Made by a program: the position numbers and the translations under genes. A DNA stretch of 64,000 bases. It comes from Sinimarinibacterium arenosum (GTDB taxonomy: Bacteria; Pseudomonadota; Gammaproteobacteria; Nevskiales; Nevskiaceae). Below the pieces are notes generated by a model that was not told the origin of the DNA, ran no database searches, and saw nothing but the letters and a program-made list of their open reading frames with translations. This document shows positions 1 through 64,000 of the stretch, piece after piece; positions within the stretch are counted from its first letter, which is position 1; each line of letters opens with the position of its first letter. The stretch lies in NCBI RefSeq assembly GCF_005047655.1, contig NZ_SUKF01000002.1, positions 124,001-188,000 on the forward strand. Reading direction: 5' to 3'.

Positions 1-862
1 GCTCGCCATCGCAGGTCAGGGCACGCGGATTCAGCACATCGGCCGATATCGAAAAACTGTCCTGATCCGGGATTCCTGTGGTAATCACCAGCTGGTCGGA
101 TTGCGACGTCACCGTCATTCCGCTGACCGGATCGACCGTTGACGCGGTAACCCGCACGGAAGTGTGCGCGCTGCCGGCAATCACCGAGGTGCTGGCCTGT
201 CCGTTAACGTCAGTCACCGCGCTGCTCGTCGAAAGCCGGGTACCGCCGACCGTGGAGTTCAGCGCAAAGGCCACCGTGCGGTTCGGCAGCGGATCGCCCA
301 CCAGATCGGTCAGCTTGAAGACCACACGCGACTGTTGCGGCAGCGGGCTGCCGGTCATGCCAATGATCTGGGGCTCGGCCGAAACGAACTGAAGACCACC
401 CGCCTGCGCCTCCTCGACCGTCACGGTCCCGGTGGCCTGCAGGGTTTCGTCGCCGACGATCACGTAAGCCGTGATCTTGTCCGCACCGGAACATCCTTTC
501 GCGGTGTACGTGACGATCGCGGTCCCTTCGGTCGTCGAGATCGGGTCGGCCGGGTCCAGCGTCGCCTTGCCGCCGGCGATACAGACCGAGCTGAAGGCGA
601 TATTCGCTGTCGTTCCGAAAGCCAGCTTGCCATCGTTGCCGACGACATCGACCTGCAGCGTGGTCGAACCACCCGCAGACAGATTCGCAACCGATATCTT
701 GACCTTGCCGTTGCTGAAGCCGCCGCCGGTCTTGATGTATCCGACGCGGACACCAGAGTTCGTTCCGAAGGTCGCCTCGCCGCCACAGGCCACCAGCCCC
801 GTCAGCAGACACAACGCCGCAGCACGGCCGATCAAACGTGAAATGGAATGCCTGTTGCCCAT
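1..862 (-). CDS. Ig-like-repeat lipoprotein, N-terminal part (cut by window edge)
   Basis: The reading frame opens at an ATG at 862 on the minus strand and stays open to base 1, so about 287 codons of the N-terminal part are visible. The first 26 residues are a lipoprotein signal: a basic N-region, a hydrophobic stretch and a lipobox Leu-Val-Ala-Cys with the lipidated Cys at residue 26, followed by Gly-Gly. The rest is rich in Thr, Val, Ser and Gly and contains phrases typical of bacterial Ig-like (Big_1/invasin-type) domains, such as VVFKLTDLVGDPLPNRTVAF and a following VNGQAST stretch, in at least two repeats. I infer a surface or periplasmic lipoprotein of adhesin-like architecture. No specific function can be named because the C-terminal part is missing. 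Confidence 0.75.
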   Translation of the reverse strand, partial: MGNRHSISRLIGRAAALCLLTGLVACGGEATFGTNSGVRVGYIKTGGGFSNGKVKISVANLSAGGSTTLQVDVVGNDGKLAFGTTANIAFSSVCIAGGKATLDPADPISTTEGTAIVTYTAKGCSGADKITAYVIVGDETLQATGTVTVEEAQAGGLQFVSAEPQIIGMTGSPLPQQSRVVFKLTDLVGDPLPNRTVAFALNSTVGGTRLSTSSAVTDVNGQASTSVIAGSAHTSVRVTASTVDPVSGMTVTSQSDQLVITTGIPDQDSFSISADVLNPRALTCDGE

Positions 863-1004
863 GGTCTCCCGCCTGCCGCGCGCACGACCGCGGCGCTGGT
901 AAAGGTCTTGCCGGATGCTAAACCTGAAATCCAATAAAAATCAAGCAAATCCCAGCGACATTGCAAGCGTCTTCGGAGGTTCAGTCCCATCCATTTGCAA
1001 TGAA

Positions 1005-1080
1005 TGGTGCCCTTGGCAGGAATCGAACCTGCGACCCTCCGCTTAGGAGGCGGATGCTCTATCCACTGAGCTACAAGGGC
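1005..1080 (-). tRNA. tRNA-Arg (anticodon CCU)
   Basis: Read on the minus strand, the 76 bases form a full cloverleaf. The acceptor arm GCCCTTG pairs with CAAGGGC, the D-arm contains TAGCTCAGTGGATAGAGC, the anticodon stem is TCCGC/GCGGA around loop CTCCTAA, and the T-arm contains GGTTCGAATCC. The anticodon CCT reads the AGG arginine codon. The discriminator base is A and the 3' CCA is encoded at 1007-1005. It lies alone between the lipoprotein gene and the ABC transporter genes. Confidence 0.97.
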
Positions 1081-1123
1081 CCGAACCGTCGCATTCGGGC
1101 GCCTATGGTAGTCGATGCTGCCA

Positions 1124-1867
1124 TCAACTTTTCAGCACCTGCCCGAGAAATGCACGCAGACGCGGATGAGCGGTATCGCCGAAGAAGCCATCCGGTGTAT
1201 CGGCATAGCCGATTTCCCCACCCTCCATGAAAATCACGCGATCGGCAACGGCGCGCGCAAAGCCCATTTCATGCGTGACCACGCACATGGTCATGCCTTC
1301 AGCCGCCAGATCTTTCATGACGTCGAGCACTTCATTGACCTTTTCCGGATCCAGCGCGCTGGTCGGCTCGTCGAACAGCATCACCGCCGGATTCATCGCC
1401 AATGCGCGAGCGATCGCCACGCGCTGTTGCTGGCCGCCGGACAGCTGCGCCGGATGACAATCGCACTTGTCGCGCAACCCGACCTTGTCCAGTAGGGCCA
1501 GCGCGCGGGAGTGCAATTCCTCACGCTGCGCTTTCGATACCGCCCGCGGCGCCAGCATCAGGTTTTCCAGCACAGTCTTGTGCGGAAACAGATTGAACGA
1601 CTGGAACACCATGCCGACCTGGGCACGCAGACGGTTCAGATCCGTCCGCGGCGCATGCACCGAATGACCCAGCACGAAGACCTCGCCCGCGCTGATCGGC
1701 TCCAGTGCGTTCAGGGTCCGCAGCAGCGTCGATTTGCCGGAGCCACTGGGCCCGACGATACAGATGACCTCACCGCGCTCGACGCTGAGCGAGACATTCT
1801 TCAGCGCCTGCAAGCCGTTGGGATAGACCTTGCTGACCCCGCGCACGTCGATCAAGGGTTCAGTCAT
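1124..1867 (-). CDS. Polar amino-acid ABC transporter, ATP-binding subunit
   Basis: This 247-residue protein is the cytoplasmic ATPase of an amino-acid importer of the GlnQ/ArtP/HisP class. The Walker A motif GPSGSGKST is near residue 39, followed by a Q-loop ([16 protein letters not shown]), the signature LSGGQQQR, Walker [14 protein letters not shown] and the switch histidine in VVTHEMGF. Length and motif spacing are normal for the family. Its start overlaps the end of the permease gene by 8 bases, so the two are probably translationally coupled. The transporter is divergent from an arginine catabolic cluster, so arginine or a related amino acid is a reasonable substrate guess, but sequence alone does not fix it. 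Confidence 0.93.
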
Positions 1868-2807
1868 GCGCCATGCTCCGCTCCAGTCGCCGCACCCACA
1901 GCGACAGCGCTCCAGTCAGCAGCAGGTACATCGCGGCCACGGTGAACCACACTTCGAACGGGCTGAAGGTCGAACTGACGACCTCGCGTCCGGCCTTGGT
2001 CAGATCGGTCAGCGCCATCACCGAGACCAGAGACGAGTCCTTGATCAGATTGATGAACTGCCCGGCCAGTGACGGCAGTGATTTCTTCAGCGCCTGCGGC
2101 AGAATGATGTGGCGCATGGCCTGCACGTAGTTCAGCCCCAAGCTGCGCGCCGCCTCCATCTGACCCCGCGGCACTGCCTCGATGCCGGCACGCACGATTT
2201 CCGCCACATAGGCGCCTGTGAACACGGCCAATGCCGCGACACCGGCGGTGAACGCGGACAGGTTCATCACGGTGCCGACGAAGAAATAGAAGATGAAGAT
2301 CTGCACCAGCAGCGGCGTACCGCGAATGACCTCCACATACGTCGCCGCAGCGGCCCGCGCCGCGGGATTCTGCGCCACCCGGCCAAGGCCGGTAACGACA
2401 CCAATGACCAAAGCGAACAGCAGGGACACGGCTGACAGTTTCAGGGTCAGCCACAGTCCCCAGGTCAAAGGACCGGCACTGATGCCGGCCTTGATCGCCA
2501 GCACATCCCCTTCAAAGACCAGATCGCCATCGCCAACATTGATCCGGTCGAACTCCGCGAACTTGGCCGACTCCGCGGTCCGCAATGCCTGCAGGTGAAT
2601 ACTCTTGCCGTCGTCGGCCAGACTCACGAATCCGTCAAATGGCGCCTGAATTTCCTCGCCATCGAAACTGACGATGTATTGTGGAATCCGCTCCCAATGC
2701 CAGCTGTAGTCGACGCGCTTGCCCGCGATATAAATCCCCGCGCCGAAGGCTGCGAGCAGCAGCACATACAGGGCGATCCAGCTCAGTCGCGACACCTTCG
2801 GAGTCAT
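1860..2807 (-). CDS. Amino-acid ABC transporter permease with a periplasmic insertion
   Basis: This 315-residue inner-membrane protein is the HisM/GlnP-type permease of the transporter. A first membrane helix (about residues 8-28) is followed by roughly 90 polar residues before the usual permease core begins near residue 115 with [20 protein letters not shown]. The core carries the EAA-type loop that contacts the ATPase, with [20 protein letters not shown] around residues 218-237. The inserted segment is glycine- and beta-strand-rich and is absent from the compact 220-residue GlnP proteins; it presumably faces the periplasm. The gene starts 10 bases after the binding-protein stop and overlaps the ATPase gene. 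Confidence 0.92.
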
Positions 2808-2817
2808 GCGCCGCGCC

Positions 2818-3633
2818 TCAACCGGTGACGTTCTTCAGCCAGACGGTGTTTTCGAACCACTTCTTGTACAGCGCATCGTAGACGCCATCGTCCCGGATCT
2901 GCCGAAGGAAATTGTTCAGCCAGTTGAGGAAATCCGGATCACCCTTGCGCACCCCCCAACCCAGCGACTCGCGCGTAAATGGCTCCGACAGATGCACGAC
3001 CTGATCGGGAAACTGCGCCGAGTAGACGAGGTTATACGGTTGATCGTAGACAAAGGCATCCGCCCGACCATTGCGCACTTCGATCATGGCGTCGACTTCG
3101 CTTTCGTAATTGTGAATGCGCGCATTGGGAAGGTAGCGCCTAGCAGCGATGTCGCCGGTGGTGCCGAGCTTTGTCGCAATCGTGTACTTCGGATCATTCA
3201 GCTGGGCGTAGTTCGTCACCGTCCCGGCAAGCTTGCGGTTCAGCAGTACGGTCTGGCCGATGACGATGTAGGGATCACTGAAGTTGATCTGCAGATTGCG
3301 TTCCGGCGTGATCGTCATGCCGCCCAGCAGGATGTCGAATTTCTCGGTCAGCAACGCCGGAATGATGCCGTCCCACTGGGTATTGACCAGCTTCAGCTCG
3401 ACCCCCATGGTCTTGGCCATCAACCGTGCCAGGTCGACGTCGAAGCCGATGATGTTGCCCTTCTTGTCGCGCATCTCGAACGGCATGTAGCCCGCTTCGA
3501 GACCGACCCGCAGCTCGCCGCGCTGCAGGATTTCGTGCAGCGTCGATTTTTCCCACAGCGCCTGATCGGACGCCATGACCCAAGACGGCGCAGCCATCGC
3601 GAGCGCCAACAGCGCCCCCAGGATTTTCCTCAT
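2818..3633 (-). CDS. Periplasmic amino-acid-binding protein of the ABC transporter
   Basis: This is a family 3 extracellular solute-binding protein. I place the start at ATG 3633, giving 271 residues, because this leaves a clean signal peptide (MRKILGALLALAMAAPSWVMA, cut before SDQ); a GTG six codons upstream (3651) is the alternative. The mature part has the usual signature GNIIGFDVDLARLMAKTMGV and the ligand-binding stretch GGMTITPERNLQINFSDPY. The aspartate of FVYDQPYNL probably contacts the ligand alpha-amino group, as in related proteins. It is the first gene of a binding protein, permease, ATPase operon and is separated by only about 60 bases from the divergent M20 hydrolase and ast genes. 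Confidence 0.92.
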   Translation of the reverse strand: MRKILGALLALAMAAPSWVMASDQALWEKSTLHEILQRGELRVGLEAGYMPFEMRDKKGNIIGFDVDLARLMAKTMGVELKLVNTQWDGIIPALLTEKFDILLGGMTITPERNLQINFSDPYIVIGQTVLLNRKLAGTVTNYAQLNDPKYTIATKLGTTGDIAARRYLPNARIHNYESEVDAMIEVRNGRADAFVYDQPYNLVYSAQFPDQVVHLSEPFTRESLGWGVRKGDPDFLNWLNNFLRQIRDDGVYDALYKKWFENTVWLKNVTG

Positions 3634-3694
3634 GCGCGGGAAATCGTTCACAAGTCAGGATTAGACTCAGAACATTACAGGCAAGCTGAAAACG

Positions 3695-4909
3695 ATGCGA
3701 GAGGAGTTTCGCCCCTATCTGCAGGCGATCGACGCGCAGCTTCCCGCAATGCGCGACGCCGTGCTGCAGCTGTCGCAACAGAACTCCGGCAGCTATAACG
3801 CCGCCGGTGTGCGCGCGGTTGGCGAGCAGATGCTGCAGCGCTTTGTACCGCTCGGCTGCAGGCACGAATGGATAGAGCTGCCCGCTGCCAAGCTGACCGC
3901 CGAAGACGGCAGCCTGCGTGAGCGCGCTGTCGGTCCCGCACTGCGGTTGCGCCAGCGGCCGCACGCACCGCTGCAGGTCTTTCTTGGCGGCCACCTGGAT
4001 ACCGTGTTCGGCCCGGAGCATCCGTTCCAGCACGCACGGATCGAGAATGACGACACTTTGCACGGACCGGGCGTCGCCGATCTCAAAGGCGGCCTGATGG
4101 TGATGTGGGCCGCGCTGGCCGCGCTGGAACGCAGCCCCTGGCGCGAGCGCATCGGCTGGGAGGTGCTGCTGAACCCGGACGAGGAAATCGGCTCCGCCGG
4201 CTCAGATCCATTGCTGCAGCAGGCCGCCAGGCGCAATCAGTTCGGACTGATCTACGAACCCTCGTTCCCTGACGGCGGTCTGGCATCGGCGCGCAAGGGC
4301 AGCGGCAATTTCGATCTCGTGGTCCATGGCCGCGCTGCCCATGCCGGCCGCAATCCGGAGCTCGGTCGCAACGCCCTGCGCGCTGCCGCCGAGGCGATCC
4401 GCGCGGTCGACAGGCTCAACGGCCAGCGCCAGGGCGTCACCTTCAACCCAGGCTTCGTCCGCGGCGGCGGTGCGCCGAACGTCGTGCCGGATTTATGCGT
4501 CTTCAAATTCAATGTCCGCACCCGGGAACCCGAAGACGCGGCCTGGGTCACGTCACAATTGCAGCAGATCGTGCAGGACATCAGCACCGACGGCATCCGC
4601 ATTGACGTTCGTGGCGGCTTCACGCGACCGCCCAAGGTCGTCGACGCAGGCATGCAGAGACTGATGGATCAGATCGGCGATTGTGGCCGGCAACTCGGCA
4701 TCCACGTGCAATTTTCGCCAACCGGCGGCTGCTGCGACGGCAACAACCTGGCCGCGCACGGCCTGCCGAATCTGGACAATCTCGGCGTAGTCGGCAGCGA
4801 CATCCATTCGGACGGCGAGCGCATGCGAATTTCCAGCCTGAGTGAACGAGCCCAGGTCTCGGCGCTGTTGCTGTTGCGCTACGCGAGCGGAGATCTGTCA
4901 TGGTCCTGA
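3695..4909 (+). CDS. M20-family metallohydrolase (carboxypeptidase G2/ArgE-like)
   Basis: This 404-residue protein is a cytoplasmic M20 zinc peptidase; no signal peptide is seen. The family's metal and catalytic signatures are present in order: GGHLDTVFG (His and catalytic Asp, about residue 98), GPGVADLKGG (bridging Asp), NPDEEIGS (catalytic Glu pair), a dimerisation-domain histidine in GRAAHAGRNP, and a C-terminal SDIHSDGE metal site. The pattern resembles carboxypeptidase G2, acetylornithine deacetylase and succinyl-diaminopimelate desuccinylase, all of which cut amide bonds of N-acylated amino acids. It stands immediately before astA. Because no astE is visible, it could take over release of succinate from succinylglutamate; that is inference. 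Confidence 0.88.
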   Translation: MREEFRPYLQAIDAQLPAMRDAVLQLSQQNSGSYNAAGVRAVGEQMLQRFVPLGCRHEWIELPAAKLTAEDGSLRERAVGPALRLRQRPHAPLQVFLGGHLDTVFGPEHPFQHARIENDDTLHGPGVADLKGGLMVMWAALAALERSPWRERIGWEVLLNPDEEIGSAGSDPLLQQAARRNQFGLIYEPSFPDGGLASARKGSGNFDLVVHGRAAHAGRNPELGRNALRAAAEAIRAVDRLNGQRQGVTFNPGFVRGGGAPNVVPDLCVFKFNVRTREPEDAAWVTSQLQQIVQDISTDGIRIDVRGGFTRPPKVVDAGMQRLMDQIGDCGRQLGIHVQFSPTGGCCDGNNLAAHGLPNLDNLGVVGSDIHSDGERMRISSLSERAQVSALLLLRYASGDLSWS

Positions 4910-4949
4910 ACCTCCACGCGTCACTGATACCTCCAAGGATGCAGGGACA

Positions 4950-5972
4950 ATGAAAGTGATCCGCCCGATTGCGCTGGATGACCTGGACGCCCTGCTGCAG
5001 ATGGCGCGTAACGCCGGCGCCGGCTTCACCTCGCTGCCGCCACAGCGCAACAACCTGCTGAACAAGATCGAGCGCTCGCTGCTGTCCTTTGACGGCGATG
5101 TGCAGCAACCCGGACATCAGCGTTACATGTTCGTGCTGGAAGAAACCGACAGCGGCGAGATCGGTGGCTGCTGTGCGATCGAAGCGGCGTGCGGCCTGGA
5201 CGAACCGTTCTACAACTACCACGTCGGCTTGACCGTGCATGCCAGCAACGAGCTCGGTGTCTATGCGCGTGTTCCGACGCTGTATCTGTCCAACGATCTC
5301 ACCGGCACCAGCGTGCTGTGCTCGCTGTACCTGTGCCCGCATTTCCGCGCCGCGGGCGTCGGCCATCTGCTGTCGAAGTCGCGCTTCCTGTTCATGGCGA
5401 GCTTCATGTCGCGCTTCTCGCACAAGGTCATCGCCGAGATGCGCGGCGTCTCCGATGAACACGGACGCTCGCCGTTCTGGGAAGGTCTGGGACGACATTT
5501 CTTCAACATCGAGTACGAAGCCGCCGAACACATCGTCGGTCAGGGCAACAAGGCCTGCATCGCCGAGCTGATGCCCAAGCATCCGATCTACACGGTGCTG
5601 CTGCCGGAAGAAGCGCAGAGCGTGCTGGGACGCGTGCATTCGCAGACCGCACCAGCGCTGAAGCTGCTGGAACAGGAAGGCTTCCGCTATCAGAACTACA
5701 TCGACATCTTCGACGGCGGCCCGGCGGTCGAGGCGCCAATCGGCGAAATCCGTTCGATTCGCCGATCGCGACTACTGCGGGTGCGCACCGATGCCCATCC
5801 TCCCGATAGCCCGGCAAGCCCGACCTTGATCAGCAACGCCAAGCTGAATGACTTCCGCTGCGCGCTCGCGCCGCTGTCTTCACGCCGGGACCATGCACAC
5901 ATCAGTCGTGAACTGGCAGCCGCGCTCGGCGTCGACAACGATGACATCGTGCGGGTCGCAGCACTGCAATAA
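4950..5972 (+). CDS. astA: Arginine N-succinyltransferase
   Basis: AstA transfers succinate from succinyl-CoA to the alpha-amino group of arginine, the first step of the AST pathway. The protein of 340 residues begins MKVIRPIALDDLDALLQMA, the normal AstA N-terminus, so I start at ATG 4950 rather than at upstream in-frame codons that overlap the M20 gene. It matches the family along its length, including FTSLPPQRNNLLNKIERSL near residue 25, LYLCPHFRAAGVGHLLSKSR (acetyl-CoA-type fold motif) and FRYQNYIDIFDGGP near residue 245. It is followed after 36 bases by astD and then astB. Confidence 0.95.
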   Translation: MKVIRPIALDDLDALLQMARNAGAGFTSLPPQRNNLLNKIERSLLSFDGDVQQPGHQRYMFVLEETDSGEIGGCCAIEAACGLDEPFYNYHVGLTVHASNELGVYARVPTLYLSNDLTGTSVLCSLYLCPHFRAAGVGHLLSKSRFLFMASFMSRFSHKVIAEMRGVSDEHGRSPFWEGLGRHFFNIEYEAAEHIVGQGNKACIAELMPKHPIYTVLLPEEAQSVLGRVHSQTAPALKLLEQEGFRYQNYIDIFDGGPAVEAPIGEIRSIRRSRLLRVRTDAHPPDSPASPTLISNAKLNDFRCALAPLSSRRDHAHISRELAAALGVDNDDIVRVAALQ

Positions 5973-7478
<1,506 letters not shown>

Positions 7479-7490
7479 TGAGGGGACGGC

Positions 7491-8849
7491 ATGGGGGCAG
7501 TCAAACTCAGCGGCACGCAGGAGGCGAACTTCGACGGTCTGGTCGGACCGACGCATAACTACGCCGGCCTGTCGTTTGGCAATGTCGCGTCGGCGCGCAG
7601 CGCCGAGCGCCCGTCGAATCCGCGCGAGGCCGTCATCCAGGGCCTGAAGAAGATGCGCAAGATGCGCGATCTGGGCCTGCACCAGGGCGTGCTGCCCCCT
7701 CAGGAACGCCCCTATCTGCCGCTGCTGCGGCGACTGGGCTTTTCCGGCACCGATGCGCAGATCCTCGACAAGGTGCGTCAACAGTCACCCGCGCTACTGG
7801 CCAGCGCCAGCTCGGCGTCCGCGATGTGGACCGCCAACGCGGCGACCGTGTCGCCCGCCGCCGACACCGGCGACGGCCGCGTGCACTTCACGCCGGCGAA
7901 CCTGTGCACGCACCTGCACCGGGCGATCGAGACCGAAACCACCGCGCGGATACTCAAGGCGGTCTTCCCGGACCCGAGCCATTTCGTGCATCACCCGGCC
8001 CTGCCGTCCACGCCCATGCTCGGCGACGAGGGGGCGGCCAACCACACGCGCCTGTGCGCGGACTACGACGAACCCGGCCTGGAGCTGTTCGTGTACGGCC
8101 GCGACGCCGACGACCAGCCCGGACCGCAGCGCTATCCGGCGCGGCAGACGCGCACCGCCAGCGAAGCGCTGATCCGCATGCACGAACTGCCACGCAACCG
8201 TGCACTGCTGGTGCAGCAGCACCCGGACGCGATCGACCAGGGCGTGTTTCACAATGACGTCATCGCTGTCGGCAATCGCGAAGTGCTGCTGTTCCACGAA
8301 CAGGCCTTCGTCGACTCGAAACAGATGCGCAGCTGGATCAGCACCCATTTTCGCGGCCGCCGTCGTCCGGTCTTTATCGAGGTGCCCGAAGCCGAGCTGA
8401 GCGTGCGCGATGCCGTCGACGCCTATCTGTTCAACTCTCAACTGATATGCACCGCCGACGATTCAATGCGGATGATCGTCGCGCGCGAATGCCGCGACCA
8501 TCCCCGCGCCTGGGCGACGGTGCAGAAGATCATTGACGATGCGGCCAACCCGATCGCCGGCGTTGACGTCCTCGATCTGCGCCAGTCGATGAACAACGGT
8601 GGCGGGCCGGCCTGCCTGCGCCTGCGCGTGGTGCTCAGCGAAGACGCGCGTGCCGCGGTCAGCCCCGGCAGCTGGCTGACCAGCAAGCGCTATACCGATC
8701 TGCTGGCCTGGGCCGAGAAGCACTACCGCGAGCACCTGACCCTGGACGACCTGGCCGATCCGCAGCTGCTGGAGGAAAGCCGGACCGCGCTGGACGCGCT
8801 GACGCGCATTCTCAATCTCGGCAGCATCTACGACTTTCAACGCAACTGA
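7491..8849 (+). CDS. astB: N-succinylarginine dihydrolase
   Basis: AstB hydrolyses succinylarginine to succinylornithine, ammonia and carbon dioxide. The 452-residue protein has the family N-terminus [18 protein letters not shown] at about residue 14, conserved [19 protein letters not shown] near residue 165, a [14 protein letters not shown] segment containing the catalytic histidine region, and Cys375 in [10 protein letters not shown] as the predicted nucleophile. The length is normal. The gene begins 12 bases after astD, and elaA follows after only 5 bases, so one transcript is likely. Confidence 0.95.
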
Positions 8850-8854
8850 TCCGC

Positions 8855-9313
8855 GTGACCGAAACCATCGAGCTTCAATGGACCCCGTGGGCGCAGTTCA
8901 GCCCGGACCTGCTGTATGCCTGCCTGAAACTGCGTTCCGACATCTTCGTGGTCGAACAGCAGTGCCCCTATTCGGACATGGACGGGCTCGACCCGCAGTG
9001 CGAGCACCTCAGCGCGCGCACCACCGACGGTCGCGTGGACGGCTATCTGCGCCTGCTGCCGCCGGGCCTCAAGTCGGCTACGCCGGCACTGGGCCGGCTG
9101 GTCGTCGCGGCGCCACAGCGCGGCACCGGCCTGGGCCGGCGCCTGATGCTGGAGGGCCTGCGCCACTGCGCACTCCGCTACCCGGGCCAGTCGGTATTCC
9201 TGTCGGGCCAGCAGCACCTGCAGGCGTTCTATGCCTCGCTGGGCTTCGCGCCGATCTCGGACCCCTACCTGGAAGACGACATTCCCCATGTCGACATGCT
9301 GCTGACGCGCTGA
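8855..9313 (+). CDS. ElaA-like GNAT N-acetyltransferase
   Basis: This 152-residue protein belongs to the ElaA branch of GNAT acetyltransferases, whose in vivo substrate is not established. Recognition rests on the N-terminal LYACLKLRSDIFVVEQQCPY and the following DMDGLDPQCEHL, with the acetyl-CoA-binding loop VVAAPQRGTGLGRRLM in the middle and a C-terminal ASLGFAPISDPYLEDDIPH. The start is a GTG at 8855, 5 bases after the astB stop. It is probably cotranscribed with astB, though a promoter for the next gene lies just after its end. Confidence 0.85.
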   Translation: MTETIELQWTPWAQFSPDLLYACLKLRSDIFVVEQQCPYSDMDGLDPQCEHLSARTTDGRVDGYLRLLPPGLKSATPALGRLVVAAPQRGTGLGRRLMLEGLRHCALRYPGQSVFLSGQQHLQAFYASLGFAPISDPYLEDDIPHVDMLLTR

Positions 9314-9323
9314 GGCGAGCCGG

Positions 9324-9329
9324 TATACT
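9324..9329 (+). promoter_or_regulatory. Putative -10 element for exeA-gspB
   Basis: TATACT at 9324-9329 is a 5/6 match to the sigma70 -10 box. A weak -35 candidate, CTGACG at 9302-9307, lies 16 bases upstream, inside the end of the elaA gene. The predicted start of transcription is about 40 bases before the GTG of exeA. The -35 match is poor, so this is tentative. Confidence 0.4.
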
Positions 9330-9375
9330 CGCCCGCAGTCCATTCGCCACGCGACCACAAGGCTCGACACCCACC

Positions 9376-11130
9376 GTGTACGCAGAGCATTTCCGCCTTC
9401 GCGAGATGCCGTTTTCGATCACCCCGGATCCGGCGTATCTCTACATGTCCCCGCGCCATCAGGAGGCGTTGGGACATCTGCTGTTCGGCACCGGCCAGTA
9501 CGGCGGTTTCGTCCAGCTCACTGGCGAGGTCGGCACCGGCAAGACCACGATCGTGCGGGCACTGCTCGCGCAGCATCTGCCGGACGTCGAGGTCGCGCTG
9601 ATCCACAATCCGCGCCAGGGCGAGCTGGAGTTCGTGCATACGATCTGCGACGAACTGCACGTGCCCTACTCGGACCAGAACGCGACACTCAAGGGTCTGG
9701 TCGATGCGCTCAACGCGCATCTGCTGAAAGTTCATGCCGCCGGGCGGCGCACCGTCCTGATCATCGACGAAGCGCAGAACCTGCAGCCGTCGGTCCTCGA
9801 GCAGGTGCGCCTGCTGACGAATCTGGAGACGCCGAAGGAAAAGCTGCTGCGCATCATCCTGGTCGGCCAGCCGGAGCTTTCGGCATTGCTGGCACGGCCC
9901 GATCTGCGCCAGCTGTCCAGCCGCATCACCGCGCGCTACCACCTGATGCCGCTGAGTCCGGCGGAAACCCGCGAGTACATCGAACATCGCCTGCAGATTG
10001 CCGGCGCGCGCACGCAGATCTTCATGCCCAAGGCGCTGGCGCTGGTTCACCGCTACTCGCAAGGCATTCCGCGGCTGATCAACATCATCTGCGACCGCGC
10101 GCTGCTGGGCGCTTATGCAGCGCAGAGCTTTGTCGTCACGCCGGAAATGATTCGCACCGCCGCGCGCGAGGTGATGGGCGAGCTGCCCCATGTATTCGAT
10201 CCCAAGGCGCATATCCGCTGGCGCATCATCGAAACCGGCTGGCTACTGGCTCTGGTGGTCTGCACGATGCTGTTTGCCACCACCTTCTGGCCCCGGGCAG
10301 AAACTCAGCCGGCCGCAAGCAGCGAAGCCGCTGTCCCTGCGGCGGCCACGACCGCCGCGCTGCCCATCGAAACCGCTCCCGTTCCCGAACACGATCCGGC
10401 AGCAGACACTCCGAACCAACCGGAGGCTGAGCCCGACAAGGTTGAACTGCTGCCGGCCACCGTTGAACCCGTGCCCGAAGCCACGCTGCCGGTACAACAG
10501 CAGCGCGGACTCCCGGTCACTTCCGTTGATGAGCTGGCACGCGCTGCGCAACCACTGGCCGTCGTGATGTCCCGCCTGACCCACCTGTGGAGCGCGGCGT
10601 CGATTCGCGATCTCGGCACCGATTTGTGCGATGCACTGCACACCCAGGGGCTGGAGTGCTTCCGCACACGCGGCGACTGGGATGCGCTGTATCAGGTTGA
10701 TCGTCCCGCCGTGATCACGCTGAAGTTGCCCGGCGGCGAAATCCGCTACTTTCTGCTGCAGTCACTGGGCAAGACTTACGCAATTCTCGAGACCGCCGAG
10801 GGTGCCAAGCGCGTGCCGATCAGCGAGCTGACGCCGCTGTGGACCGGCGAGTATCTGGTGCTCTGGCGTCGCGAGACGCACAAGACCACGCTGTATTCCA
10901 GTGATTCGGGTCCGGATGTCGAATGGCTGCAGCAGCGCCTGAACGAACTCGGGTTTCTTGACCCCGGCGCAGACGCGCCGGGTCGCTACAGCGCGGCGCT
11001 GGACGCCGCAGTCCGACGCTTTCAACAGGAGCGTGGTCTGACCGCGGACGGCGTGGTCGGCACTCGCACCCTGATCGAGCTGGGCGATGAACAGCCCGAC
11101 ACTCCACGACTGACCTCGGGGCTGGAATGA
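9376..11130 (+). CDS. exeA: ExeA/GspA-type AAA ATPase with C-terminal peptidoglycan-binding domain
   Basis: ExeA/GspA is an inner-membrane ATPase which, with GspB, helps pass the type II secretion secretin through peptidoglycan. The GTG start at 9376 gives 584 residues beginning MYAEHFRLREMPFSITPDP, the typical ExeA N-terminus; longer in-frame extensions only read through elaA in another frame. The N-terminal AAA domain has Walker A GEVGTGKTT (Lys56) and Walker B TVLIIDEAQNL. One membrane helix lies near residues 283-303, followed by an Ala/Pro/Glu-rich linker, a C39-peptidase-like region and a C-terminal peptidoglycan-binding domain (about 510-570, with FQQERGLTADGVVGTRTL). The gene overlaps gspB by 4 bases. 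Confidence 0.92.
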   Translation: MYAEHFRLREMPFSITPDPAYLYMSPRHQEALGHLLFGTGQYGGFVQLTGEVGTGKTTIVRALLAQHLPDVEVALIHNPRQGELEFVHTICDELHVPYSDQNATLKGLVDALNAHLLKVHAAGRRTVLIIDEAQNLQPSVLEQVRLLTNLETPKEKLLRIILVGQPELSALLARPDLRQLSSRITARYHLMPLSPAETREYIEHRLQIAGARTQIFMPKALALVHRYSQGIPRLINIICDRALLGAYAAQSFVVTPEMIRTAAREVMGELPHVFDPKAHIRWRIIETGWLLALVVCTMLFATTFWPRAETQPAASSEAAVPAAATTAALPIETAPVPEHDPAADTPNQPEAEPDKVELLPATVEPVPEATLPVQQQRGLPVTSVDELARAAQPLAVVMSRLTHLWSAASIRDLGTDLCDALHTQGLECFRTRGDWDALYQVDRPAVITLKLPGGEIRYFLLQSLGKTYAILETAEGAKRVPISELTPLWTGEYLVLWRRETHKTTLYSSDSGPDVEWLQQRLNELGFLDPGADAPGRYSAALDAAVRRFQQERGLTADGVVGTRTLIELGDEQPDTPRLTSGLE

Positions 11131-12038
11131 GCCTGATCCTCGAAGCCTTGCGTCGCGCCGATTCCGAGCGCAGCACGACACCCGTCGCAGGCCGCGGCGA
11201 CGCGCACAACCGCGACACGCGGATGCGCCGACCGCTGCCGATGACGACGTTGGTGCTGATCAACCTGACCGTATTCCTGGCCGGTGCTGCCCTCGCCATG
11301 TGGTTGTTGCGCTCAGTGCTGGGGCTGACAGCGCCCGCCCCCACCGCGACCGCGGCGGCGGCCACCCCCGTTCCGGCACTGGCAAAGCCCGCTGCACAAC
11401 GCCGCCCGGTGACGAAGCCGGCATCGCCTCCGCCTGCGCAGATACAGAGCCCGCCACCGCAAACGGCCGCCGCGGCCGTCGCACCGGCATCGGTTGAGAT
11501 GCCCGTCGACAGGACTTCACCGAACGGCTCCACCACGTCTGGCATTCCTGAACCCGCCCCTGAACCCGCAACGGAACCGGACAGCAGCGTCGATCCGGAT
11601 GCCTACGCCAGCCTGGACGACATCGCGCCGCTGTATGCCAGCCCCTATGACGCCTCGTCGGACTGGCAACCCGAAGCCGAGCCGGGCACCACGCCCTCGC
11701 GCGCAGCACAACGTCGCCAGACACCGACACTGGATCCGGCGGCGTTCGCCTCCGCGCTGGCGCAGCAGCCCGCCGCCGGCACTCAAGACGATTCGCTTAT
11801 CCATTCCGAGCCTCAGCTGCGCGACATGCCGGCGGCCTACCGGGCACAGTTTCCGTCGCTGACGATTCAGGTACACGTTTACGACGACGACCCGCAACGC
11901 CGCTGGGTGCTGGTTGACGGTCGCCGCTATAGCGAAGGCAGCACGCTGGAGGCCGGGCCTGAACTGGTGTCGATCGAAACCGATGGCATCGTGCTGTCCT
12001 TCCGCGGCGAAAGCATCTGGTGGCCGCTGCAGCGCTGA
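11127..12038 (+). CDS. gspB: General secretion pathway protein B
   Basis: This 303-residue protein is the GspB partner of ExeA. It has the family N-terminus MSLILEALRRADSER, a single membrane helix at about residues 37-60, a long Pro/Ala-rich periplasmic linker (about 65-220) and the compact C-terminal GspB domain with RRWVLVDGRRYSEGSTLEAG and IVLSFRGESIWWPL. It starts in the ATGA overlap with the exeA stop, implying coupled translation. The other type II secretion genes are not in this window. The linker is low-complexity and would evolve fast. Confidence 0.92.
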   Translation: MSLILEALRRADSERSTTPVAGRGDAHNRDTRMRRPLPMTTLVLINLTVFLAGAALAMWLLRSVLGLTAPAPTATAAAATPVPALAKPAAQRRPVTKPASPPPAQIQSPPPQTAAAAVAPASVEMPVDRTSPNGSTTSGIPEPAPEPATEPDSSVDPDAYASLDDIAPLYASPYDASSDWQPEAEPGTTPSRAAQRRQTPTLDPAAFASALAQQPAAGTQDDSLIHSEPQLRDMPAAYRAQFPSLTIQVHVYDDDPQRRWVLVDGRRYSEGSTLEAGPELVSIETDGIVLSFRGESIWWPLQR

Positions 12039-12141
12039 TCACGTCACATCAAAGGGGCCGCGGAAGCGCCGGACTCACGTAGTCCTCCGAGTGCAGCAAC
12101 GTGGACCCGTCCACTTAGCAATCTGCTCGACTAGCCCAAAT

Positions 12142-12171
12142 GAAAAGAGCCGCGCAACGATTGCGCGGCTC
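12142..12171 (-). terminator. Rho-independent terminator of the transaminase gene
   Basis: A perfect 11-bp stem, GAGCCGCGCAA/TTGCGCGGCTC (12147-12171) with a 3-base loop, is followed on the minus strand by TTTTC. It lies 23 bases past the stop of the astC/argD-type gene. On the plus strand there is no T-run after it, so it mainly serves the minus strand. Confidence 0.85.
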
Positions 12172-12193
12172 CAATTCAACCAGCTTCAGTGCA

Positions 12194-13405
12194 CTACCCT
12201 TGCCGGGCCAGCGCAGCGCACGCCCGATCCAGCCGCGCCAGCCCTTCCACCACGTCGGCCTCGGTGATGTTCAATGCCGGTGCAAAGCGCAGCACGTTCG
12301 GGCCTGCCACCAGCATCCACAGGCCTTCGGCCAGTCCGGCATTGACGATGTCCTTGGCCCGTCCGTTCCAGGACTCGACCAACGGCGCGCCGAGCAGCAG
12401 CCCCATACCACGCGGGGCCCCGAACAGGCCGTGGCGTTGCGCCAGGACCTCGAGTCCCGCGCGCAGCTGCTGCGATCGCGCCTCGACATTCGCCAGCAGT
12501 TCCGGCTTCGAGATTTCCTCAAGTACGGCATCGGCGACCGCACCTGCCAGCGGGTTGCCGCCGTAAGTAGATCCATGCGTGCCGAAAGCCAGCGCTTCAG
12601 CAATCTTCGCCGTTGTCAGCATCGCCCCGACCGGGAAGCCGCCGCCCATACCCTTGGCCGTCGTCAGCACATCCGGCGTCACGCCGTAGTGCTCGTAGGC
12701 AAACAACTTGCCGGTGCGACCGTTGCCGGTCTGCACTTCGTCATAGACCAGCAGCGCCTGATGCTTGTCGCACAACGCGCGCACGCCGCGTGCAAATTCC
12801 TGCGTTGCCGGCGTCACACCGCCTTCACCCTGGATCGGCTCCATCACGACGGCGCAGACACCGTCGTTCATCACCGCTTCCAGCGCTGCCAGATCGTTGA
12901 ACGGCACATGCACGATACCGCCCGGCAGCGGCTCGAAGCCCTGGGTGTACTTGGCCTGCCCCCCGACACTGACCGTAAACAGGGTGCGTCCATGGAACGC
13001 GTTATCGAATGCAACAATCGTGTGCTTGTGCGCGCCAAACAGAGTACTGCCCCAGCGCCGCACGAGCTTGAACGCCGCCTCATTGGCCTCCGCACCGGAG
13101 TTGCACAGATACACGCGCTCGGCGAAGGTCAGCGACGTCAGGCGTTGAGCCAATTGCAGCGCCGGCTCGTTGGTCATCACGTTCGACAGATGCCACAGCT
13201 TTCCGGCCTGCTCGGTCAGCGCTGCCACCAGCTTGGGATGCGCATGCCCCAGCGACGTCACCGCGATGCCGCCGGCCAGATCCACGTACTCGCGATCGTT
13301 CTGATCCCACAGACGCGAACCGCGTCCACGCACCGGGATGACTGCTGCCGGCGCGTAATTGGGGACCATCACCTGATCGAAGGTACTGCGGGACACCGTG
13401 GACAT
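12194..13405 (-). CDS. astC: Succinylornithine/acetylornithine transaminase
   Basis: This 403-residue class III PLP aminotransferase removes the delta-amino group of N-succinylornithine (AstC) or N-acetylornithine (ArgD); many bacterial enzymes do both. The start at ATG 13405 ([20 protein letters not shown]) is preceded by AAGGAGTAGGAG. Motifs are the N-terminal [20 protein letters not shown], the cofactor site [23 protein letters not shown] and the PLP lysine in [16 protein letters not shown]. The nearby astA-D-B genes on the opposite strand favour the AST role, but a biosynthetic role cannot be excluded. It has its own promoter, leader hairpin and terminator. Confidence 0.9.
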
Positions 13406-13444
13406 CGCGACTTCTCCTACTCCTTCCTGCTGCTCAAACGAAAC

Positions 13445-13465
13445 AAGCCCGCCGGCGGCGGGCTT
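13445..13465 (-). promoter_or_regulatory. GC-rich hairpin in the transaminase leader (possible attenuator)
   Basis: Inverted repeat AAGCCCGCC-3 bases-GGCGGGCTT. On the minus strand it is followed by GTTTCGTTT, a broken T-tract, as in an intrinsic terminator. It sits between the predicted promoter (-10 at 13483-13488) and the ATG at 13405, so it would form at the very start of the mRNA. It may stop or slow transcription or stabilise the message. The outer-membrane protein gene upstream already has its own terminator at 13537-13564. Confidence 0.55.
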
Positions 13466-13482
13466 GCGCTTCAATGCCGCAT

Positions 13483-13511
13483 AGTCTAGGGCCAAACGCA
13501 CACTGCGACAA
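13483..13511 (-). promoter_or_regulatory. Predicted sigma70 promoter of the transaminase gene
   Basis: On the minus strand, TTGTCG (13511-13506) and TAGACT (13488-13483) are separated by exactly 17 bases. Each matches its consensus at 4 of 6 positions. The predicted transcript begins near 13476, about 70 bases before the ATG, and includes the leader hairpin. Confidence 0.5.
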
Positions 13512-13536
13512 CGCGCGCTCAACCCTGCAAACCCAT

Positions 13537-13564
13537 AAAAAAGGCGGCCCGCAGGCCGCCTTTT
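13537..13564 (-). terminator. Terminator of the repeat-tailed outer-membrane protein gene
   Basis: Stem AAAAGGCGGCC/GGCCGCCTTTT with a 4-base loop. It is flanked by A-runs and T-runs on the two sides, so on the minus strand the stem is followed by TTTTTT. It lies 19 bases after the stop at 13583. Confidence 0.9.
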
Positions 13565-13582
13565 CCTGCAAACAAAATCCAA

Positions 13583-14623
13583 TCAGATACGGAAATCGAT
13601 ACGCACACCGGCGTGATAGCCATAGATTCGTGCCGACGGCTGCGCGCGGTAGACCGTGCCACCGCCGCCGATGCGGATATCAAAGGACTCTGTGGTCAAC
13701 ACCGGCAGCTCAAAGTTCACGCCGAAGCTGGCCCCGCTCAAGGTTTCGGATTCATTGCCACGCTCGAGCTTGGTGCTGGCGTAGCCGATCGATGCGCCGA
13801 CCTCGAGGAAGTCAAGCAATACCCCGGTCGGAACGAGGTACACACCGTAAAAGTTGGCGGTCGAGTACTCGTTGGAGGTTTCGTCGGCGCCCTGCCCATC
13901 GAAGCCGTACTGCACTTCCAGCCCGATCTTCTTGAACATGCGCACGCCGCCACGCACGCGGATCATGTTTGAATCAAGCTGGTCGCTACCGAACTTTGCC
14001 TTCAGCGTATCGTTGGAGAACGACGCCGTTGTCCAGGCATAGTCCGCACCCAGATACAGCGGAATCGGCTCGGCGGCCTCTTCTTCGCCTGTGCCACTGT
14101 CGTCCGATCCGTAACTGCCCTCGTCGGACGCAGATTCTGTAGCGTCGTAGCCGCCATCCGTACCGCTACCGCTGTCGTCGGACGAGAAGCTGTTGCCGTC
14201 TCCCGTATCGCTGCTGAAGCTGTTGGCATCGCTGCCGTCAGCAGAACCGGAGTCGCTGCTGAAACTGTTGGCATCACTGCCGTCGGTTGAAGCCGAATCG
14301 TTGCTGAAGCTGTTGGCGTCGGATCCGTCCGAGCTGAAACTGTTCGCGTCCGCAGCATCGGACGGCGCGCTGGCGTCATCAGCCACCGCTTCACTCGCGT
14401 CCGTCGCCGCATCCGAGCTGGCTGCCGCATCGGTCGTCTCATCCATCGCATCCGACGCCGGCGCTTCTTCCGCGGTCACCGACTCATCCGAAAAGCTATT
14501 GCCTTCCTGCGCGTCGGAATAGCTGTTGTCCTGCTGGTAATCCGCGCTGTCGCCGGCCGCATCTTGCGCAAATGCCGGCGCCGCCAGCGCCAGACCCAAT
14601 ACCCACACCCCGATCGTTTTCAT
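13583..14623 (-). CDS. Small outer-membrane beta-barrel protein with acidic repeat tail
   Basis: The ATG at 14623 (346 residues) follows GGGGGACAG and gives the signal peptide MKTIGVWVLGLALAAPAFA, cut before QDA. An upstream ATG at 14635 lacks a ribosome site. Residues about 20-185 are a highly acidic Asp/Ser/Ala/Gly segment in which the unit Asn-Ser-Phe-Ser recurs six times, four of them within an Asp-Ala-Asn-Ser-Phe-Ser unit. The last 160 residues (from LYLGADYAWTTASF) alternate polar and hydrophobic residues with many aromatic and glycine positions, as in an 8-stranded OmpA/OmpW-like barrel, and end YHAGVRIDFRI. No family is certain and the function is unknown. It is monocistronic with its own terminator. 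Confidence 0.8.
   Translation of the reverse strand: MKTIGVWVLGLALAAPAFAQDAAGDSADYQQDNSYSDAQEGNSFSDESVTAEEAPASDAMDETTDAAASSDAATDASEAVADDASAPSDAADANSFSSDGSDANSFSNDSASTDGSDANSFSSDSGSADGSDANSFSSDTGDGNSFSSDDSGSGTDGGYDATESASDEGSYGSDDSGTGEEEAAEPIPLYLGADYAWTTASFSNDTLKAKFGSDQLDSNMIRVRGGVRMFKKIGLEVQYGFDGQGADETSNEYSTANFYGVYLVPTGVLLDFLEVGASIGYASTKLERGNESETLSGASFGVNFELPVLTTESFDIRIGGGGTVYRAQPSARIYGYHAGVRIDFRI
14177..14350 (-). repeat. Short in-frame tandem-like repeats encoding the NSFS units
   Basis: Within the outer-membrane protein gene, near-identical blocks of the type GCTGTTGGCATC (plus strand) recur five times at 10-15 codon spacing, encoding Asp-Ala/Gly-Asn-Ser-Phe-Ser-Ser/Asn-Asp. An isolated sixth unit lies nearer the signal peptide. 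The repeats are codon-aligned, so copy-number change would keep the frame. Confidence 0.85.
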
Positions 14624-14736
14624 CCTGTCCCCCATACGCGAAGCGCGCGGTTATGTTTGTAGTCAGAGCAAAATGTTCGCCGATTTCCGCGCGCGAATCC
14701 ACTGTCGCGCTATAGTGAAGATGACAGACATTGCCT

Positions 14737-15336
14737 ATGAATCCAGAGACTCGCTACTGCAACGCCTGCGGACACGCAGTTGAGTTCCGCATTCCCGCGG
14801 ACGACCATCTGCCGCGCCATATTTGCCCGAGCTGCGGGCATGTGCAGTATCACAATCCCAAGGTCATTGTCGGCGTCATTCCCGAATGGCAGGACGGCCG
14901 GATTCTGATGTGTCGTCGCAATATCGAGCCCCGATTCGGTCTTTGGACCTTTCCGGCCGGATTCATGGAAATGAATGAGACCAGCGCAGCCGGCGCCGCA
15001 CGCGAAGCGCGTGAGGAGTCCCTGGCCGAAGTCGACGTCGACACCTTGCTGATGGTCATCAACGTGCCCTATGTCAGCCAGGTCTACATGATTCACTGCG
15101 GCCGCATGCTGACTGATCACCACGGCCCGACGCCTGAAAGCTCGGAAGTCGTGTTGATGCGCGAAGACGAGATCCCTTGGGACGAAATCGCCTTCCCGAC
15201 GATCTGGCACAGCCTCAAGCACTTCTTTGCCGATCGCGCCAACAACCGCCAGTTCGTCACGCACACGCTGGACCTGACCTACAAGCCACGCGCACCGCAG
15301 TTGCCGGAAGTTCCGGGCGACGATCCGTCCGCCTGA
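14737..15336 (+). CDS. NUDIX hydrolase with N-terminal zinc ribbon
   Basis: This 199-residue protein is predicted to cleave a nucleoside diphosphate linked to another group. An N-terminal zinc ribbon has Cys8, Cys11, Cys30 and Cys33 (CNAC and CPSC pairs). The NUDIX box follows: Gly-x5-Glu-x7-Arg-Glu-Ala-Arg-Glu-Glu, in GFMEMNE...REAREES, with Ser in place of the usual final glycine region. The layout resembles the ribbon-NUDIX core of NADH pyrophosphatase-like proteins, but the larger NudC N-terminal domain is lacking. I start at ATG 14737; a TTG two codons upstream is also possible. The exact substrate is not predictable. Confidence 0.88.
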   Translation: MNPETRYCNACGHAVEFRIPADDHLPRHICPSCGHVQYHNPKVIVGVIPEWQDGRILMCRRNIEPRFGLWTFPAGFMEMNETSAAGAAREAREESLAEVDVDTLLMVINVPYVSQVYMIHCGRMLTDHHGPTPESSEVVLMREDEIPWDEIAFPTIWHSLKHFFADRANNRQFVTHTLDLTYKPRAPQLPEVPGDDPSA

Positions 15337-15337
15337 G

Positions 15338-17344
15338 TCAGGCGGACGCCTCGAACTCCAGCAACTCGGCACCGCCGGCGACCTGCTCGCCAACCGGATA
15401 GCGGAACGAGCGCACGACACCGGCTGACGGCGCGGTGATGGTGTGCTCCATCTTCATCGCCTCCAGCACCAGCAGCGGCGCACCCTTGTCGACCGGCACA
15501 CCGACTTCGGCCAGCAGCGCGACGATCTTGCCGGGCATCGGCGACACCAGTCCGCCGTGCGCGTCGCTGTCCTCGCCGGCATGCGCCAGCGGATCGATTA
15601 CGGTGAATACCGCACCGTGGATCGCGTCCGTGAACACATGCAGGCGCTCACCGTCCCGCACCACCGTCGCGAACTGCGGTTGTCCGTCAAGCTCGGCCAG
15701 CAGCTGGCCGTCATCGCGGCGCTCACCGCGCACCGCGCAGCGGCGCCCGTCCAGAGTCAGCACGTAGCCCTGCGCCGCGTAGTCGACCTGGATCGAGCGC
15801 TCTTCGCCACCATTGAGCAGCGTCAGCGTCCGGGTCTGCGCGCCGTTCATGCGCCAACCGTCGGCATGCCAGGGGGACGCCACGTCGCTGCGCGCCTGCT
15901 CGTCCAGCAGCTGCGCCAGGGCGGCCAGCTGCCATGCGGTTTCCGCAGCCGCCTGCGTCGGCGGGCACAGCTGCGCGAGCTGGCGCCCGATCAGGCCGGT
16001 GTCGAACTGGCCCTCGACGAAAGCCGGATGCGTCACCAGGCGTTCGAGAAAGCCGATGTTCGCCGTGACGCCGACGATGCGGCATTGCATCAGCGCCTGC
16101 GCCATGCGCTGCAATGCGCGTGGACGCGACTCGTCCCAGACGATCAGCTTGGCGATCATCGGATCGTAGTACGGCGTGATCTCGTCGCCCTGCTCGACAC
16201 CGGTGTCGATGCGCACATGCGCGCTCTCGCGCGGCATGCCCAGATGCTGCAGCCGACCGATCGACGGCAGAAAGCCGGCGTCGGCGTCCTCGGCGTAGAC
16301 GCGCACCTCGATGGCGTGCCCGTGGATCGCCAGCTCGTCCTGCGTCAGCGGCAGCGGTTGCCCCGCTGCGACGCGCAGCTGCCACTCGACCAAATCCTGG
16401 CCGGTGATCATCTCGGTCACCGGATGCTCAACCTGCAGGCGCGTGTTCATTTCCATGAAGAAGAACGCGCCGGAGCGGTCGACGATGAACTCCACCGTGC
16501 CGGCACCGACGTAGCCGACCGCGCGCGCGGCGTCGACCGCAGCCTTGCCCATCGCCGCACGGCGCTCGGCACTCATGCCCGGCGCCGGCGCTTCCTCGAC
16601 CACCTTCTGATGGCGACGCTGCAGCGAACAGTCGCGCTCGAACAGGTGCACGACGGTCCCCTGCGTGTCGCCGAAGACCTGGATCTCGACGTGACGCGGC
16701 TCGAGCAGATACTTCTCGATCAGCACGCGATCGTCGCCGAAGCTCGACGCCGCCTCACGCTGGCATGAGGCCAGCGCCGCGGCGAAATCCTCACTGCGCT
16801 CGACCACGCGCATGCCCTTGCCGCCACCGCCGGCACTGGCCTTGATCAGCACCGGATAGCCGATCGCATCGGCCTGCTGCTGCAGCAATGCCGGCGTCTG
16901 GTCGTCGCCGTGATAGCCCGGCACCAGCGGCACGCCGGCCTGGGCCATCAACGCCTTGGCCGCGGACTTCGAGCCCATCGCATGAATGGCTGCCACCGGC
17001 GGACCGATGAAGACGATGTCCGCGGCCGCGCAGGCTTCGGCGAAGGCTTCGTTCTCGGACAGAAAGCCGTAGCCCGGATGGATCGCCTGTGCACCGGTCG
17101 CACGCGCCACCTCGATGATGCGCTCGGCCACCAGATAGCTCTCGCGCGCGGCCGCGGGGCCCACGCAGATCGCCTCGTCGGCCAGCCGCACATGCCGCGC
17201 GTGGCGATCGGCTTCGGAAAACACCGCAACCGTGCGGATGCCCAGGCGCCGGCAGGTCTTGATCACGCGGCAGGCGATCTCGCCGCGATTGGCGATCAGG
17301 ATCTTGTCGAACATCGGTCGGGAATTGTTTGGAGTCGGGCTCAT
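15338..17344 (-). CDS. liuD: Methylcrotonyl-CoA carboxylase, biotin-containing alpha subunit
   Basis: This 668-residue protein carries the biotin carboxylase and biotin carrier parts of an acyl-CoA carboxylase. The N-terminal region has KILIANRGEIACRVI, the ATP-grasp glycine loop KASAGGGGKGMRVV and MNTRLQVEHPVTE; the C-terminus has the biotin attachment motif EAMKMEH with Lys631. Size and domain order match MccA/LiuD and related propionyl-CoA carboxylases. The neighbouring liuB and liuA genes point to 3-methylcrotonyl-CoA, the leucine intermediate. It starts 4 bases after the liuB stop, so it is the last gene of a liuA-liuB-liuD operon. Confidence 0.92.
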   Translation of the reverse strand: MSPTPNNSRPMFDKILIANRGEIACRVIKTCRRLGIRTVAVFSEADRHARHVRLADEAICVGPAAARESYLVAERIIEVARATGAQAIHPGYGFLSENEAFAEACAAADIVFIGPPVAAIHAMGSKSAAKALMAQAGVPLVPGYHGDDQTPALLQQQADAIGYPVLIKASAGGGGKGMRVVERSEDFAAALASCQREAASSFGDDRVLIEKYLLEPRHVEIQVFGDTQGTVVHLFERDCSLQRRHQKVVEEAPAPGMSAERRAAMGKAAVDAARAVGYVGAGTVEFIVDRSGAFFFMEMNTRLQVEHPVTEMITGQDLVEWQLRVAAGQPLPLTQDELAIHGHAIEVRVYAEDADAGFLPSIGRLQHLGMPRESAHVRIDTGVEQGDEITPYYDPMIAKLIVWDESRPRALQRMAQALMQCRIVGVTANIGFLERLVTHPAFVEGQFDTGLIGRQLAQLCPPTQAAAETAWQLAALAQLLDEQARSDVASPWHADGWRMNGAQTRTLTLLNGGEERSIQVDYAAQGYVLTLDGRRCAVRGERRDDGQLLAELDGQPQFATVVRDGERLHVFTDAIHGAVFTVIDPLAHAGEDSDAHGGLVSPMPGKIVALLAEVGVPVDKGAPLLVLEAMKMEHTITAPSAGVVRSFRYPVGEQVAGGAELLEFEASA

Positions 17345-17348
17345 GCGA

Positions 17349-18956
17349 TCACATCCGGAAGATGCCGAACTCGGTCGGCTCGATGGGTGCGTTGAGCGAA
17401 GCGGACAGTGCCAGCGCCAGCACGCGACGCGTCTGCGCCGGGTCGATCACGCCGTCGTCCCACAACCGCGCCGAGGCGTAGTACGGGTGACCCTGATGCT
17501 CGTACTGCTCACGGATCGGCGCCTTGAACGCCTCCTCCTCTTCGACAGGCCAGTCCTGGCCCTTGGCTTCGTAGCCGTCGCGCTTGATCCGCGACAGCAC
17601 GCTCGCGGCCTGCTCCCCGCCCATCACCGAGATGCGCGCGTTCGGCCACATCCACAGGAAGCGCGGCGAGTACGCACGCCCGCACATGCCGTAGTTGCCG
17701 GCACCGAAGGAGCCGCCGATGACGACGGTGAACTTCGGCACCTTGGCGCAGGCCACGGCCGTGACCATCTTGGCGCCGTGGCGCGCGATGCCTTCGTTCT
17801 CGTACTGGCGACCGACCATGAAGCCGGTGATGTTCTGCAGGAACAGCAGCGGAATACCGCGCTTGGCGCACAGCTCGATGAAGTGGGCGCCCTTCTGTGC
17901 CGACTCCGAGAACAGGATGCCGTTGTTGGCGACGATGCCGATCGGATAGCCGTGCAGATGCGCGAAGCCACAGACCAGCGTCGTCCCGAAGCGCGCCTTG
18001 AACTCGTCGAACTCCGAGCCGTCGACCAGACGCGCGATCACTTCGCGCACGTCGAAGGGCTTGCGCGTGTCGACCGGAATCACGCCGTACAACTCTTCGG
18101 CCGGATACAGCGGATCAATCGGCGCGCGCACGGTCAGCTTGCCCTGCTTGCTCCAGTTCAGATTGGCGACGATGCGCCGCACCTGCGCCAGCGCATGGTG
18201 ATCGTTCTCAGCCAGATAATCGGCCACGCCGGAGATGCGCGTGTGGACGTCGCCGCCACCCAGGTCCTCGGCAGTCACCACCTCGCCGGTCGCCGCCTTC
18301 ACCAGCGGCGGTCCGCCCAGGAAGATCGTGCCCTGCTCGCGCACGATGATGGTCTGGTCCGACATCGCCGGCACATAGGCACCGCCGGCGGTGCACGAGC
18401 CCATCACGCAGGCGATCTGCGGCATGCCCTGCGCCGACAGATTGGCCTGGTTGTAGAAGATGCGCCCGAAGTGATCGCGGTCCGGAAACACCTCATCCTG
18501 CATCGGCAGGAAGGCGCCACCGGAATCCACCAGATAAATGCACGGCAGACGATTCTGCTGCGCAATCTCCTGTGCTCGCAGATGCTTCTTCACCGTTATC
18601 GGGTAATAGGAGCCGCCCTTGACCGTGGCGTCGTTGGCCACGATCAGCACCTCGACGCCCTCGACCCTGCCAATGCCGGCGACGACGCCGGCGCAAGGCA
18701 CGCCGTCGTCGTACATGTTCAGCGCTGCCAGCGGCGCGATCTCCAGGAACGGCGAGCCCGCATCGAGCAGCGCGTCGATACGCTCACGCGCCAACAGCTT
18801 GCCGCGCGCGGTGTGCTTGGCGCGTGCCGATTCGGAACCGCCCTGGGCGATGCGTGCTGCCTGCGCGCGCAGATCGTCCACCACCGCCTGCATGGCCGCC
18901 GCGTTGCGGATGACCTCTTCGCTGCGCGGATCCAGCTTCGACTTCAGTACGGTCAC
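17349..18956 (-). CDS. liuB: Methylcrotonyl-CoA carboxylase, carboxyltransferase beta subunit
   Basis: This 535-residue carboxyltransferase moves the carboxyl group from biotin to 3-methylcrotonyl-CoA. It matches MccB/LiuB in length and in motifs: [55 protein letters not shown] and [19 protein letters not shown], the CoA and carboxybiotin oxyanion-hole glycines. Translation starts at GTG 18956, 4 bases after the liuA stop. The residues [20 protein letters not shown] are typical of methylcrotonyl rather than propionyl-CoA enzymes. Confidence 0.94.
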
Positions 18957-18960
18957 GGGC

Positions 18961-20124
18961 TTACACCGTCTCGCCGAACAGTTCGCGGCCGATCAGCATG
19001 CGGCGGATCTCCGAGGTGCCGGCGCCGATCTCGTAGAGCTTGGCGTCGCGCCACAGGCGGCCGGTCGAGAACTCGTTGATATAGCCGTTGCCGCCCAGCG
19101 CCTGGATCGCCTGTCCGGCCATCCACGTCGCCTTCTCGGCCGAATACAGGATCGCGCCGGCGGCATCCTTGCGCGTGGTCTCGCCACGGTCGCAAGCCTT
19201 GGCCACCGCATACACATAGGCGCGGCAGGCATTGAAGCCGACGTACATGTCGGCGAGCTTGCCCTGCATCAACTGGAACTCGCCGATGCTCTGACCGAAC
19301 TGCTTGCGGTCGTGCACGTACGGCACGACGACGTCCAGACAGGCGGCCATCAGGCCGAGCGGACCGCCGGACAGCACCACCCGCTCGAAGTCCAGGCCCG
19401 ACATCAGCACGTTGACGCCGCGACCGACACTGCCGAGCACGTTCTCTTCCGGCACCTCGCAGTTCTCGAACACCAGCTCACAGGTGTTGGAGCCGCGCAT
19501 GCCGAGCTTGTCGAGCTTCTGCGCGGTCGAGAAGCCCGCAAATCCCTTTTCGATGATGAACGCCGTGATGCCGCGCGAACCGGCAGAGACGTCGGTCTTG
19601 GCATAAACAATCAGCGTGTCCGCGTCCGGACCGTTGGTGATCCACATCTTGTTGCCGTTGAGCACGTAGCGGCCGCCCTGCTTGTCCGCACGCAGCTTCA
19701 TCGACACCACGTCGGACCCAGCGCCGGGCTCCGACATCGCCAGCGCACCGATGTGCTCGCCGCTGATCAGCTTGGGCAGATATTTCTGCTTCTGCGCCTC
19801 GCTGCCGTTCTTGCGCAGCTGGTTCACGCACAGGTTCGAGTGCGCACCATAGGACAGACCGATCGAGCCCGATGCGCGCGAGATTTCTTCCATCGCCACC
19901 ACGTGCGCGAGATAGCCGAGGTTGGTGCCGCCATATTCCTCCTCGACCGTCAGCCCCAGCACACCCAGATCGCCAAGCTTTCGCCACATCGCCAACGGGA
20001 ACGCGTTGCTGCTGTCGACCTCTGCTGCGATCGGCGCGATCTCGCGCTCGGCGAACTGGCGCACTGCCTCGCGCAGCAGATCGATGTTTTCGCCCAGATC
20101 GAAATTCAGGGATGGCAGATGCAT
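18961..20124 (-). CDS. liuA: Isovaleryl-CoA dehydrogenase
   Basis: LiuA oxidises isovaleryl-CoA to 3-methylcrotonyl-CoA with FAD. From ATG 20124 (preceded by AAGGAG at good distance) the protein has 387 residues. Acyl-CoA dehydrogenase signatures are [17 protein letters not shown] near residue 128 and [23 protein letters not shown] near the C-terminus. Glu247 in [15 protein letters not shown] occupies the position of the catalytic base that is characteristic of isovaleryl-CoA dehydrogenases; most other family members place it elsewhere. It is the first gene of the operon and is divergent from a TetR-type regulator. Confidence 0.95.
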
Positions 20125-20210
20125 CGGAGGCTCCTTCAGGGGGTGACGTTGCGGCGTATTGGGTTTGCGGCAGCGGCCATCCGGCCGCGTGCGCCTCATT
20201 CGGAAGCGGC

Positions 20211-20239
20211 AGTCTAGTCGGCCGCCTCATATTTGTGAA
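20211..20239 (-). promoter_or_regulatory. Predicted promoter of liuA-liuB-liuD
   Basis: On the minus strand TTCACA (20239-20234, 5/6 match to -35) and TAGACT (20216-20211, 4/6 match to -10) are exactly 17 bases apart. The transcript would begin about 80 bases before the liuA ATG. The -35 box overlaps the palindrome at 20233-20250. Confidence 0.6.
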
Positions 20240-20250
20240 GCACAATTCAC
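20233..20250. promoter_or_regulatory. Nested palindromes, putative operator of the TetR-type regulator
   Basis: Two overlapping inverted repeats: TTGTG-3-CACAA (20233-20245) and GTGAA-6-TTCAC (20235-20250). They lie in the 149-base divergent region, across the -35 box of the liuA promoter and just before the -10-like TAGAAT of the regulator gene. This is the expected position of an operator that controls both directions. Confidence 0.45.
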
Positions 20251-20260
20251 TTTTTGAAAG

Positions 20261-20266
20261 TAGAAT
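20261..20266 (+). promoter_or_regulatory. -10-like element immediately before the TetR-type gene
   Basis: TAGAAT matches the sigma70 -10 consensus at 5 of 6 positions. No good -35 is seen. Transcription from here would start at or within a base or two of the ATG at 20274, implying a leaderless message unless translation begins at a later ATG (20301). Confidence 0.35.
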
Positions 20267-20273
20267 CACCGAA

Positions 20274-20933
20274 ATGCGCAACTACAAACGATCCCCGCTG
20301 ATGGAGGAGCGGCTGGCAGCCAACCGCCAGCGCATTCTCGACGCCGCACGCACGCTGGTTGCGCGCGGCGGGCTGCGCGAGGCACAAATCGGCGCGGTGG
20401 CGGCTGAGGCCGGGCTCTCCAGCGGCGCGATCTACCGCTACTTTCCGTCCAAGGCCGAACTGTTCGTCGACGTGTTGACCGAAGCCGTGCGGCAGGAGAT
20501 CGAAATCCTCGACGCCATCGCGGCCGGCCCCGGCACCGCGACTCAACGCCTGACCCTGGCGGTCGAATCCTTCGTGCGCCGCGCGCTGCGCGGTCCCAAC
20601 CTCGCCTACGCGTTCATCGCCGAACCGGCCGAAGCCGAAGTCGATGCCGCACGCATCCGCTGCCGCATGATGTTTGGCGACGTGTTCAAGCGACTGTTGA
20701 AGGAAGGCATCGCCGCCGGCGAGTTTCCGGCACAGAACGTCGACGCCAGCGCGGCGTGCATTGTCGGCGCCTACACTGAAGCGCTGGTGGGGCCGATCGC
20801 CCCGGCAACACGCAGCACGCGCAGCCAGGATCGACTGATCGAATCGGTACGGGATTTCTGTGTACGCGCAGTCGGTGTTTCCGCGCCCATCACGCCTACA
20901 GCGCGAACGCGCAAATCAGCGGCAAAAGGCTGA
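20274..20933 (+). CDS. TetR/AcrR-family regulator, probable controller of the liu operon
   Basis: This 219-residue protein has an N-terminal TetR helix-turn-helix (about residues 15-65): RILDAARTLVARGGLREAQIG, then LSSGAIYRYFPSKAELFVDV. The C-terminal ligand-binding half is divergent, as is normal. Its gene is transcribed away from liuA, with an operator-like palindrome between them, so I infer that it senses a branched-chain acyl-CoA or related intermediate and represses liuABD. In other proteobacteria this role is often held by the MerR-type LiuR. Upstream in-frame codons (to 19872) overlap liuA on the other strand and are not used; ATG 20301 is a possible later start. Confidence 0.85.
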   Translation: MRNYKRSPLMEERLAANRQRILDAARTLVARGGLREAQIGAVAAEAGLSSGAIYRYFPSKAELFVDVLTEAVRQEIEILDAIAAGPGTATQRLTLAVESFVRRALRGPNLAYAFIAEPAEAEVDAARIRCRMMFGDVFKRLLKEGIAAGEFPAQNVDASAACIVGAYTEALVGPIAPATRSTRSQDRLIESVRDFCVRAVGVSAPITPTARTRKSAAKG

Positions 20934-20934
20934 A

Positions 20935-21372
20935 TCAGCGCGTCGCGCGGTAGCGACGGTAGTCCACCATCAGGCAGCGGTCCTGCACCACCGCGATGCC
21001 AGCCCTGGCCAGCACCTCGGCCGCGGCATCATTACGGATGCCCTGCTGGAACCAGACGGCACCCGGGCGCTTGGCGAGGATGTCATCCAGATGCTGGGGA
21101 ATGTCTTCGGCGCGGCGAAAGACATCGACCAGATCGACCTCACCCGGAATGTCGACGAGCCTGCGGAACACCGGCTGACCCAGAATGTGCGTCACGTCCG
21201 GGTAGTACACCGGCACCGGCACGATCTCCAGCCCGGCTTCGGCCAGGTCCTCTGCCACATAGAACGCTGGCTGGTTCGCCTGGGCCTCGGTCTTGACGCC
21301 CAGTACAGCGACCCGCCGGACCCGCCCCAGCAGGGCATTGAGACCGGAATCGCTCTCGATGATCCCACCCAT
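20935..21372 (-). CDS. CoA-binding-domain protein (YccU-like)
   Basis: This 145-residue protein is a single Rossmann-type CoA-binding domain, related to the N-terminal domain of succinyl-CoA synthetase alpha chains. Seen motifs: RVAVLGVKTEAQANQPAFYV for the first strand and loop, VPVPVYYPDVTHILGQPV, and AVWFQQGIRNDAAAEVLARA. ATG 21372 has GGAGG 8 bases upstream; a GTG at 21387 lies inside that ribosome site and is rejected. The biological role of these small proteins is not established. It ends 2 bases from the convergent TetR-type gene. Confidence 0.85.
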   Translation of the reverse strand: MGGIIESDSGLNALLGRVRRVAVLGVKTEAQANQPAFYVAEDLAEAGLEIVPVPVYYPDVTHILGQPVFRRLVDIPGEVDLVDVFRRAEDIPQHLDDILAKRPGAVWFQQGIRNDAAAEVLARAGIAVVQDRCLMVDYRRYRATR

Positions 21373-21433
21373 GCCATTTTCCTCCACTCAGGGCGCCATC
21401 CCCGCACTGTGCAGGGATAGGCAGCCCAAATGA

Positions 21434-21463
21434 ATCGGGGACGGCGTTGGAGCCGTCCCCGAT
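21434..21463 (-). terminator. Hairpin terminator after the aldolase gene
   Basis: A perfect 12-bp stem ATCGGGGACGGC/GCCGTCCCCGAT with a 6-base loop, about 30 bases past the aldolase stop. The bases after it on the minus strand are TCATTTGGG, a weak T-tract, so termination may be partial. Confidence 0.65.
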
Positions 21464-21491
21464 GACGCAGTGCCGTGCGGCAACGGCGTCC

Positions 21492-22388
21492 TCAGGCGGT
21501 TTTCACCGTCGATGCGACAAAAATCTCGTCAATGGCAGACGCCAGCGCGGCATTGAACTCGTCGTCACTCATCTGGTAGCGCAGATCTTCCAGCAACGCG
21601 CGGCTGAAGCTGGCAATGATGCCCTTGTTCTTGGCCAGTTCGACGCAGGCTTCCGGGCGCTTGTAACCGCCGGACAGCGCGACCACGCGCAGCACACGCG
21701 GGTGCTTGACCAAAGGATCGAACAGGCCCGACTGAACCGGCAGCGACAGCTTCAGCATCACCCGATTTGTACCCGGCATCGCGTCCAGCGCCTTGAGCAG
21801 TTCCTCCAGCAGAATCTGGTCGGCTGCAGCCCGTTCCGGACTCTTGATGTTCACTTCCGGCTCGATGATCGGCACCAGACCGGCGGCCAGCACCTGCTGC
21901 CCGACCTCGAACTGCTGCTTGACCACAGAGGCGATGCCTGCGCGGTTGGCGAGATTGATGACCGAACGCTCCTTGGTGCCAAAAACGCCCAGCGCCTTCG
22001 AGCGCTTCAACAGCACGTCCAGCTCCGGCATCGGCTTGAGCACCTGCACGCCGTCCTTTTCGTCCTCAAGACCTTTGTCGATCTTGATGAACGGAACGAC
22101 GCCGCGCTCGATCAGCGCAGCCGGAACCGACTTGCCGTCGGCGGTGCCGTCCATCGTGCGTTCGAACAGGATCGCGCCCAGCACCTTGTCACCGCTGAAT
22201 GCCGGCGAGGTAATGATGCGCGTGCGCATCTGGTGAATCAGGCCGAACATCTCTTCCTCGCTCGACCAAGCCCCCTCGTCGACGCCATAGCCCTTCAAGG
22301 CCTTCGGCGTCGAGCCGCCGCTCTGGTCGAGCGCTGCGATGAAACCAGCTCCGCTGGCGATCTTGTTCATCATGTCCTGGTACTGCAT
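21492..22388 (-). CDS. Class I fructose-bisphosphate aldolase
   Basis: This 298-residue enzyme splits fructose 1,6-bisphosphate by a Schiff-base (class I) mechanism; it lacks the zinc histidines of class II. Family motifs are GFIAALDQSGGSTPKAL near the N-terminus, FIKIDKGLE, LVPIIEPEVNIKSPE, VMLKLSLP with the likely Schiff-base region, and VALSGGYKRPEACVEL. The ATG at 22388 has GAGGTGG 5-9 bases upstream; a GTG at 22397 lies within that site. It is a single-gene unit followed by a strong hairpin. Confidence 0.92.
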   Translation of the reverse strand: MQYQDMMNKIASGAGFIAALDQSGGSTPKALKGYGVDEGAWSSEEEMFGLIHQMRTRIITSPAFSGDKVLGAILFERTMDGTADGKSVPAALIERGVVPFIKIDKGLEDEKDGVQVLKPMPELDVLLKRSKALGVFGTKERSVINLANRAGIASVVKQQFEVGQQVLAAGLVPIIEPEVNIKSPERAAADQILLEELLKALDAMPGTNRVMLKLSLPVQSGLFDPLVKHPRVLRVVALSGGYKRPEACVELAKNKGIIASFSRALLEDLRYQMSDDEFNAALASAIDEIFVASTVKTA

Positions 22389-22823
22389 GTCATCCACCTC
22401 TGTCAGGGCTTGGGGCGGTATTCCCGGCTATTGCATGAAACCCGAACAACCTGCGCCCGATCTCGGCTTCCATTGCCGGAAGCCGCTTCGCCATTGCGCA
22501 CGTCGCTCGAAGAGCCATATATCGTAACGCGCGCGGGCGGTTCAGCCCACTTTGGCGGTGGAAAAAATCGTCGAAAAACCTCTTCCGGACAGGCTCTTGA
22601 GCCAACATCGACAATCGCCCTACCGGGACTGCAAGGAACGGGGAGTTGCGCAAGCGGATGGCCGCACATTGGCCGCGGCCCGGACTCGCACCGGATCAAC
22701 ACCGCACGCGCAGGTCGCAAACGAGCCCGGCACCGAATTGAGCGACCCTGCGAACCCTGCGGCAGTCTGCACAGTGATCACGGGCGACGACGGTGCACTC
22801 GTCGCCCGCGCATCACCCCGGCA
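22389..22823. other. Gene-poor interval between aldolase and propeller lipoprotein genes
   Basis: Apart from the hairpin at 22774-22816 this 435-base stretch shows no convincing gene. Short open frames exist on both strands but have no recognisable product. An AT-rich patch at 22517-22526 (minus strand TACGATATAT) could be the -10 region of the aldolase promoter, giving a leader of about 120 bases. I see no clear -35 and no known riboswitch pattern. Confidence 0.5.
22774..22816 (-). terminator. Long hairpin after the propeller lipoprotein gene
   Basis: The inner stem CGGGCGACGA/TCGTCGCCCG (22781-22808, 8-base loop) is extended by an outer GTGAT/ATCAC pair. It begins 8 bases after the stop at 22824. 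No T-run follows on the minus strand, so it may end transcription poorly or protect the 3' end of the message. Confidence 0.55.
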
Positions 22824-24083
22824 TCAATCGAATAGCGTGCGATCCAGCTGCGCCGTGCGCGCACGCTGCGGATGGTCGCCGACCGGGAAGCGCGCGACTT
22901 CCTTCTCCGAGTCGTAGGAGATGACCGAAATGGTGTCGTCGCCAGCGACCGAGACATAGCAGTACTTGCCATCCTGGCTGCTGGTCGCCCAATACGTCGT
23001 GGCGCCCAGCGGATGCAGTGTGTACTCAAAAGTGTCACGAGAAACGATGGCGGCATAGTCGGACATGGTGCCGGCCACACACAGCTTGGTGCCGGCGCCG
23101 TTCATCGCCAGGCCATGGTGCGCCGAATCCAGCAGGTACTCGTCGCGACGCAGACCCGCGGCCTTCTCGCTCAGCGGCAACTCGGCCACACGCGTGACCT
23201 TGTCGGTCTCGAGGTCGTATTCCACGAAGCCGTGGAAGAATGACACCTGCACGTAGACAAAGCGCTCGTCGGGCGAGATCGCCATCGGTCGCACCGCCGA
23301 ACTCATGTCCGGATAGCCCGCCTCCGCGAGCTTCTGCCCCATGTCGATCCGGCGCAGAACCTGCAAGGTTTCGGCATCGACGATCTGGAAGTAGCGATCA
23401 CCCTTGGTCGTGCTCATCAGCGGTGAATCCAGCGGCGTATAGACGGTGCCGATGCTGGCGTGGAAGATCCGCTTGCCGTCGTGCGAATAGTTGTTCTCAT
23501 GCGGCGAGTCGCCGGATTCGAATTCACCAACGATCTTTCCAGTCGCGGTGTCGATCATGTGCACGACATTGGCGGTCGATGCCGAAACTGCCAGCCGCGT
23601 GCCGTCCGGCGAGATCGCCATGTGATCCGAGCGCTGACCCGCCACCGGCGTGCGCCAGAGGATCTCGCCGCTATCGATATCGATCGCGACAACGTCCGCC
23701 AGGCTCGGCCGCGACACGAACAAGGTGCGGCCATCCTTGGACGCAAACAGATCGTCGACCAGCTGATCATGGCCTTCGCCGATCAGCTGGCGGATCGCCA
23801 GGTAATAGCCCAGGCGCACCGGATTGAGGTAGATCTCGGCCTTGCGCTCTTCCAGGTCCGGCACGATGTTGATGCGCTTGAGGTTCTGATAGCCGGGCAC
23901 GCTGATGATGTCGGCGGTGCCATCCCAGTTGTTGCCGACCAGCAGCACTTCAACCTTGCCACCCGCCGTGCTGCCTGCGGTACCCACCGCGTCGACACTG
24001 CTGCCTTCGCCGCAACCGTTCAGCAGCCCGAGCACAGACACAACGACAAGACCTGCAGCGATTCTGGCGCGCAACACGGACAT
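22824..24083 (-). CDS. YncE/YVTN-type beta-propeller lipoprotein
   Basis: This 419-residue protein starts at ATG 24083 after GAGAAGGGG. The signal MSVLRARIAAGLVVVSVLGLLNGC ends in a lipobox Leu-Asn-Gly-Cys. The rest is built of about seven propeller blades, seen as repeated phrases of the YVTN/YncE type: SKDGRTLFVSRPSLADVVAIDIDSG, SPDGTRLAVSASTANVVHMID, SPDERFVYVQVSFFHGFVEYD and SQDGKYCYVSVAGDDTISVIS. It resembles quinoprotein amine dehydrogenase-like propellers in fold, but I see no catalytic or cofactor signature. A periplasmic binding or scaffold role is likely; the ligand is unknown. Confidence 0.8.
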   Translation of the reverse strand: MSVLRARIAAGLVVVSVLGLLNGCGEGSSVDAVGTAGSTAGGKVEVLLVGNNWDGTADIISVPGYQNLKRINIVPDLEERKAEIYLNPVRLGYYLAIRQLIGEGHDQLVDDLFASKDGRTLFVSRPSLADVVAIDIDSGEILWRTPVAGQRSDHMAISPDGTRLAVSASTANVVHMIDTATGKIVGEFESGDSPHENNYSHDGKRIFHASIGTVYTPLDSPLMSTTKGDRYFQIVDAETLQVLRRIDMGQKLAEAGYPDMSSAVRPMAISPDERFVYVQVSFFHGFVEYDLETDKVTRVAELPLSEKAAGLRRDEYLLDSAHHGLAMNGAGTKLCVAGTMSDYAAIVSRDTFEYTLHPLGATTYWATSSQDGKYCYVSVAGDDTISVISYDSEKEVARFPVGDHPQRARTAQLDRTLFD

Positions 24084-24153
24084 CCCCTTCTCGGCTTTCC
24101 AAAGTGGACGCGCATGCTGGCGGCTGGCGCTGGCAGCATCAAGCCGCGCCGAT

Positions 24154-24186
24154 GGTAATTTCACCCCTATCGCACGGGGTAATTTC
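24154..24186. repeat. Direct repeat around a short inverted repeat
   Basis: GGTAATTTC occurs at 24154-24162 and again at 24178-24186, 24 bases apart (just over two helical turns). Between them ACCCC (24163-24167) and GGGGT (24176-24180) form an inverted pair. The block lies after the lpd stop and about 70-100 bases upstream of the propeller lipoprotein start. It could be a regulator site for that gene or a weak terminator of the bkd operon. Confidence 0.4.
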
Positions 24187-24206
24187 GGCCCATCGACGGC
24201 AAGGGC

Positions 24207-25634
24207 TCAGATGTGGATCGCGTGTCCCAGCGCAGCCATCGCTGCCTCGGGGAACGTCTCGCTCATTGTCGGATGCGCATGGATCGTGCCGACAATGTCT
24301 TCAAGCACCGCACCCATCTCGATGGCCAGCGCGAATTCGCCTGACAGCTCCGAGGCGTGCGCGCCGACCGCCTGAATGCCAATGACCTGATGCGTGTCCG
24401 CGCGCGCAACCACGCGCACGAAGCCGCCATCGGCGCCGGCTTGCATCGTCAGCGAGCGGCCGTTGGCGGCAAACGGAAACTGGCCGGTGACGATCTCGAG
24501 GTGCTGAGCGCGGGCCTGATCCGGCGACAGCCCGACCGCGACGATCTCGGGCTCGGTGAAGCACACCGCGGCAATGGCATTGGGCTCGAAGGCGCGACGA
24601 CGGCCGGCGATGATCTCGGCAACCATCTCGCCCTGTGCCGACGCCTTGTGCGCGAGCATCGGCTCCCCCACCAGATCACCAATCGCCCAGACGTTGTGCA
24701 TCGACGTGCGGCATTGCGCATCGACCCTGACGAACGGCCCGTTCATGTCGACGGCCATCTGCTCCAGGCCCCAGCCCTGCGTGTTCGGCCGCCGGCCTAT
24801 CGCGACCAGCAGCTTGTCGCAATCCAGTGTCTGCGGCGCCGCATCGCCGCTCTGCACCGTCAGGGAGACACCAGCGTCCCCCTGCTCGACGCCCAGGGCC
24901 TTCGTGCTCAGGTGCACGGCCACGCCGTGCTGCTTCAACCACTGCTCGACCGGACGCACCAGCGCCGCGTCATAGGTCGGCAGAATGCGGTCCATCGCCT
25001 CGACGAAGCGGACCTCCACCCCGAGCTTGGCGAAGGCGATGCCCATCTCCAGCCCGATGTAGCCGGCGCCAACGACGACCAAACGCTGCGGCAGCTCGGC
25101 CAGCGACAGGGCCTCGGTCGAGGAGATCACATCGCCGCCGAGCGGCAGCTGCGGCAACGCGGCGCTGACCGAGCCGGTCGCCAGGATCACATGCTCGGCG
25201 TGAATCAGGGTCTGAGCATCCGGGGTTTCGCCATCCTCCCCTTTCACGACGCAGGTCTTGGCGTCGGAGAACTGCACCCAGCCGTGCACCACACGGACCT
25301 TGGCTTTCTTCAACAGGCCGGCAACGCCGCCACTGAGGCGGTCGACAATGCCGTCCTTCCACTGCACCGCTTCGGTCAGATCGAACTGCGGCGGCGCGGA
25401 CAGGCGGATGCCCAGATGCGGGGCCGCTGCGTGCCGCTGCAGGTCGGCGTACTTCGTGGCGACATGGATCAGTGCCTTGGACGGAATACAGCCGCGGATC
25501 AGACAGGTGCCACCCAGCCGGTCGGCCTCGACCAGCGTGGTCTCCAGCCCGAGCTGGCCGGCGCGGATCGCGGCGACGTAGCCGCCGGGACCGCCGCCGA
25601 CGACGAGAACCTGCGTTCGGATCGACGCGCCCAT
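24207..25634 (-). CDS. lpdV: Dihydrolipoyl dehydrogenase (E3) of the branched-chain complex
   Basis: E3 re-oxidises the dihydrolipoyl arm of E2 and passes electrons to NAD. This 475-residue flavoprotein has the FAD loop VVGGGPGGYVAAIRAGQLG, the redox-active disulfide Cys44/Cys49 in GGTCLIRGCIPSKAL, the NAD loop VVGAGYIGLEMGIAFAKLG, a second FAD motif VWAIGDLVGEPMLAHKA, and the C-terminal dimer-interface motif beginning GTIHAHPTMSE. It starts one base after the E2 stop, so it belongs to the BKD complex rather than being the general pyruvate-dehydrogenase E3. The gene name follows the Pseudomonas bkd operon. Confidence 0.93.
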   Translation of the reverse strand: MGASIRTQVLVVGGGPGGYVAAIRAGQLGLETTLVEADRLGGTCLIRGCIPSKALIHVATKYADLQRHAAAPHLGIRLSAPPQFDLTEAVQWKDGIVDRLSGGVAGLLKKAKVRVVHGWVQFSDAKTCVVKGEDGETPDAQTLIHAEHVILATGSVSAALPQLPLGGDVISSTEALSLAELPQRLVVVGAGYIGLEMGIAFAKLGVEVRFVEAMDRILPTYDAALVRPVEQWLKQHGVAVHLSTKALGVEQGDAGVSLTVQSGDAAPQTLDCDKLLVAIGRRPNTQGWGLEQMAVDMNGPFVRVDAQCRTSMHNVWAIGDLVGEPMLAHKASAQGEMVAEIIAGRRRAFEPNAIAAVCFTEPEIVAVGLSPDQARAQHLEIVTGQFPFAANGRSLTMQAGADGGFVRVVARADTHQVIGIQAVGAHASELSGEFALAIEMGAVLEDIVGTIHAHPTMSETFPEAAMAALGHAIHI

Positions 25635-25635
25635 C

Positions 25636-26958
25636 TCAGACGCCCTCCATGAACAGGGTCGCAGGATGCTCCAGCGCGGACTTCACCGTCTGGATGAACT
25701 CGGCGGCGTCATAGCCGTCGACAATGCGGTGATCGAAGGACGAGGACAGATTCATCATCAGCCGCGGCACCAGCTGGCCACGTTGATACATCGGGCGTTC
25801 GACCATCTTGTTGACGCCGATGATCGCAACCTCCGGCGCATTGATCACCGGCGTCGAGACGATGCCGCCGAGCGCGCCGAGACTGGTGATGGTGATGCTC
25901 GAACCGCTCAGTTCCTCGCGCGCCGCCTTGCCGCTGCGCGCGGCATCGGCGAGCCGACGGATTTCCGCTGCCATCTGCCAGACGTCCAGCGTTTCGGCGT
26001 GACGCAGCACCGGCACCACCAGGCCGTTCGGGGTCTGCGTGGCCACGCCACAGTGCACTGCCGCATAGCGCCGCACGGTGCCGGCTTCGTCGTCATAGGT
26101 CGCGTTGATCTGCGGATAGCGCGGCAACACCTGCACCAGCGCCCGCAGCAGGAACGGCAGCAGGCTCAGCTTCGGCTGATCGTCGCGACGCATCGCATTC
26201 AGGTGCGTGCGCAGCGCCTCCAGCTCGGTGACGTCGATCTCCTCGACGTAGGCGAAATGCGGAATGCGCTGCTTGGCCCGCTGCATCGCCTCGGCGATCT
26301 TGCGGCGCAGACCGATGACCTTGATCTCCTCGACGGCGGTCCGCGGCGCCAGCGGCGCGCGACCAGCACCGGGTCGCGCGGCTTCGCGGGTTTCCAGATA
26401 GGCATCCAGATCCGCATGCGTGATGCGTCCGGCCGCGCCGCTGCCGGAAACGTACGGCAACTCGACCCCCAGCTCGCGCGCACGCTGACGTACCGCCGGA
26501 GATGCCAGCGGCTTGTCGCCGGGTTTGCGTAGTACCGGTGCCGCCGTCACCGCCGATGCCCTCCGCTTCGATGGCGCCGGAGTCGCTTCAGGCCCCGCCG
26601 AAACTTTAGTTGGTGGCGCACTGGACGGTGCTGCGGCCGCGGGTTTCGCTGCCTCAGGCAGCGGTGCGGCGACTTTGCTGGCTGCACCTGTCTTGCCCGC
26701 GGAAACGTTGCCTTGCCCGTCAACCTCCAGCGTCACCAGAGCCGAGCCGACGGCGATCATGTCCCCCGCCTGCCCATGTAATTCCACCACCGTGCCGGTC
26801 ACCGGCGACGGCAGTTCGACCGCGGCCTTGTCGGTCAGCATGTCGACCAGCGGCTGGTCCTCGCTGACCACGTCGCCGACGGCGACGCGCCAGGTCGCGA
26901 TCTCGGACTCGGCGATGCCTTCACCGATGTCGGGCAATTTGACGATATGACGACCCAT
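25636..26958 (-). CDS. bkdB: Branched-chain 2-oxoacid dehydrogenase E2 (dihydrolipoyl acyltransferase)
   Basis: E2 transfers the acyl group from E1 to CoA and forms the core of the complex. The 440-residue protein has one N-terminal lipoyl domain with Lys44 in LVDMLTDKAAVELPSPV, an Ala/Pro-rich linker, an E3/E1-binding domain (ASPAVRQRARELGVELPYVSG, about residues 150-185) and the catalytic acyltransferase domain. The active-site histidine is in SSSFDHRIVDGYDAA near the C-terminus. The lipoyl phrase DMLTDKA is typical of branched-chain rather than pyruvate enzymes. The gene lies 3 bases after E1beta. Confidence 0.94.
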   Translation of the reverse strand: MGRHIVKLPDIGEGIAESEIATWRVAVGDVVSEDQPLVDMLTDKAAVELPSPVTGTVVELHGQAGDMIAVGSALVTLEVDGQGNVSAGKTGAASKVAAPLPEAAKPAAAAPSSAPPTKVSAGPEATPAPSKRRASAVTAAPVLRKPGDKPLASPAVRQRARELGVELPYVSGSGAAGRITHADLDAYLETREAARPGAGRAPLAPRTAVEEIKVIGLRRKIAEAMQRAKQRIPHFAYVEEIDVTELEALRTHLNAMRRDDQPKLSLLPFLLRALVQVLPRYPQINATYDDEAGTVRRYAAVHCGVATQTPNGLVVPVLRHAETLDVWQMAAEIRRLADAARSGKAAREELSGSSITITSLGALGGIVSTPVINAPEVAIIGVNKMVERPMYQRGQLVPRLMMNLSSSFDHRIVDGYDAAEFIQTVKSALEHPATLFMEGV

Positions 26959-26961
26959 CGC

Positions 26962-27975
26962 TCAGCCCTCCATCACGGCGGTGATCGCACGCGTGACGCG
27001 CTGCGGCCCGGGAAAGTATTCCCACTCGAACACATGCGGATACGGCGTGTCCCAGCCGGTGACGCGCTGGATCGGCGCCTCCAGGTGGTAGAAGCAGTGC
27101 TCCTGCACCAGCGCCGACAGTTCCGCGCCGAAGCCGCTGGTGCGCGTGGCCTCGTGCACGATCACGCAGCGGCCGGTCTTCTTCACCGATTCGACGATGG
27201 TGTCGATATCGATCGGCAGCAGCGAGCGCAGATCGATCACCTCGCCGTCGACACCCGCCTCCTCGACCGCGGCCAGACACACATGCACCATCGTGCCGTA
27301 AGCCAGCAAAGTCACATCGTTGCCTGGACGCGCAATCGCAGCCTTGCCCAGGTCGATGCGGTAATAGCCTTCCGGCACCTCGCCCTGCGGATGCTTGGAC
27401 CACGGCACCAGCGGCTTGTCATGATGGCCGTCGAACGGACCGTTGTAGATACGCTTGGGCTCGAAGAACATGACCGGATCGTCGTCCTCGATCGCCGCGA
27501 TCAGCAGCCCCTTGGCGTCATAGGGATTTGACGGCATCACCGTCTTCAGCCCGCAAACATGCGTGAACACGCCCTCGGGCGACTGGCTGTGGGTCTGCCC
27601 GCCGAAGATGCCGCCGCCGCAGGGCGCACGTACGGTGATCGGCGCCCAGAACTCGCCGCCGGAGCGATAGCGCAGGCGCGCCGCTTCGGACACCAACTGA
27701 TCGAAGGCCGGGTAGATGTAATCGGCAAACTGGATTTCGGCGACCGGCCGCAGGCCGTAGACGCCCATGCCGATCGCGGTGCCGAGAATGCCGCCCTCGG
27801 CGATCGGCGTGTCGAACACGCGGGTCTTGCCGTACTTCTTCTGCAGGCCCGCGGTGCAGCGGAACACACCGCCGAAGTAGCCAACGTCCTCGCCGAAGAT
27901 CACCACGTCGTCGTCGCGACCGAGCATCACGTCGAGCGCCGAGTTGATCGCCTGAATCATGTTCATCGTTGCCAT
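26962..27975 (-). CDS. bkdA2: Branched-chain 2-oxoacid dehydrogenase E1 beta subunit
   Basis: E1 beta (337 residues) pairs with E1 alpha to decarboxylate the 2-oxoacids from leucine, isoleucine and valine. Recognised stretches: INSALDVMLGRDDDVVIFGEDVG at the N-terminus, VFDTPIAEGGILGTAIGMGVYG with the glutamate that activates thiamine diphosphate, GGGIFGGQTHSQSPEGVFTHVCGLKTVMPSNPYDA, and the C-terminal transketolase region with EVIDLRSLLPIDIDTI. It follows E1 alpha by 12 bases. Confidence 0.95.
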   Translation of the reverse strand: MATMNMIQAINSALDVMLGRDDDVVIFGEDVGYFGGVFRCTAGLQKKYGKTRVFDTPIAEGGILGTAIGMGVYGLRPVAEIQFADYIYPAFDQLVSEAARLRYRSGGEFWAPITVRAPCGGGIFGGQTHSQSPEGVFTHVCGLKTVMPSNPYDAKGLLIAAIEDDDPVMFFEPKRIYNGPFDGHHDKPLVPWSKHPQGEVPEGYYRIDLGKAAIARPGNDVTLLAYGTMVHVCLAAVEEAGVDGEVIDLRSLLPIDIDTIVESVKKTGRCVIVHEATRTSGFGAELSALVQEHCFYHLEAPIQRVTGWDTPYPHVFEWEYFPGPQRVTRAITAVMEG

Positions 27976-27987
27976 GGCGATCGTCCT

Positions 27988-29256
<1,269 letters not shown>

Positions 29257-29310
29257 TTAAACACCCGTGGGCGATACCGCAGTAGCGCCGCGGATGAAAG
29301 GTTTCTGTCG

Positions 29311-30402
29311 TCAGGCGGCGGCGCGCATCGTGCTGCGATGCATCCGCGCCGCTTCCTCGATGCGACGGCGTGCCAGCTCATCGGCAATGCGATGCGTCGG
29401 CACGCCAAGCTCGTTCGCACGATCGAAGATGTCCAGCAGCGACTGCTCGATACCTGCGACCTTGGCCATGACCGCCGCCTCGTCCATCGACTGCAGGTAC
29501 TCGGCGCCGGCGTTGATGATGCCGCCGGCATTGATCACGTAGTCCGGGGCGTACAGGATGCCGCGCTCGCGCAGGCGCTCGCCGTCGGCATCGGTGGCGA
29601 GCTGGTTGTTGGCCGCGCCGGCAACAATCCGGGTCTGCAGTTGTGGAATGCTCTCGGCATTCAGGATCGCTCCGAGTGCGCAGGGCGCCAGCACGTCCAC
29701 CGGCGCGAACAGAATGCGGTCGACCCCCAGCGTCTCGGCGCCAAACTGCGCCCGCGCCCGCTCGACGGTCTGCGCATTCAGATCGGCAACGACCAGCCGG
29801 GCGCCGGCAGCATGCAGCAGCTCACACAGATGCCAGCCGACGTGCCCCAGGCCCTGCACCGCGATGCGCAAACCGGCCACGTCATCGCGGCCCAGCTGCG
29901 CACGCACCGCGGCGCGGATCCCGCAGAACACGCCATACGCCGTTTTCGGCGAGGGGTCGCCACCGGCGCTGCCGTCGTCGCGCTGCGACAGACCACAGAC
30001 ATGACGTGTGCGCCGCGCCACCGCTTCCATATCGGCCACGCTGACGCCGACGTCCTCGGCCGTCACATACCGCCCGCCGAGCTGATCGACCACGCGCCCG
30101 AAGGCTTCGAACAGCGCCGGCGTTGGCACACGCTGCGGGTCACGCAGGATCACCGCCTTGCCGCCGCCCAGCGGCAGCCCTGCCACGGCATTCTTGTAGC
30201 TCATGCCGCGCGACAGGCGCAGCGCGTCGGTCATCGCCGCATCGGCGCTGGCGTAGCTCCACAGGCGGCAGCCGCCGGCCGCAGGGCCGAGCGCGGTCGA
30301 ATGCACAGCGATGATCGCGCGCAGCCCACTCTCTGCGTCGTGGAAGCAATGCACGCCCTCGTGGGCATCGAATGCGGGTGAATCGAACACGCTCATGGAC
30401 AT
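29311..30402 (-). CDS. Leucine/valine dehydrogenase (Glu/Leu/Phe/Val dehydrogenase family)
   Basis: This 363-residue enzyme reversibly deaminates branched-chain amino acids to 2-oxoacids with NAD. It carries the substrate site STALGPAAGGCRLW and the catalytic lysines in MSYKNAVAGLPLGGGKAVI, the family signature. The C-terminal half is a Rossmann domain with VQGLGHVGWHLCELLHAAGARLVVAD. The length fits leucine dehydrogenase, which is shorter than glutamate dehydrogenase. Its product is the substrate of the BKD complex encoded downstream, so one operon would cover both steps. It is divergent from the Lrp-type regulator. Confidence 0.92.
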   Translation of the reverse strand: MSMSVFDSPAFDAHEGVHCFHDAESGLRAIIAVHSTALGPAAGGCRLWSYASADAAMTDALRLSRGMSYKNAVAGLPLGGGKAVILRDPQRVPTPALFEAFGRVVDQLGGRYVTAEDVGVSVADMEAVARRTRHVCGLSQRDDGSAGGDPSPKTAYGVFCGIRAAVRAQLGRDDVAGLRIAVQGLGHVGWHLCELLHAAGARLVVADLNAQTVERARAQFGAETLGVDRILFAPVDVLAPCALGAILNAESIPQLQTRIVAGAANNQLATDADGERLRERGILYAPDYVINAGGIINAGAEYLQSMDEAAVMAKVAGIEQSLLDIFDRANELGVPTHRIADELARRRIEEAARMHRSTMRAAA

Positions 30403-30484
30403 CGGACTCCGACCGGGCGCAGCAAGGATGCGAAACAGTCCGATTAGTCTAGAAATGAAATCAGGGAATTTCGTTCTTTTGTAT

Positions 30485-30512
30485 TTGAATTAGGTCACAT
30501 AAACGGAATAAT
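30485..30512 (+). promoter_or_regulatory. Predicted promoter of the Lrp-type regulator gene
   Basis: TTGAAT (30485-30490, 4/6 match to -35) and AATAAT (30507-30512, 5/6 match to -10) are 16 bases apart. The predicted start of transcription is about 25 bases before the ATG at 30543. The -10 box lies inside the palindrome at 30504-30518. Confidence 0.6.
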
Positions 30513-30518
30513 GTTCCG
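30504..30518. promoter_or_regulatory. Perfect palindrome CGGAA-N5-TTCCG, putative Lrp-family operator
   Basis: A 15-base inverted repeat in the 140-base divergent region between leucine dehydrogenase and the Lrp-type gene. It covers the predicted -10 box of the regulator, which fits negative autoregulation. Lrp/AsnC proteins commonly bind such 13-15-base palindromes with an AT-rich centre. Confidence 0.5.
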
Positions 30519-30542
30519 GATTCATGCATTAATTCGAAACAA

Positions 30543-31028
30543 ATGAAGATCCGTCTCGACGCGCTGGACGTGCGCATCCTCAACCTGATCCAGCGCGACA
30601 CAATGCTGGCCGTTGCCGACATCGCCGAGCGCGTGGCCTCATCCAAGACCGTCGTCTGGCGTCGCATCCAGAAGCTGGTCGACGCCGGCGTGATCCGCGA
30701 GCGCGTGGCCATCCTCGACCATCACAAGGTCGGCCTGCGCATCATGGTGTTCGCGCACGTGAAGATGTCGCGTCACAATCGCGACGCGCTGCCGACCTTT
30801 CTGGATGCCGTCGCCAGGCTGGCGCCGGTCATCGAGTGCCACACCCTGATGGGCGATGTCGACTTCCTGCTGAAGATCGTCGTGCCCAGCGTCGAGGACT
30901 ACGAGCACTTCGTCTGGCAGAAGCTGTCGCAGATCGAGGGTGTGCAGGAGATCAGCTCCTCGATCTCGATGAGCCAGAGCATCAACACCACGAGTCTGCC
31001 AATCCGCGTCACCGCAACGGACGAGTGA
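30543..31028 (+). CDS. Lrp/AsnC-family regulator (BkdR-like)
   Basis: This 161-residue protein has an N-terminal helix-turn-helix (LDVRILNLIQRDTMLAVADIAERVASSKTVVWRRIQKLVDAGVI) and a C-terminal RAM ligand-binding domain (VIECHTLMGDVDFLLKIVVPSVEDYEHFV). In Pseudomonas the Lrp-family BkdR activates the bkd operon in response to branched-chain amino acids. The same layout here, divergent from leucine dehydrogenase and bkd, supports that role. There is an autoregulatory palindrome in its promoter. Confidence 0.92.
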   Translation: MKIRLDALDVRILNLIQRDTMLAVADIAERVASSKTVVWRRIQKLVDAGVIRERVAILDHHKVGLRIMVFAHVKMSRHNRDALPTFLDAVARLAPVIECHTLMGDVDFLLKIVVPSVEDYEHFVWQKLSQIEGVQEISSSISMSQSINTTSLPIRVTATDE

Positions 31029-31155
31029 GCTGGGCATCTCTCGGTCTATGCTCGGCACCGGCCCTGGATGCCGTCGCCGTGATCCTTATTCGTCATCGCG
31101 TCGTCACGATGGTTTAGACTACGCGCCCTAACTGGCCCCGATTTCAGAGTGCGTC

Positions 31156-31479
31156 ATGACGTTTGTCGTTACCGAAAACTGCATCAAGTGCAAGTACACC
31201 GACTGCGTGGAAGTCTGCCCGGTCGACTGCTTCCATGAAGGTCCGAATTTCCTCGTGATCGATCCGGAGGAGTGCATCGACTGCACCCTGTGCGAGCCCG
31301 AGTGCCCGGCCGAGGCAATCTTCGCCGAGGACGACGTGCCCGAAGATCAGGCGCATTTCACCGAAATCAACGCCACCCTGACCAAGGAATGGCCGGTCAT
31401 TACCGAGCGCAAGGAACCGCTGGCGGACGCCAAGGAGTGGGACGGCAAGCCGGACAAGCTGGCACTGCTGGAACGCTGA
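31156..31479 (+). CDS. fdxA: 7Fe-8S ferredoxin
   Basis: This 107-residue electron carrier begins [26 protein letters not shown]. By comparison with Azotobacter FdI, Cys9, Cys17 and Cys50 would hold the 3Fe-4S cluster and Cys21, Cys40, Cys43 and Cys46 the 4Fe-4S cluster; all are present. The C-terminal 45 residues are the usual FdxA tail ending in [20 protein letters not shown] -10-like box lies at 31115-31120 without an obvious -35. The gene is followed by a strong terminator and appears monocistronic. Confidence 0.96.
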
Positions 31480-31498
31480 TCGCCAACGCCTGAACCCA

Positions 31499-31528
31499 GG
31501 CGCGCTGCCCACGGCAGCGCGCCTTTTT
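31499..31528 (+). terminator. Rho-independent terminator of fdxA
   Basis: A perfect 11-bp stem GGCGCGCTGCC/GGCAGCGCGCC with a 3-base loop, directly followed by TTTTT. It begins 20 bases after the fdxA stop, between the convergent fdxA and the helicase/nuclease gene. Confidence 0.95.
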
Positions 31529-31546
31529 CATGTCCGGCGGCCGGCG

Positions 31547-34500
31547 TCAGTCCGGCAGCTCGATCCAGCGCAGTGCCGGATCCTCGATCAGCGGCAGATA
31601 CAGCGCCGCCCGCACCGGTCGCCCGCCCGCCCCGGCCTCCAGCCGGCGCAGCGCCGTGCAATACGCGCGCAGCTGCCCGCTGTAACGCTCCAGCTCCTGG
31701 CGCACGAAGCCGGCAACATCACCCCCCTCGTGCGTACTGGTCTTGAAGTCGACGATCCAGTGCACGCCGTCATCGACGAAACTGCGGTCGATCACCAGCC
31801 GCCGCGGCACCGCGTCCAGTACTGCCGTCACCGCGTACTCGCTGCGCGCGCCTTCCAGACGGCGGTCCAGCAGGCGCCGACCGCGCGGATCGGCCAGCAG
31901 ATTCGCCAGCGCCGCCTGCACGCGTTGCGCCGCGGAATCGCAGCGCGCCGCCGGCACCCCCTCGTGCTGCAGATCATCCGACAGCAGCGGCAACACGCCG
32001 GCGCAGCGCTCAGGTGTCCAGGTATCGATATCGTCCTCGGCGATCAGCTGCGCCCAGCGGTGAAACACCACGCCGACGCTGCGCGCCAGCTCGCCGGCCC
32101 AGTCGAAGCGCAGTGCTTCGCCGCCGCCGCTGGTGACGGCCTCGACCAGCGGCAGCCCTGCCGCCGGGAGGGGCAACTCGAAGCCGCTGCGCCGGCGCAG
32201 CGGCGGTACCGGACGATCCGTGCCCCCCGCAACGGACGACGCGACGTCGCCGGCCTGCGCGGCCGCACGCTCGAACTGGGCCGCCACCGCCGGCCACAGC
32301 CGCGCCAGCAGGCTGCGCGCGGTCGGCGCGCGCACGCTGACGGCCCCGTCATCCTTGCCGACCTGACGCCGGACCTCGCCGAACAGGTGCAGCTGGCGGC
32401 GTGCACGCGTCGCCGCCACATACAGCAGGCGCGCATCCTCGAACTGCTGCTTGCCGGACTCGATGCCACGCACGAAGTCGAACGCGGGATCGCGCTCGTC
32501 GCCGCGCGCATGCACCGGCGCCAGCAGCAGGCGGCTTTCACCGAGCACATCGGTCAGGTGTGCCCAGGCCAGCAGCGGCTGGTCATCACTGCGCGTGCCG
32601 CGCGCGAGGCCGGGCACGATCACCGTGTCGAATTCCAGCCCCTTGGATTTGTGGATGGTCATCAGGCTGACGCCGCCATCGGACGCCGGATCGGGGCTGG
32701 CCTTGAGCTGCGCCAGCGCCAGATCCAGCTGATCGAAATCGTCCAGCACCGCGCCAGGCGCGAGCTGCTGCAGGCAGTCGAAGAACACCGCAGCGTCGGC
32801 CAGTGCGCCGGCATCGCCGGCACAGCCCGGCCCGCCGAGCGCGACCCAGGTTGCCTCGATCCAGCGCCGCAGCGGACGCCGCCCCTGTTCGGCCAGCGCG
32901 GCGTCGATCACCGCCAGGGTCCGTTGCAGGCGCTCGGCGCCATCGACGCTGAGCCGCGCCAGGCGCTCGGGATCGCGCAGCGCCGCGAGCAGGCTCTGCG
33001 ACGCCGGCAGTTCGCCGGCCAGCGCATACAGATCGGCCAGCACCAGTCCGCACCATGGCGCGCGCAGCAGCGCCAGCCACGCGCTGCGATCCATCGGATG
33101 CAGCAGCGCCCAGGTCAGTGCGCGCAGATCCTCGATCACCGGCCGTTCGGCCAGACTCTCGATGTCGACCGCGCGATAGTTGATGCCGGCGGCGCGCAGG
33201 CGCGGCGCGATCTCCAGCAGATGTCCGCGTCCCCGCACGAGGATCGCAATCGAACCGTCCGGGGCGGCGGCGCGCGCCGCGCGCACCCGCTCCACCACCC
33301 ATTCAGCTTCCTGCGCCGGACCCGCGTCGATCAGCGGGTGCACGGTCACGCCGCAGTCGCCCTCGGGATCGGGCTGGGTCGCGATCGCCGCGCTGTACGG
33401 CACCGCACTGCGATTCAGATCGGCCTGCGCCGGCAGCACCCGCGCGAACGCGTCATTGACCCACGCCACCACCGCCGCGCAGGAGCGGAAGTTGCAGCGC
33501 AACCGCAGCGGATGCAGCCGCAGGTTGCCGATGCCATCGCGCCAGGCACGCAGATACAGGCCGACGTCGGCTTCCCGAAACCGGTAAATGCTCTGCATCG
33601 GATCGCCGACGACGAACAGCGTGCGGCCGTCGCCCTCGCTCCAGCCGGCGGTCAGCCGCAGCAGCAACTGCCACTGCCCCTCCGAGGTGTCCTGGAACTC
33701 GTCGACCAGCAGATGCTGCACGCGATAGTCCATGCGCAGCGCCAGTTCACTCGGCGCCTCGGCGTCGCCCAGCGCCGCCACCGCCTGCCCGGCGATCTCG
33801 GCAAAGTCGACCTCGCCCCGCGCAGCGAACACCAGCCGCAACTGCGCCGCCGTCAGCAGCAGCGTATCCAGCAGCGCCTCCAGCACCGCCCACTGCGCAT
33901 CGGAATACTGCGGCTGCGGCAGGCCGCGCAGCGCGTCCAGCAGCGCGTCGAGCCCGTCGACCTGCGCCAGCGCCTCGATCAGCGCCAGATGATCCTGTTT
34001 GCGCTGCTGCGGCTCGCCCTTGCCGGCCGGAAAACCGTTCTTGACGTTGACGGTCTTGCGCCAGGTTCCGGTGCCGGTCAGCACCAGATCGACCAGGGCA
34101 TGCCATTGCGGCAAGGCGGCCGCGCCCACCTCCGGCCAGCCGTCGGCGCCGAGCCGGCGCAGCGGATGCCGTGCATCCTCCGGCGCCAGCGTCTGCGCCG
34201 CGTACGCCGCGGACTCGCACCAGGCCAGACGCAGCGACTCGGGCACGGCCTGGGCCGCGCGCTGCACGGCGTCGGTGACCACCCAGTCCAGCGCCGCCTC
34301 CAGCGCCTCGCGCGGCCGCTGCGCGCGCTGCTCGCGCGTGACCAGCCGCAGCCACTGATCACGCCGCGGCAGCAGATTGACCAGCTGCTGTTCGAGGGTG
34401 CCGCTGCGATTGTCGAAATGCCGCAGCACGCGCGCGACCGGCTGCGCCATCGGGCTGTCGGCATCCAGCAGATCCAGCACCGCACGCGCCGCCTCGCGGT

Positions 34501-34966
34501 ACAGCGGCTCGGCAAATTCTGTCACCGCGACACGCCCCCCGAATCCGGAGGTCAATGGGGATTGCTGCGTGATCTGCGCGCACAGCGAATCGATGGTGAC
34601 GATGCGCAGCCGCTGCGGCGTGTCCTGCAGGCGCCACTGGCGCGCCTGCGAGCGCTGCAGCACCGCACGCGCCAGCGTCCAGGTCTTGCGCGCATGCGCC
34701 GACGCCGGCGGCTCGGCATCCATCGCACGGCTGATCGCGCCGAACACGCGATGCCGCATCTCCGCCGCGGCCTTGCGCGTGAACGTCATCGCCACGACTT
34801 CCTCGGGCTCGTCGACCGTCGCTAGCAGCGCGAGCAGACGCTGTGTCAGAAGCTCGGTCTTGCCCGAGCCGGCCGGCGCCTGGACGATGAAGCTGCGCGA
34901 CGGATCGAGCGCGGCCTCGCGCTCGGCGGCGTCGGCAATCGCATCCCGCTGCGGATCGGCGCTCAT
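31547..34966 (-). CDS. AddA/RecB-like UvrD-family helicase-nuclease
   Basis: This 1139-residue protein is a double-strand-break repair helicase of the RecB/AddA type. Seen: Walker A APAGSGKTELL with Lys37, motif Ia AMTFTRKAAAEM, motif II LLVDEFQDTSEGQW, FVVGDPMQSIYRFREADV, the later helicase motif VSLMTIHKSKGLEFDTVIVPG and VAATRARRQLHLFG. A C-terminal nuclease domain contains WIVDFKTS, a PD-(D/E)xK core. It starts in a 4-base overlap with the AddB-like gene. The pair substitutes for or complements RecBCD; in gammaproteobacteria it is often annotated only as a probable DNA repair protein pair. Confidence 0.9.
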   Translation of the reverse strand: MSADPQRDAIADAAEREAALDPSRSFIVQAPAGSGKTELLTQRLLALLATVDEPEEVVAMTFTRKAAAEMRHRVFGAISRAMDAEPPASAHARKTWTLARAVLQRSQARQWRLQDTPQRLRIVTIDSLCAQITQQSPLTSGFGGRVAVTEFAEPLYREAARAVLDLLDADSPMAQPVARVLRHFDNRSGTLEQQLVNLLPRRDQWLRLVTREQRAQRPREALEAALDWVVTDAVQRAAQAVPESLRLAWCESAAYAAQTLAPEDARHPLRRLGADGWPEVGAAALPQWHALVDLVLTGTGTWRKTVNVKNGFPAGKGEPQQRKQDHLALIEALAQVDGLDALLDALRGLPQPQYSDAQWAVLEALLDTLLLTAAQLRLVFAARGEVDFAEIAGQAVAALGDAEAPSELALRMDYRVQHLLVDEFQDTSEGQWQLLLRLTAGWSEGDGRTLFVVGDPMQSIYRFREADVGLYLRAWRDGIGNLRLHPLRLRCNFRSCAAVVAWVNDAFARVLPAQADLNRSAVPYSAAIATQPDPEGDCGVTVHPLIDAGPAQEAEWVVERVRAARAAAPDGSIAILVRGRGHLLEIAPRLRAAGINYRAVDIESLAERPVIEDLRALTWALLHPMDRSAWLALLRAPWCGLVLADLYALAGELPASQSLLAALRDPERLARLSVDGAERLQRTLAVIDAALAEQGRRPLRRWIEATWVALGGPGCAGDAGALADAAVFFDCLQQLAPGAVLDDFDQLDLALAQLKASPDPASDGGVSLMTIHKSKGLEFDTVIVPGLARGTRSDDQPLLAWAHLTDVLGESRLLLAPVHARGDERDPAFDFVRGIESGKQQFEDARLLYVAATRARRQLHLFGEVRRQVGKDDGAVSVRAPTARSLLARLWPAVAAQFERAAAQAGDVASSVAGGTDRPVPPLRRRSGFELPLPAAGLPLVEAVTSGGGEALRFDWAGELARSVGVVFHRWAQLIAEDDIDTWTPERCAGVLPLLSDDLQHEGVPAARCDSAAQRVQAALANLLADPRGRRLLDRRLEGARSEYAVTAVLDAVPRRLVIDRSFVDDGVHWIVDFKTSTHEGGDVAGFVRQELERYSGQLRAYCTALRRLEAGAGGRPVRAALYLPLIEDPALRWIELPD

Positions 34967-37767
34967 GCCAGCACCTCCGCATCGTCGTCGAAGGCGGCGC
35001 CGGGCTGCGCCTCATGGATGCGGCACAGCGCATGCAAAGTGCAGTCGCGGCACGACTGCCGCGTGTGCTTGGGCGTGACGCTAGCCAAGCCCCGGCGCAC
35101 CTCGTCGGCCACGGTCTCCAGCTCGCCGCGCCAGCGCCCCATCAGACCGTCCCAGCTGCTGGCGTCCTTGGTCTCGTTGATCTGCGCATAGCCCTTGATG
35201 CCGGGCACGCGCTCGGCATCGTCGGCAATGCCGTCCAGGCCGAGCTGTCCCTGCACCAGCCGCCCGTAGGCCACCGCGCGCGTGTCCGCCCGCGTCAGCG
35301 CATAGATCAGCAACTGCGGCTCCTCCGGACGACCGTCGTGCCACGGCAACGGCCGCCTGGCGCCGGTCTTGTAGTCGATCACCAGCTGCGCGCCGTCTTC
35401 GAGGCGGTCGACGCGATCCGGACGCAGCCGCAACAGCAGCTCGCCGAAGCGCACCAGCTGGGCATCCCCCTGCGCGGCCTCCGGCGCGTCCACCGTGCTG
35501 CCCTCGATCAGTTCGACGATGAACGGCGGGCGTTCGCGCTCCAGCTGCAGCCAGTCGTGCAGCAAGTTCCGCAGACGCTCGGCCTCGAGCCGGCGCAGGC
35601 CATTGCCGAGCCGCTGCGGGGCGATCCGCTGCAGCCGCTCCAGCTCGGCATCGACCGCGGTACCCACCTGCTGCGCCTGCGCGTCGTCACTCAGCGCCAG
35701 CAGCCCGGCCTGTGTGCGCAGCTGGCGCCAGATCGTCTCCAGGCTTCGATGCACCAGCTCGCCGCGATCGATCGGCGACAGGCCATGCCCCGGCTGTTCG
35801 AGCGCACGCGCGCCGAGCCGATGCGTGGCAAAGGCGCGAAACGGGCAGCGCGCCTGATCGCCGAGCAGCCGGGCGCCCCCGGGCACCGCGGCGTCCGGGC
35901 GCGGCGCCGGCGCATAGGCATCGGCGCGGGTCTCGATCTCCACCACGGCGCGCTGCGCGATCCACGCGGGCGGCAGCCCGCTCGCATCCAGCGGCTCGGC
36001 CTGCGCCGCCTCGTCCCGGATCAGCGGACTCGGCGACAGCGGCCGCTCGCCGTCCATCGCCGCCCAGCTGAAGACGACCTCGGACGCCGCCGCACGCCAT
36101 CGCGTGGTCATGCGCTCGGCCCAGGCCAGCTCGTGCGCGGTCGACGCGTGCGGCATGCCGTGCTGGCGCTGCAGCGCAAACGGAATGAAGGGATTCGGCC
36201 GCCCGCCCGGCGGCCAGCGCTCGTCATCCAGGCCCAGCACCCACAGCGCATCGAAGGTCTGGCCCTGCGCCTCCAGCGCACCGAGCACCTGGATCCGCAC
36301 CGGCGGCGTCTGCGGCTGGAACACCCGGCCCTGCGCCAGCACCTGCAGCTGGTGCAGCGCGCCGGACGCCGGCACCGCCCCAAGCACGCCGCCGAGCGCG
36401 CCCAGAGCGCCGAGCAGCTCGCGCCAGGCCTGCACCGCCTGATAGTCGATGCTGTCGAGCGCGCGCGGCCCGGGCCAGCCGGCCAGATCCAGCCAGGCAC
36501 TAAAGCGCTCCGACCAGTCGGCCGGGTCAGCCCGACCGGCCTGCGCGCGTGCGGCCTGCAGCTTGCGCAGACGCTGCGCCAGCGCGCCCGATCCGGCCGA
36601 CTCGGGCAGCACCCGCAGCAGCGTATTCAGGTCCACGCGCAGATGGCCGTCCTCACGCAGCCGGCGATCCAGCTCGGCGCGCTGCAGGCGCTCGCTGTCC
36701 GCAGTTTCATCCGCCTCGATGGTCCCGCGCTGACCCCAGTACGACGAGCACAGCAGACTGCCGGCCGCCGCCAGATCCAGCCCCTCTACGCACAGGCGCA
36801 GCAGCTGCAGCGCGCATTGCACCAGTCCCAGTTGCGGCAGCGCCTCGCCGAGACTGAAGTTGTAGGGCCGCTGCGCACGCCCCGGATTCAGGCTGTCCAG
36901 GCTCGGGCACAGCGTCTGGTCGAACACGCGCTGCAGATCGGCGCGGCGCGCGCCCAGATCCGGCACCACCACGCCGATGCGCGCATCCGGCTCGCGCAGC
37001 GCGGTCTCGCGCACCCACTGCGCACAGGCGCGCAGCTCCTGCGCGGCATCCGCCGCCACCGCAGCGCGCGGCGTGGCACGGGGCTGCGGCTCGGCCAGTC
37101 GCTGCAGACGACACCCGCGCGCCTGCAGCGCCGACCACACCTGGCGTTGCCACGGCGGCGGCGCGTCGAACCCAGCCAGCACCAGCTGTGCCGGCAACCC
37201 GGCATCAGCGGCCAGCGCGGCGATCTGCTGCGCCCGGGCGGCGCCGCCATCGACACGACCGATGCGTTCGCAACGAAGACGGTAGGCCTCGGCCCAGGTA
37301 TTGAAGCGTTCAACGTCCGCGGTCGCCGCCGGCAGCGGCAAGGAGAGATGGAAGTCCTGACACATCCGCCAGGCCTGCGCCGCGAGCTGCGCCGCCTCGG
37401 ACGGCCGCAGCAAGACCTGCTCACCGGGGGACTCGGCCACCACCAGACGCCACAACAGGTCGGACTCAGCGTCACTGAGCACCGCCCGAGCATGCTCGCC
37501 ATCCCGCCAGCGGCGCCGCAGGCTACGCGCCGCGGACTCGCGCAGCAGGGTCTCGGGCGCCAGCATCGTCGGCGTCGGCCAGGCTTCGCAGCCGCGTGCG
37601 ATCTGCCAGCGCCCGTACGCGTCCTGCAAGTGCTGCGCCAGACGGCTGCCGCTACACAGCACCCAGGTCGATTCCGCGTCGGCGGACAGTTGCTCGAACA
37701 GCGCCGTGCGCGCGATCGGCGGCAGCGTGTCGTAGGGCACCTCGGCGAAGGATTCGGTTGGACTCAC
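34963..37767 (-). CDS. AddB-like PD-(D/E)xK nuclease family repair protein
   Basis: This 934-residue protein is the partner of the AddA-like helicase. The N-terminal part is an inactivated helicase-like fold with no intact Walker A. The C-terminal 300 residues form a nuclease domain with QLVIDYKTGARRPLPWHDG as the catalytic core. Four cysteines are placed as in the AddB iron-sulfur clamp: one in ARCPFRAFATHRL before the nuclease core, then Cys906, Cys909 and Cys915 in QSCRDCTLHALC. It matches the family of probable repair proteins found next to UvrD-type helicases in Pseudomonas and Xanthomonas. Its ATGA stop overlaps the downstream start. Confidence 0.86.
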   Translation of the reverse strand: MSPTESFAEVPYDTLPPIARTALFEQLSADAESTWVLCSGSRLAQHLQDAYGRWQIARGCEAWPTPTMLAPETLLRESAARSLRRRWRDGEHARAVLSDAESDLLWRLVVAESPGEQVLLRPSEAAQLAAQAWRMCQDFHLSLPLPAATADVERFNTWAEAYRLRCERIGRVDGGAARAQQIAALAADAGLPAQLVLAGFDAPPPWQRQVWSALQARGCRLQRLAEPQPRATPRAAVAADAAQELRACAQWVRETALREPDARIGVVVPDLGARRADLQRVFDQTLCPSLDSLNPGRAQRPYNFSLGEALPQLGLVQCALQLLRLCVEGLDLAAAGSLLCSSYWGQRGTIEADETADSERLQRAELDRRLREDGHLRVDLNTLLRVLPESAGSGALAQRLRKLQAARAQAGRADPADWSERFSAWLDLAGWPGPRALDSIDYQAVQAWRELLGALGALGGVLGAVPASGALHQLQVLAQGRVFQPQTPPVRIQVLGALEAQGQTFDALWVLGLDDERWPPGGRPNPFIPFALQRQHGMPHASTAHELAWAERMTTRWRAAASEVVFSWAAMDGERPLSPSPLIRDEAAQAEPLDASGLPPAWIAQRAVVEIETRADAYAPAPRPDAAVPGGARLLGDQARCPFRAFATHRLGARALEQPGHGLSPIDRGELVHRSLETIWRQLRTQAGLLALSDDAQAQQVGTAVDAELERLQRIAPQRLGNGLRRLEAERLRNLLHDWLQLERERPPFIVELIEGSTVDAPEAAQGDAQLVRFGELLLRLRPDRVDRLEDGAQLVIDYKTGARRPLPWHDGRPEEPQLLIYALTRADTRAVAYGRLVQGQLGLDGIADDAERVPGIKGYAQINETKDASSWDGLMGRWRGELETVADEVRRGLASVTPKHTRQSCRDCTLHALCRIHEAQPGAAFDDDAEVLA

Positions 37768-37866
37768 GGCGACAGTGCGGGAGACAGATCGTCAATGGAA
37801 GGGATGCGGACCAGTGTGCCAGCTTCGAGTCTCAAAACCTGCGATTTGCGCCTCCGCCCCAACGAC

Positions 37867-37890
37867 AAAGCCCGCCGGATGGCGGGCTTT
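37867..37890 (-). terminator. Terminator of the DsbC-like gene
   Basis: A 10-bp stem AAAGCCCGCC/GGCGGGCTTT with a 4-base loop, 22 bases past the DsbC-like stop. On the minus strand the stem ends in TTT and continues GTCGTT. Confidence 0.75.
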
Positions 37891-37912
37891 GCGTTCACAG
37901 ACTGCTCAAGGC

Positions 37913-38749
37913 TCAGCCGGCCTGATCCAGCGCAGCCAGACGATCGGCCAACGGACCGGCCGGGACGTAGCCGTTGACCACTTCACCGTTGGGCAGAATC
38001 ATCATCGGCGTGCCGCGCAGACCCAGTTCAGCCCCCAGCTCCCATTCCTCACGCACCGGATTTTCGCAGTCGACCGGGCCGTCGGCCTTGCCGGTCTGCT
38101 TGGCCACGGTCATCGCCTCCTTGCGATCGGCCGAGCACCACACCGCCTCGGCCTTGCGGAACGAATCGGTATCCGGACCCGAGCGCGGATAGAACGCGTA
38201 GCGGATCTCGATGCCCTTGGCCAGGTACTGATCCATTTCACGATGCAGCTTGCGGCAGTAGCCGCAGTCGACGTCGGTGAACACCGTGACCTTGCGATTG
38301 GCGGCCGCACCGCCCTCGGGCGTGAACACGATCATCTTGTCCTCGCCCAGCGCGGCGAGCTTGGCCAGGCGGTCGGTCTTGCGTGCGTTTTCGGTCAGAC
38401 TCTGACCGGTCTGCAAATCGATCAGATCGCCCTCGATCAGATAACGGCCATCCTGGGTGATATAGCCGTACAGGCTGCCGCTCTGCACTTCATACATTCC
38501 GGGCGCGGGCGCCGGTCGCACCGCATTGGCGCCCAGTTCCGGAATCGCATGGGCGAGCATCTTGCGAATCTGATCCAGCGGAACCGGCTCGCCCGGCACG
38601 CCCTGTGGCATGACCGGATCAGCCATTGCAGCGGTCTCGTCCTGCGCCTTGGCGGCGGTGTCGGACGAATATTCTGGGGCGCAGGCCGCGGTCAGCAGGC
38701 CGATCAGGGCAGCGGCAGCGGCAGTGCCGCGACGGGTCAGGGTCATCAT
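37913..38749 (-). CDS. dsbC: DsbC-like thiol:disulfide isomerase, probable lipoprotein
   Basis: DsbC-type proteins reshuffle wrong disulfides in the periplasm. This one (278 residues from ATG 38749) has an N-terminal dimerisation domain (SLYGYITQDGRYLIEGDLIDLQTG) and a thioredoxin domain with active site CGYC in VTVFTDVDCGYCRKLHREM, plus the cis-proline region GLRGTPMMILPNGEVVNGY. The N-terminus ends in a lipobox Thr-Ala-Ala-Cys before APEYSS, so it may be membrane-anchored, unlike E. coli DsbC. An in-frame ATG at 38785 is the alternative start but gives an unusually long N-region. It lies 78 bases downstream of xerD. Confidence 0.9.
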   Translation of the reverse strand: MMTLTRRGTAAAAALIGLLTAACAPEYSSDTAAKAQDETAAMADPVMPQGVPGEPVPLDQIRKMLAHAIPELGANAVRPAPAPGMYEVQSGSLYGYITQDGRYLIEGDLIDLQTGQSLTENARKTDRLAKLAALGEDKMIVFTPEGGAAANRKVTVFTDVDCGYCRKLHREMDQYLAKGIEIRYAFYPRSGPDTDSFRKAEAVWCSADRKEAMTVAKQTGKADGPVDCENPVREEWELGAELGLRGTPMMILPNGEVVNGYVPAGPLADRLAALDQAG

Positions 38750-38827
38750 CGGGAACGGTGGTTCAGTCGAATTCAGGGTGTTCATTATGACAGCACGTCC
38801 GGCACAAGATTCCGCAGCCGCGCAGAG

Positions 38828-39739
38828 TCATCCGCGCGGATGGTGCTGCGCGTGCAGCTCACGCAGGCGTTGCTGGGCCACATGGGTATAGATCTGGGTG
38901 GTCGACAGATCCGAATGCCCGAGCAGGGACTGCACTACACGCAGGTCCGCACCGTGCTCGAGCAGATGCGTCGCAAACGCATGCCGCAGCGTATGCGGCG
39001 ACAGCGAGGCGCGGATGCCCGCACGCACCGCGTACAGCTTGATCAGGCGCCAGAAGTTGTGCCGCGTCATGGTTTCGCCGCGTGCGGTCAGGAACAGGCC
39101 ATCGGGATTGCGCGCGCCGGCCAGTTCCGGCCGCGCCTCGGTGACGTAGCGGCGCAGCCAGTCCATCGCCAGCTCTCCCATCGGCACCAGGCGTTCCTTG
39201 CCGCCCTTGCCGACCAGCTGCACCACGCCCGAACGCAGATCGACGCCGGTGCGCTGCAGGTCGACCAGCTCGCTCACGCGCAGACCACTGGCGTACATCA
39301 GCTCCAGCATTGCGCGGTCACGCAGGCCCAGTGGGGTTTCGGCATCCGGCGCCGCCAGCAGGCGCTCGACATCCGCCTCGCTCAGCGTCTTGGGCAAGCG
39401 CAGGCCCATCTTCGGCGAATCCAGCCGCGCACTGGGATCGTCGCGGCGCTGACTGTCGGCCAGCAGGTAGCGATAGAACTGTCGGAGAGACGACAGCAAC
39501 CGCGCCTGGCTGCGCGGACTCAGCGCACGCGCAACCAGGTACTCGCGCAGGTCCGCCTCGCCCGCCGCAACCAGCGCGATGCCGCGTGGCCGCAGCCAGC
39601 GTGCCAGCAACAACAAATCCGAGCGATAGCTGGCCTGTGTATTCGGCATCACGCCACGCTCCATCCACAGCCGGTCGACAAAACGATCGACCGCGGCACG
39701 GTCCTCGTCGTCAGCCACTGGAGCAACCGGCAATGTCAT
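38828..39739 (-). CDS. xerD: Site-specific tyrosine recombinase XerD
   Basis: XerD resolves chromosome dimers at dif together with XerC. The protein of 303 residues has the SAM-like N-terminal core-binding domain (FVDRLWMERGVMPNTQASYRSDL) and the catalytic domain with Arg in YASGLRVSELV, Lys in GKGGKERLVPMG, HTLRHAFATHLLEHGADLR, LLGHSDLSTT and the nucleophile Tyr in QIYTHV. I start at ATG 39739 after GGGAAGA; ATG 39751 is a near alternative. The neighbourhood is housekeeping, as xerD-dsbC order is common in gammaproteobacteria, so this is not a mobile-element integrase. Confidence 0.93.
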   Translation of the reverse strand: MTLPVAPVADDEDRAAVDRFVDRLWMERGVMPNTQASYRSDLLLLARWLRPRGIALVAAGEADLREYLVARALSPRSQARLLSSLRQFYRYLLADSQRRDDPSARLDSPKMGLRLPKTLSEADVERLLAAPDAETPLGLRDRAMLELMYASGLRVSELVDLQRTGVDLRSGVVQLVGKGGKERLVPMGELAMDWLRRYVTEARPELAGARNPDGLFLTARGETMTRHNFWRLIKLYAVRAGIRASLSPHTLRHAFATHLLEHGADLRVVQSLLGHSDLSTTQIYTHVAQQRLRELHAQHHPRG

Positions 39740-39828
39740 GCGTCTTCCCATGGCGGCGCAGCTTACCCGTCCACCGCATCGCGTGCCGGCCGCCCGCGGC
39801 GGGCCGGTTTCATGTCTAATACCGCGCC

Positions 39829-40584
39829 ATGACCGGACTGTTACGGGAACGCATTTACCCAGCGCTTGCCGCGCCGATGCTCGTCATCGCCGCCTTTTTC
39901 GTGTGCCTGATGGTCATCATCGGCCCGACCCTGGCCATCCGGCGAGAACTTGGCCGCATCGGTGTGCGACTGATGCTCGGCTGCATGGGCGTACGGCTCC
40001 GCGTTTACGACACCAAGCATGTGCTGCGCCGCCACTGCATCGTCGTTTCCAATCACGCCAGCTATCTGGACGGTCTGGTGCTGACTGCGGCATTGCCCCG
40101 CCAATACACCTTCGTCGTTCAGGACGGCGCCGCCAGCTGGCCACTGGTCGGGCTGACCCTGCGTCGCATGGGTGTGGTTTTCGTCAATCGCGCCGCCGCG
40201 CGCGAAAGCGCACGGCTGACGCGACAACTGATGCGTCGCCTGCACGCCGGCGAGCCGCTGGCGATCTTTGCCGAAGGCACCTTCAAAGCGGAGCCCGGGC
40301 TGCTGCCGTTCAAGGCCGGCGCGTTTCTGATGGCCGCACGCGAGAACGTCCCGGTGGTGCCGGCGGCGATCACCGGCACCCGTCGGGTCTACGGCGGGGG
40401 GCGCAAGCTGCCGCGCTGGAGCCCGATCGAAGTGCGCTTCCGGCCCGCCCGCTATCCCGACGGAACCGACCGCGATGCCGCGCTGCGCCTGCGCGAGGAA
40501 GTTCGACGCGAAGTTCTCGCGCTGTGCGGAGAAAGCGATCGCGCCCCACTCGAACCGTCGCCGCAGTCGGAACTCGCGGCTTGA
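39829..40584 (+). CDS. 1-acyl-glycerol-3-phosphate acyltransferase family protein (PlsC-like)
   Basis: This 251-residue membrane enzyme adds an acyl chain to a lysophospholipid. An N-terminal membrane helix (about residues 10-32, with VIAAFFVCLMVIIGPTLAI) is followed by acyltransferase motif I NHASYLDG (His-x4-Asp), a motif II arginine region and motif III FAEGTFKAEPGLLPFKAG, with the proline of motif IV in NVPVVPAAI. Length and motif spacing are normal for PlsC. The exact lysophospholipid is not predictable. It is first in a run of three same-strand genes. Confidence 0.88.
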   Translation: MTGLLRERIYPALAAPMLVIAAFFVCLMVIIGPTLAIRRELGRIGVRLMLGCMGVRLRVYDTKHVLRRHCIVVSNHASYLDGLVLTAALPRQYTFVVQDGAASWPLVGLTLRRMGVVFVNRAAARESARLTRQLMRRLHAGEPLAIFAEGTFKAEPGLLPFKAGAFLMAARENVPVVPAAITGTRRVYGGGRKLPRWSPIEVRFRPARYPDGTDRDAALRLREEVRREVLALCGESDRAPLEPSPQSELAA

Positions 40585-40641
40585 TCCGGTATCCTTCGCG
40601 CGGTCGCGCCGAAACCCGGCCGCAAGACACTCCCCCCGAAC

Positions 40642-41961
40642 ATGCCTAGCCGACGCCATCCCGACACCTGGACCAACTGGGCCGGCACCGTGCACTGCGA
40701 AGTCACGAACCACGCCCAGCCGGTCACGATCGAACAGATCCAGGCTGAAGTGCTGCGTGCCGCAGAAGAAGGCGAACGCCTGCGCCCGGTGGGAGCTGGA
40801 CGGTCCTTTTCGCCGTTGTGCTGGAGCGACGAGAATCATCTGTCGCTGGCCAAGTTCACCGGGATCGAATCGACCGACGTGCAAAACCAGCGCGTCTGGG
40901 TGCGCTCCGGCACCACCTTGCGGCGCCTGACACATTCATTGGCCAACCGTGGGCTGGCGCTGGAAAACGCACCCGACAACGACCGACTGACCCTGTCCGG
41001 CGCGATCAGCACCGCCAGTCACGGCAGCGGCGCCGCCTTCGGCAATCTGTCGACCCTGGTCACCGGCCTGCGCATGGTTTGCGCCGATGGCACCGTGCGC
41101 GAAGTCCGGCCCGACACCGATGCCGAGCTGTTCAGCGCCACCGCGGTTTCGCTTGGCGCGCTCGGCGTCATCACGCATGTGGAGCTGCAGTGCGTTGACG
41201 ACTACAAGCTGGTATCCAGCACGGCCAGCACCACGCTGGGTGTGGCGATGGAACGGCTCAACGAGCTGCGCCGCGATCATCGCAACGCCGAGCTGTTCTG
41301 GTTCCCTTACGCCAACTCGGTGATCGTGCGCGCACTCGACGTCACCCGCGATCCGAAGTCGTGGCTGAGTCCGGTCCGACACACGCTGACGCACAGTCTC
41401 GAACGCCGCATCTACAGCTCGATCGCGATCGCGGCACGGCGCGCGCCGCGGACGGCGGAACGCTTCGGCCGCATGCTGACGCGCCGCAATGCCACCCGCA
41501 GCAACGTCGTCGACGCGCGTGACGCCTACGCATTCCGCCGCTTCGCGCGCTTCCAGGCCCTCGAATACGCCCTGCCGGTTGAACGTCTGCCGGCCGCGAT
41601 CGAAGCGCTGGACAAGATCATCCGCGCGCTCGACTTCCGCGTGCACTTCCCGATCGAAGTGCGCTTCGTCAAATCCGACGCACTGTGGCTGTCACCGCAT
41701 ACCGGTCGCGAAAGCGCCTGCGTGGCGGTCCCCGCGTATCCCGATACGCCGTTCGAAGGCTACTTCTCGGTCGTCGCCGAAGTGCTGGAACGTCACGGCG
41801 GTCGTCCGCACTGGGGCATGGTGCATCCGCACACCCATGACGAGCTGCGCACCATGTATCCGCGCTTCGACGATTTCTGCGCGTTACGGCGCGAACTTGA
41901 TCCGCGTGGCCTGTTTCTGAACCCGCACCTCGCCGCCGTATTTGGCGAATCGCTGCGCTGA
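40642..41961 (+). CDS. FAD-linked oxidase of the D-arabinono-1,4-lactone oxidase type
   Basis: This 439-residue protein has an N-terminal FAD-binding PCMH domain with RPVGAGRSFSPLCWSDENHLSLAKF and GAISTASHGSGAAFGNLSTLVTGLR, and a C-terminal ALO domain whose end, HPHTHDELRTMYPRFDDFCALRRELDP then GLFLNPHLAAVFG, is diagnostic. No covalent-flavin His is evident at the usual position in RPVGAGRSF, so the FAD may be non-covalent. Family members oxidise sugar lactones or alditols. The bacterial substrate is not known. It lies between the acyltransferase and zapE. Confidence 0.85.
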   Translation: MPSRRHPDTWTNWAGTVHCEVTNHAQPVTIEQIQAEVLRAAEEGERLRPVGAGRSFSPLCWSDENHLSLAKFTGIESTDVQNQRVWVRSGTTLRRLTHSLANRGLALENAPDNDRLTLSGAISTASHGSGAAFGNLSTLVTGLRMVCADGTVREVRPDTDAELFSATAVSLGALGVITHVELQCVDDYKLVSSTASTTLGVAMERLNELRRDHRNAELFWFPYANSVIVRALDVTRDPKSWLSPVRHTLTHSLERRIYSSIAIAARRAPRTAERFGRMLTRRNATRSNVVDARDAYAFRRFARFQALEYALPVERLPAAIEALDKIIRALDFRVHFPIEVRFVKSDALWLSPHTGRESACVAVPAYPDTPFEGYFSVVAEVLERHGGRPHWGMVHPHTHDELRTMYPRFDDFCALRRELDPRGLFLNPHLAAVFGESLR

Positions 41962-41972
41962 CGCGACACCGC

Positions 41973-43067
41973 ATGCCTGCAAGCACCCCGCTTTCCCCAC
42001 GTGAACGCTATCAGCGTGATCTCGCGCGCGAGGACTTCGTACATGACGCCGCACAGGCCGCCGCGGTCGACGCATTGCAGCGGGTCTACGAGTCCATCGT
42101 AGGCAGCCCGCCCAGAAAGCGCTTTGGCTTCGGCAAGCCGCGCTGGACCGCGGTGCCCGGCCTGTACATGTGGGGCGGCGTCGGTCGCGGCAAGACTTAC
42201 CTGATGGATGCGTTTTACGAGGCGCTTCCCGCAGCCGGAAAACTGCGCACGCACTTTCATCGCTTCATGCTCGACGTGCATGAGCGCCGTCGCAAATATC
42301 CGGATGAACGTGATCCGCTGAAGCTGGTCGCCGCCGAGTACGCCGCTGACGTGCGCGTGCTGTGCTTCGACGAGTTCTACGTGTCCGACATCGCCGACGC
42401 GATGATTCTTGGCCGTCTTTTCGAAAGCCTGTTCGCGGCGGGCGTTACCTTGGTCGCCACCAGCAACATTCCGCCGGACCGGCTCTACGAGAACGGACTG
42501 CAGCGCGCCAACTTCCTGCCGTTCATCGACGTGCTCAAGCAGTACGTGCGCGTACTCAATGTTGACGGCGGCACCGACTACAGGCTGCGTGCGCTGACGC
42601 ACGCCGAGATCTATCACCATCCCTGCGACGCCATTGCGGAGAACAACATGGCACGCTGGTTCTCCGAAATTTCACCGGAGCCCGGCCAGGCCAACGAAGC
42701 TCTGAAGATCCACGGTCGCGAAATCCGTAGCCGCCGCATGTCCGAAGGCGTGGTCTGGTTCGACTTCGCCAATCTCTGCGAAGGTCCGCGCAGCGCCGCC
42801 GACTACATCGAGATTGCACGCACCTTCCACACGGTACTGCTGTCGCGCGTACCGCAGCTCACCCCGTTCCATGAGGATGCAGCACGTCGCTTCATCAATC
42901 TGGTCGACGAGTTCTACGACCGCGGCGTCAAGCTGATCATCGCGGCGGAAGTGCCGCAGGAGAAGCTTTACGTCGGTGAGAAACTGCGCTTCGAGTTTCA
43001 ACGTACGCAGTCGCGCCTCACCGAAATGCAGTCACAGGAATTTCTGGCCTTGCCCCATCTGGCATAG
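41973..43067 (+). CDS. zapE: Cell-division ATPase ZapE (AFG1 family)
   Basis: ZapE is an AAA ATPase which interacts with FtsZ in E. coli. This 364-residue protein has Walker A MWGGVGRGKTYLMDAF (about residue 70), FHRFMLDVHERRRK, Walker B VLCFDEFYVSDIADAMIL, sensor TLVATSNIPPDRLYENGLQR and the C-terminal LYVGEKLRFEFQRTQSRLTEMQSQEFL typical of the family. It starts 11 bases after the ALO-type oxidase gene. Confidence 0.94.
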   Translation: MPASTPLSPRERYQRDLAREDFVHDAAQAAAVDALQRVYESIVGSPPRKRFGFGKPRWTAVPGLYMWGGVGRGKTYLMDAFYEALPAAGKLRTHFHRFMLDVHERRRKYPDERDPLKLVAAEYAADVRVLCFDEFYVSDIADAMILGRLFESLFAAGVTLVATSNIPPDRLYENGLQRANFLPFIDVLKQYVRVLNVDGGTDYRLRALTHAEIYHHPCDAIAENNMARWFSEISPEPGQANEALKIHGREIRSRRMSEGVVWFDFANLCEGPRSAADYIEIARTFHTVLLSRVPQLTPFHEDAARRFINLVDEFYDRGVKLIIAAEVPQEKLYVGEKLRFEFQRTQSRLTEMQSQEFLALPHLA

Positions 43068-43139
43068 CGTCGCCTGACAACTGCTCGTTGCCACCTGAAC
43101 CCGCAGTACGTCGTAGGCAGCAAAGACCTACTGAGCGCT

Positions 43140-43961
43140 CTAAGCGACACACTCATCCCGAGCAGCCTGCACGTCGTGCGTCGCCAGGAACCCGGAGATC
43201 CGCTCCAGTACCACTGAAGACTGCTCGCGGTGCGGCACATGACCGCAGCCGCTCAGAATCGTCATTTCCGCCGGACCCGAAACACCTTCGACGATCGTTC
43301 GCGGAAAATCCTCAGGACCGAACTCGTCCAGATCACCGTGAATTGCGAGCACGGGACATTGGACAGCGCCCAGATGCGCATCGAGAGACCAGCCTGAAAA
43401 TTCGTTTGAGAGCCAGACCTCTGTCCAGGCATCCAGCACCCATCGCGCCTTGTCTCCATGCCATTTTTCAAGCCGTTCAATCTTCCCCGGAAGATGGAAA
43501 TCGGCCTTGGCCGCGCGGATGCCCTGCAAGGTCAGATCAGCGACAAATGCCTGCGCGGATTCGGTAATCACCGCTTCGCATTCAAAGTCGCCGGAACCAG
43601 CGATCACAACAGCCATCGCACCGCCGACGCTATGCCCCATCAGTGAGCACCTGTGGACACCCAGAGCCCGACGGATCGCCGGGAAATACACGTCCGCTTC
43701 CTCATTGATGAAACGGCTGGATGGCGGCGCATCACGAAGACTCGATTTTCCGAAACCCAGACGGTCATACGCAATGACCGGGCGCGACAGCGCCATCGCC
43801 AAAGCCGCCGGGAAGTCGCGCCACAGATCAACGCAGCCCAGCGAATCGTGCAGAAGCACCATTGGAGTCGGTGTCGTGACCCGCTGCGGCGTCCAAATCC
43901 GGACAAAAATTTGGCCGCCGGGAACCTCGATATAACGCTCCTCGATATTGCAGTCCGTCAT
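43140..43961 (-). CDS. Alpha/beta-fold hydrolase
   Basis: This 273-residue protein has an alpha/beta hydrolase core: oxyanion-loop HDSLGCVDLW near residue 39, nucleophile Ser111 in GHSVGGAM, an acidic residue at Asp210 or Asp212 in AIHGDLDEFG and His241 in SGCGHVPHREQ. No signal peptide is seen. The phrases AYDRLGFGKSS and FLATH resemble epoxide hydrolase/lactonase-like members, but the substrate cannot be assigned. It is the last of five minus-strand accessory genes running from a MarR-type regulator. Confidence 0.85.
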   Translation of the reverse strand: MTDCNIEERYIEVPGGQIFVRIWTPQRVTTPTPMVLLHDSLGCVDLWRDFPAALAMALSRPVIAYDRLGFGKSSLRDAPPSSRFINEEADVYFPAIRRALGVHRCSLMGHSVGGAMAVVIAGSGDFECEAVITESAQAFVADLTLQGIRAAKADFHLPGKIERLEKWHGDKARWVLDAWTEVWLSNEFSGWSLDAHLGAVQCPVLAIHGDLDEFGPEDFPRTIVEGVSGPAEMTILSGCGHVPHREQSSVVLERISGFLATHDVQAARDECVA

Positions 43962-44103
43962 CTAATTCTCTTCGGCGTCTGACGCCTCAATGGGATATTG
44001 CAAATTACAACTCGTGCGCTGACACCGCTTGCAACGGCGCCGCGTAAACCAGACCGCGATCAAACCAGACGCAGGGTTCCACAGCAACCGAATCAAAGCA
44101 GAC

Positions 44104-44499
44104 CTAAAGCATGCGCTCCGCGCCTTCGGGCCGAATCACCCAGGCATGCATGCACGCCTCGTAGACCGAGAAGCGAGGTGACGGAAAGCCCGGATCGGCG
44201 AACACCCCCACCGGGATGGCAATGGATGCCTCCATGCCCTCGGATTCGTAGAAGACGGTCGCACCACAGGTTGGGCAGAAGTGAAACGTGATCCTGGTGC
44301 CCTCATCTCCGGTACGCACATACTCGTTCGAGCACCCGGTAGTGCGCACTTGTTCCCTGGCAAATCGCGCCTGTGCGCCAAAGACGCTACCCGTTCGACG
44401 CTGGCACGCCAGGCAATGACAAATGGAGATCCGGAAAGGTTCTCCCTCGACTTGGGCTTGAAGCTGCCCACAACTACAAGCAGCGACACGTAACGACAT
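44104..44499 (-). CDS. GFA (glutathione-dependent formaldehyde-activating) family zinc protein
   Basis: This 131-residue protein starts at ATG 44499 after GGGGAAC. It carries the GFA zinc cysteines: CSCGQLQ at residues 8-10, ICHCLACQRRTGS near residue 29, and FHFCPTCGATVFY near residue 76. Family members bind zinc; the founding enzyme adds glutathione to formaldehyde, but most others have no known reaction. It lies between a SnoaL-like and a hydrolase gene, with gaps of 62 and 142 bases. Confidence 0.88.
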   Translation of the reverse strand: MSLRVAACSCGQLQAQVEGEPFRISICHCLACQRRTGSVFGAQARFAREQVRTTGCSNEYVRTGDEGTRITFHFCPTCGATVFYESEGMEASIAIPVGVFADPGFPSPRFSVYEACMHAWVIRPEGAERML

Positions 44500-44561
44500 G
44501 TAGTTCCCCGGATGAATTGATACCACAAGCCGCCCCGACCAAGGCCACATGCGAACCGAAA

Positions 44562-45005
44562 TCAGGACATTGATGAGGTCATCTGCCCCTGACGGAGCTG
44601 TGCGTAGACGCCAAGACGATCGGTGATCTGCCAATGGCCGGTGAATCGCCCGTTTTCAACATAGTAGACGGTGGCGCCGGACATGCGGATCGCATTGCCG
44701 GTGGCAGGAAATCCCGGCAGATCGCCCTGATGCGTCGCGCTCCAATGCCAGGTCATGACCACTCGATCGGCATCAGCAACGAGACCGTGAATTCGGAAGC
44801 ATTGATCCGGAAATGGGGCCCGCGAGCGTCTGACCCGCTCCTTGTCGCCCGCACGGTCAAGCTCCTGCTGGTCCCAAGGATCGCCAGGATCATGATGGAT
44901 TGTGTAGACGGGCGCGATGTAGCGATCCGCGGCCTCAACATCGCCGGTGTTCCAGACCGACTCGACAAAATCAATCAACAGCTGCTTGTTCACTTGCTCA
45001 GTCAT
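44562..45005 (-). CDS. SnoaL-like ester cyclase family protein
   Basis: This 147-residue protein has the SnoaL/NTF2-like cone fold, as judged from LIDFVESVWNTGDVEAADRYIAPVYTIH at the N-terminus, FRIHGLVADADRVVMTWHWSATHQGDLPGFPATGN in the middle and the typical ending FTGHWQITDRLGVYAQLRQG. SnoaL members cyclise polyketide esters, but many small relatives are of unknown function. It follows the DUF4386 gene by 18 bases, so the two are probably cotranscribed. Confidence 0.85.
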   Translation of the reverse strand: MTEQVNKQLLIDFVESVWNTGDVEAADRYIAPVYTIHHDPGDPWDQQELDRAGDKERVRRSRAPFPDQCFRIHGLVADADRVVMTWHWSATHQGDLPGFPATGNAIRMSGATVYYVENGRFTGHWQITDRLGVYAQLRQGQMTSSMS

Positions 45006-45023
45006 CAGAATTCCGTACTTGCA

Positions 45024-45755
45024 TCACGCGCGGACGGCGCGAGCGGACGGCTCGCCTGATGGCACGTTTCTGACTCCGCGAAACAGCAACCACAGACAGA
45101 ACGACAGCTCCGCGACCAGCGACACGCCGTAAACCGGCTCAAAGCTCGTCGCAAATTCAGGCCATGCAAAGCGGATAAAGCTGCCAGCCAGATACACCAC
45201 GCCTGCGGCGATCAGTCCGTAGCCGAGGAGCGCGGGAAAACGTGGCGAACGGACGACCAGCGAACCCAGAATCATGCTGGAGCACCCGAAGAACAGCAGG
45301 CCCAGGTCATAGCCATGCCGATGCAGATCGAGAAACAGGCTGGCCAGTGCCTGCTGCTGGTCCGACCCAAGAGCCGCCGCCTCAACGGTTCCCCCCAGCA
45401 CCAGCAGCGCGGCGTAGTAGTTCAACAGATTCATGCCGAGTATCGCGGCCTGCGTCAGCCGGAACGCGGCAGCCATCAACGCCAGCGTTGCGCTGACCGG
45501 CTTGAGCAATACGTAAAACAGCACCGCGATCGCGACATCGCTGAGCAACATCAGTGCATCCAGGACGAAGCCGATGCGGAACTGCCCCTGCGCCCCAAGG
45601 ATTCTCGCTGCGGTTGCCGCAGCGTCTCCCTCAACGACCAGTCCGCCGCGCACGAACACTTCTCCAGCGATGCCGCACGCGATGATGATCAGATAAAGCA
45701 CGCCTGCGCTTCGCGCACAGACCATCGGCGAAATTTCCTGAGTCTGAGTCGTCAC
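45024..45755 (-). CDS. DUF4386-type integral membrane protein
   Basis: This 243-residue protein starts at GTG 45755 with GGAG five bases upstream; earlier in-frame codons lack a ribosome site. About six membrane helices can be seen, beginning with AGVLYLIIIACGIAGEVFV (about residues 15-35) and including LMLLSDVAIAVLFYVLL, LLNYYAALLVLGG and GYGLIAAGVVYLAGSFIRFA. The conserved phrase LHRHGYDLGLLFFG near the middle is typical of DUF4386. The function of the family is not known. Confidence 0.82.
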   Translation of the reverse strand: MTTQTQEISPMVCARSAGVLYLIIIACGIAGEVFVRGGLVVEGDAAATAARILGAQGQFRIGFVLDALMLLSDVAIAVLFYVLLKPVSATLALMAAAFRLTQAAILGMNLLNYYAALLVLGGTVEAAALGSDQQQALASLFLDLHRHGYDLGLLFFGCSSMILGSLVVRSPRFPALLGYGLIAAGVVYLAGSFIRFAWPEFATSFEPVYGVSLVAELSFCLWLLFRGVRNVPSGEPSARAVRA

Positions 45756-45872
45756 TTCAACTCCTTTCCCATTGATCGATCCTGGCCGGAGCGCCCTGCA
45801 GTCCGGCACACGCTAACGTCCTGCATGCTGCCCCGCCGGCAAGTCCGGGCGGGTCCGCGTCGGATGCTGCAG

Positions 45873-46292
45873 TCACGACAATGCAAGCACCATCCGCATC
45901 AACGCGGCCCGATCCCTTTCACCGAGCGGTGACAGAAGGTCCTGAGCCGCCTGATCAAACGATGCTTGCGCCTCGCTGTAGATGCGCGCTCCGGCCTGAC
46001 TCAAGGACACTAGGCTGACCCGCGCATCCCGCGCCGAATCCTCCTTGTCGACCAGTCCGATCTTCTGCATCGGATTCAGCAGGCGCGTCACGCCAGATGC
46101 GCTCAGGCCCACGCGCTGTGCCAGATCGATCCGACGCAACTTCTGCTGCGGTGCCTGGTAGAGCTGACGCAAAACCAGATAGTCGGTCAGGCTGATGCCG
46201 TGCGCGGACAGCGGTCCGCTGAGACGCTTCTCGATCCTGTTCTGCACGTTTGCGAGCGTCACGAGAAGCTCGGTTTCAGGGCTGTTGACCAT
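45873..46292 (-). CDS. MarR-family transcriptional regulator
   Basis: This 139-residue protein is a winged-helix MarR regulator: LSLTDYLVLRQLYQ-like helix (GISLTDYLVLRQL), recognition region LAQRVGLSASGVTRLLNPMQKIGLVDKEDSARDARVSLVSLSQAG with the wing arginine pair. It heads a minus-strand series with DUF4386, SnoaL-like, GFA and hydrolase genes, the first 117 bases downstream. A well-placed inverted repeat covers its own promoter at 46317-46352, which suggests autoregulation and perhaps control of the genes below. Confidence 0.92.
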   Translation of the reverse strand: MVNSPETELLVTLANVQNRIEKRLSGPLSAHGISLTDYLVLRQLYQAPQQKLRRIDLAQRVGLSASGVTRLLNPMQKIGLVDKEDSARDARVSLVSLSQAGARIYSEAQASFDQAAQDLLSPLGERDRAALMRMVLALS

Positions 46293-46316
46293 GGCATTGA
46301 TGATTGATTGTTATTT

Positions 46317-46352
46317 GATTGCGCAAGTATTAGCTCGAATGCTTGCGCAGTC
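46317..46352. promoter_or_regulatory. Inverted repeat over the MarR promoter (putative operator)
   Basis: Arms GATTGCGCAAG (46317-46327) and CTTGCGCAGTC (46342-46352) match at 10 of 11 positions with a 14-base spacer. Each arm also contains the self-complementary core TGCGCA. The arms cover the -10 and part of the -35 of the promoter predicted here, 25-60 bases upstream of the MarR start, the typical location of a MarR operator. Confidence 0.6.
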
Positions 46353-46354
46353 AA
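46326..46354 (-). promoter_or_regulatory. Predicted promoter of the MarR-type gene
   Basis: On the minus strand TTGACT (46354-46349, 5/6 match to -35) and AATACT (46331-46326, 4/6 match to -10) are separated by exactly 17 bases. The transcript would start near 46319, about 27 bases before the ATG. Confidence 0.6.
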
Positions 46355-46489
46355 ACATCCCGCACGCATATTCTGGCCCAGCTCCTCGAGTTCCTCGGAT
46401 CCAGCGAGGAGCGACGCCGCCATGTGATGCATGGGCACACGAAGCGCCTCGCGCATCGGGTCTCTGCGGATGCAGCGCGTATCTTTCGC

Positions 46490-47470
46490 CTACGCCGGCG
46501 TCACCGACAGACGACGCAGCCCCTCATCGCGCGATACATGTCCAACGTACCCGAGCTCTCTGCGTGCCTTGTCATCGCGAACAGTCACCGACTCACCGAA
46601 CAGGCGTACCGCGGTGCGGGTTGCGGGTGGATGGCCCTTCAGATGCAGACGTTCCCACAACGCTTCCGTCACCATCGCCAGTGCCAGCGCCACGGCGTGC
46701 GGCACCGACTTGTCCGGCACCCGGACACCACGCGCGCGCAGCAGCGCGGTAATGAAGCTGCGCAGCTCGACCGGCTCGCCGTCGGTGACGAAGTAGATTT
46801 CACCGCCCCGGCCCTTCTCGGCCGCAAGCAACAGCCCCTCACACAGGTTATCGACGTGACAGGTGGACGTCGGATACCGGCCGCCGCCGATCCACATGAA
46901 ACGTCCGGCCAAGATCGCAGTTTCAAGCTGCGCTGCCACCGACGTGTCGTCGTTACCCCAGATCAGACGGGGACGGATCACCACCGTACGCAGCGCCGGT
47001 TCGTTGGCGGCGACCACAAGCGCTTCCGATGCGGCTTTCGTCGCCGGATAGCGCGGCAACGGATGCTGCGGACGCGGACGGGATTCATCGGCATCACGAA
47101 TCGGACGACCGTCCGCCAGCACCGCTTCGGTACTGACGTGAACCAGACACGGCACGCCGGCAGCACGTGCCGCAGTGATGACGTTGTGGGTCCCGTCAAC
47201 GTTGTCGCGCTCGAAATCCTGCTTCGGGCCCCATTCATCCACCCGCGCCGCGGCGTGAAAGATCACATTGCAGCCCGCCATGCCGACCCGCATCGCAGAG
47301 ATGTCGTCGAGCCCGCCGCGCACCGACTCAGCGCCCAATGCTTCGACGACCGCGGCCGATGAATCAGTGCGCACCAGCGCACGAACGGTGTCGCCACGCG
47401 CGCACAGGTGCCGGATCAGATTGCGGCCGACGTAACCGGAGCCCCCCGTCACGAAAACGCGTTGACTCAT
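46490..47470 (-). CDS. NAD-dependent epimerase/dehydratase (3-beta-HSD-like)
   Basis: This 326-residue protein is an extended short-chain dehydrogenase. The NAD(P) loop is VFVTGGSGYVGRNLIRHL; a Tyr-x3-Lys pair is in PRYPATKAASEALV and the serine in LVHVSTEAVLAD. The fold and the phrase RPRLIWGNDDTSV resemble 3-beta-hydroxysteroid dehydrogenase/isomerase-like and sterol-type proteins, but sugar epimerases cannot be excluded. Its start overlaps the end of the glutamate dehydrogenase gene by 4 bases, so the two are probably translated together, although no functional link is obvious. Confidence 0.87.
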   Translation of the reverse strand: MSQRVFVTGGSGYVGRNLIRHLCARGDTVRALVRTDSSAAVVEALGAESVRGGLDDISAMRVGMAGCNVIFHAAARVDEWGPKQDFERDNVDGTHNVITAARAAGVPCLVHVSTEAVLADGRPIRDADESRPRPQHPLPRYPATKAASEALVVAANEPALRTVVIRPRLIWGNDDTSVAAQLETAILAGRFMWIGGGRYPTSTCHVDNLCEGLLLAAEKGRGGEIYFVTDGEPVELRSFITALLRARGVRVPDKSVPHAVALALAMVTEALWERLHLKGHPPATRTAVRLFGESVTVRDDKARRELGYVGHVSRDEGLRRLSVTPA

Positions 47471-50400
47471 GCCAGCGCCCTCAATTTGCGCAGCTCGCGA
47501 ACACCGACAGCCAGCGTCATGAAGTCATGCGCGTTGAGCATCTGCAGCTCCTGCAGCCGGCGCATCCCGAAGTTGATCCGCGCAGGATTGGACTGCACCC
47601 AGTTTTCGACCTGTTCCTGCGGTGTCGCGCCGGGATGCTGCAACGCCAGTTCGGCCACGTTGCGGTGCAGCCGATAGGTGTCCTCACGCAGGTTCGCACG
47701 CGCCAGCGCCTGCCACTTGCTGGTGAGGCGCAGTCCCAACACCGCCGATAGCAGCCACAAAATGTGCAGACGATCGCCGACTTCGAAATAGACGCCGGCC
47801 GCCTGCCGTACCGAAACGCCGGCACCGGTGGCGAGCTGGATGATGTCCGGCGCACAACCGAGCACCATGGTGTTGGCCAACTGCTGCGCCAGCGCCTCGG
47901 GTACGCCATCTTCACGCATGCCCGCGACCGCCTTGTCCCAGTCGCTACGGTAGCTGGGTGACAGAATCTGCGGCAGCGTTTCTGCAAGTTCGGCGATGCC
48001 GCTGCGGAAATGGGTCACTGCCTCCGCAACCGGCCGCTGGTCCCAGTGATCGCTGATCAGCCAGCTGGTGGCGTGCTTCATCAGTCCGATGGCGCGGCTG
48101 AACAGACGCAGCTGCAGCGCGGCGGGGACCTGACCGTCCAGCGCCTGGATCGGCAACCAGTAGCGATCACCTTCGAAAATCTCGTGCGCGATGGCATAGG
48201 CCTTGACCACCGTCGCACGCTCGACGCCATAGTCATCGGCAAAACGATGCGCGAAGGCAAACCCCATGCGATTGACCACGGCGTTGGACAGGATGGTGCC
48301 GATGATCTCGCGGCGCAGGCGATGCCGGACCAAGGACTCCCGATGTTGCTCGACCATCGCCGGCGGGAAGTAGCTCAGAAGATCGCGCTCGAAGAACGGG
48401 TCGTCCGGGACATCGGAATGCACTACCGCATTGAACAGTGAAATCTTGCTGTACGACACCAGCACCGACAACTCGGGCCGGCTCAGACCCATTCCGGCGC
48501 TGCGCCGCTCCTTCAGCCCTTCGTCATCCGGCAGGAATTCGACCGCGCGCGACAGCAGCCCGTCACGCTCCAGCGTGCGCATCAGGTTGGTGTGCTCATC
48601 CAGTCGCTCTGCGGCATCCCGCTCCAGCAGACTGATGGCCAGACACTGCACGTAGTTATCGACCAGCACCGCCTTTGCGACGTCACCGGTCATCGACGCC
48701 AGGAATGGATCCCGCACCTCGCGTGTCAGCTCGCCCTCGGCCATCAGCCGGTTCAGCGCGATCTTGATGTTGACCTCGCGATCGGAGCTGTGAACGCCGC
48801 CTGCGTTGTCAATGAAGTCGGTATTGATGCAGCCACCGCTGCCACCGCCGCCCTGCAGCGCATACTCGATACGACCCAACTGGGTACATCCGAGGTTTCC
48901 GCCCTCGCCAACCACGCGACAACGCAGGTCACGGCCATTGACGCGGATTGCATCATTGGCACGATCACCGCAGTCCTGGTGCGACTCGTGATGACTCTTG
49001 ACGTAGGTGCCGATGCCTCCGTTCCACAGCAGATCGACCGGCGCCTTCAGAATCTCGCGCAACAGTTCCAGCGGCGTCAGTTTCTCCAGCGTGATGCCCA
49101 GCGCCCGGCGTGCTTCCGGCGCGAGTGTGATCAGCTTGTCGCTGCGCGGCACGATCATTCCGCCGGCAGACAACTTTCCGCTGTCATAGTCCGCCCAGGA
49201 CGAACGCGGCAGCGCGAACAATCGTTCGCGTTCCTGATAGCTGATCTCGGGATCAGGATCGGGGTCGATAAAGATGTGCCGATGATCAAACGCAGCGACC
49301 AGCTTGAGCTTGCGCGACAGCAGCATGCCGTTACCGAACACGTCGCCGCTCATGTCACCAATGCCGACCACGGTGATCGACTCGGATTGAATGTCGATGC
49401 CACCGCTGGCGCCATCAGCTCTCGGCAGTTCGCGGAAATGTCGCTTGACCCCTTCCCAGGCACCGCGGGCGGTGATGCCCATCTTCTTGTGGTCGTAGCC
49501 GGCCGAGCCGCCGGAAGCAAACGCATCACCGAGCCAGAAGCCATATTCCTCGGCAACCGCGTTGGCGATGTCTGAAAAACTCGCAGTGCCCTTGTCGGCG
49601 GCGACGACCAGATACGGATCGTCATCGTCATAGCGTCGCACCGATGCCGGCGGCACGATGTCGTCGCCGACGCGGTTGTCGGTGATATCCAGCAGCCCGC
49701 GCAGAAAGGTCTGATAGCACTCGATGCCGCGCTTGAGCCAGCTGTCGCGCTGAGTGGGATCGCCGCGTTTGACGACAAATCCACCCTTGGCGCCGACTGG
49801 CACGATGATCGCGTTCTTGACCATCTGCGCCTTCATCAGGCCGAGGACTTCGGTGCGGAAGTCCTGTGCACGATCCGACCAGCGCAAGCCACCGCGGGCG
49901 ACCCGACCCCCGCGCAGATGAATGCCTTCGACATCCGGCGAGTAGACGAATACTTCAAACATCGGCAACGGCGCCGGGAGCTCCGGCACTTTGCGCGGGT
50001 CCAGTTTGATGCTGACGTACGGCTTGTCGCTGCCATCGGCCGCCGGCTGGAAATAATTGGTGCGCAGAACCGCGCGCACCACTGCAGCGTATGCGCGTAA
50101 GACCCGATCGCCATCCAGGGTGATCACCGCATCCAGTCGTTCGTCGAGCGCTTGCGACAGCGAATTTTCTGTCGCATGCCGCATGTCCTCAGCCATCTGC
50201 GGATCGAAGCGTGTGGCAAATAACCGTGCCAGCAGCTGCGCGATCGGCGCGTGTGCCGCCAGCAACCGCTCCATATAGTCCTGGCTGTAGGGCAAGCCGG
50301 TCTGGATCAGATATTTGGTCAAGGTCCGCAGCGCGACGACCTGGCGCGCATCCAGCCCTGCGCCGAGCACCAGGCGATTCAGCCCGTCGTTCTCGCATGC

Positions 50401-52320
50401 ACCGGTCCATGTCGCCAGGAACGCCTGTTCGAAATACGTACGCTGCTGCTCCGGCGACAGTGCACAACCACCGCTGACCTGGATCTGGAAATCCTGGATC
50501 CACATCGAATCACCGGTCCGCTGACTCACTTCAGTCGGATCCTGCCAGATCACGCGCAGCCCGAAATTCTCCAGCGTCGGCAGCACGTCCGACAGCGGCA
50601 GTGGCTGCTTCCAGCAATACAGCTTCAGCCGTATCGGACAGACGTCGCCGGCCGCAGCGGTGTCGACCAACAGGCGCGGCAGCACCGGATGTTCGGCGTT
50701 GAGCTGAACCAGATATTGCAGATCGGCCGCCGCTTCCAGCGGCGTCACCATTTCCTGGTACGACAGCGCGAATCCGTCGATGAAGCCGGCCGCTGCGACC
50801 AGTTCACCGGGCCCGCCGCGTCGCAGCACTTCGCGCAGCTGGTCGCGCCACGAGCGCGTGGCGGCGATCAGGCGCTCCTCGACCTGCGTGGTGGTCAACG
50901 GAATCGTAGTGCCAGGCGGCGTGCGCACGATGTAGTGGATCCGCGCCAGACTCTGGCGCAGGAACTCGATGGTGCGGTCGACACCGATCCCGTTGCAGAT
51001 CGTCATCAATTCGGCAGCGATCCGATCACGCAACTCGCGCGAATAGCGATCGCGCGGCAGATAGATCATGCAGGAGTAGAAGCGACCGTAGCGGTCGCGC
51101 CGCATGAACAGACGCAGCTGCTGACGGTCGCGCAGGGCGCGGATCCCCATGCAGACGTCAAACAGTTCCTGCTCGGAGGATTGAAACAGCTCGTCGCGCG
51201 GCAGCTGATGCAGGATGTCACGCAGGTTCTTGCCGGAGTGCGAGTCCTCGCGCAACCGCGAGCGATGCATCACGTACTCCGCCTTGCGCCGAATCAGGGG
51301 AATGTTCTTGGGCCGCTCGATATAGGCGTCGGAAGAGAACAGTCCGATGAAGCGGCAGATTCCGAGGACGCCGCCATCAGGCCGGAAACGCCGCACCGAC
51401 ACCACGTCGATGTACTCGGGATGATGCACCGTCGAACGATGATTGGCCTTGGTCACCACGACGACCCGGGTCGACTCGGTGTACTTGTCGAGCTCGGCCG
51501 GTGGTGCGATCAACTGGTCAGGATCTGCAAAGCGTGCGCCGTTACGCGCCAGCCCCAGCGACGCCTCCGGACGCATCGCAAAGCGCGCCTGATCGCCTTC
51601 GCTCACCGCCTCGGTCTCGGCAACGCCCAGAAAAGTGAAGTGCCCGTCGTCCAGCCACTGCAGAAACTCGCGCGCTTCGGCGAATTCCTCGAGGTTGCCC
51701 CCCGGCGGCGGCAGCTGCATCGCATCCGCCATTTCCCGCAGTCGCGCGCGCATGGCCGGAAAGTCGATGACGATCGTGCGCAGGTCCTTGACCACCTGCT
51801 GCAGATCGGCCTGCAGCGACGCATCGCGCTCGGCGCTGTGCAGCGGTTCGAACTCCAGGTGGATCAGCGATTCGGCATTGCGCTCACCCGATTGCAGCGG
51901 ACCGACATGAATCGGTTTGCCGGAAGCATCGCGACGGATGCTCAGGACCGGATGCGCAAGCCAGTCAATCGAGCTGCCGACCGCACGTACCGCCATCGAC
52001 ACCGAATCGACCAGAAACGACATGTCTTCGACCACGCTGTCGAGCTGTGCGAGTTGCCGCGTGTCGCCCTCTACAGGTTGGCGCAGCTCCAGCAGCAGCT
52101 GACCCGGCTTGCGCGTCTGTGCCAGTTGCCAGTGGCGATAGCAGACCTCGAACAACTCGTCCGGCCTGCGCAGTCGCAAGGCGTCCTGCGAGGCCATCTC
52201 GTAGTAGTGCCGCAGGAAGTTGCGAAAAAGCCGTTGCTCGGCGTCCGGCACTCGGGCATCGGCGAGCGCCTCCAGCTGCGCCAGCAGCAGCGCCTGTTCC
52301 TGCACAGAATCGGACTGCAT
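47467..52320 (-). CDS. gdhB: Large NAD-specific glutamate dehydrogenase
   Basis: This 1617-residue enzyme oxidises glutamate to 2-oxoglutarate and ammonia, mainly for catabolism. ATG 52320 follows GGAGGAGAAAACG, an excellent ribosome site; earlier in-frame codons run through the intergenic promoter region. The central catalytic part has YVSIKLDPRKVPELPAPLP, GGRVARGGLRWSDRAQDFRTEVLGL, MKAQMVKNAIIVPVGAKGGFV and GIGDMSGDVFGNGML, and the long N-terminal region is of ACT/regulatory type. Size matches the about 180-kDa class known from Pseudomonas and Caulobacter. It would consume the glutamate produced by the AST pathway. A -10-like TATACT lies on the minus strand at 52393-52388. Confidence 0.95.
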   Translation of the reverse strand: MQSDSVQEQALLLAQLEALADARVPDAEQRLFRNFLRHYYEMASQDALRLRRPDELFEVCYRHWQLAQTRKPGQLLLELRQPVEGDTRQLAQLDSVVEDMSFLVDSVSMAVRAVGSSIDWLAHPVLSIRRDASGKPIHVGPLQSGERNAESLIHLEFEPLHSAERDASLQADLQQVVKDLRTIVIDFPAMRARLREMADAMQLPPPGGNLEEFAEAREFLQWLDDGHFTFLGVAETEAVSEGDQARFAMRPEASLGLARNGARFADPDQLIAPPAELDKYTESTRVVVVTKANHRSTVHHPEYIDVVSVRRFRPDGGVLGICRFIGLFSSDAYIERPKNIPLIRRKAEYVMHRSRLREDSHSGKNLRDILHQLPRDELFQSSEQELFDVCMGIRALRDRQQLRLFMRRDRYGRFYSCMIYLPRDRYSRELRDRIAAELMTICNGIGVDRTIEFLRQSLARIHYIVRTPPGTTIPLTTTQVEERLIAATRSWRDQLREVLRRGGPGELVAAAGFIDGFALSYQEMVTPLEAAADLQYLVQLNAEHPVLPRLLVDTAAAGDVCPIRLKLYCWKQPLPLSDVLPTLENFGLRVIWQDPTEVSQRTGDSMWIQDFQIQVSGGCALSPEQQRTYFEQAFLATWTGACENDGLNRLVLGAGLDARQVVALRTLTKYLIQTGLPYSQDYMERLLAAHAPIAQLLARLFATRFDPQMAEDMRHATENSLSQALDERLDAVITLDGDRVLRAYAAVVRAVLRTNYFQPAADGSDKPYVSIKLDPRKVPELPAPLPMFEVFVYSPDVEGIHLRGGRVARGGLRWSDRAQDFRTEVLGLMKAQMVKNAIIVPVGAKGGFVVKRGDPTQRDSWLKRGIECYQTFLRGLLDITDNRVGDDIVPPASVRRYDDDDPYLVVAADKGTASFSDIANAVAEEYGFWLGDAFASGGSAGYDHKKMGITARGAWEGVKRHFRELPRADGASGGIDIQSESITVVGIGDMSGDVFGNGMLLSRKLKLVAAFDHRHIFIDPDPDPEISYQERERLFALPRSSWADYDSGKLSAGGMIVPRSDKLITLAPEARRALGITLEKLTPLELLREILKAPVDLLWNGGIGTYVKSHHESHQDCGDRANDAIRVNGRDLRCRVVGEGGNLGCTQLGRIEYALQGGGGSGGCINTDFIDNAGGVHSSDREVNIKIALNRLMAEGELTREVRDPFLASMTGDVAKAVLVDNYVQCLAISLLERDAAERLDEHTNLMRTLERDGLLSRAVEFLPDDEGLKERRSAGMGLSRPELSVLVSYSKISLFNAVVHSDVPDDPFFERDLLSYFPPAMVEQHRESLVRHRLRREIIGTILSNAVVNRMGFAFAHRFADDYGVERATVVKAYAIAHEIFEGDRYWLPIQALDGQVPAALQLRLFSRAIGLMKHATSWLISDHWDQRPVAEAVTHFRSGIAELAETLPQILSPSYRSDWDKAVAGMREDGVPEALAQQLANTMVLGCAPDIIQLATGAGVSVRQAAGVYFEVGDRLHILWLLSAVLGLRLTSKWQALARANLREDTYRLHRNVAELALQHPGATPQEQVENWVQSNPARINFGMRRLQELQMLNAHDFMTLAVGVRELRKLRALA

Positions 52321-52631
52321 CGTTTTCTCCTCCGGCCCGTAGGCCGTGCTTTCTGAGACCGATCCGCGCGATCTCGCGCGCCATCGCAGTATACGACCGG
52401 GCGCGCCGAACACTGTTCCGTCAAAATCGTACGGCCACAGGATGACCACAGCCGGCGTCGAACTGCACGCTGGCCCACACCGTAGGCACCCGGAGCACGA
52501 CACATGTTCGCAGCAACCTCATTCTGGACGCTCGGACATAGATCAAGGACGCGCGCACCGTGCGGCCGCGGTCTGCGGCCCCTACGATACCGGTCTCGCG
52601 AAAACTCGCCGCCGGCCTCGGAGTGCCTGCC
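52321..52631. other. Divergent intergenic region, gdhB/redoxin
   Basis: This 311-base interval holds the gdhB ribosome site and, on the minus strand, a -10-like TATACT (52393-52388) about 65 bases upstream of its start, with no good -35. Toward the redoxin gene the only notable feature is GGAG 8 bases before its TTG start. I see no gene, repeat or riboswitch pattern. Confidence 0.5.
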
Positions 52632-53474
52632 TTGAACCTGCTGAAATCGCTGTACGTATCGACTTTCATGACCGCGGCATTCGTCGCCTGCGGTGTCGCG
52701 GTCTGGCAGCTGCTGCTCGGAAATGAACCTGCGGCATGGGCCGGCGTCCTGATCGCCTGCGTGCCCATCGCCACATTCTTCGCGTTGCTGTTGCTGCGCC
52801 CGGTGGCGCGCACCAGTGCCAATCTGTGGTCCCTGATCGTTGCGGGCGTAGCAGGAACGGCCATCTCTCTGATCGAAGTCGGCCCCGCGCATGTCGCAAC
52901 CTGGCTGAGTTTTGGACTGGGCGTGGTCGGCACCGTGCTGTACGTATTCTGGTATTCGCGGTTTGCCGCACGCGATTCCGAACGTCTGGCGCTCGGCCGC
53001 GTGCTGCCGGCCTTTGCCCTTGAAGCGGTCGATGGCACTCCCCGTGCGGCGGCCTCCTTTCTGGGCAAGCCGGTATTGTGGGTGTTCTACCGCGGCAACT
53101 GGTGCCCGCTGTGCATGGCGCAGATCCGCGAAGTCGCGGGTCAGTACCGCGAACTGGCACAGCGCGGCGCCGAGGTTGTCCTGATCAGTCCGCAGCCAGC
53201 CACACATACGCAGAATCTGGCACAGCGTTTTGACGCACCGATGACGTTCATGGTCGACCGCGACAATGCGGCCGCGCGTCAGCTCGGCATTCTCGCCGAA
53301 AACGGCCTGCCCACCGGGCTGCAGGTCCTGGGCTACGACGGCGACGTGCCGATGCCAACCGTGCTGATAACCGATGCCGAAGGCCGCATCGTCTACGCGG
53401 ACCTGACTGACAACTATCGCGTGCGTCCGGAACCCGCAGAGTTTATCGCCGTGCTCGACCGCCTCGGCATCTGA
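52632..53474 (+). CDS. Membrane-anchored redoxin (AhpC/TSA-like) with CPLC motif
   Basis: With a TTG start at 52632 (GGAG 8 bases upstream) the protein has 280 residues; GTG 52560 would add 24 unlikely residues. The first 115 residues hold about four membrane helices (TAAFVACGVAVWQLLL, WAGVLIACVPIATFFALLLL, LWSLIVAGVAGTAISLI, WLSFGLGVVGTVLYVFW). The rest is a thioredoxin-fold peroxiredoxin-like domain with Cys158 and Cys161 in FYRGNWCPLCMAQIREV, a motif seen in the AhpC/TSA group with two active-site cysteines. It probably faces the periplasm or cytoplasm next to the membrane and moves thiol electrons. A disulfide reductase fusion gene follows after 32 bases. Confidence 0.83.
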   Translation: MNLLKSLYVSTFMTAAFVACGVAVWQLLLGNEPAAWAGVLIACVPIATFFALLLLRPVARTSANLWSLIVAGVAGTAISLIEVGPAHVATWLSFGLGVVGTVLYVFWYSRFAARDSERLALGRVLPAFALEAVDGTPRAAASFLGKPVLWVFYRGNWCPLCMAQIREVAGQYRELAQRGAEVVLISPQPATHTQNLAQRFDAPMTFMVDRDNAAARQLGILAENGLPTGLQVLGYDGDVPMPTVLITDAEGRIVYADLTDNYRVRPEPAEFIAVLDRLGI

Positions 53475-53506
53475 ACCCGCCAACGACCCGCCCTTCGCAA
53501 GCCAAT

Positions 53507-55648
53507 ATGAAAAACAGACTGCTGCTGCTGGGACTCATCGCCGCGGCCATTGTCGCGTTCTTCGTTTTCGATCTCGGGCACTACTTCTCGCTGGAGTATC
53601 TGCAGTCGCAGCGCGTCAGTCTGGTCGCGTACCGCGACGCGCATCCGCTGCTGACAACCGGCGTGTATTTCGCGGTGTACGTGCTGACGACGGCACTGTC
53701 GCTGCCGGGCGCCGCGGTGCTGACGCTGGCCGGCGGCGCGGTCTTCGGCGTGCTGTGGGGGACGGTGATCGTCTCGTTCGCCTCCACGCTGGGCGCCACC
53801 GGCGCGTTTCTGGTCGCGCGTTACCTGCTGCGCGATTCGATCCAGTCCCGTTACGCCGACAAGCTCAAGGCCATCAACGCCGGCATCGAACGCGATGGCG
53901 CGTTCTACCTGTTCACACTGCGCCTGGTGCCGCTGTTCCCGTTCTTCGTGATCAACCTGCTGCTGGGCCTGACGTCGATGCGGGCGCGCACCTTCTTCTG
54001 GGTCAGCCAGGTCGGCATGTTCGCCGGCACCATTGTCTACGTGAATGCCGGCACGCAGCTGGCGCAAATCACCTCGCTGCGCGGCATTCTGTCGCCCGGA
54101 CTGCTCGGCGCTTTCATCCTGCTGGGCATCTTTCCGCTGATCGCAAAGAAGCTGGTCGACTGGATCAAGGCACGGCGCGTCTATGCCCCCTACGCCCGCC
54201 CCGCACGCTACGACCGCAACCTGATCGTGATCGGCGGCGGCTCGGCCGGGCTGGTCAGCGCCTATATCGCCGCAGCGGTCAAAGCCAAGGTGACGCTGAT
54301 CGAAAAGCACAAGATGGGCGGCGACTGCCTGAACTACGGCTGCGTACCGTCCAAGGCGTTGATCCGCTCCGCCAAGTTCGCCAGCCATCTGGATCGCGCC
54401 TCGGAGTTCGGCTTCGACGCCGTCACCGGCAGGCCCGACTTCGCCAAGGTCATGGAACGGGTACAGACGGTGATCCGGGCCATCGAGCCGCATGACTCAG
54501 TTGAGCGCTATACCAGCCTGGGCGTCGAATGCATCCAGGGCGAGGCACGGCTGATCGATCCATGGACCGTCGAGGTCAATGGCGAGCGACTCACCGCACG
54601 CTCCATCGTGCTCGCCACCGGCGCCGAACCCTTCGTGCCGCCGATCCCCGGGCTCAAGGAAGCCGGCTATCTGACCTCGGACAACCTGTGGTCGCTGCGC
54701 GAGCTGCCGCCGCGGCTGGTCGTGCTCGGCGGCGGTCCGATCGGCTGCGAGCTGGCACAGTCCTTCGCCCGTCTCGGTAGCCGGGTCACCCAGGTCGAGA
54801 TGCTGCCGCAGCTCATGGGCCGCGAGGACCCGGAGATCGCTGCCGCGGTCAGGGCACGTTTCGACGCCGAGGGCATCGACGTGCGCGTCAACACCAAAGC
54901 CAAGGCGGTCGTGGTTGAAAACGGCCGGAAGTTTCTGCTTTGCGAAACGGCCGACGGCGAACAGCGTGTCGCTTTCGATCAGATCCTGGTCGCAGTCGGT
55001 CGCTCGGCACGGCTCAAGGGTTTCGGCCTGGAGGAACTCGGCGTCAAGACCGCGCGCACGGTCGAGGTCAACGATTTCCTGCAGACCAACTTCCCGAACA
55101 TCTATGCCTGCGGGGACGTCGCCGGGCCCTACCAGTTCACCCACACCGCCGCGCACATGGCGTGGTATGCCGCAGTCAACGCGCTGTTCGAGCCGCTGCT
55201 GGCACTGCGCGGCGGCAAGTTCAAGGTCGACTATTCCGTCATTCCGTGGGCAACGTTCACCGAGCCGGAAGTCGCGCGCGTCGGCCTGAACGAAACCGAC
55301 GCCAAGGCCCGCGGCATTGCCTACGAGGTTTCAAGCTACAACATCGACGAGCTGGACCGCGCGATCGCTGACGGCGAGGCACATGGGCTGGTCAAGGTGC
55401 TGACCGTGCCGGGCAAGGACAGGATTCTGGGCGTCACCATCATGGGCGAACACGCGGGTGATCTGATCGCCGAATACGTGCTGGCAATGCGTCACGGCAT
55501 CGGCCTGAACAAGATCCTCGGCACCATCCACATCTATCCAACGCTGGCCGAAGCCAACAAATACGTCGCCGGCCAGTGGAAGCAGGCGCACAAACCGGAA
55601 GCGCTGCTGCGCTGGGTCGAGAAGTTCCACGCCTGGCGCCGCGGCTAG
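53507..55648 (+). CDS. Fusion of VTT/TVP38-type membrane domain and flavin disulfide reductase
   Basis: This 713-residue protein joins two domains. Residues 1-225 are a VTT (DedA/TVP38/TMEM64-type) membrane domain with about six helices and the signature GAVFGVLWGTVIVSFASTLG then FYLFTLRLVPLFPFFVINLLLG. From about 238 begins a pyridine-nucleotide disulfide oxidoreductase: FAD loop NLIVIGGGSAGLVSAYIAA, redox disulfide Cys274/Cys279 in GGDCLNYGCVPSKAL, NAD loop VVLGGGPIGCELAQSFARLG, NIYACGDVAGPYQFTHTA and C-terminal dimer motif GTIHIYPTLAEANKY. It resembles mercuric reductase and lipoamide dehydrogenase but lacks the mercury-binding C-terminal cysteines. It is probably coexpressed with the membrane redoxin upstream. 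Confidence 0.92.
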   Translation: MKNRLLLLGLIAAAIVAFFVFDLGHYFSLEYLQSQRVSLVAYRDAHPLLTTGVYFAVYVLTTALSLPGAAVLTLAGGAVFGVLWGTVIVSFASTLGATGAFLVARYLLRDSIQSRYADKLKAINAGIERDGAFYLFTLRLVPLFPFFVINLLLGLTSMRARTFFWVSQVGMFAGTIVYVNAGTQLAQITSLRGILSPGLLGAFILLGIFPLIAKKLVDWIKARRVYAPYARPARYDRNLIVIGGGSAGLVSAYIAAAVKAKVTLIEKHKMGGDCLNYGCVPSKALIRSAKFASHLDRASEFGFDAVTGRPDFAKVMERVQTVIRAIEPHDSVERYTSLGVECIQGEARLIDPWTVEVNGERLTARSIVLATGAEPFVPPIPGLKEAGYLTSDNLWSLRELPPRLVVLGGGPIGCELAQSFARLGSRVTQVEMLPQLMGREDPEIAAAVRARFDAEGIDVRVNTKAKAVVVENGRKFLLCETADGEQRVAFDQILVAVGRSARLKGFGLEELGVKTARTVEVNDFLQTNFPNIYACGDVAGPYQFTHTAAHMAWYAAVNALFEPLLALRGGKFKVDYSVIPWATFTEPEVARVGLNETDAKARGIAYEVSSYNIDELDRAIADGEAHGLVKVLTVPGKDRILGVTIMGEHAGDLIAEYVLAMRHGIGLNKILGTIHIYPTLAEANKYVAGQWKQAHKPEALLRWVEKFHAWRRG

Positions 55649-55662
55649 GCCCCCGTCTCGGT

Positions 55663-56622
55663 TCAGGGATGGAGCACCGGCGCGGCGGCAGCGCCCGCCA
55701 ATGACCCGGGATCCGCTGCTGCCTCCGCGGCAGCCAGCGTCTGCGCTTCCTCGCTGCGCTGGATCTCGCTTTCGGTTTCGCGGTTCATCACCACGATGCT
55801 GATACGACGATTGATCGGGCTGTCCGGACGCTCCTTGTCGAACAGCACGGTCGACGACAACCCGACGACGCGCGCAATCTTGGTATCCGACATGCCGCCA
55901 GCGATCAGCGCACGCCGTGCCGCATTGGCGCGATCGCTCGACAGCTCCCAGTTCGAGTAGCCCGCAACGCTGCCGTAATGGGTGACGTCGGTGTGACCGG
56001 AAATGCTGATGTGATTCGGCAATGGTTCGATGAAGCGGGCCAGCTCCTGCAGGATCTCCGAGGTGTAGCCGCGCAGTTTGGCGCCGCCCAGGTCGAACAT
56101 CGGCCGGTTGCGCTTGTCGACGATCTGTATCCGCAGACCTTCGCTGGTGATGTCGAGCAGCAGCTGATCCTTGAACGGCTCCAGCGCCTGGCTCTTGGCA
56201 ATCGCCTCCAGCAACTCTTCACGCAGGGCTTCGAGACGTTTGCGGTCCAGTTCCCGGGCCGCCTCCTCGATCGCATCCGCGGTCTCACTCCCGGACCCGT
56301 GGAGCTTGCCGTCGGACTCTCCGCGCGAAAGATCCATCGCACCGCCCAGCTGGATCATCGAGGTACTGGCGCCTCCGGGCCCGTTGGCACCGGCAGCCGG
56401 CGTCTGTGACTGCCCCTCGCTCATGCTGGGGTTGTTGAAATAGTCCGAAATCGCCGCGCGCTTTTCCTTGTCGCTGATACCGACGATCCACATGACCATG
56501 AAGAACGCCATCATCGCGGTCACGAAATCGGCATAGGCCACCTTCCAGGCACCGCCGTGGTGACCACCGTGATTGACCTTCTTGACGCGCCGAATGACAA
56601 CGCTTTGCGACGACTCGGCCAT
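55663..56622 (-). CDS. motB: Flagellar motor protein MotB
   Basis: MotB is the peptidoglycan-anchored half of the flagellar stator. The 319-residue protein has the N-terminal KKVNHGGHHGGAWKVAYADFVTAMMAFFMVMWI with Asp32, the essential proton-carrying residue, followed by a plug-like segment and a linker. The C-terminal OmpA-like domain (about 180-290) carries ISISGHTDVTHYG, WELSSDRANAARRALI and RRISIVVMNRE, the peptidoglycan-binding signature. It follows motA by 6 bases, and the pair is convergent with the fusion-reductase gene. Confidence 0.95.
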   Translation of the reverse strand: MAESSQSVVIRRVKKVNHGGHHGGAWKVAYADFVTAMMAFFMVMWIVGISDKEKRAAISDYFNNPSMSEGQSQTPAAGANGPGGASTSMIQLGGAMDLSRGESDGKLHGSGSETADAIEEAARELDRKRLEALREELLEAIAKSQALEPFKDQLLLDITSEGLRIQIVDKRNRPMFDLGGAKLRGYTSEILQELARFIEPLPNHISISGHTDVTHYGSVAGYSNWELSSDRANAARRALIAGGMSDTKIARVVGLSSTVLFDKERPDSPINRRISIVVMNRETESEIQRSEEAQTLAAAEAAADPGSLAGAAAAPVLHP

Positions 56623-56628
56623 GGCCGC

Positions 56629-57483
56629 TTACCGCTTGCCCTTGAGGTGGGTTTCCAGTTCGACGAACGCCGGCCGCATCTTGTAGTTCAGCGACTTGCG
56701 CGCGAACTCGACCGCGACCATCGGGTTGTAGCCGCGCAGACTGGCCAGCAATCCGGCCTTGACGCATTCCAGCGCATGGCTGTCCTCACGAACCCGGGCT
56801 TCCAGTGCCGCCGCCAGCGGGCCGACGAAGCCGTAGGCCAGCAGAATACCCAGGAAGGTGCCGACCAGCGCCGCCGCAACGTGCTCGCCGATCTCGTTGA
56901 CCGGTCCGTCCAGCGCGCCCATGGTGATGACGATGCCGAGCACCGCCGCCACGATGCCGAAACCGGGCAGCGCATCCGACGCCTTGGTCAGGGCATGGGC
57001 CGGTGCCAGCGCATCCTCGTGATGCGTCTCCAGCTCCAGTTCCAGCAGCGGTTCCAGCTCGTGCGGATTCATGTTGCCGCCGATCATCAGACGCAGGCAG
57101 TCGGATATGAACTCGATCAGATGGTGATCTGCCAGCACCTCCGGATACTGACTGAAGATGTCGCTCTTCTCCGGATTCTCGACGTGGTCCTCCATCGACA
57201 TCAGGCCGTCCTTGCGCATCTTGTTCAACAGGGCATAGAGCAGCGACAGGATCGCCAGATAATGCTGGCGCTTGTACTTGGGTCCCTTCAGGATCGAAAC
57301 GCAGCTTTTCAGCGTTTCCTTGACTACGTGCGCCGAGTTCGACGTCACGAACGCGCCGAATGCGGCACCGCCGATGATCACCAGCTCGAACGGCTGCCAT
57401 AAGGCGCCGAGGTGACCGTGCGATGCAATGAATCCACCGATGACACTGATCACAACGATGAGGGACCCGACGATAGGCAGCAT
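56629..57483 (-). CDS. motA: Flagellar motor protein MotA
   Basis: MotA forms the proton channel ring with MotB and contacts the rotor. The 284-residue protein has four membrane helices, with the first two at the N-terminus (PIVGSLIVVISVIGGFIA and FELVIIGGAAFGAFV), a large cytoplasmic loop (about 65-165) and the last two, beginning SDALPGFGIVAAVLGIVITMG and LVGTFLGILLAYGFVGPLA. The C-terminal loop ends in VEFARKSLNYKMRP, where the family's charged rotor contacts lie. A sigma28-like promoter is found upstream. Confidence 0.95.
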   Translation of the reverse strand: MLPIVGSLIVVISVIGGFIASHGHLGALWQPFELVIIGGAAFGAFVTSNSAHVVKETLKSCVSILKGPKYKRQHYLAILSLLYALLNKMRKDGLMSMEDHVENPEKSDIFSQYPEVLADHHLIEFISDCLRLMIGGNMNPHELEPLLELELETHHEDALAPAHALTKASDALPGFGIVAAVLGIVITMGALDGPVNEIGEHVAAALVGTFLGILLAYGFVGPLAAALEARVREDSHALECVKAGLLASLRGYNPMVAVEFARKSLNYKMRPAFVELETHLKGKR

Positions 57484-57539
57484 GGCGTATCCAGTTTCTT
57501 GTTCTGGCGAAGCCGACCAATCGTCGACCTCATGCTGTC

Positions 57540-57566
57540 TTATCGTCGCCGTCGGTCCGATCTTGA
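57540..57566 (-). promoter_or_regulatory. Sigma28 (FliA)-like promoter for motAB
   Basis: On the minus strand TCAA (57566-57563) is followed after exactly 15 bases by GACGATAA (57547-57540). The FliA consensus is TAAA-N15-GCCGATAA, so the match is 3/4 and 7/8. The start of transcription would be about 45-50 bases before the motA ATG. Late flagellar genes such as motAB are commonly read by this sigma factor. Confidence 0.5.
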
Positions 57567-57680
57567 AGACCGCTGAGGCGCGGTCGGCATACGTTCATCG
57601 GCGCGCAGCCATCCAAATCGCCTGAATCATCGGCGCCGGACGACGGAGCGCTTTCTTTTGCGTCGCCGCAGCGCGAAACG

Positions 57681-58556
57681 CTAAAGCTCGCTGAGCGACG
57701 GTACGATCCGGCTGCGCCGCAGCTTGCGCACGAAATCCGGGAAATCCAGGCCGAACTGCTCCTGCATGGCCGTCGAACGACGCTGCAGCGTAGTCCAGTC
57801 CGGTTTGTAGTTCGGGTCCCTGAACGCAAACGCCAGACGGTTGCCGTCACGCCGGAGGTTGTGGGTGATGATGCCGCCATCGAACACCGACGCCATCAGC
57901 TCCAGATGTTCCTGGACATCACGCGCCTTGCCGATCAGGTTCATCACCAGCACGCCGTCGTCGCGCATGTGCCGATGCAGATTGCGATAGAACGAGGGAT
58001 CGCGCATCGCCGGCGCCACGCCCTTGCCGTCGCAGGCGTCGATCAGGACCACGTCCGGCTCTTCACGCGTGGTCGCGAAATAGTCGGCAGCATCGGCATG
58101 AATCAGCTGCAGGCGTTCGTCGTCCTCCGGCAATTCGAACCACTCGGACAGATCAATGACGTCGCCGTCGATCTCGATCGTCGTGATGCGAGTCCGCGGC
58201 AGCTGGCGATAGCAGTAGCGCGTCAGAGAACCTCCACCGAGCCCGACCAGAACAATGTGCTGCGGCCGTGGCGCGAACAACAGGAATGCCATCATCATTC
58301 GCGTGTAGGCGAAATTCAGCGCATCCGGATCATCGATGCACATCTCGCTCTGCACGAAATCCAGACCAAAGTGCAGCCGCCGGCTGCGGCCGTCGTCGAT
58401 CACGAACGGCCGCGTGTACGTTCCGTTACGTAACTGATCGAGCACCGCGTCAATATTGACGCCGGGTTGCTCGGGCAGACACAGGGTGCCGGGCTCCGAC
58501 ACGATCCTGGCCGGCAGCTGCATCCACTGCCGGCGCGTGCTCCGCGACGCGGTCAT
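57681..58556 (-). CDS. Spermidine-synthase-like methyltransferase-fold protein
   Basis: This 291-residue protein has the aminopropyltransferase/methyltransferase Rossmann core: LVGLGGGSLTRYCYRQLP (about residue 105), the acidic TIEIDGDVIDL, ADAADYF and LIDACDGKGVAP in place of the usual catalytic Asp loop. The N-terminal sheet is short, and the protein resembles the stand-alone spermidine-synthase-like group rather than true SpeE. Whether it transfers aminopropyl groups is uncertain. Its start overlaps the hyfI-like stop by 4 bases (ATGA), making it the last gene of the hyf-like operon. Confidence 0.78.
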   Translation of the reverse strand: MTASRSTRRQWMQLPARIVSEPGTLCLPEQPGVNIDAVLDQLRNGTYTRPFVIDDGRSRRLHFGLDFVQSEMCIDDPDALNFAYTRMMMAFLLFAPRPQHIVLVGLGGGSLTRYCYRQLPRTRITTIEIDGDVIDLSEWFELPEDDERLQLIHADAADYFATTREEPDVVLIDACDGKGVAPAMRDPSFYRNLHRHMRDDGVLVMNLIGKARDVQEHLELMASVFDGGIITHNLRRDGNRLAFAFRDPNYKPDWTTLQRRSTAMQEQFGLDFPDFVRKLRRSRIVPSLSEL

Positions 58557-59065
58557 CGTCGTGGGCTCGCCAGCGCCGACAGAATTCCGCGCAGAATCGC
58601 GGTAGGCGCAGGCGGACAGCCGGACACTTCGGCATCCACCGGAATCACGTTGGACACGCGCCCGCAGCTCGCATAGCTCTCGCCGAAAATGCCCCCGGTG
58701 CAGCCGCAGTCTCCGACCGCAACCACATACTTCGGCTCGGGCGTGGCGTCATAAGTCCGCTTCAAGGCAATTTCCATGTTCTTGGCGACCGGCCCGGTGA
58801 CCAGCAGCAGATCGGCGTGTCGCGGACTGGCCACAAAGCGGATGCCGGCGCCCTCGATGTTATAGATTGGATTGTTCAGCGCGTTGATTTCCAGCTCACA
58901 GCCGTTGCAGGACCCGGCGTCGACCTGACGGATCGCCAACGCGCGGCCGAGGATGCCGGCAATCTCGGCATGCAGCGTGTCACGCTCGGAAAGCAGATCC
59001 GCCAGCTTCAGCTGCGGCTCACTGACGATGCCGGTCCTGGCGATGCGTTTGAGAATGTCGAGCAT
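58553..59065 (-). CDS. HyfI/NuoB-like iron-sulfur subunit of the hyf-like complex
   Basis: This 170-residue subunit carries the proximal 4Fe-4S cluster in complex I-like enzymes. The ligands are Cys53 and Cys56 (SCNGCELEI), Cys120 (or 122) in GDCGCTGGIF and Cys150 in SGCPPAP; the context is that of HyfI/HycG, without the extra domains of larger NuoB proteins. Residues 1-45 are a short helical extension. It begins 7 bases after the large-subunit gene and is followed in a 4-base overlap by the spermidine-synthase-like gene. All cluster ligands are intact, so electron transfer is expected. Confidence 0.88.
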   Translation of the reverse strand: MLDILKRIARTGIVSEPQLKLADLLSERDTLHAEIAGILGRALAIRQVDAGSCNGCELEINALNNPIYNIEGAGIRFVASPRHADLLLVTGPVAKNMEIALKRTYDATPEPKYVVAVGDCGCTGGIFGESYASCGRVSNVIPVDAEVSGCPPAPTAILRGILSALASPRR

Positions 59066-59072
59066 GATGGCG

Positions 59073-60602
59073 CTACAGATCCTGGCCGCTGTAGGACAGG
59101 TTGAACGATTTGTTGATCAACGGAAAATCCGGAACGATGTTGCCGATGATCGCATGCTCCAGAGCCGGCCAGTTCTGCCACGACGGATCATGCGGGTGGC
59201 AGCGGCGGATGCGTCCGTCAACGGTCGCTTCCAGTGCGATCATCACCGGACCGCGCCAGCCTTCGACCAGACCGATGCCGAGCTGCTGCGCGGCGGCCGC
59301 GCCCAGTTCGGCGTGGATCGCCCCACCCGCCAGATCCTGCAGCAGCAGATCGCACAGCCGCAGCGATTCGATCACCTCGTCAAAGCGCACCGCGACGCGC
59401 GCGGCGACGTCACCCTGTGCCGAACCGGCGGCCTGCACGCCAAGCCCGGCATACGGCGCCAGCGCCAGATCGCTGCGCAGGTCGCGCGGACTGCCGCTGG
59501 CGCGTGCCGCCAGCCCGACGACGCCCAGGCGCTGTGCCAGCTCCGGGCTCATCCGCCCGGTCGTCACAAAACGGTCCTGCACACCGGCGTGCTCGTCATA
59601 GATCGCCCGCAGCTCGACGACCGCAGCTTCCAGCACCATGCCCTGCTCGCGCAGTCGCTCGATCTGCTGACTGCTTAGATTTGTAGCGACACCGCCCGGC
59701 ACAATCCCATCCATCGGATAACGCGCGCCGTAAACCTCCGCGTTGGCACGCAGCAGCCGTTCCTTCAGCAGAGAGAACTGGGTCAGGCCGAAACCGAAGC
59801 CGGCGTCGTTGCCGAGCGCGCCAAGATCGCCCAGGTGATTGGCGATGCGCTCGCGCTCCAGCAGCACCGCGCGCAGCTGTTGCGCCCGCGCCGGCACACG
59901 TGTGCCGCACAACTGCTCCAGTGCCATGCAGTAGGCCCAGCTGTAAGCAACGGCGGTATCGCCCGACACCCGCGCTGCCAGCCGCTGCCCCTGCTGCAGA
60001 TCCATCTGGCTGAAACGCTGCTCGATACCCTTGTGCACATACCCCAGCCGCTGTTCCAGCCGCAGCACCTTTTCGCCCACCACCGAAAAGCGAAAGTGTC
60101 CGGGCTCGATGGTGCCGGCATGCACCGGCCCGACTGCAATCTCATGCACACCGTCGCCTTCGACGCGAACGAAGGCATAGTCCTCAGCCTGCGCCGCAAA
60201 GCGCGCAGACCGATCGGCGTCATGCCGCAGCGGCAGGTAATCCACTGGCCAGCCGGCGTGCCGCAGCCACGCGCGGCTGTCGGCAGAATCGGCCTGCACG
60301 CCCAGCACATCCCGAACCGCACACTCCATCCGCACGGCACCGGGGTAGATTTCGACCAGACTCGGGAACGCCGGCGCCGCCTCATCCAGAGCAAGTTCGA
60401 TCACGCGCAGCCGGCTGGCGCCCAGGTAAGCCGCACGCAGCAGAAAGCCCTCGCCCAGATCGCGGCGGTCATCCGCCCACAGCGCCAGCAGGACGGCACC
60501 GGCATCGCGCTCGCCGCGCGCGCTCAGGCTCCAGTGGCTGCGCACCACCCGCTCGATCACGAGCCAGGCCGGCATGTCGGAACCTGAGTTCGCTGCATTC
60601 AT
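59073..60602 (-). CDS. HyfG/NuoCD-like large subunit lacking the Ni-Fe cysteines
   Basis: This 509-residue protein combines a NuoC-like 30-kDa N-terminal domain (about 1-125, with YPGAVRMECAVRDVLGV) and a NuoD/hydrogenase-large-type domain (GPVHAGTIEPGHFRFSVVGEKVLRLEQRLGYVHKGIE from about 159). Where group 4 nickel-iron hydrogenases have RVCGICGFAHS, this protein has RVSGDTAVAYS (211-221), so both metal cysteines are Ser213 and Thr216. The C-terminal Asp-Pro-Cys-x2-Cys is also absent; it ends IVPDFPLINKSFNLSYSGQDL. It therefore cannot bind a Ni-Fe centre in the known way. The gene is 1 base after hyfF and 7 before hyfI. Confidence 0.9.
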   Translation of the reverse strand: MNAANSGSDMPAWLVIERVVRSHWSLSARGERDAGAVLLALWADDRRDLGEGFLLRAAYLGASRLRVIELALDEAAPAFPSLVEIYPGAVRMECAVRDVLGVQADSADSRAWLRHAGWPVDYLPLRHDADRSARFAAQAEDYAFVRVEGDGVHEIAVGPVHAGTIEPGHFRFSVVGEKVLRLEQRLGYVHKGIEQRFSQMDLQQGQRLAARVSGDTAVAYSWAYCMALEQLCGTRVPARAQQLRAVLLERERIANHLGDLGALGNDAGFGFGLTQFSLLKERLLRANAEVYGARYPMDGIVPGGVATNLSSQQIERLREQGMVLEAAVVELRAIYDEHAGVQDRFVTTGRMSPELAQRLGVVGLAARASGSPRDLRSDLALAPYAGLGVQAAGSAQGDVAARVAVRFDEVIESLRLCDLLLQDLAGGAIHAELGAAAAQQLGIGLVEGWRGPVMIALEATVDGRIRRCHPHDPSWQNWPALEHAIIGNIVPDFPLINKSFNLSYSGQDL

Positions 60603-60603
60603 T

Positions 60604-62058
60604 TCATCCTCCGATCAGCGCCGCGGCGAGTCGGTACCACTGCGCCAGGAACGGGGGGATGTAAACGCCGAGCATCAGCACCAGCGCCAGATGCGCGAAC
60701 ACCGGCAGCAGTGCCGGCCGATGGGTCAGCGGCTTCACACTTGGATCACCGAACACCATCGGCTGCACGCGACTGAAGATCGCGGCAAACGCGATGCCGA
60801 GCGCCAGCAACAGGATCGGCGCAGCCCACGGCTGATCACGCATTGCCGTCGTCAGAATCAGGAACTCACTGGCAAATACACCAAATGGCGGCAGGCCAAG
60901 AATCGCCAGCGACCCCAGCATCAGACCCCAGCCGATCCGTGGCGACACGGTCAGCAAGCCGCTGATCTGATCCATCATCTGCGTACCCGCTTTTTGCGTG
61001 GCGTGGCCGACCGCGAAGAAGATCGCACTCTTGGTCAGTGAGTGCACCGTCATGTGCAGCAGTGCGGCAAAGTTCGCGACCGGTCCGCCCATGCCGAAGG
61101 CGAACGTGATGATGCCCATGTGCTCGATCGACGAGTACGCAAACAGACGCTTGATGTCCTTCTGACGCCACAGCATGAACACCGCGATCACCACCGACAG
61201 CAGGCCAAACAGCATCAGCATCTGCCCCGGCAGCTCCGACCGCACCGAGCCTTCGACCAGAACCTTGCAGCGGATCACCGCATACAGCGCGACATTCAGC
61301 AGCAGACCGGACAGCACCGCAGATACTGGCGTTGGGCCTTCGGCATGCGCATCCGGCAGCCAGTTGTGCAGCGGCGCAAGGCCGACCTTGGTGCCGTAAC
61401 CCACCAGCAGGAACACGAACGAGATCGCCAGCACGGTGGGTTCGAGTTGATGCTTCACTCCATCCAGATGCGTCCACAGCAGTGCGTTCATGCCCTCGCC
61501 ACCCAGCACTTTCTCGGCGGCGAAATACAGCAGGATGGTGCCGAACAAAGCCTGCGCAATACCGACGCCGCAGAGGATGAAGTACTTCCACGCCGCCTCG
61601 AGACTTGCCGCCGTGCGGTACAGCGATACCAGCAACACGGTCGACAGCGTCGCCGCTTCCATCGCCACCCACAGGATGCCCATGTTGTTGGTCAGCAACG
61701 CCAGCAGCATCGTGAACATGAACAGCTGGAACATGCTGTGATACAGCCGCAGGCGCATCGGATTGAGACGGCCATGCTCGGTCTCGATCCGCATATACGG
61801 GCGCGAGAACAACGACGTGGTGAAACTCACGAACGCGGTCAGCGCGACAATGAACACATTGAACGGATCAACAAAGAACTGATCCTGCAGCACCACCATG
61901 GGCCCGTCGGCAATCACCTTGACCGTCAGTATGCAGCCCGCAATAAAGGTGGCCAGACTCACCAGAACATTCAGCTCTGGCGCCCAGGTGCGCGCGCCGA
62001 ACACCGCCAGCAGCAGCGCGCCAAACAGCGGAAGACCGAGCAGGATCAGCAGTTCCAA
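60604..62058 (-). CDS. HyfF-like proton-pumping membrane subunit (NuoL/M/N family)
   Basis: This 484-residue protein belongs to the Mrp-antiporter-like membrane subunits of complex I and hydrogenase 4, with about 13-14 helices. Proton-path residues are present: Glu134 in ILWVAMEAATLS, Lys224 in GYGTKVGLAPLHNWLPDAHAEGPTPVSAVLS, the histidine of HMTVHSLTKSAIFF and a lysine in DIKRLFAYSSIEHMG. The order and motifs match HyfF/HycC. It starts one base after the hyfE stop. Because key residues are kept, proton (or sodium) translocation is likely. Confidence 0.92.
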   Translation of the reverse strand: MELLILLGLPLFGALLLAVFGARTWAPELNVLVSLATFIAGCILTVKVIADGPMVVLQDQFFVDPFNVFIVALTAFVSFTTSLFSRPYMRIETEHGRLNPMRLRLYHSMFQLFMFTMLLALLTNNMGILWVAMEAATLSTVLLVSLYRTAASLEAAWKYFILCGVGIAQALFGTILLYFAAEKVLGGEGMNALLWTHLDGVKHQLEPTVLAISFVFLLVGYGTKVGLAPLHNWLPDAHAEGPTPVSAVLSGLLLNVALYAVIRCKVLVEGSVRSELPGQMLMLFGLLSVVIAVFMLWRQKDIKRLFAYSSIEHMGIITFAFGMGGPVANFAALLHMTVHSLTKSAIFFAVGHATQKAGTQMMDQISGLLTVSPRIGWGLMLGSLAILGLPPFGVFASEFLILTTAMRDQPWAAPILLLALGIAFAAIFSRVQPMVFGDPSVKPLTHRPALLPVFAHLALVLMLGVYIPPFLAQWYRLAAALIGG

Positions 62059-62059
62059 C

Positions 62060-62722
62060 TCAATCCTCCTTCAGGGTTTCCAGATGGTGCAGGTCGAGGC
62101 TCTCGAACTGCTCGCGAATCTGGAAGAAGAAAATGCCGAGGATGAATACGCCGACCAGCACGTCGAGCGCGATGCCCAGCTCGACCACCATCGGCATGCC
62201 GTAGGTCGCACTGGTCGCGGCGAAGAACAGGCCGTTCTCCATCGCCAGGAAGCCAACCACCTGCGACACCGCCTTGCGTCGCGTGATCATCATCAGGAAC
62301 GCCAGCAGCACCACCGCAATGGCAATGCCGAGCGTGCTCCGCGTCACCGTATCTGCAAATTGCGAAATTGGCTGCGCCAGTCCAAACGAGAAGATCACCA
62401 CCAGCAGGCCGATCAGCAGCACGGTCGGGATGTTGACCAGGGTCTCGGTGTCCCACTGCACTTCAAGGCGCCGGATCAGCCGATGCAGGATCGCCGGCAG
62501 CAGGAAAACTTTCAGGACCAGTGTCATCGCCGCCGAGTAGTACAGATGATGCTGACCGCTGCTCCAGGCCACGATCACCGTGGACACCACCAAGGTCGCA
62601 CCCTGCGCCGCGAACAGATTGACCAGCGAACGCACGCGGCGTTGCGCCAGCATCGCGAATGACAGCAACAGCAGCAGCGCTGCAGAGAGATGAATCAACT
62701 GTGCGGACCATGGCAGTGTCAT
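62060..62722 (-). CDS. HyfE-like membrane subunit
   Basis: This 220-residue protein (ATG 62722, MTLPWSAQLIHLSAALLLLL) has about six membrane helices and the HyfE-type features VNIPTVLLIGLLVVIFSFGLAQPIS, FLAMENGLFFAATSATYGMPMVVELGIALDVLVGVFI and FFFQIREQFESLDLHHLETLKED. The middle resembles NuoK, with the glutamate in ENG. The gene is 4 bases after hyfC and 1 base before hyfF. Earlier in-frame codons overlap hyfC and are not used. Confidence 0.88.
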   Translation of the reverse strand: MTLPWSAQLIHLSAALLLLLSFAMLAQRRVRSLVNLFAAQGATLVVSTVIVAWSSGQHHLYYSAAMTLVLKVFLLPAILHRLIRRLEVQWDTETLVNIPTVLLIGLLVVIFSFGLAQPISQFADTVTRSTLGIAIAVVLLAFLMMITRRKAVSQVVGFLAMENGLFFAATSATYGMPMVVELGIALDVLVGVFILGIFFFQIREQFESLDLHHLETLKED

Positions 62723-62726
62723 GTCT

Positions 62727-63677
62727 CTAGCTCCTGAGTAGCAGTCGCACGAGCAGCCCCAGGACCGCGAGCAGGAACGCCATCGCCAGAAATTCTGGCG
62801 CGCGGAAGATGCGCAGCTTGGCACTGAGCGTTTCCATCAACGCCAGTCCGGCACCGGCAACCACAAGCTTGAGCAGCAACAGACCGAACGCCAGCAGCAA
62901 GCCCTCCGCTCCAGCCGAGGCTGGCGCCAGCCCCCAGGGCAGGAACAGCGCAAATCCAATGCAGGCGTAGTTGAACAGCTTCAGTGCACTCGCCCATTCG
63001 ATCAGCGCGAGGTGACGTGCCGAATACTCGAGCACCATCGCCTCGTGGATCATCGTCAGCTCGAGATGCGTGGTCGGGTTGTCGATCGGAATGCGCGCAT
63101 TCTCCGCCAGCAGCACCATCACGAAGGCGACAGCGGCGAAGGCCAGACTCGGATAGATCGCCACCGCACGGCCGGCCAGGGTTTCAGCCATCACCGGCAA
63201 CTCGGTACTGCCGACGATCAGCGAAGCGGTGAACACCACCATCAACAGTGCCGGCTCGGCCAGAAAGCCGATCATCATTTCGCGCCGCGCACCCAGCGTG
63301 CCAAACGCAGTGCCAATGTCCATTGCGGCCAGCGCGATGAATACACGCGCGGTGGCAAACAACCCGACCAGGGCTATGGCGTCGGCACTTTTACCGAACG
63401 GCAATGCCGTCGACAGCGAAGGCACGATCGCTGCAGCGGTTGCCATCGCACCGAACAGCAGGTACGGCACCGCGCGGAACAACGGCGATGCGCCTTCGGC
63501 GATCACGGCGTCCTTGTGCAACAGCTTGCGGATCGTGCGGTATGGCTGCAGCAGCGACGGCGCAGTCCGGTTCGATAACCACGCGCGGCACTGATTGACC
63601 CAGCCCAGAAACAGCGGCGCCAGCGCCACGCCGATCAGCACGCTGAGCAACTGTGTCAGCACCGTGATGGCGTTCAT
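62727..63677 (-). CDS. HyfC/NuoH-like membrane subunit
   Basis: This 316-residue protein is the NuoH/HyfC/HycD-type subunit that connects the membrane arm with the peripheral arm. About eight helices are seen. Signatures are APSLLQPYRTIRKLLHKDAV (about 39-58), ARREMMIGFLAEPALLMVVF and the highly conserved ENARIPIDNPTTHLELTMIHEAM (about 199-221), whose acidic residues are part of the quinone/ion path. It begins in an ATGA overlap with the end of hyfB. Confidence 0.92.
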   Translation of the reverse strand: MNAITVLTQLLSVLIGVALAPLFLGWVNQCRAWLSNRTAPSLLQPYRTIRKLLHKDAVIAEGASPLFRAVPYLLFGAMATAAAIVPSLSTALPFGKSADAIALVGLFATARVFIALAAMDIGTAFGTLGARREMMIGFLAEPALLMVVFTASLIVGSTELPVMAETLAGRAVAIYPSLAFAAVAFVMVLLAENARIPIDNPTTHLELTMIHEAMVLEYSARHLALIEWASALKLFNYACIGFALFLPWGLAPASAGAEGLLLAFGLLLLKLVVAGAGLALMETLSAKLRIFRAPEFLAMAFLLAVLGLLVRLLLRS

Positions 63678-64000
63678 AGCACGATCACCAGAAGGGCAAT
63701 CAGGGTCACGAAGCTATACAGCAGATAGATGCCGATACGACCGTGCTGCAGCCGGCCGACCAGAGCAGCAACACGCAACACCGCGCGTGCAATCGGCAAG
63801 TACAGCGCCGCCCAGAATCGGTCCAGCACTTCCACCCGATAGCGCGGTGCTTTATCGAATGGAGTCGGCAGCTCACGCCGCATGCTGAAAAAAGGTTCGA
63901 AGATATGGCGGATCGGCTGGCCGAAACCTTCAGCCGTGTCCTGCATCCGTGAGGTCTGCAACGGATACCCGCAATCCCAGGCCGGCGCCCGCCGCACGCG
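63674..64000 (-). CDS. HyfB-like membrane subunit, C-terminal end (cut by window edge)
   Basis: The last 108 codons of a NuoL/HyfB-like gene run off the right edge of the window. The visible part has the polar loop RHIFEPFFSMRRELPTPFDKAPRYRVEVLDRFW and the last membrane helix (GIYLLYSFVTLIALLVIVL), as in the C-terminus of HyfB/HycC-type proteins. It is the most upstream visible gene of the complex operon and overlaps hyfC by 4 bases. Confidence 0.8.
   Translation of the reverse strand, partial: RVRRAPAWDCGYPLQTSRMQDTAEGFGQPIRHIFEPFFSMRRELPTPFDKAPRYRVEVLDRFWAALYLPIARAVLRVAALVGRLQHGRIGIYLLYSFVTLIALLVIVL

What the first reader, a model, noticed from the sequence alone, without database searches (positions are those of the whole stretch)
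57681..64000. Hyf-like complex that has lost all nickel-iron ligands but kept the proton pump and FeS subunit
The large subunit (59073-60602) shows RVSGDTAVAYS where group 4 [NiFe] hydrogenases have RVCGICGFAHS, and has no C-terminal Asp-Pro-Cys-x2-Cys. The NuoB-like subunit keeps its four cluster cysteines, and the membrane subunits keep key Glu/Lys residues. This is an energy-converting-hydrogenase-related (Ehr-like) complex: an electron- or quinone-driven proton pump whose electron donor is unknown. No hydrogenase maturation genes and no HyfA/HyfH-type ferredoxin subunits are visible within the window. This is the best candidate here for an undescribed function.
Basis: partly seen in the sequence, partly recalled or inferred. 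Interest (0 to 1): 0.8.

Follow-up and report, generated by a model that had tools for sequence, protein, structure and literature searches.

The report
Hydrogenase-like proton pump without nickel-iron site
This operon encodes a membrane complex related to hydrogen-making enzymes that lacks their nickel-iron centre but keeps an iron-sulfur cluster and the proton-pumping parts; such "Ehr" complexes are already known and common, but what they do is still unknown.

Summary
On the minus strand lie hyfC, hyfE, hyfF, a hyfG-like large subunit, a NuoB-like subunit and a spermidine-synthase-like (SpeE-like) gene; hyfB begins past the window edge. The four nickel-iron ligand columns of E. coli HyfG/HycE read Ser, Thr, Ser, Gly here. 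In a 74-row alignment 68 rows have none of the four cysteines and 6 have one. The four iron-sulfur cysteines are invariant, 76 of 76, and the pump Lys/Glu residues nearly so.

It is an Ehr complex of the hyfBCEFGI kind, already in print; 61 of 80 fetched loci show the same six-gene order. Added here: 17 of 34 genomes with the complex show no hypD; a conserved Gly-Asp-Ser/Thr...Asn-x-Ser-Tyr pocket replaces the ligands; HyfH/HyfA-type ferredoxin genes are nearly absent; SpeE-like genes lie nearby more often than chance.

Most likely it is a redox-driven proton pump fed by a soluble carrier; donor, acceptor and direction are inferred. New member of a known kind.

The parts
63674..64000 (-). 3' part of hyfB-like gene (667 aa NuoL-type antiporter subunit; whole gene 63674-65677 = L003:6674-8677)
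   Evidence: NF005086 hydrogenase 4 subunit B; PF00361; stop overlaps the hyfC start by 4 bases
62727..63677 (-). hyfC-like gene (316 aa, NuoH-type)
   Evidence: PF00146 1.6e-28; E192, D199, E206, E212, E217 each 63/63
62060..62722 (-). hyfE-like gene (220 aa from the ATG at 62722; the ORF listing gives a longer GTG version from 62824)
   Evidence: NF008556 hydrogenase 4 membrane subunit 1.2e-27, under its cut-off; ATG checked; K70 68/68, E180 68/68, D186 68/68 in the 219-residue numbering used
60604..62058 (-). hyfF-like gene (484 aa antiporter-type subunit, TTG start)
   Evidence: NF005045 hydrogenase 4 subunit F 868.9 bits, over its cut-off; E134, K224, K303, K343, E398 each 71/71
59073..60602 (-). 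hyfG-like large subunit, NuoC/NuoD-type fusion, without nickel-iron ligands (509 aa)
   Evidence: PF00346 and PF00329; alignment with HyfG, HycE and the genome's own NuoCD; AlphaFold model pLDDT 87.5; best PDB match 7z0s_E, E. coli FHL large subunit
59940..59972 (-). former N-terminal ligand motif: RVSGDTAVAYS in place of RVCGICGFAHS
59076..59114 (-). former C-terminal ligand motif: NKSFNLSYSGQDL, ending the protein; HyfG/HycE have SLDPCYSCTD plus a C-terminal tail here
58553..59065 (-). hyfI/nuoB-like small subunit (170 aa)
   Evidence: PF01058 2e-31; cluster cysteines C53 (58907-58909), C56 (58898-58900), C120 (58706-58708), C150 (58616-58618), 76/76 each
57681..58556 (-). spermidine-synthase-like gene (291 aa), ATGA overlap with the nuoB-like gene; link to the complex is suggestive only
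   Evidence: PF01564 9.7e-13; NF003380 225.9 bits, below its cut-off of 304; overlap; tree

Best explanation
It is an Ehr (energy-converting-hydrogenase-related) complex of the six-gene hyfBCEFGI kind. Proposed working: a soluble low-potential carrier (ferredoxin, flavodoxin or similar) docks directly on the NuoB/NuoD-like arm and reduces the single four-cysteine iron-sulfur cluster; electrons pass to an acceptor in or near the rebuilt pocket of the large subunit, most likely a membrane quinone; the resulting change travels through the HyfC channel to HyfB and HyfF, which move protons out. Shown here: subunit set, loss of all nickel-iron ligands, invariant cluster cysteines, conserved pump residues, absence of HyfH/HyfA-type subunits, occurrence in genomes without hypD. 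Inferred: that it assembles, that electrons flow, donor, acceptor, direction and the pumped ion.
For: Ligand columns lost (68 of 74 rows with no ligand cysteine, 6 with one) while C53/C56/C120/C150 are 76/76, so the cluster has been kept under selection without the nickel-iron site. Pump residues: HyfB E145, K225, K303, K354, E409 62/62, K256 56/62; HyfF E134, K224, K303, K343, E398 71/71; HyfC E192, D199, E206, E212, E217 63/63. Six-gene order in 61 of 80 loci. 17 of 34 genomes with the complex have no hypD match at E<=1e-30 in a 274-genome sample of the class, all 17 rated at least 93% complete: no nickel-iron maturation needed. HyfH-like hits in 2 of 85 loci, HyfA-like in 1, HycI and HypB probes in none. 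Large subunit folds like E. coli FHL HycE (TMq 0.91) and then complex I NuoCD (about 0.8).
Against: No biochemistry. The tyrosine of complex I that aligns here (RIDY in the genome's own NuoCD; its role in quinone binding is recalled) is Gly214 in the window and Gly in 73 of 74 rows, so a complex-I-type quinone site is not conserved. No dedicated electron-input subunit was found. One paper calls the Geobacter Ehr already non-functional because it lacks the NiFe site (PMC13194489, passage).
Confidence: 0.5

Rival explanations
1. Same complex run backwards: proton motive force and quinol drive electrons uphill through the cluster to a low-potential soluble acceptor, supplying reductant.
For: Same parts as the best explanation. 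Close relatives occur in records named Gallionella, Thiobacillus, Thiomonas and Sideroxyarcus, groups known (recalled) for reverse electron flow. No fixed donor enzyme is encoded nearby: no recurrent donor gene among neighbour families found in 4 or more of 85 loci.
Against: Also found in ordinary heterotrophs such as Paraburkholderia, Rhizobium and Variovorax plasmids, and the genome has its own complex I cluster, which could serve reverse flow.
Confidence: 0.2
2. No net electron transfer: the complex works as a proton-coupled transporter or pH/ion homeostasis pump, the cluster being structural or a sensor.
For: No electron-input subunit. Neighbour families around relatives include SulP-type transporters (8 of 85 loci), CopG-type small proteins (15 of 85) and YoaK/DUF1275 proteins (8 of 85) (family names are my reading except YoaK, annotated). 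A more distant relative lies beside crcB, inorganic diphosphatase and DUF190 genes.
Against: Cluster cysteines 76/76 invariant; no transport substrate suggested by any fixed neighbour.
Confidence: 0.12
3. It is a working nickel-iron hydrogenase with unusual ligands.
For: Close to FHL HycE in sequence (E 3.2e-86) and fold; the genome makes nickel-iron hydrogenases.
Against: Ser/Thr/Ser/Gly at the ligand columns; no C-terminal tail of the kind HyfG and HycE carry after DPCYSCTD (that maturation removes it is recalled); 17 of 34 carriers without hypD. Nitrospira moscoviensis Ehr expression did not rise with H2 (PMC12342949, passage).
Confidence: 0.01
4. It is a decaying relic of a formate hydrogenlyase with no function.
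For: Reduced gene set against E. coli hyf (no hyfA, D, H, J, R). PMC13194489 (passage) treats the Geobacter Ehr as non-functional.
Against: Dozens of invariant residues across 74 rows from several phyla, invariant cluster and pump residues, operon kept in 61 of 80 loci. Geobacter Ehr subunits were abundant with formate (PMC7894505, passage).
Confidence: 0.04

Closest known systems
hyfBCEFGI operon of Cupriavidus metallidurans CH34 (Rmet_4666-4671; PMC2864759, passages seen)
   Same: Same six genes in the same order. The only match in replicon NC_007974.2 is taken to be it; that large subunit (L014) is 56% identical to the window's and lies in the same clade.
   Different: There the SpeE-like gene lies downstream with a gap (L014:14522, nuoB-like ORF ends 13877) and is of a different SpeE-like branch.
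Ehr complexes of Nitrospira and other nitrifiers (PMC5596200, PMC12342949, PMC10284858, PMC10432482; passages)
   Same: hyfBCEFGI composition stated in PMC5596200; no NiFe ligands; function unclear or unknown in these papers. Loci from Nitrospirae MAGs (L085, L086, L094) carry all six genes and fall in the same large clade.
   Different: 44-48% identical in the best segment. No CODH neighbour, as described for Ca. Nitrospira nitrosa, was seen near the window operon (my reading of the ORFs).
Geobacter sulfurreducens Ehr, GSU0739-45 (PMC7894505, passage)
   Same: Ech-hydrogenase-related, membrane-bound, with NuoL-like and HyfE-like subunits and large and small subunits.
   Different: Sequence not compared here; gene names and order differ (EhrA-1, EhrC, EhrL, EhrS named in the passage).
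E. coli hydrogenase-4 (hyf) and hydrogenase-3 / FHL-1 (hyc), fetched
   Same: HyfB, C, E, F, G, I counterparts; closest solved structure is FHL subunit 7z0s_E.
   Different: Lacks hyfA, hyfD, hyfH, hyfJ, hyfR and all four NiFe ligand cysteines.
Respiratory complex I (own genome, L004)
   Same: Homologous B, C/D, H, L/M subunits; no NiFe site.
   Different: Own NuoCD is 22% identical to the window protein; no NADH module; cluster motif is CNGC as in HyfI/HycG, not the SCC of NuoB; complex I tyrosine replaced by Gly.

Membership tests
[quoted passage not shown]
   FHL HycE is the best solved relative by sequence and fold; tree places it as sister to HyfG/HycE with complex I as outgroup, long branches noted
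Ehr (energy-converting-hydrogenase-related) complex | Lacks the residues that coordinate Ni and Fe | tested here: met
   S213, T216, S503, G506 at the four cysteine columns; 68 of 74 rows have none, 6 have one
Ehr (energy-converting-hydrogenase-related) complex | Mrp-antiporter-like membrane subunits | tested here: met
   PF00361 in HyfF- and HyfB-like proteins; key Lys/Glu conserved
Ehr (energy-converting-hydrogenase-related) complex | Couples a cytoplasmic redox reaction to charge translocation (suspected in PMC6349859) | not testable with these tools
   needs purified complex or membrane vesicles
Group 4 [NiFe] hydrogenase | CxxC near the N-terminus of the catalytic domain and DPCxxC at the C-terminus | tested here: not met
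Group 4 [NiFe] hydrogenase | Dependence on Hyp maturation | tested here: not met
   17 of 34 carriers show no hypD at E<=1e-30; the window's own genome does have hypD, so this is a test of the kind, not of this strain
Formate hydrogenlyase / hydrogenase-4 | HyfA/HyfH ferredoxin subunits and formate dehydrogenase partner | tested here: not met
   HyfH-like in 2 of 85 loci (L013, L049), HyfA-like in 1 (L056), HycI and HypB none; L003 none. The FdhF probe was only a short fragment and gave no hit, so FdhF is weakly tested.
Complex I (Nuo) | NuoD-type quinone tyrosine and NADH module | tested here: not met
   Gly at the tyrosine column in 73 of 74 rows; no NADH-module gene recognised in L003 (by reading the ORFs; no profile search of them was run)
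Spermidine synthase (for the 57681-58556 gene) | GGGDG and DSTDP-type motifs as in the genome's own SpeE (GGGDCG, DSTDPVGP; function of these motifs recalled) | tested here: not met
   window protein has GLGGGSL and DACDGKG; below the cut-off of the polyamine aminopropyltransferase models; activity itself not testable

The most novel reading that the evidence does not exclude
The former nickel-iron pocket has not simply decayed but been rebuilt. Three of four ligand positions are mostly hydroxyl residues (S213 in 63 of 74 rows; S or T at 216 in 72; S503 in 65) next to invariant D215, N501, Y504 and H161 (74/74 each), a pattern that would suit a hard metal ion or a small polar substrate. The complex would then be an energy-coupled oxidoreductase with a new active site. 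In some lineages a SpeE-like enzyme, recruited at least twice, may make or modify its substrate.
Probability: 0.12. Interest if true: 0.75.

Novelty: new member of a known kind. Interest (0 to 1): 0.4.

Why it matters
They keep the pump and the iron-sulfur cluster of hydrogenases and complex I but not the catalytic metal, so finding their electron donor and acceptor would show how a hydrogenase-like machine was re-used. The smallest version, six genes with no ferredoxin subunit, makes that question testable in a few proteins.

Tried and rejected
FNR/ANR-type box upstream of hyfB (consensus recalled): 2 of 62 loci with at most 1 mismatch against about 0.6 expected from random stretches of the same loci; no site in the window. 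Not supported as a common regulator.

Link with the Burkholderia lxa low-oxygen locus: suspected from recall; passages of PMC6127331 hold no NADH, formate, ubiquinone or spermidine terms. Dropped.

SpeE-like gene as a fixed subunit: rejected. It is found in 17 of 85 loci. Among 32 genomes tested, 10 have it inside the held Ehr locus (14 places against 0.25 expected; the 14 were counted at E<=1e-8 and the 51 places behind the expectation at E<=1e-15; related genomes are not independent), 22 do not. In the window's family and order 19 of 61 genomes carry a SpeE-like gene but only 4 of 61 the window-type complex. In the nearest kin, G004, the two are on different contigs (C25, C32). In six genus genomes the SpeE-like gene has no Ehr or window-flank gene within the 18 kb read. 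The window copy falls with those genus copies and outside the branch (98/99) of the other Ehr-linked copies, which also holds one Sphingomonas copy with no Ehr gene annotated in the 18.6 kb shown.

HypD as an associated gene: 17 of 34 carriers against 91 of 240 non-carriers, Fisher p 0.19: no association.

Rows dropped: A3 holds window plus 73 of the 78 loci that passed the length filter (left out L044, L050, L058, L064, L078); L080 and L081 failed the filter. A4 holds 41 of 75. The tree holds 34 of 80 loci plus 15 other rows and the window. The SpeE tree left out the third copies of L043 and L044 (two stops inside). Counts use rows with a complete frame, 0.8-1.3 of the window length and over 40% identity. 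Of the 19 loci without all six genes, most are cut by the contig; L087 (no B, C), L088 (no I) and L092 (no I) are not explained that way.
Full report
What is there. The window ends inside an operon on the minus strand. In transcription order: hyfB (63674-65677, mostly beyond the edge), hyfC (62727-63677), hyfE (62060-62722), hyfF (60604-62058), a hyfG-like large subunit (59073-60602), a hyfI/nuoB-like small subunit (58553-59065) and a SpeE-like gene (57681-58556). hyfB/hyfC and nuoB/speE overlap by ATGA. Profile matches agree: PF00346 and PF00329, PF01058, PF00361, PF00146, PF01564 and hydrogenase-4 models for B, E and F, of which only the F models are passed above cut-off (for B only the C-terminal part inside the window was scanned).

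Ligands. Against HyfG and HycE from E. coli MG1655 the four cysteine columns read S213, T216, S503 and G506. In A3 (window plus 73 loci) 68 of 74 rows have no cysteine at any of the four columns and 6 have one, that one at column 213. D215, N501, Y504, H161, K498 and D508 are 74/74; column 216 is S or T in 72, 503 is S in 65, 506 is G in 73. The protein ends at the motif, whereas HyfG and HycE have a tail behind it. The AlphaFold model is good overall (pLDDT 87.5, pTM 0.90) but weak at 158-169 and 506-509. Foldseek's first match is E. coli FHL 7z0s_E (TMq 0.91, 30% identity), then complex I.

Cluster and pump. The small subunit has the CNGC type motif of HyfI/HycG, not the SCC of the genome's NuoB; C53, C56, C120, C150 are 76/76. 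HyfB E145, K225, K303, K354, E409 are 62/62 and K256 56/62; HyfF E134, K224, K303, K343, E398 71/71; HyfC E192, D199, E206, E212, E217 63/63; HyfE K70, E180, D186 68/68 and E161 67/68. That these residues carry protons is established knowledge of the family, recalled.

Missing parts. No HyfH- or HyfA-like gene lies in L003. Over 85 loci HyfH-like hits occur in 2 (L013, L049) and a related Fe-S protein probe hits these and L061; L049 and L061, and L013, a second, different complex lies beside the window-type one. HycI and HypB probes gave no hit. The window's genome does hold hypD, HypF and a HypE-like AIRS protein and matches to PF00374, the best at 785 bits, on C20 and C21. So the organism has true nickel-iron hydrogenases elsewhere. 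In 274 genomes of the class, 34 carry the complex (E<=1e-90), 108 hypD (E<=1e-30), 17 both; 17 carriers have none. The complex therefore does not depend on nickel-iron maturation.

Relatives. 6 of 61 near genomes have a match at E<=1e-30; 4 of these (G000, G004, G023, G031) have the window type at 63-71%, and the other two, plus second copies in G023 and G031, are a more distant ligand-free type. Plasmid records with a match: 219, many of the weaker ones annotated as NuoD. In a 50-row tree the ligand-free rows form one group (99/93) beside HyfG/HycE, rooted on the genome's NuoCD; the program warns of long branches, so a single loss is likely but not proven.

SpeE-like gene. It is the most frequent non-core neighbour together with a CopG-type protein (15 loci each by ORF clustering; 17 of 85 by tblastn). 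In the 12 plasmid records that appear in both 20-row listings, it lies within about 8.1 kb of the large subunit, start to start. Six Sphingobium/Sphingomonas records in the SpeE listing are not in the other listing, and the one examined (L099) has no Ehr gene annotated within 18.6 kb. In 32 genomes 10 loci hold it, 14 places against 0.25 expected. Yet the window copy is of the genus's own resident branch (52-59% to copies in other genus members apart from G009 at 42%), and in those six genus genomes it is not near any Ehr gene in the stretch read. The link has thus arisen at least twice; whether it is functional is open. Its motifs GLGGGSL and DACDGKG differ from the genome's other SpeE (GGGDCG, DSTDPVGP).

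Literature. Passages only were seen, except search listings where stated. PMC2864759 describes hyfBCEFGI in CH34 and H16 as unlikely to serve lithotrophic growth. PMC7735108 classes the Acidithiobacillus hyfBCEFGI large subunit as non-hydrogenase with HydDB. PMC5596200 and PMC12342949 report it in Nitrospira. PMC6349859 defines Ehr and suspects charge translocation. PMC7894505 finds Geobacter Ehr abundant with formate, PMC13194489 calls it non-functional. PMC6688271 lists it in Methylacidiphilum. PMC12361115 did not use the terms Ehr or Hyf. Marreiros et al. 2013, the primary comparison, is not held and is recalled only. No paper joining the SpeE-like gene to these complexes was seen: 14 papers held two of four terms and none of the 10 listed contained 'spermidine synthase'.

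Verdict. A sound observation of a known kind of complex. The mechanism is inferred; the open question of what Ehr does remains.

Noticed in passing
L109 (Burkholderia cenocepacia plasmid NZ_CP073671.1, 96103-109173): A ligand-free large subunit of the second type (annotated nickel-dependent hydrogenase) with NuoB-, NuoH- and NuoL-like genes lies in a cluster with crcB, inorganic diphosphatase, a HAD hydrolase and DUF190, which may point to a role in fluoride or phosphate stress.
   Followed up: no
L008, L009, L011, L012 (relatives G056, G060, G023, G031): A second ligand-free large-subunit type, 30-32% identical, with RVSGVGS...AH and ...ASFGLT(V/I)AGCDR endings in three of four.
   Followed up: partly
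L013:1222-2679 (Variovorax plasmid), also L041, L049, L061: A second complex of related but different type stands directly upstream or downstream of the window-type operon.
   Followed up: partly
G000 contig C20 (L104, and 395318-396904) and C21: The genome carries nickel-iron hydrogenase large subunits, hypD, hypF and a nickel transporter away from the window.
   Followed up: partly
L100 (Paraburkholderia aromaticivorans plasmid), L043, L044: Three SpeE-like genes cluster around one Ehr operon together with YoaK, HPr-like and CopG genes (L100); L043 and L044 also have three, the third copy with two in-frame stops.
   Followed up: no
window 53507-55648 (+): A 713 aa ORF appears to join an N-terminal membrane domain to a dihydrolipoamide-dehydrogenase-like flavoprotein (my reading, no search run).
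   Followed up: no
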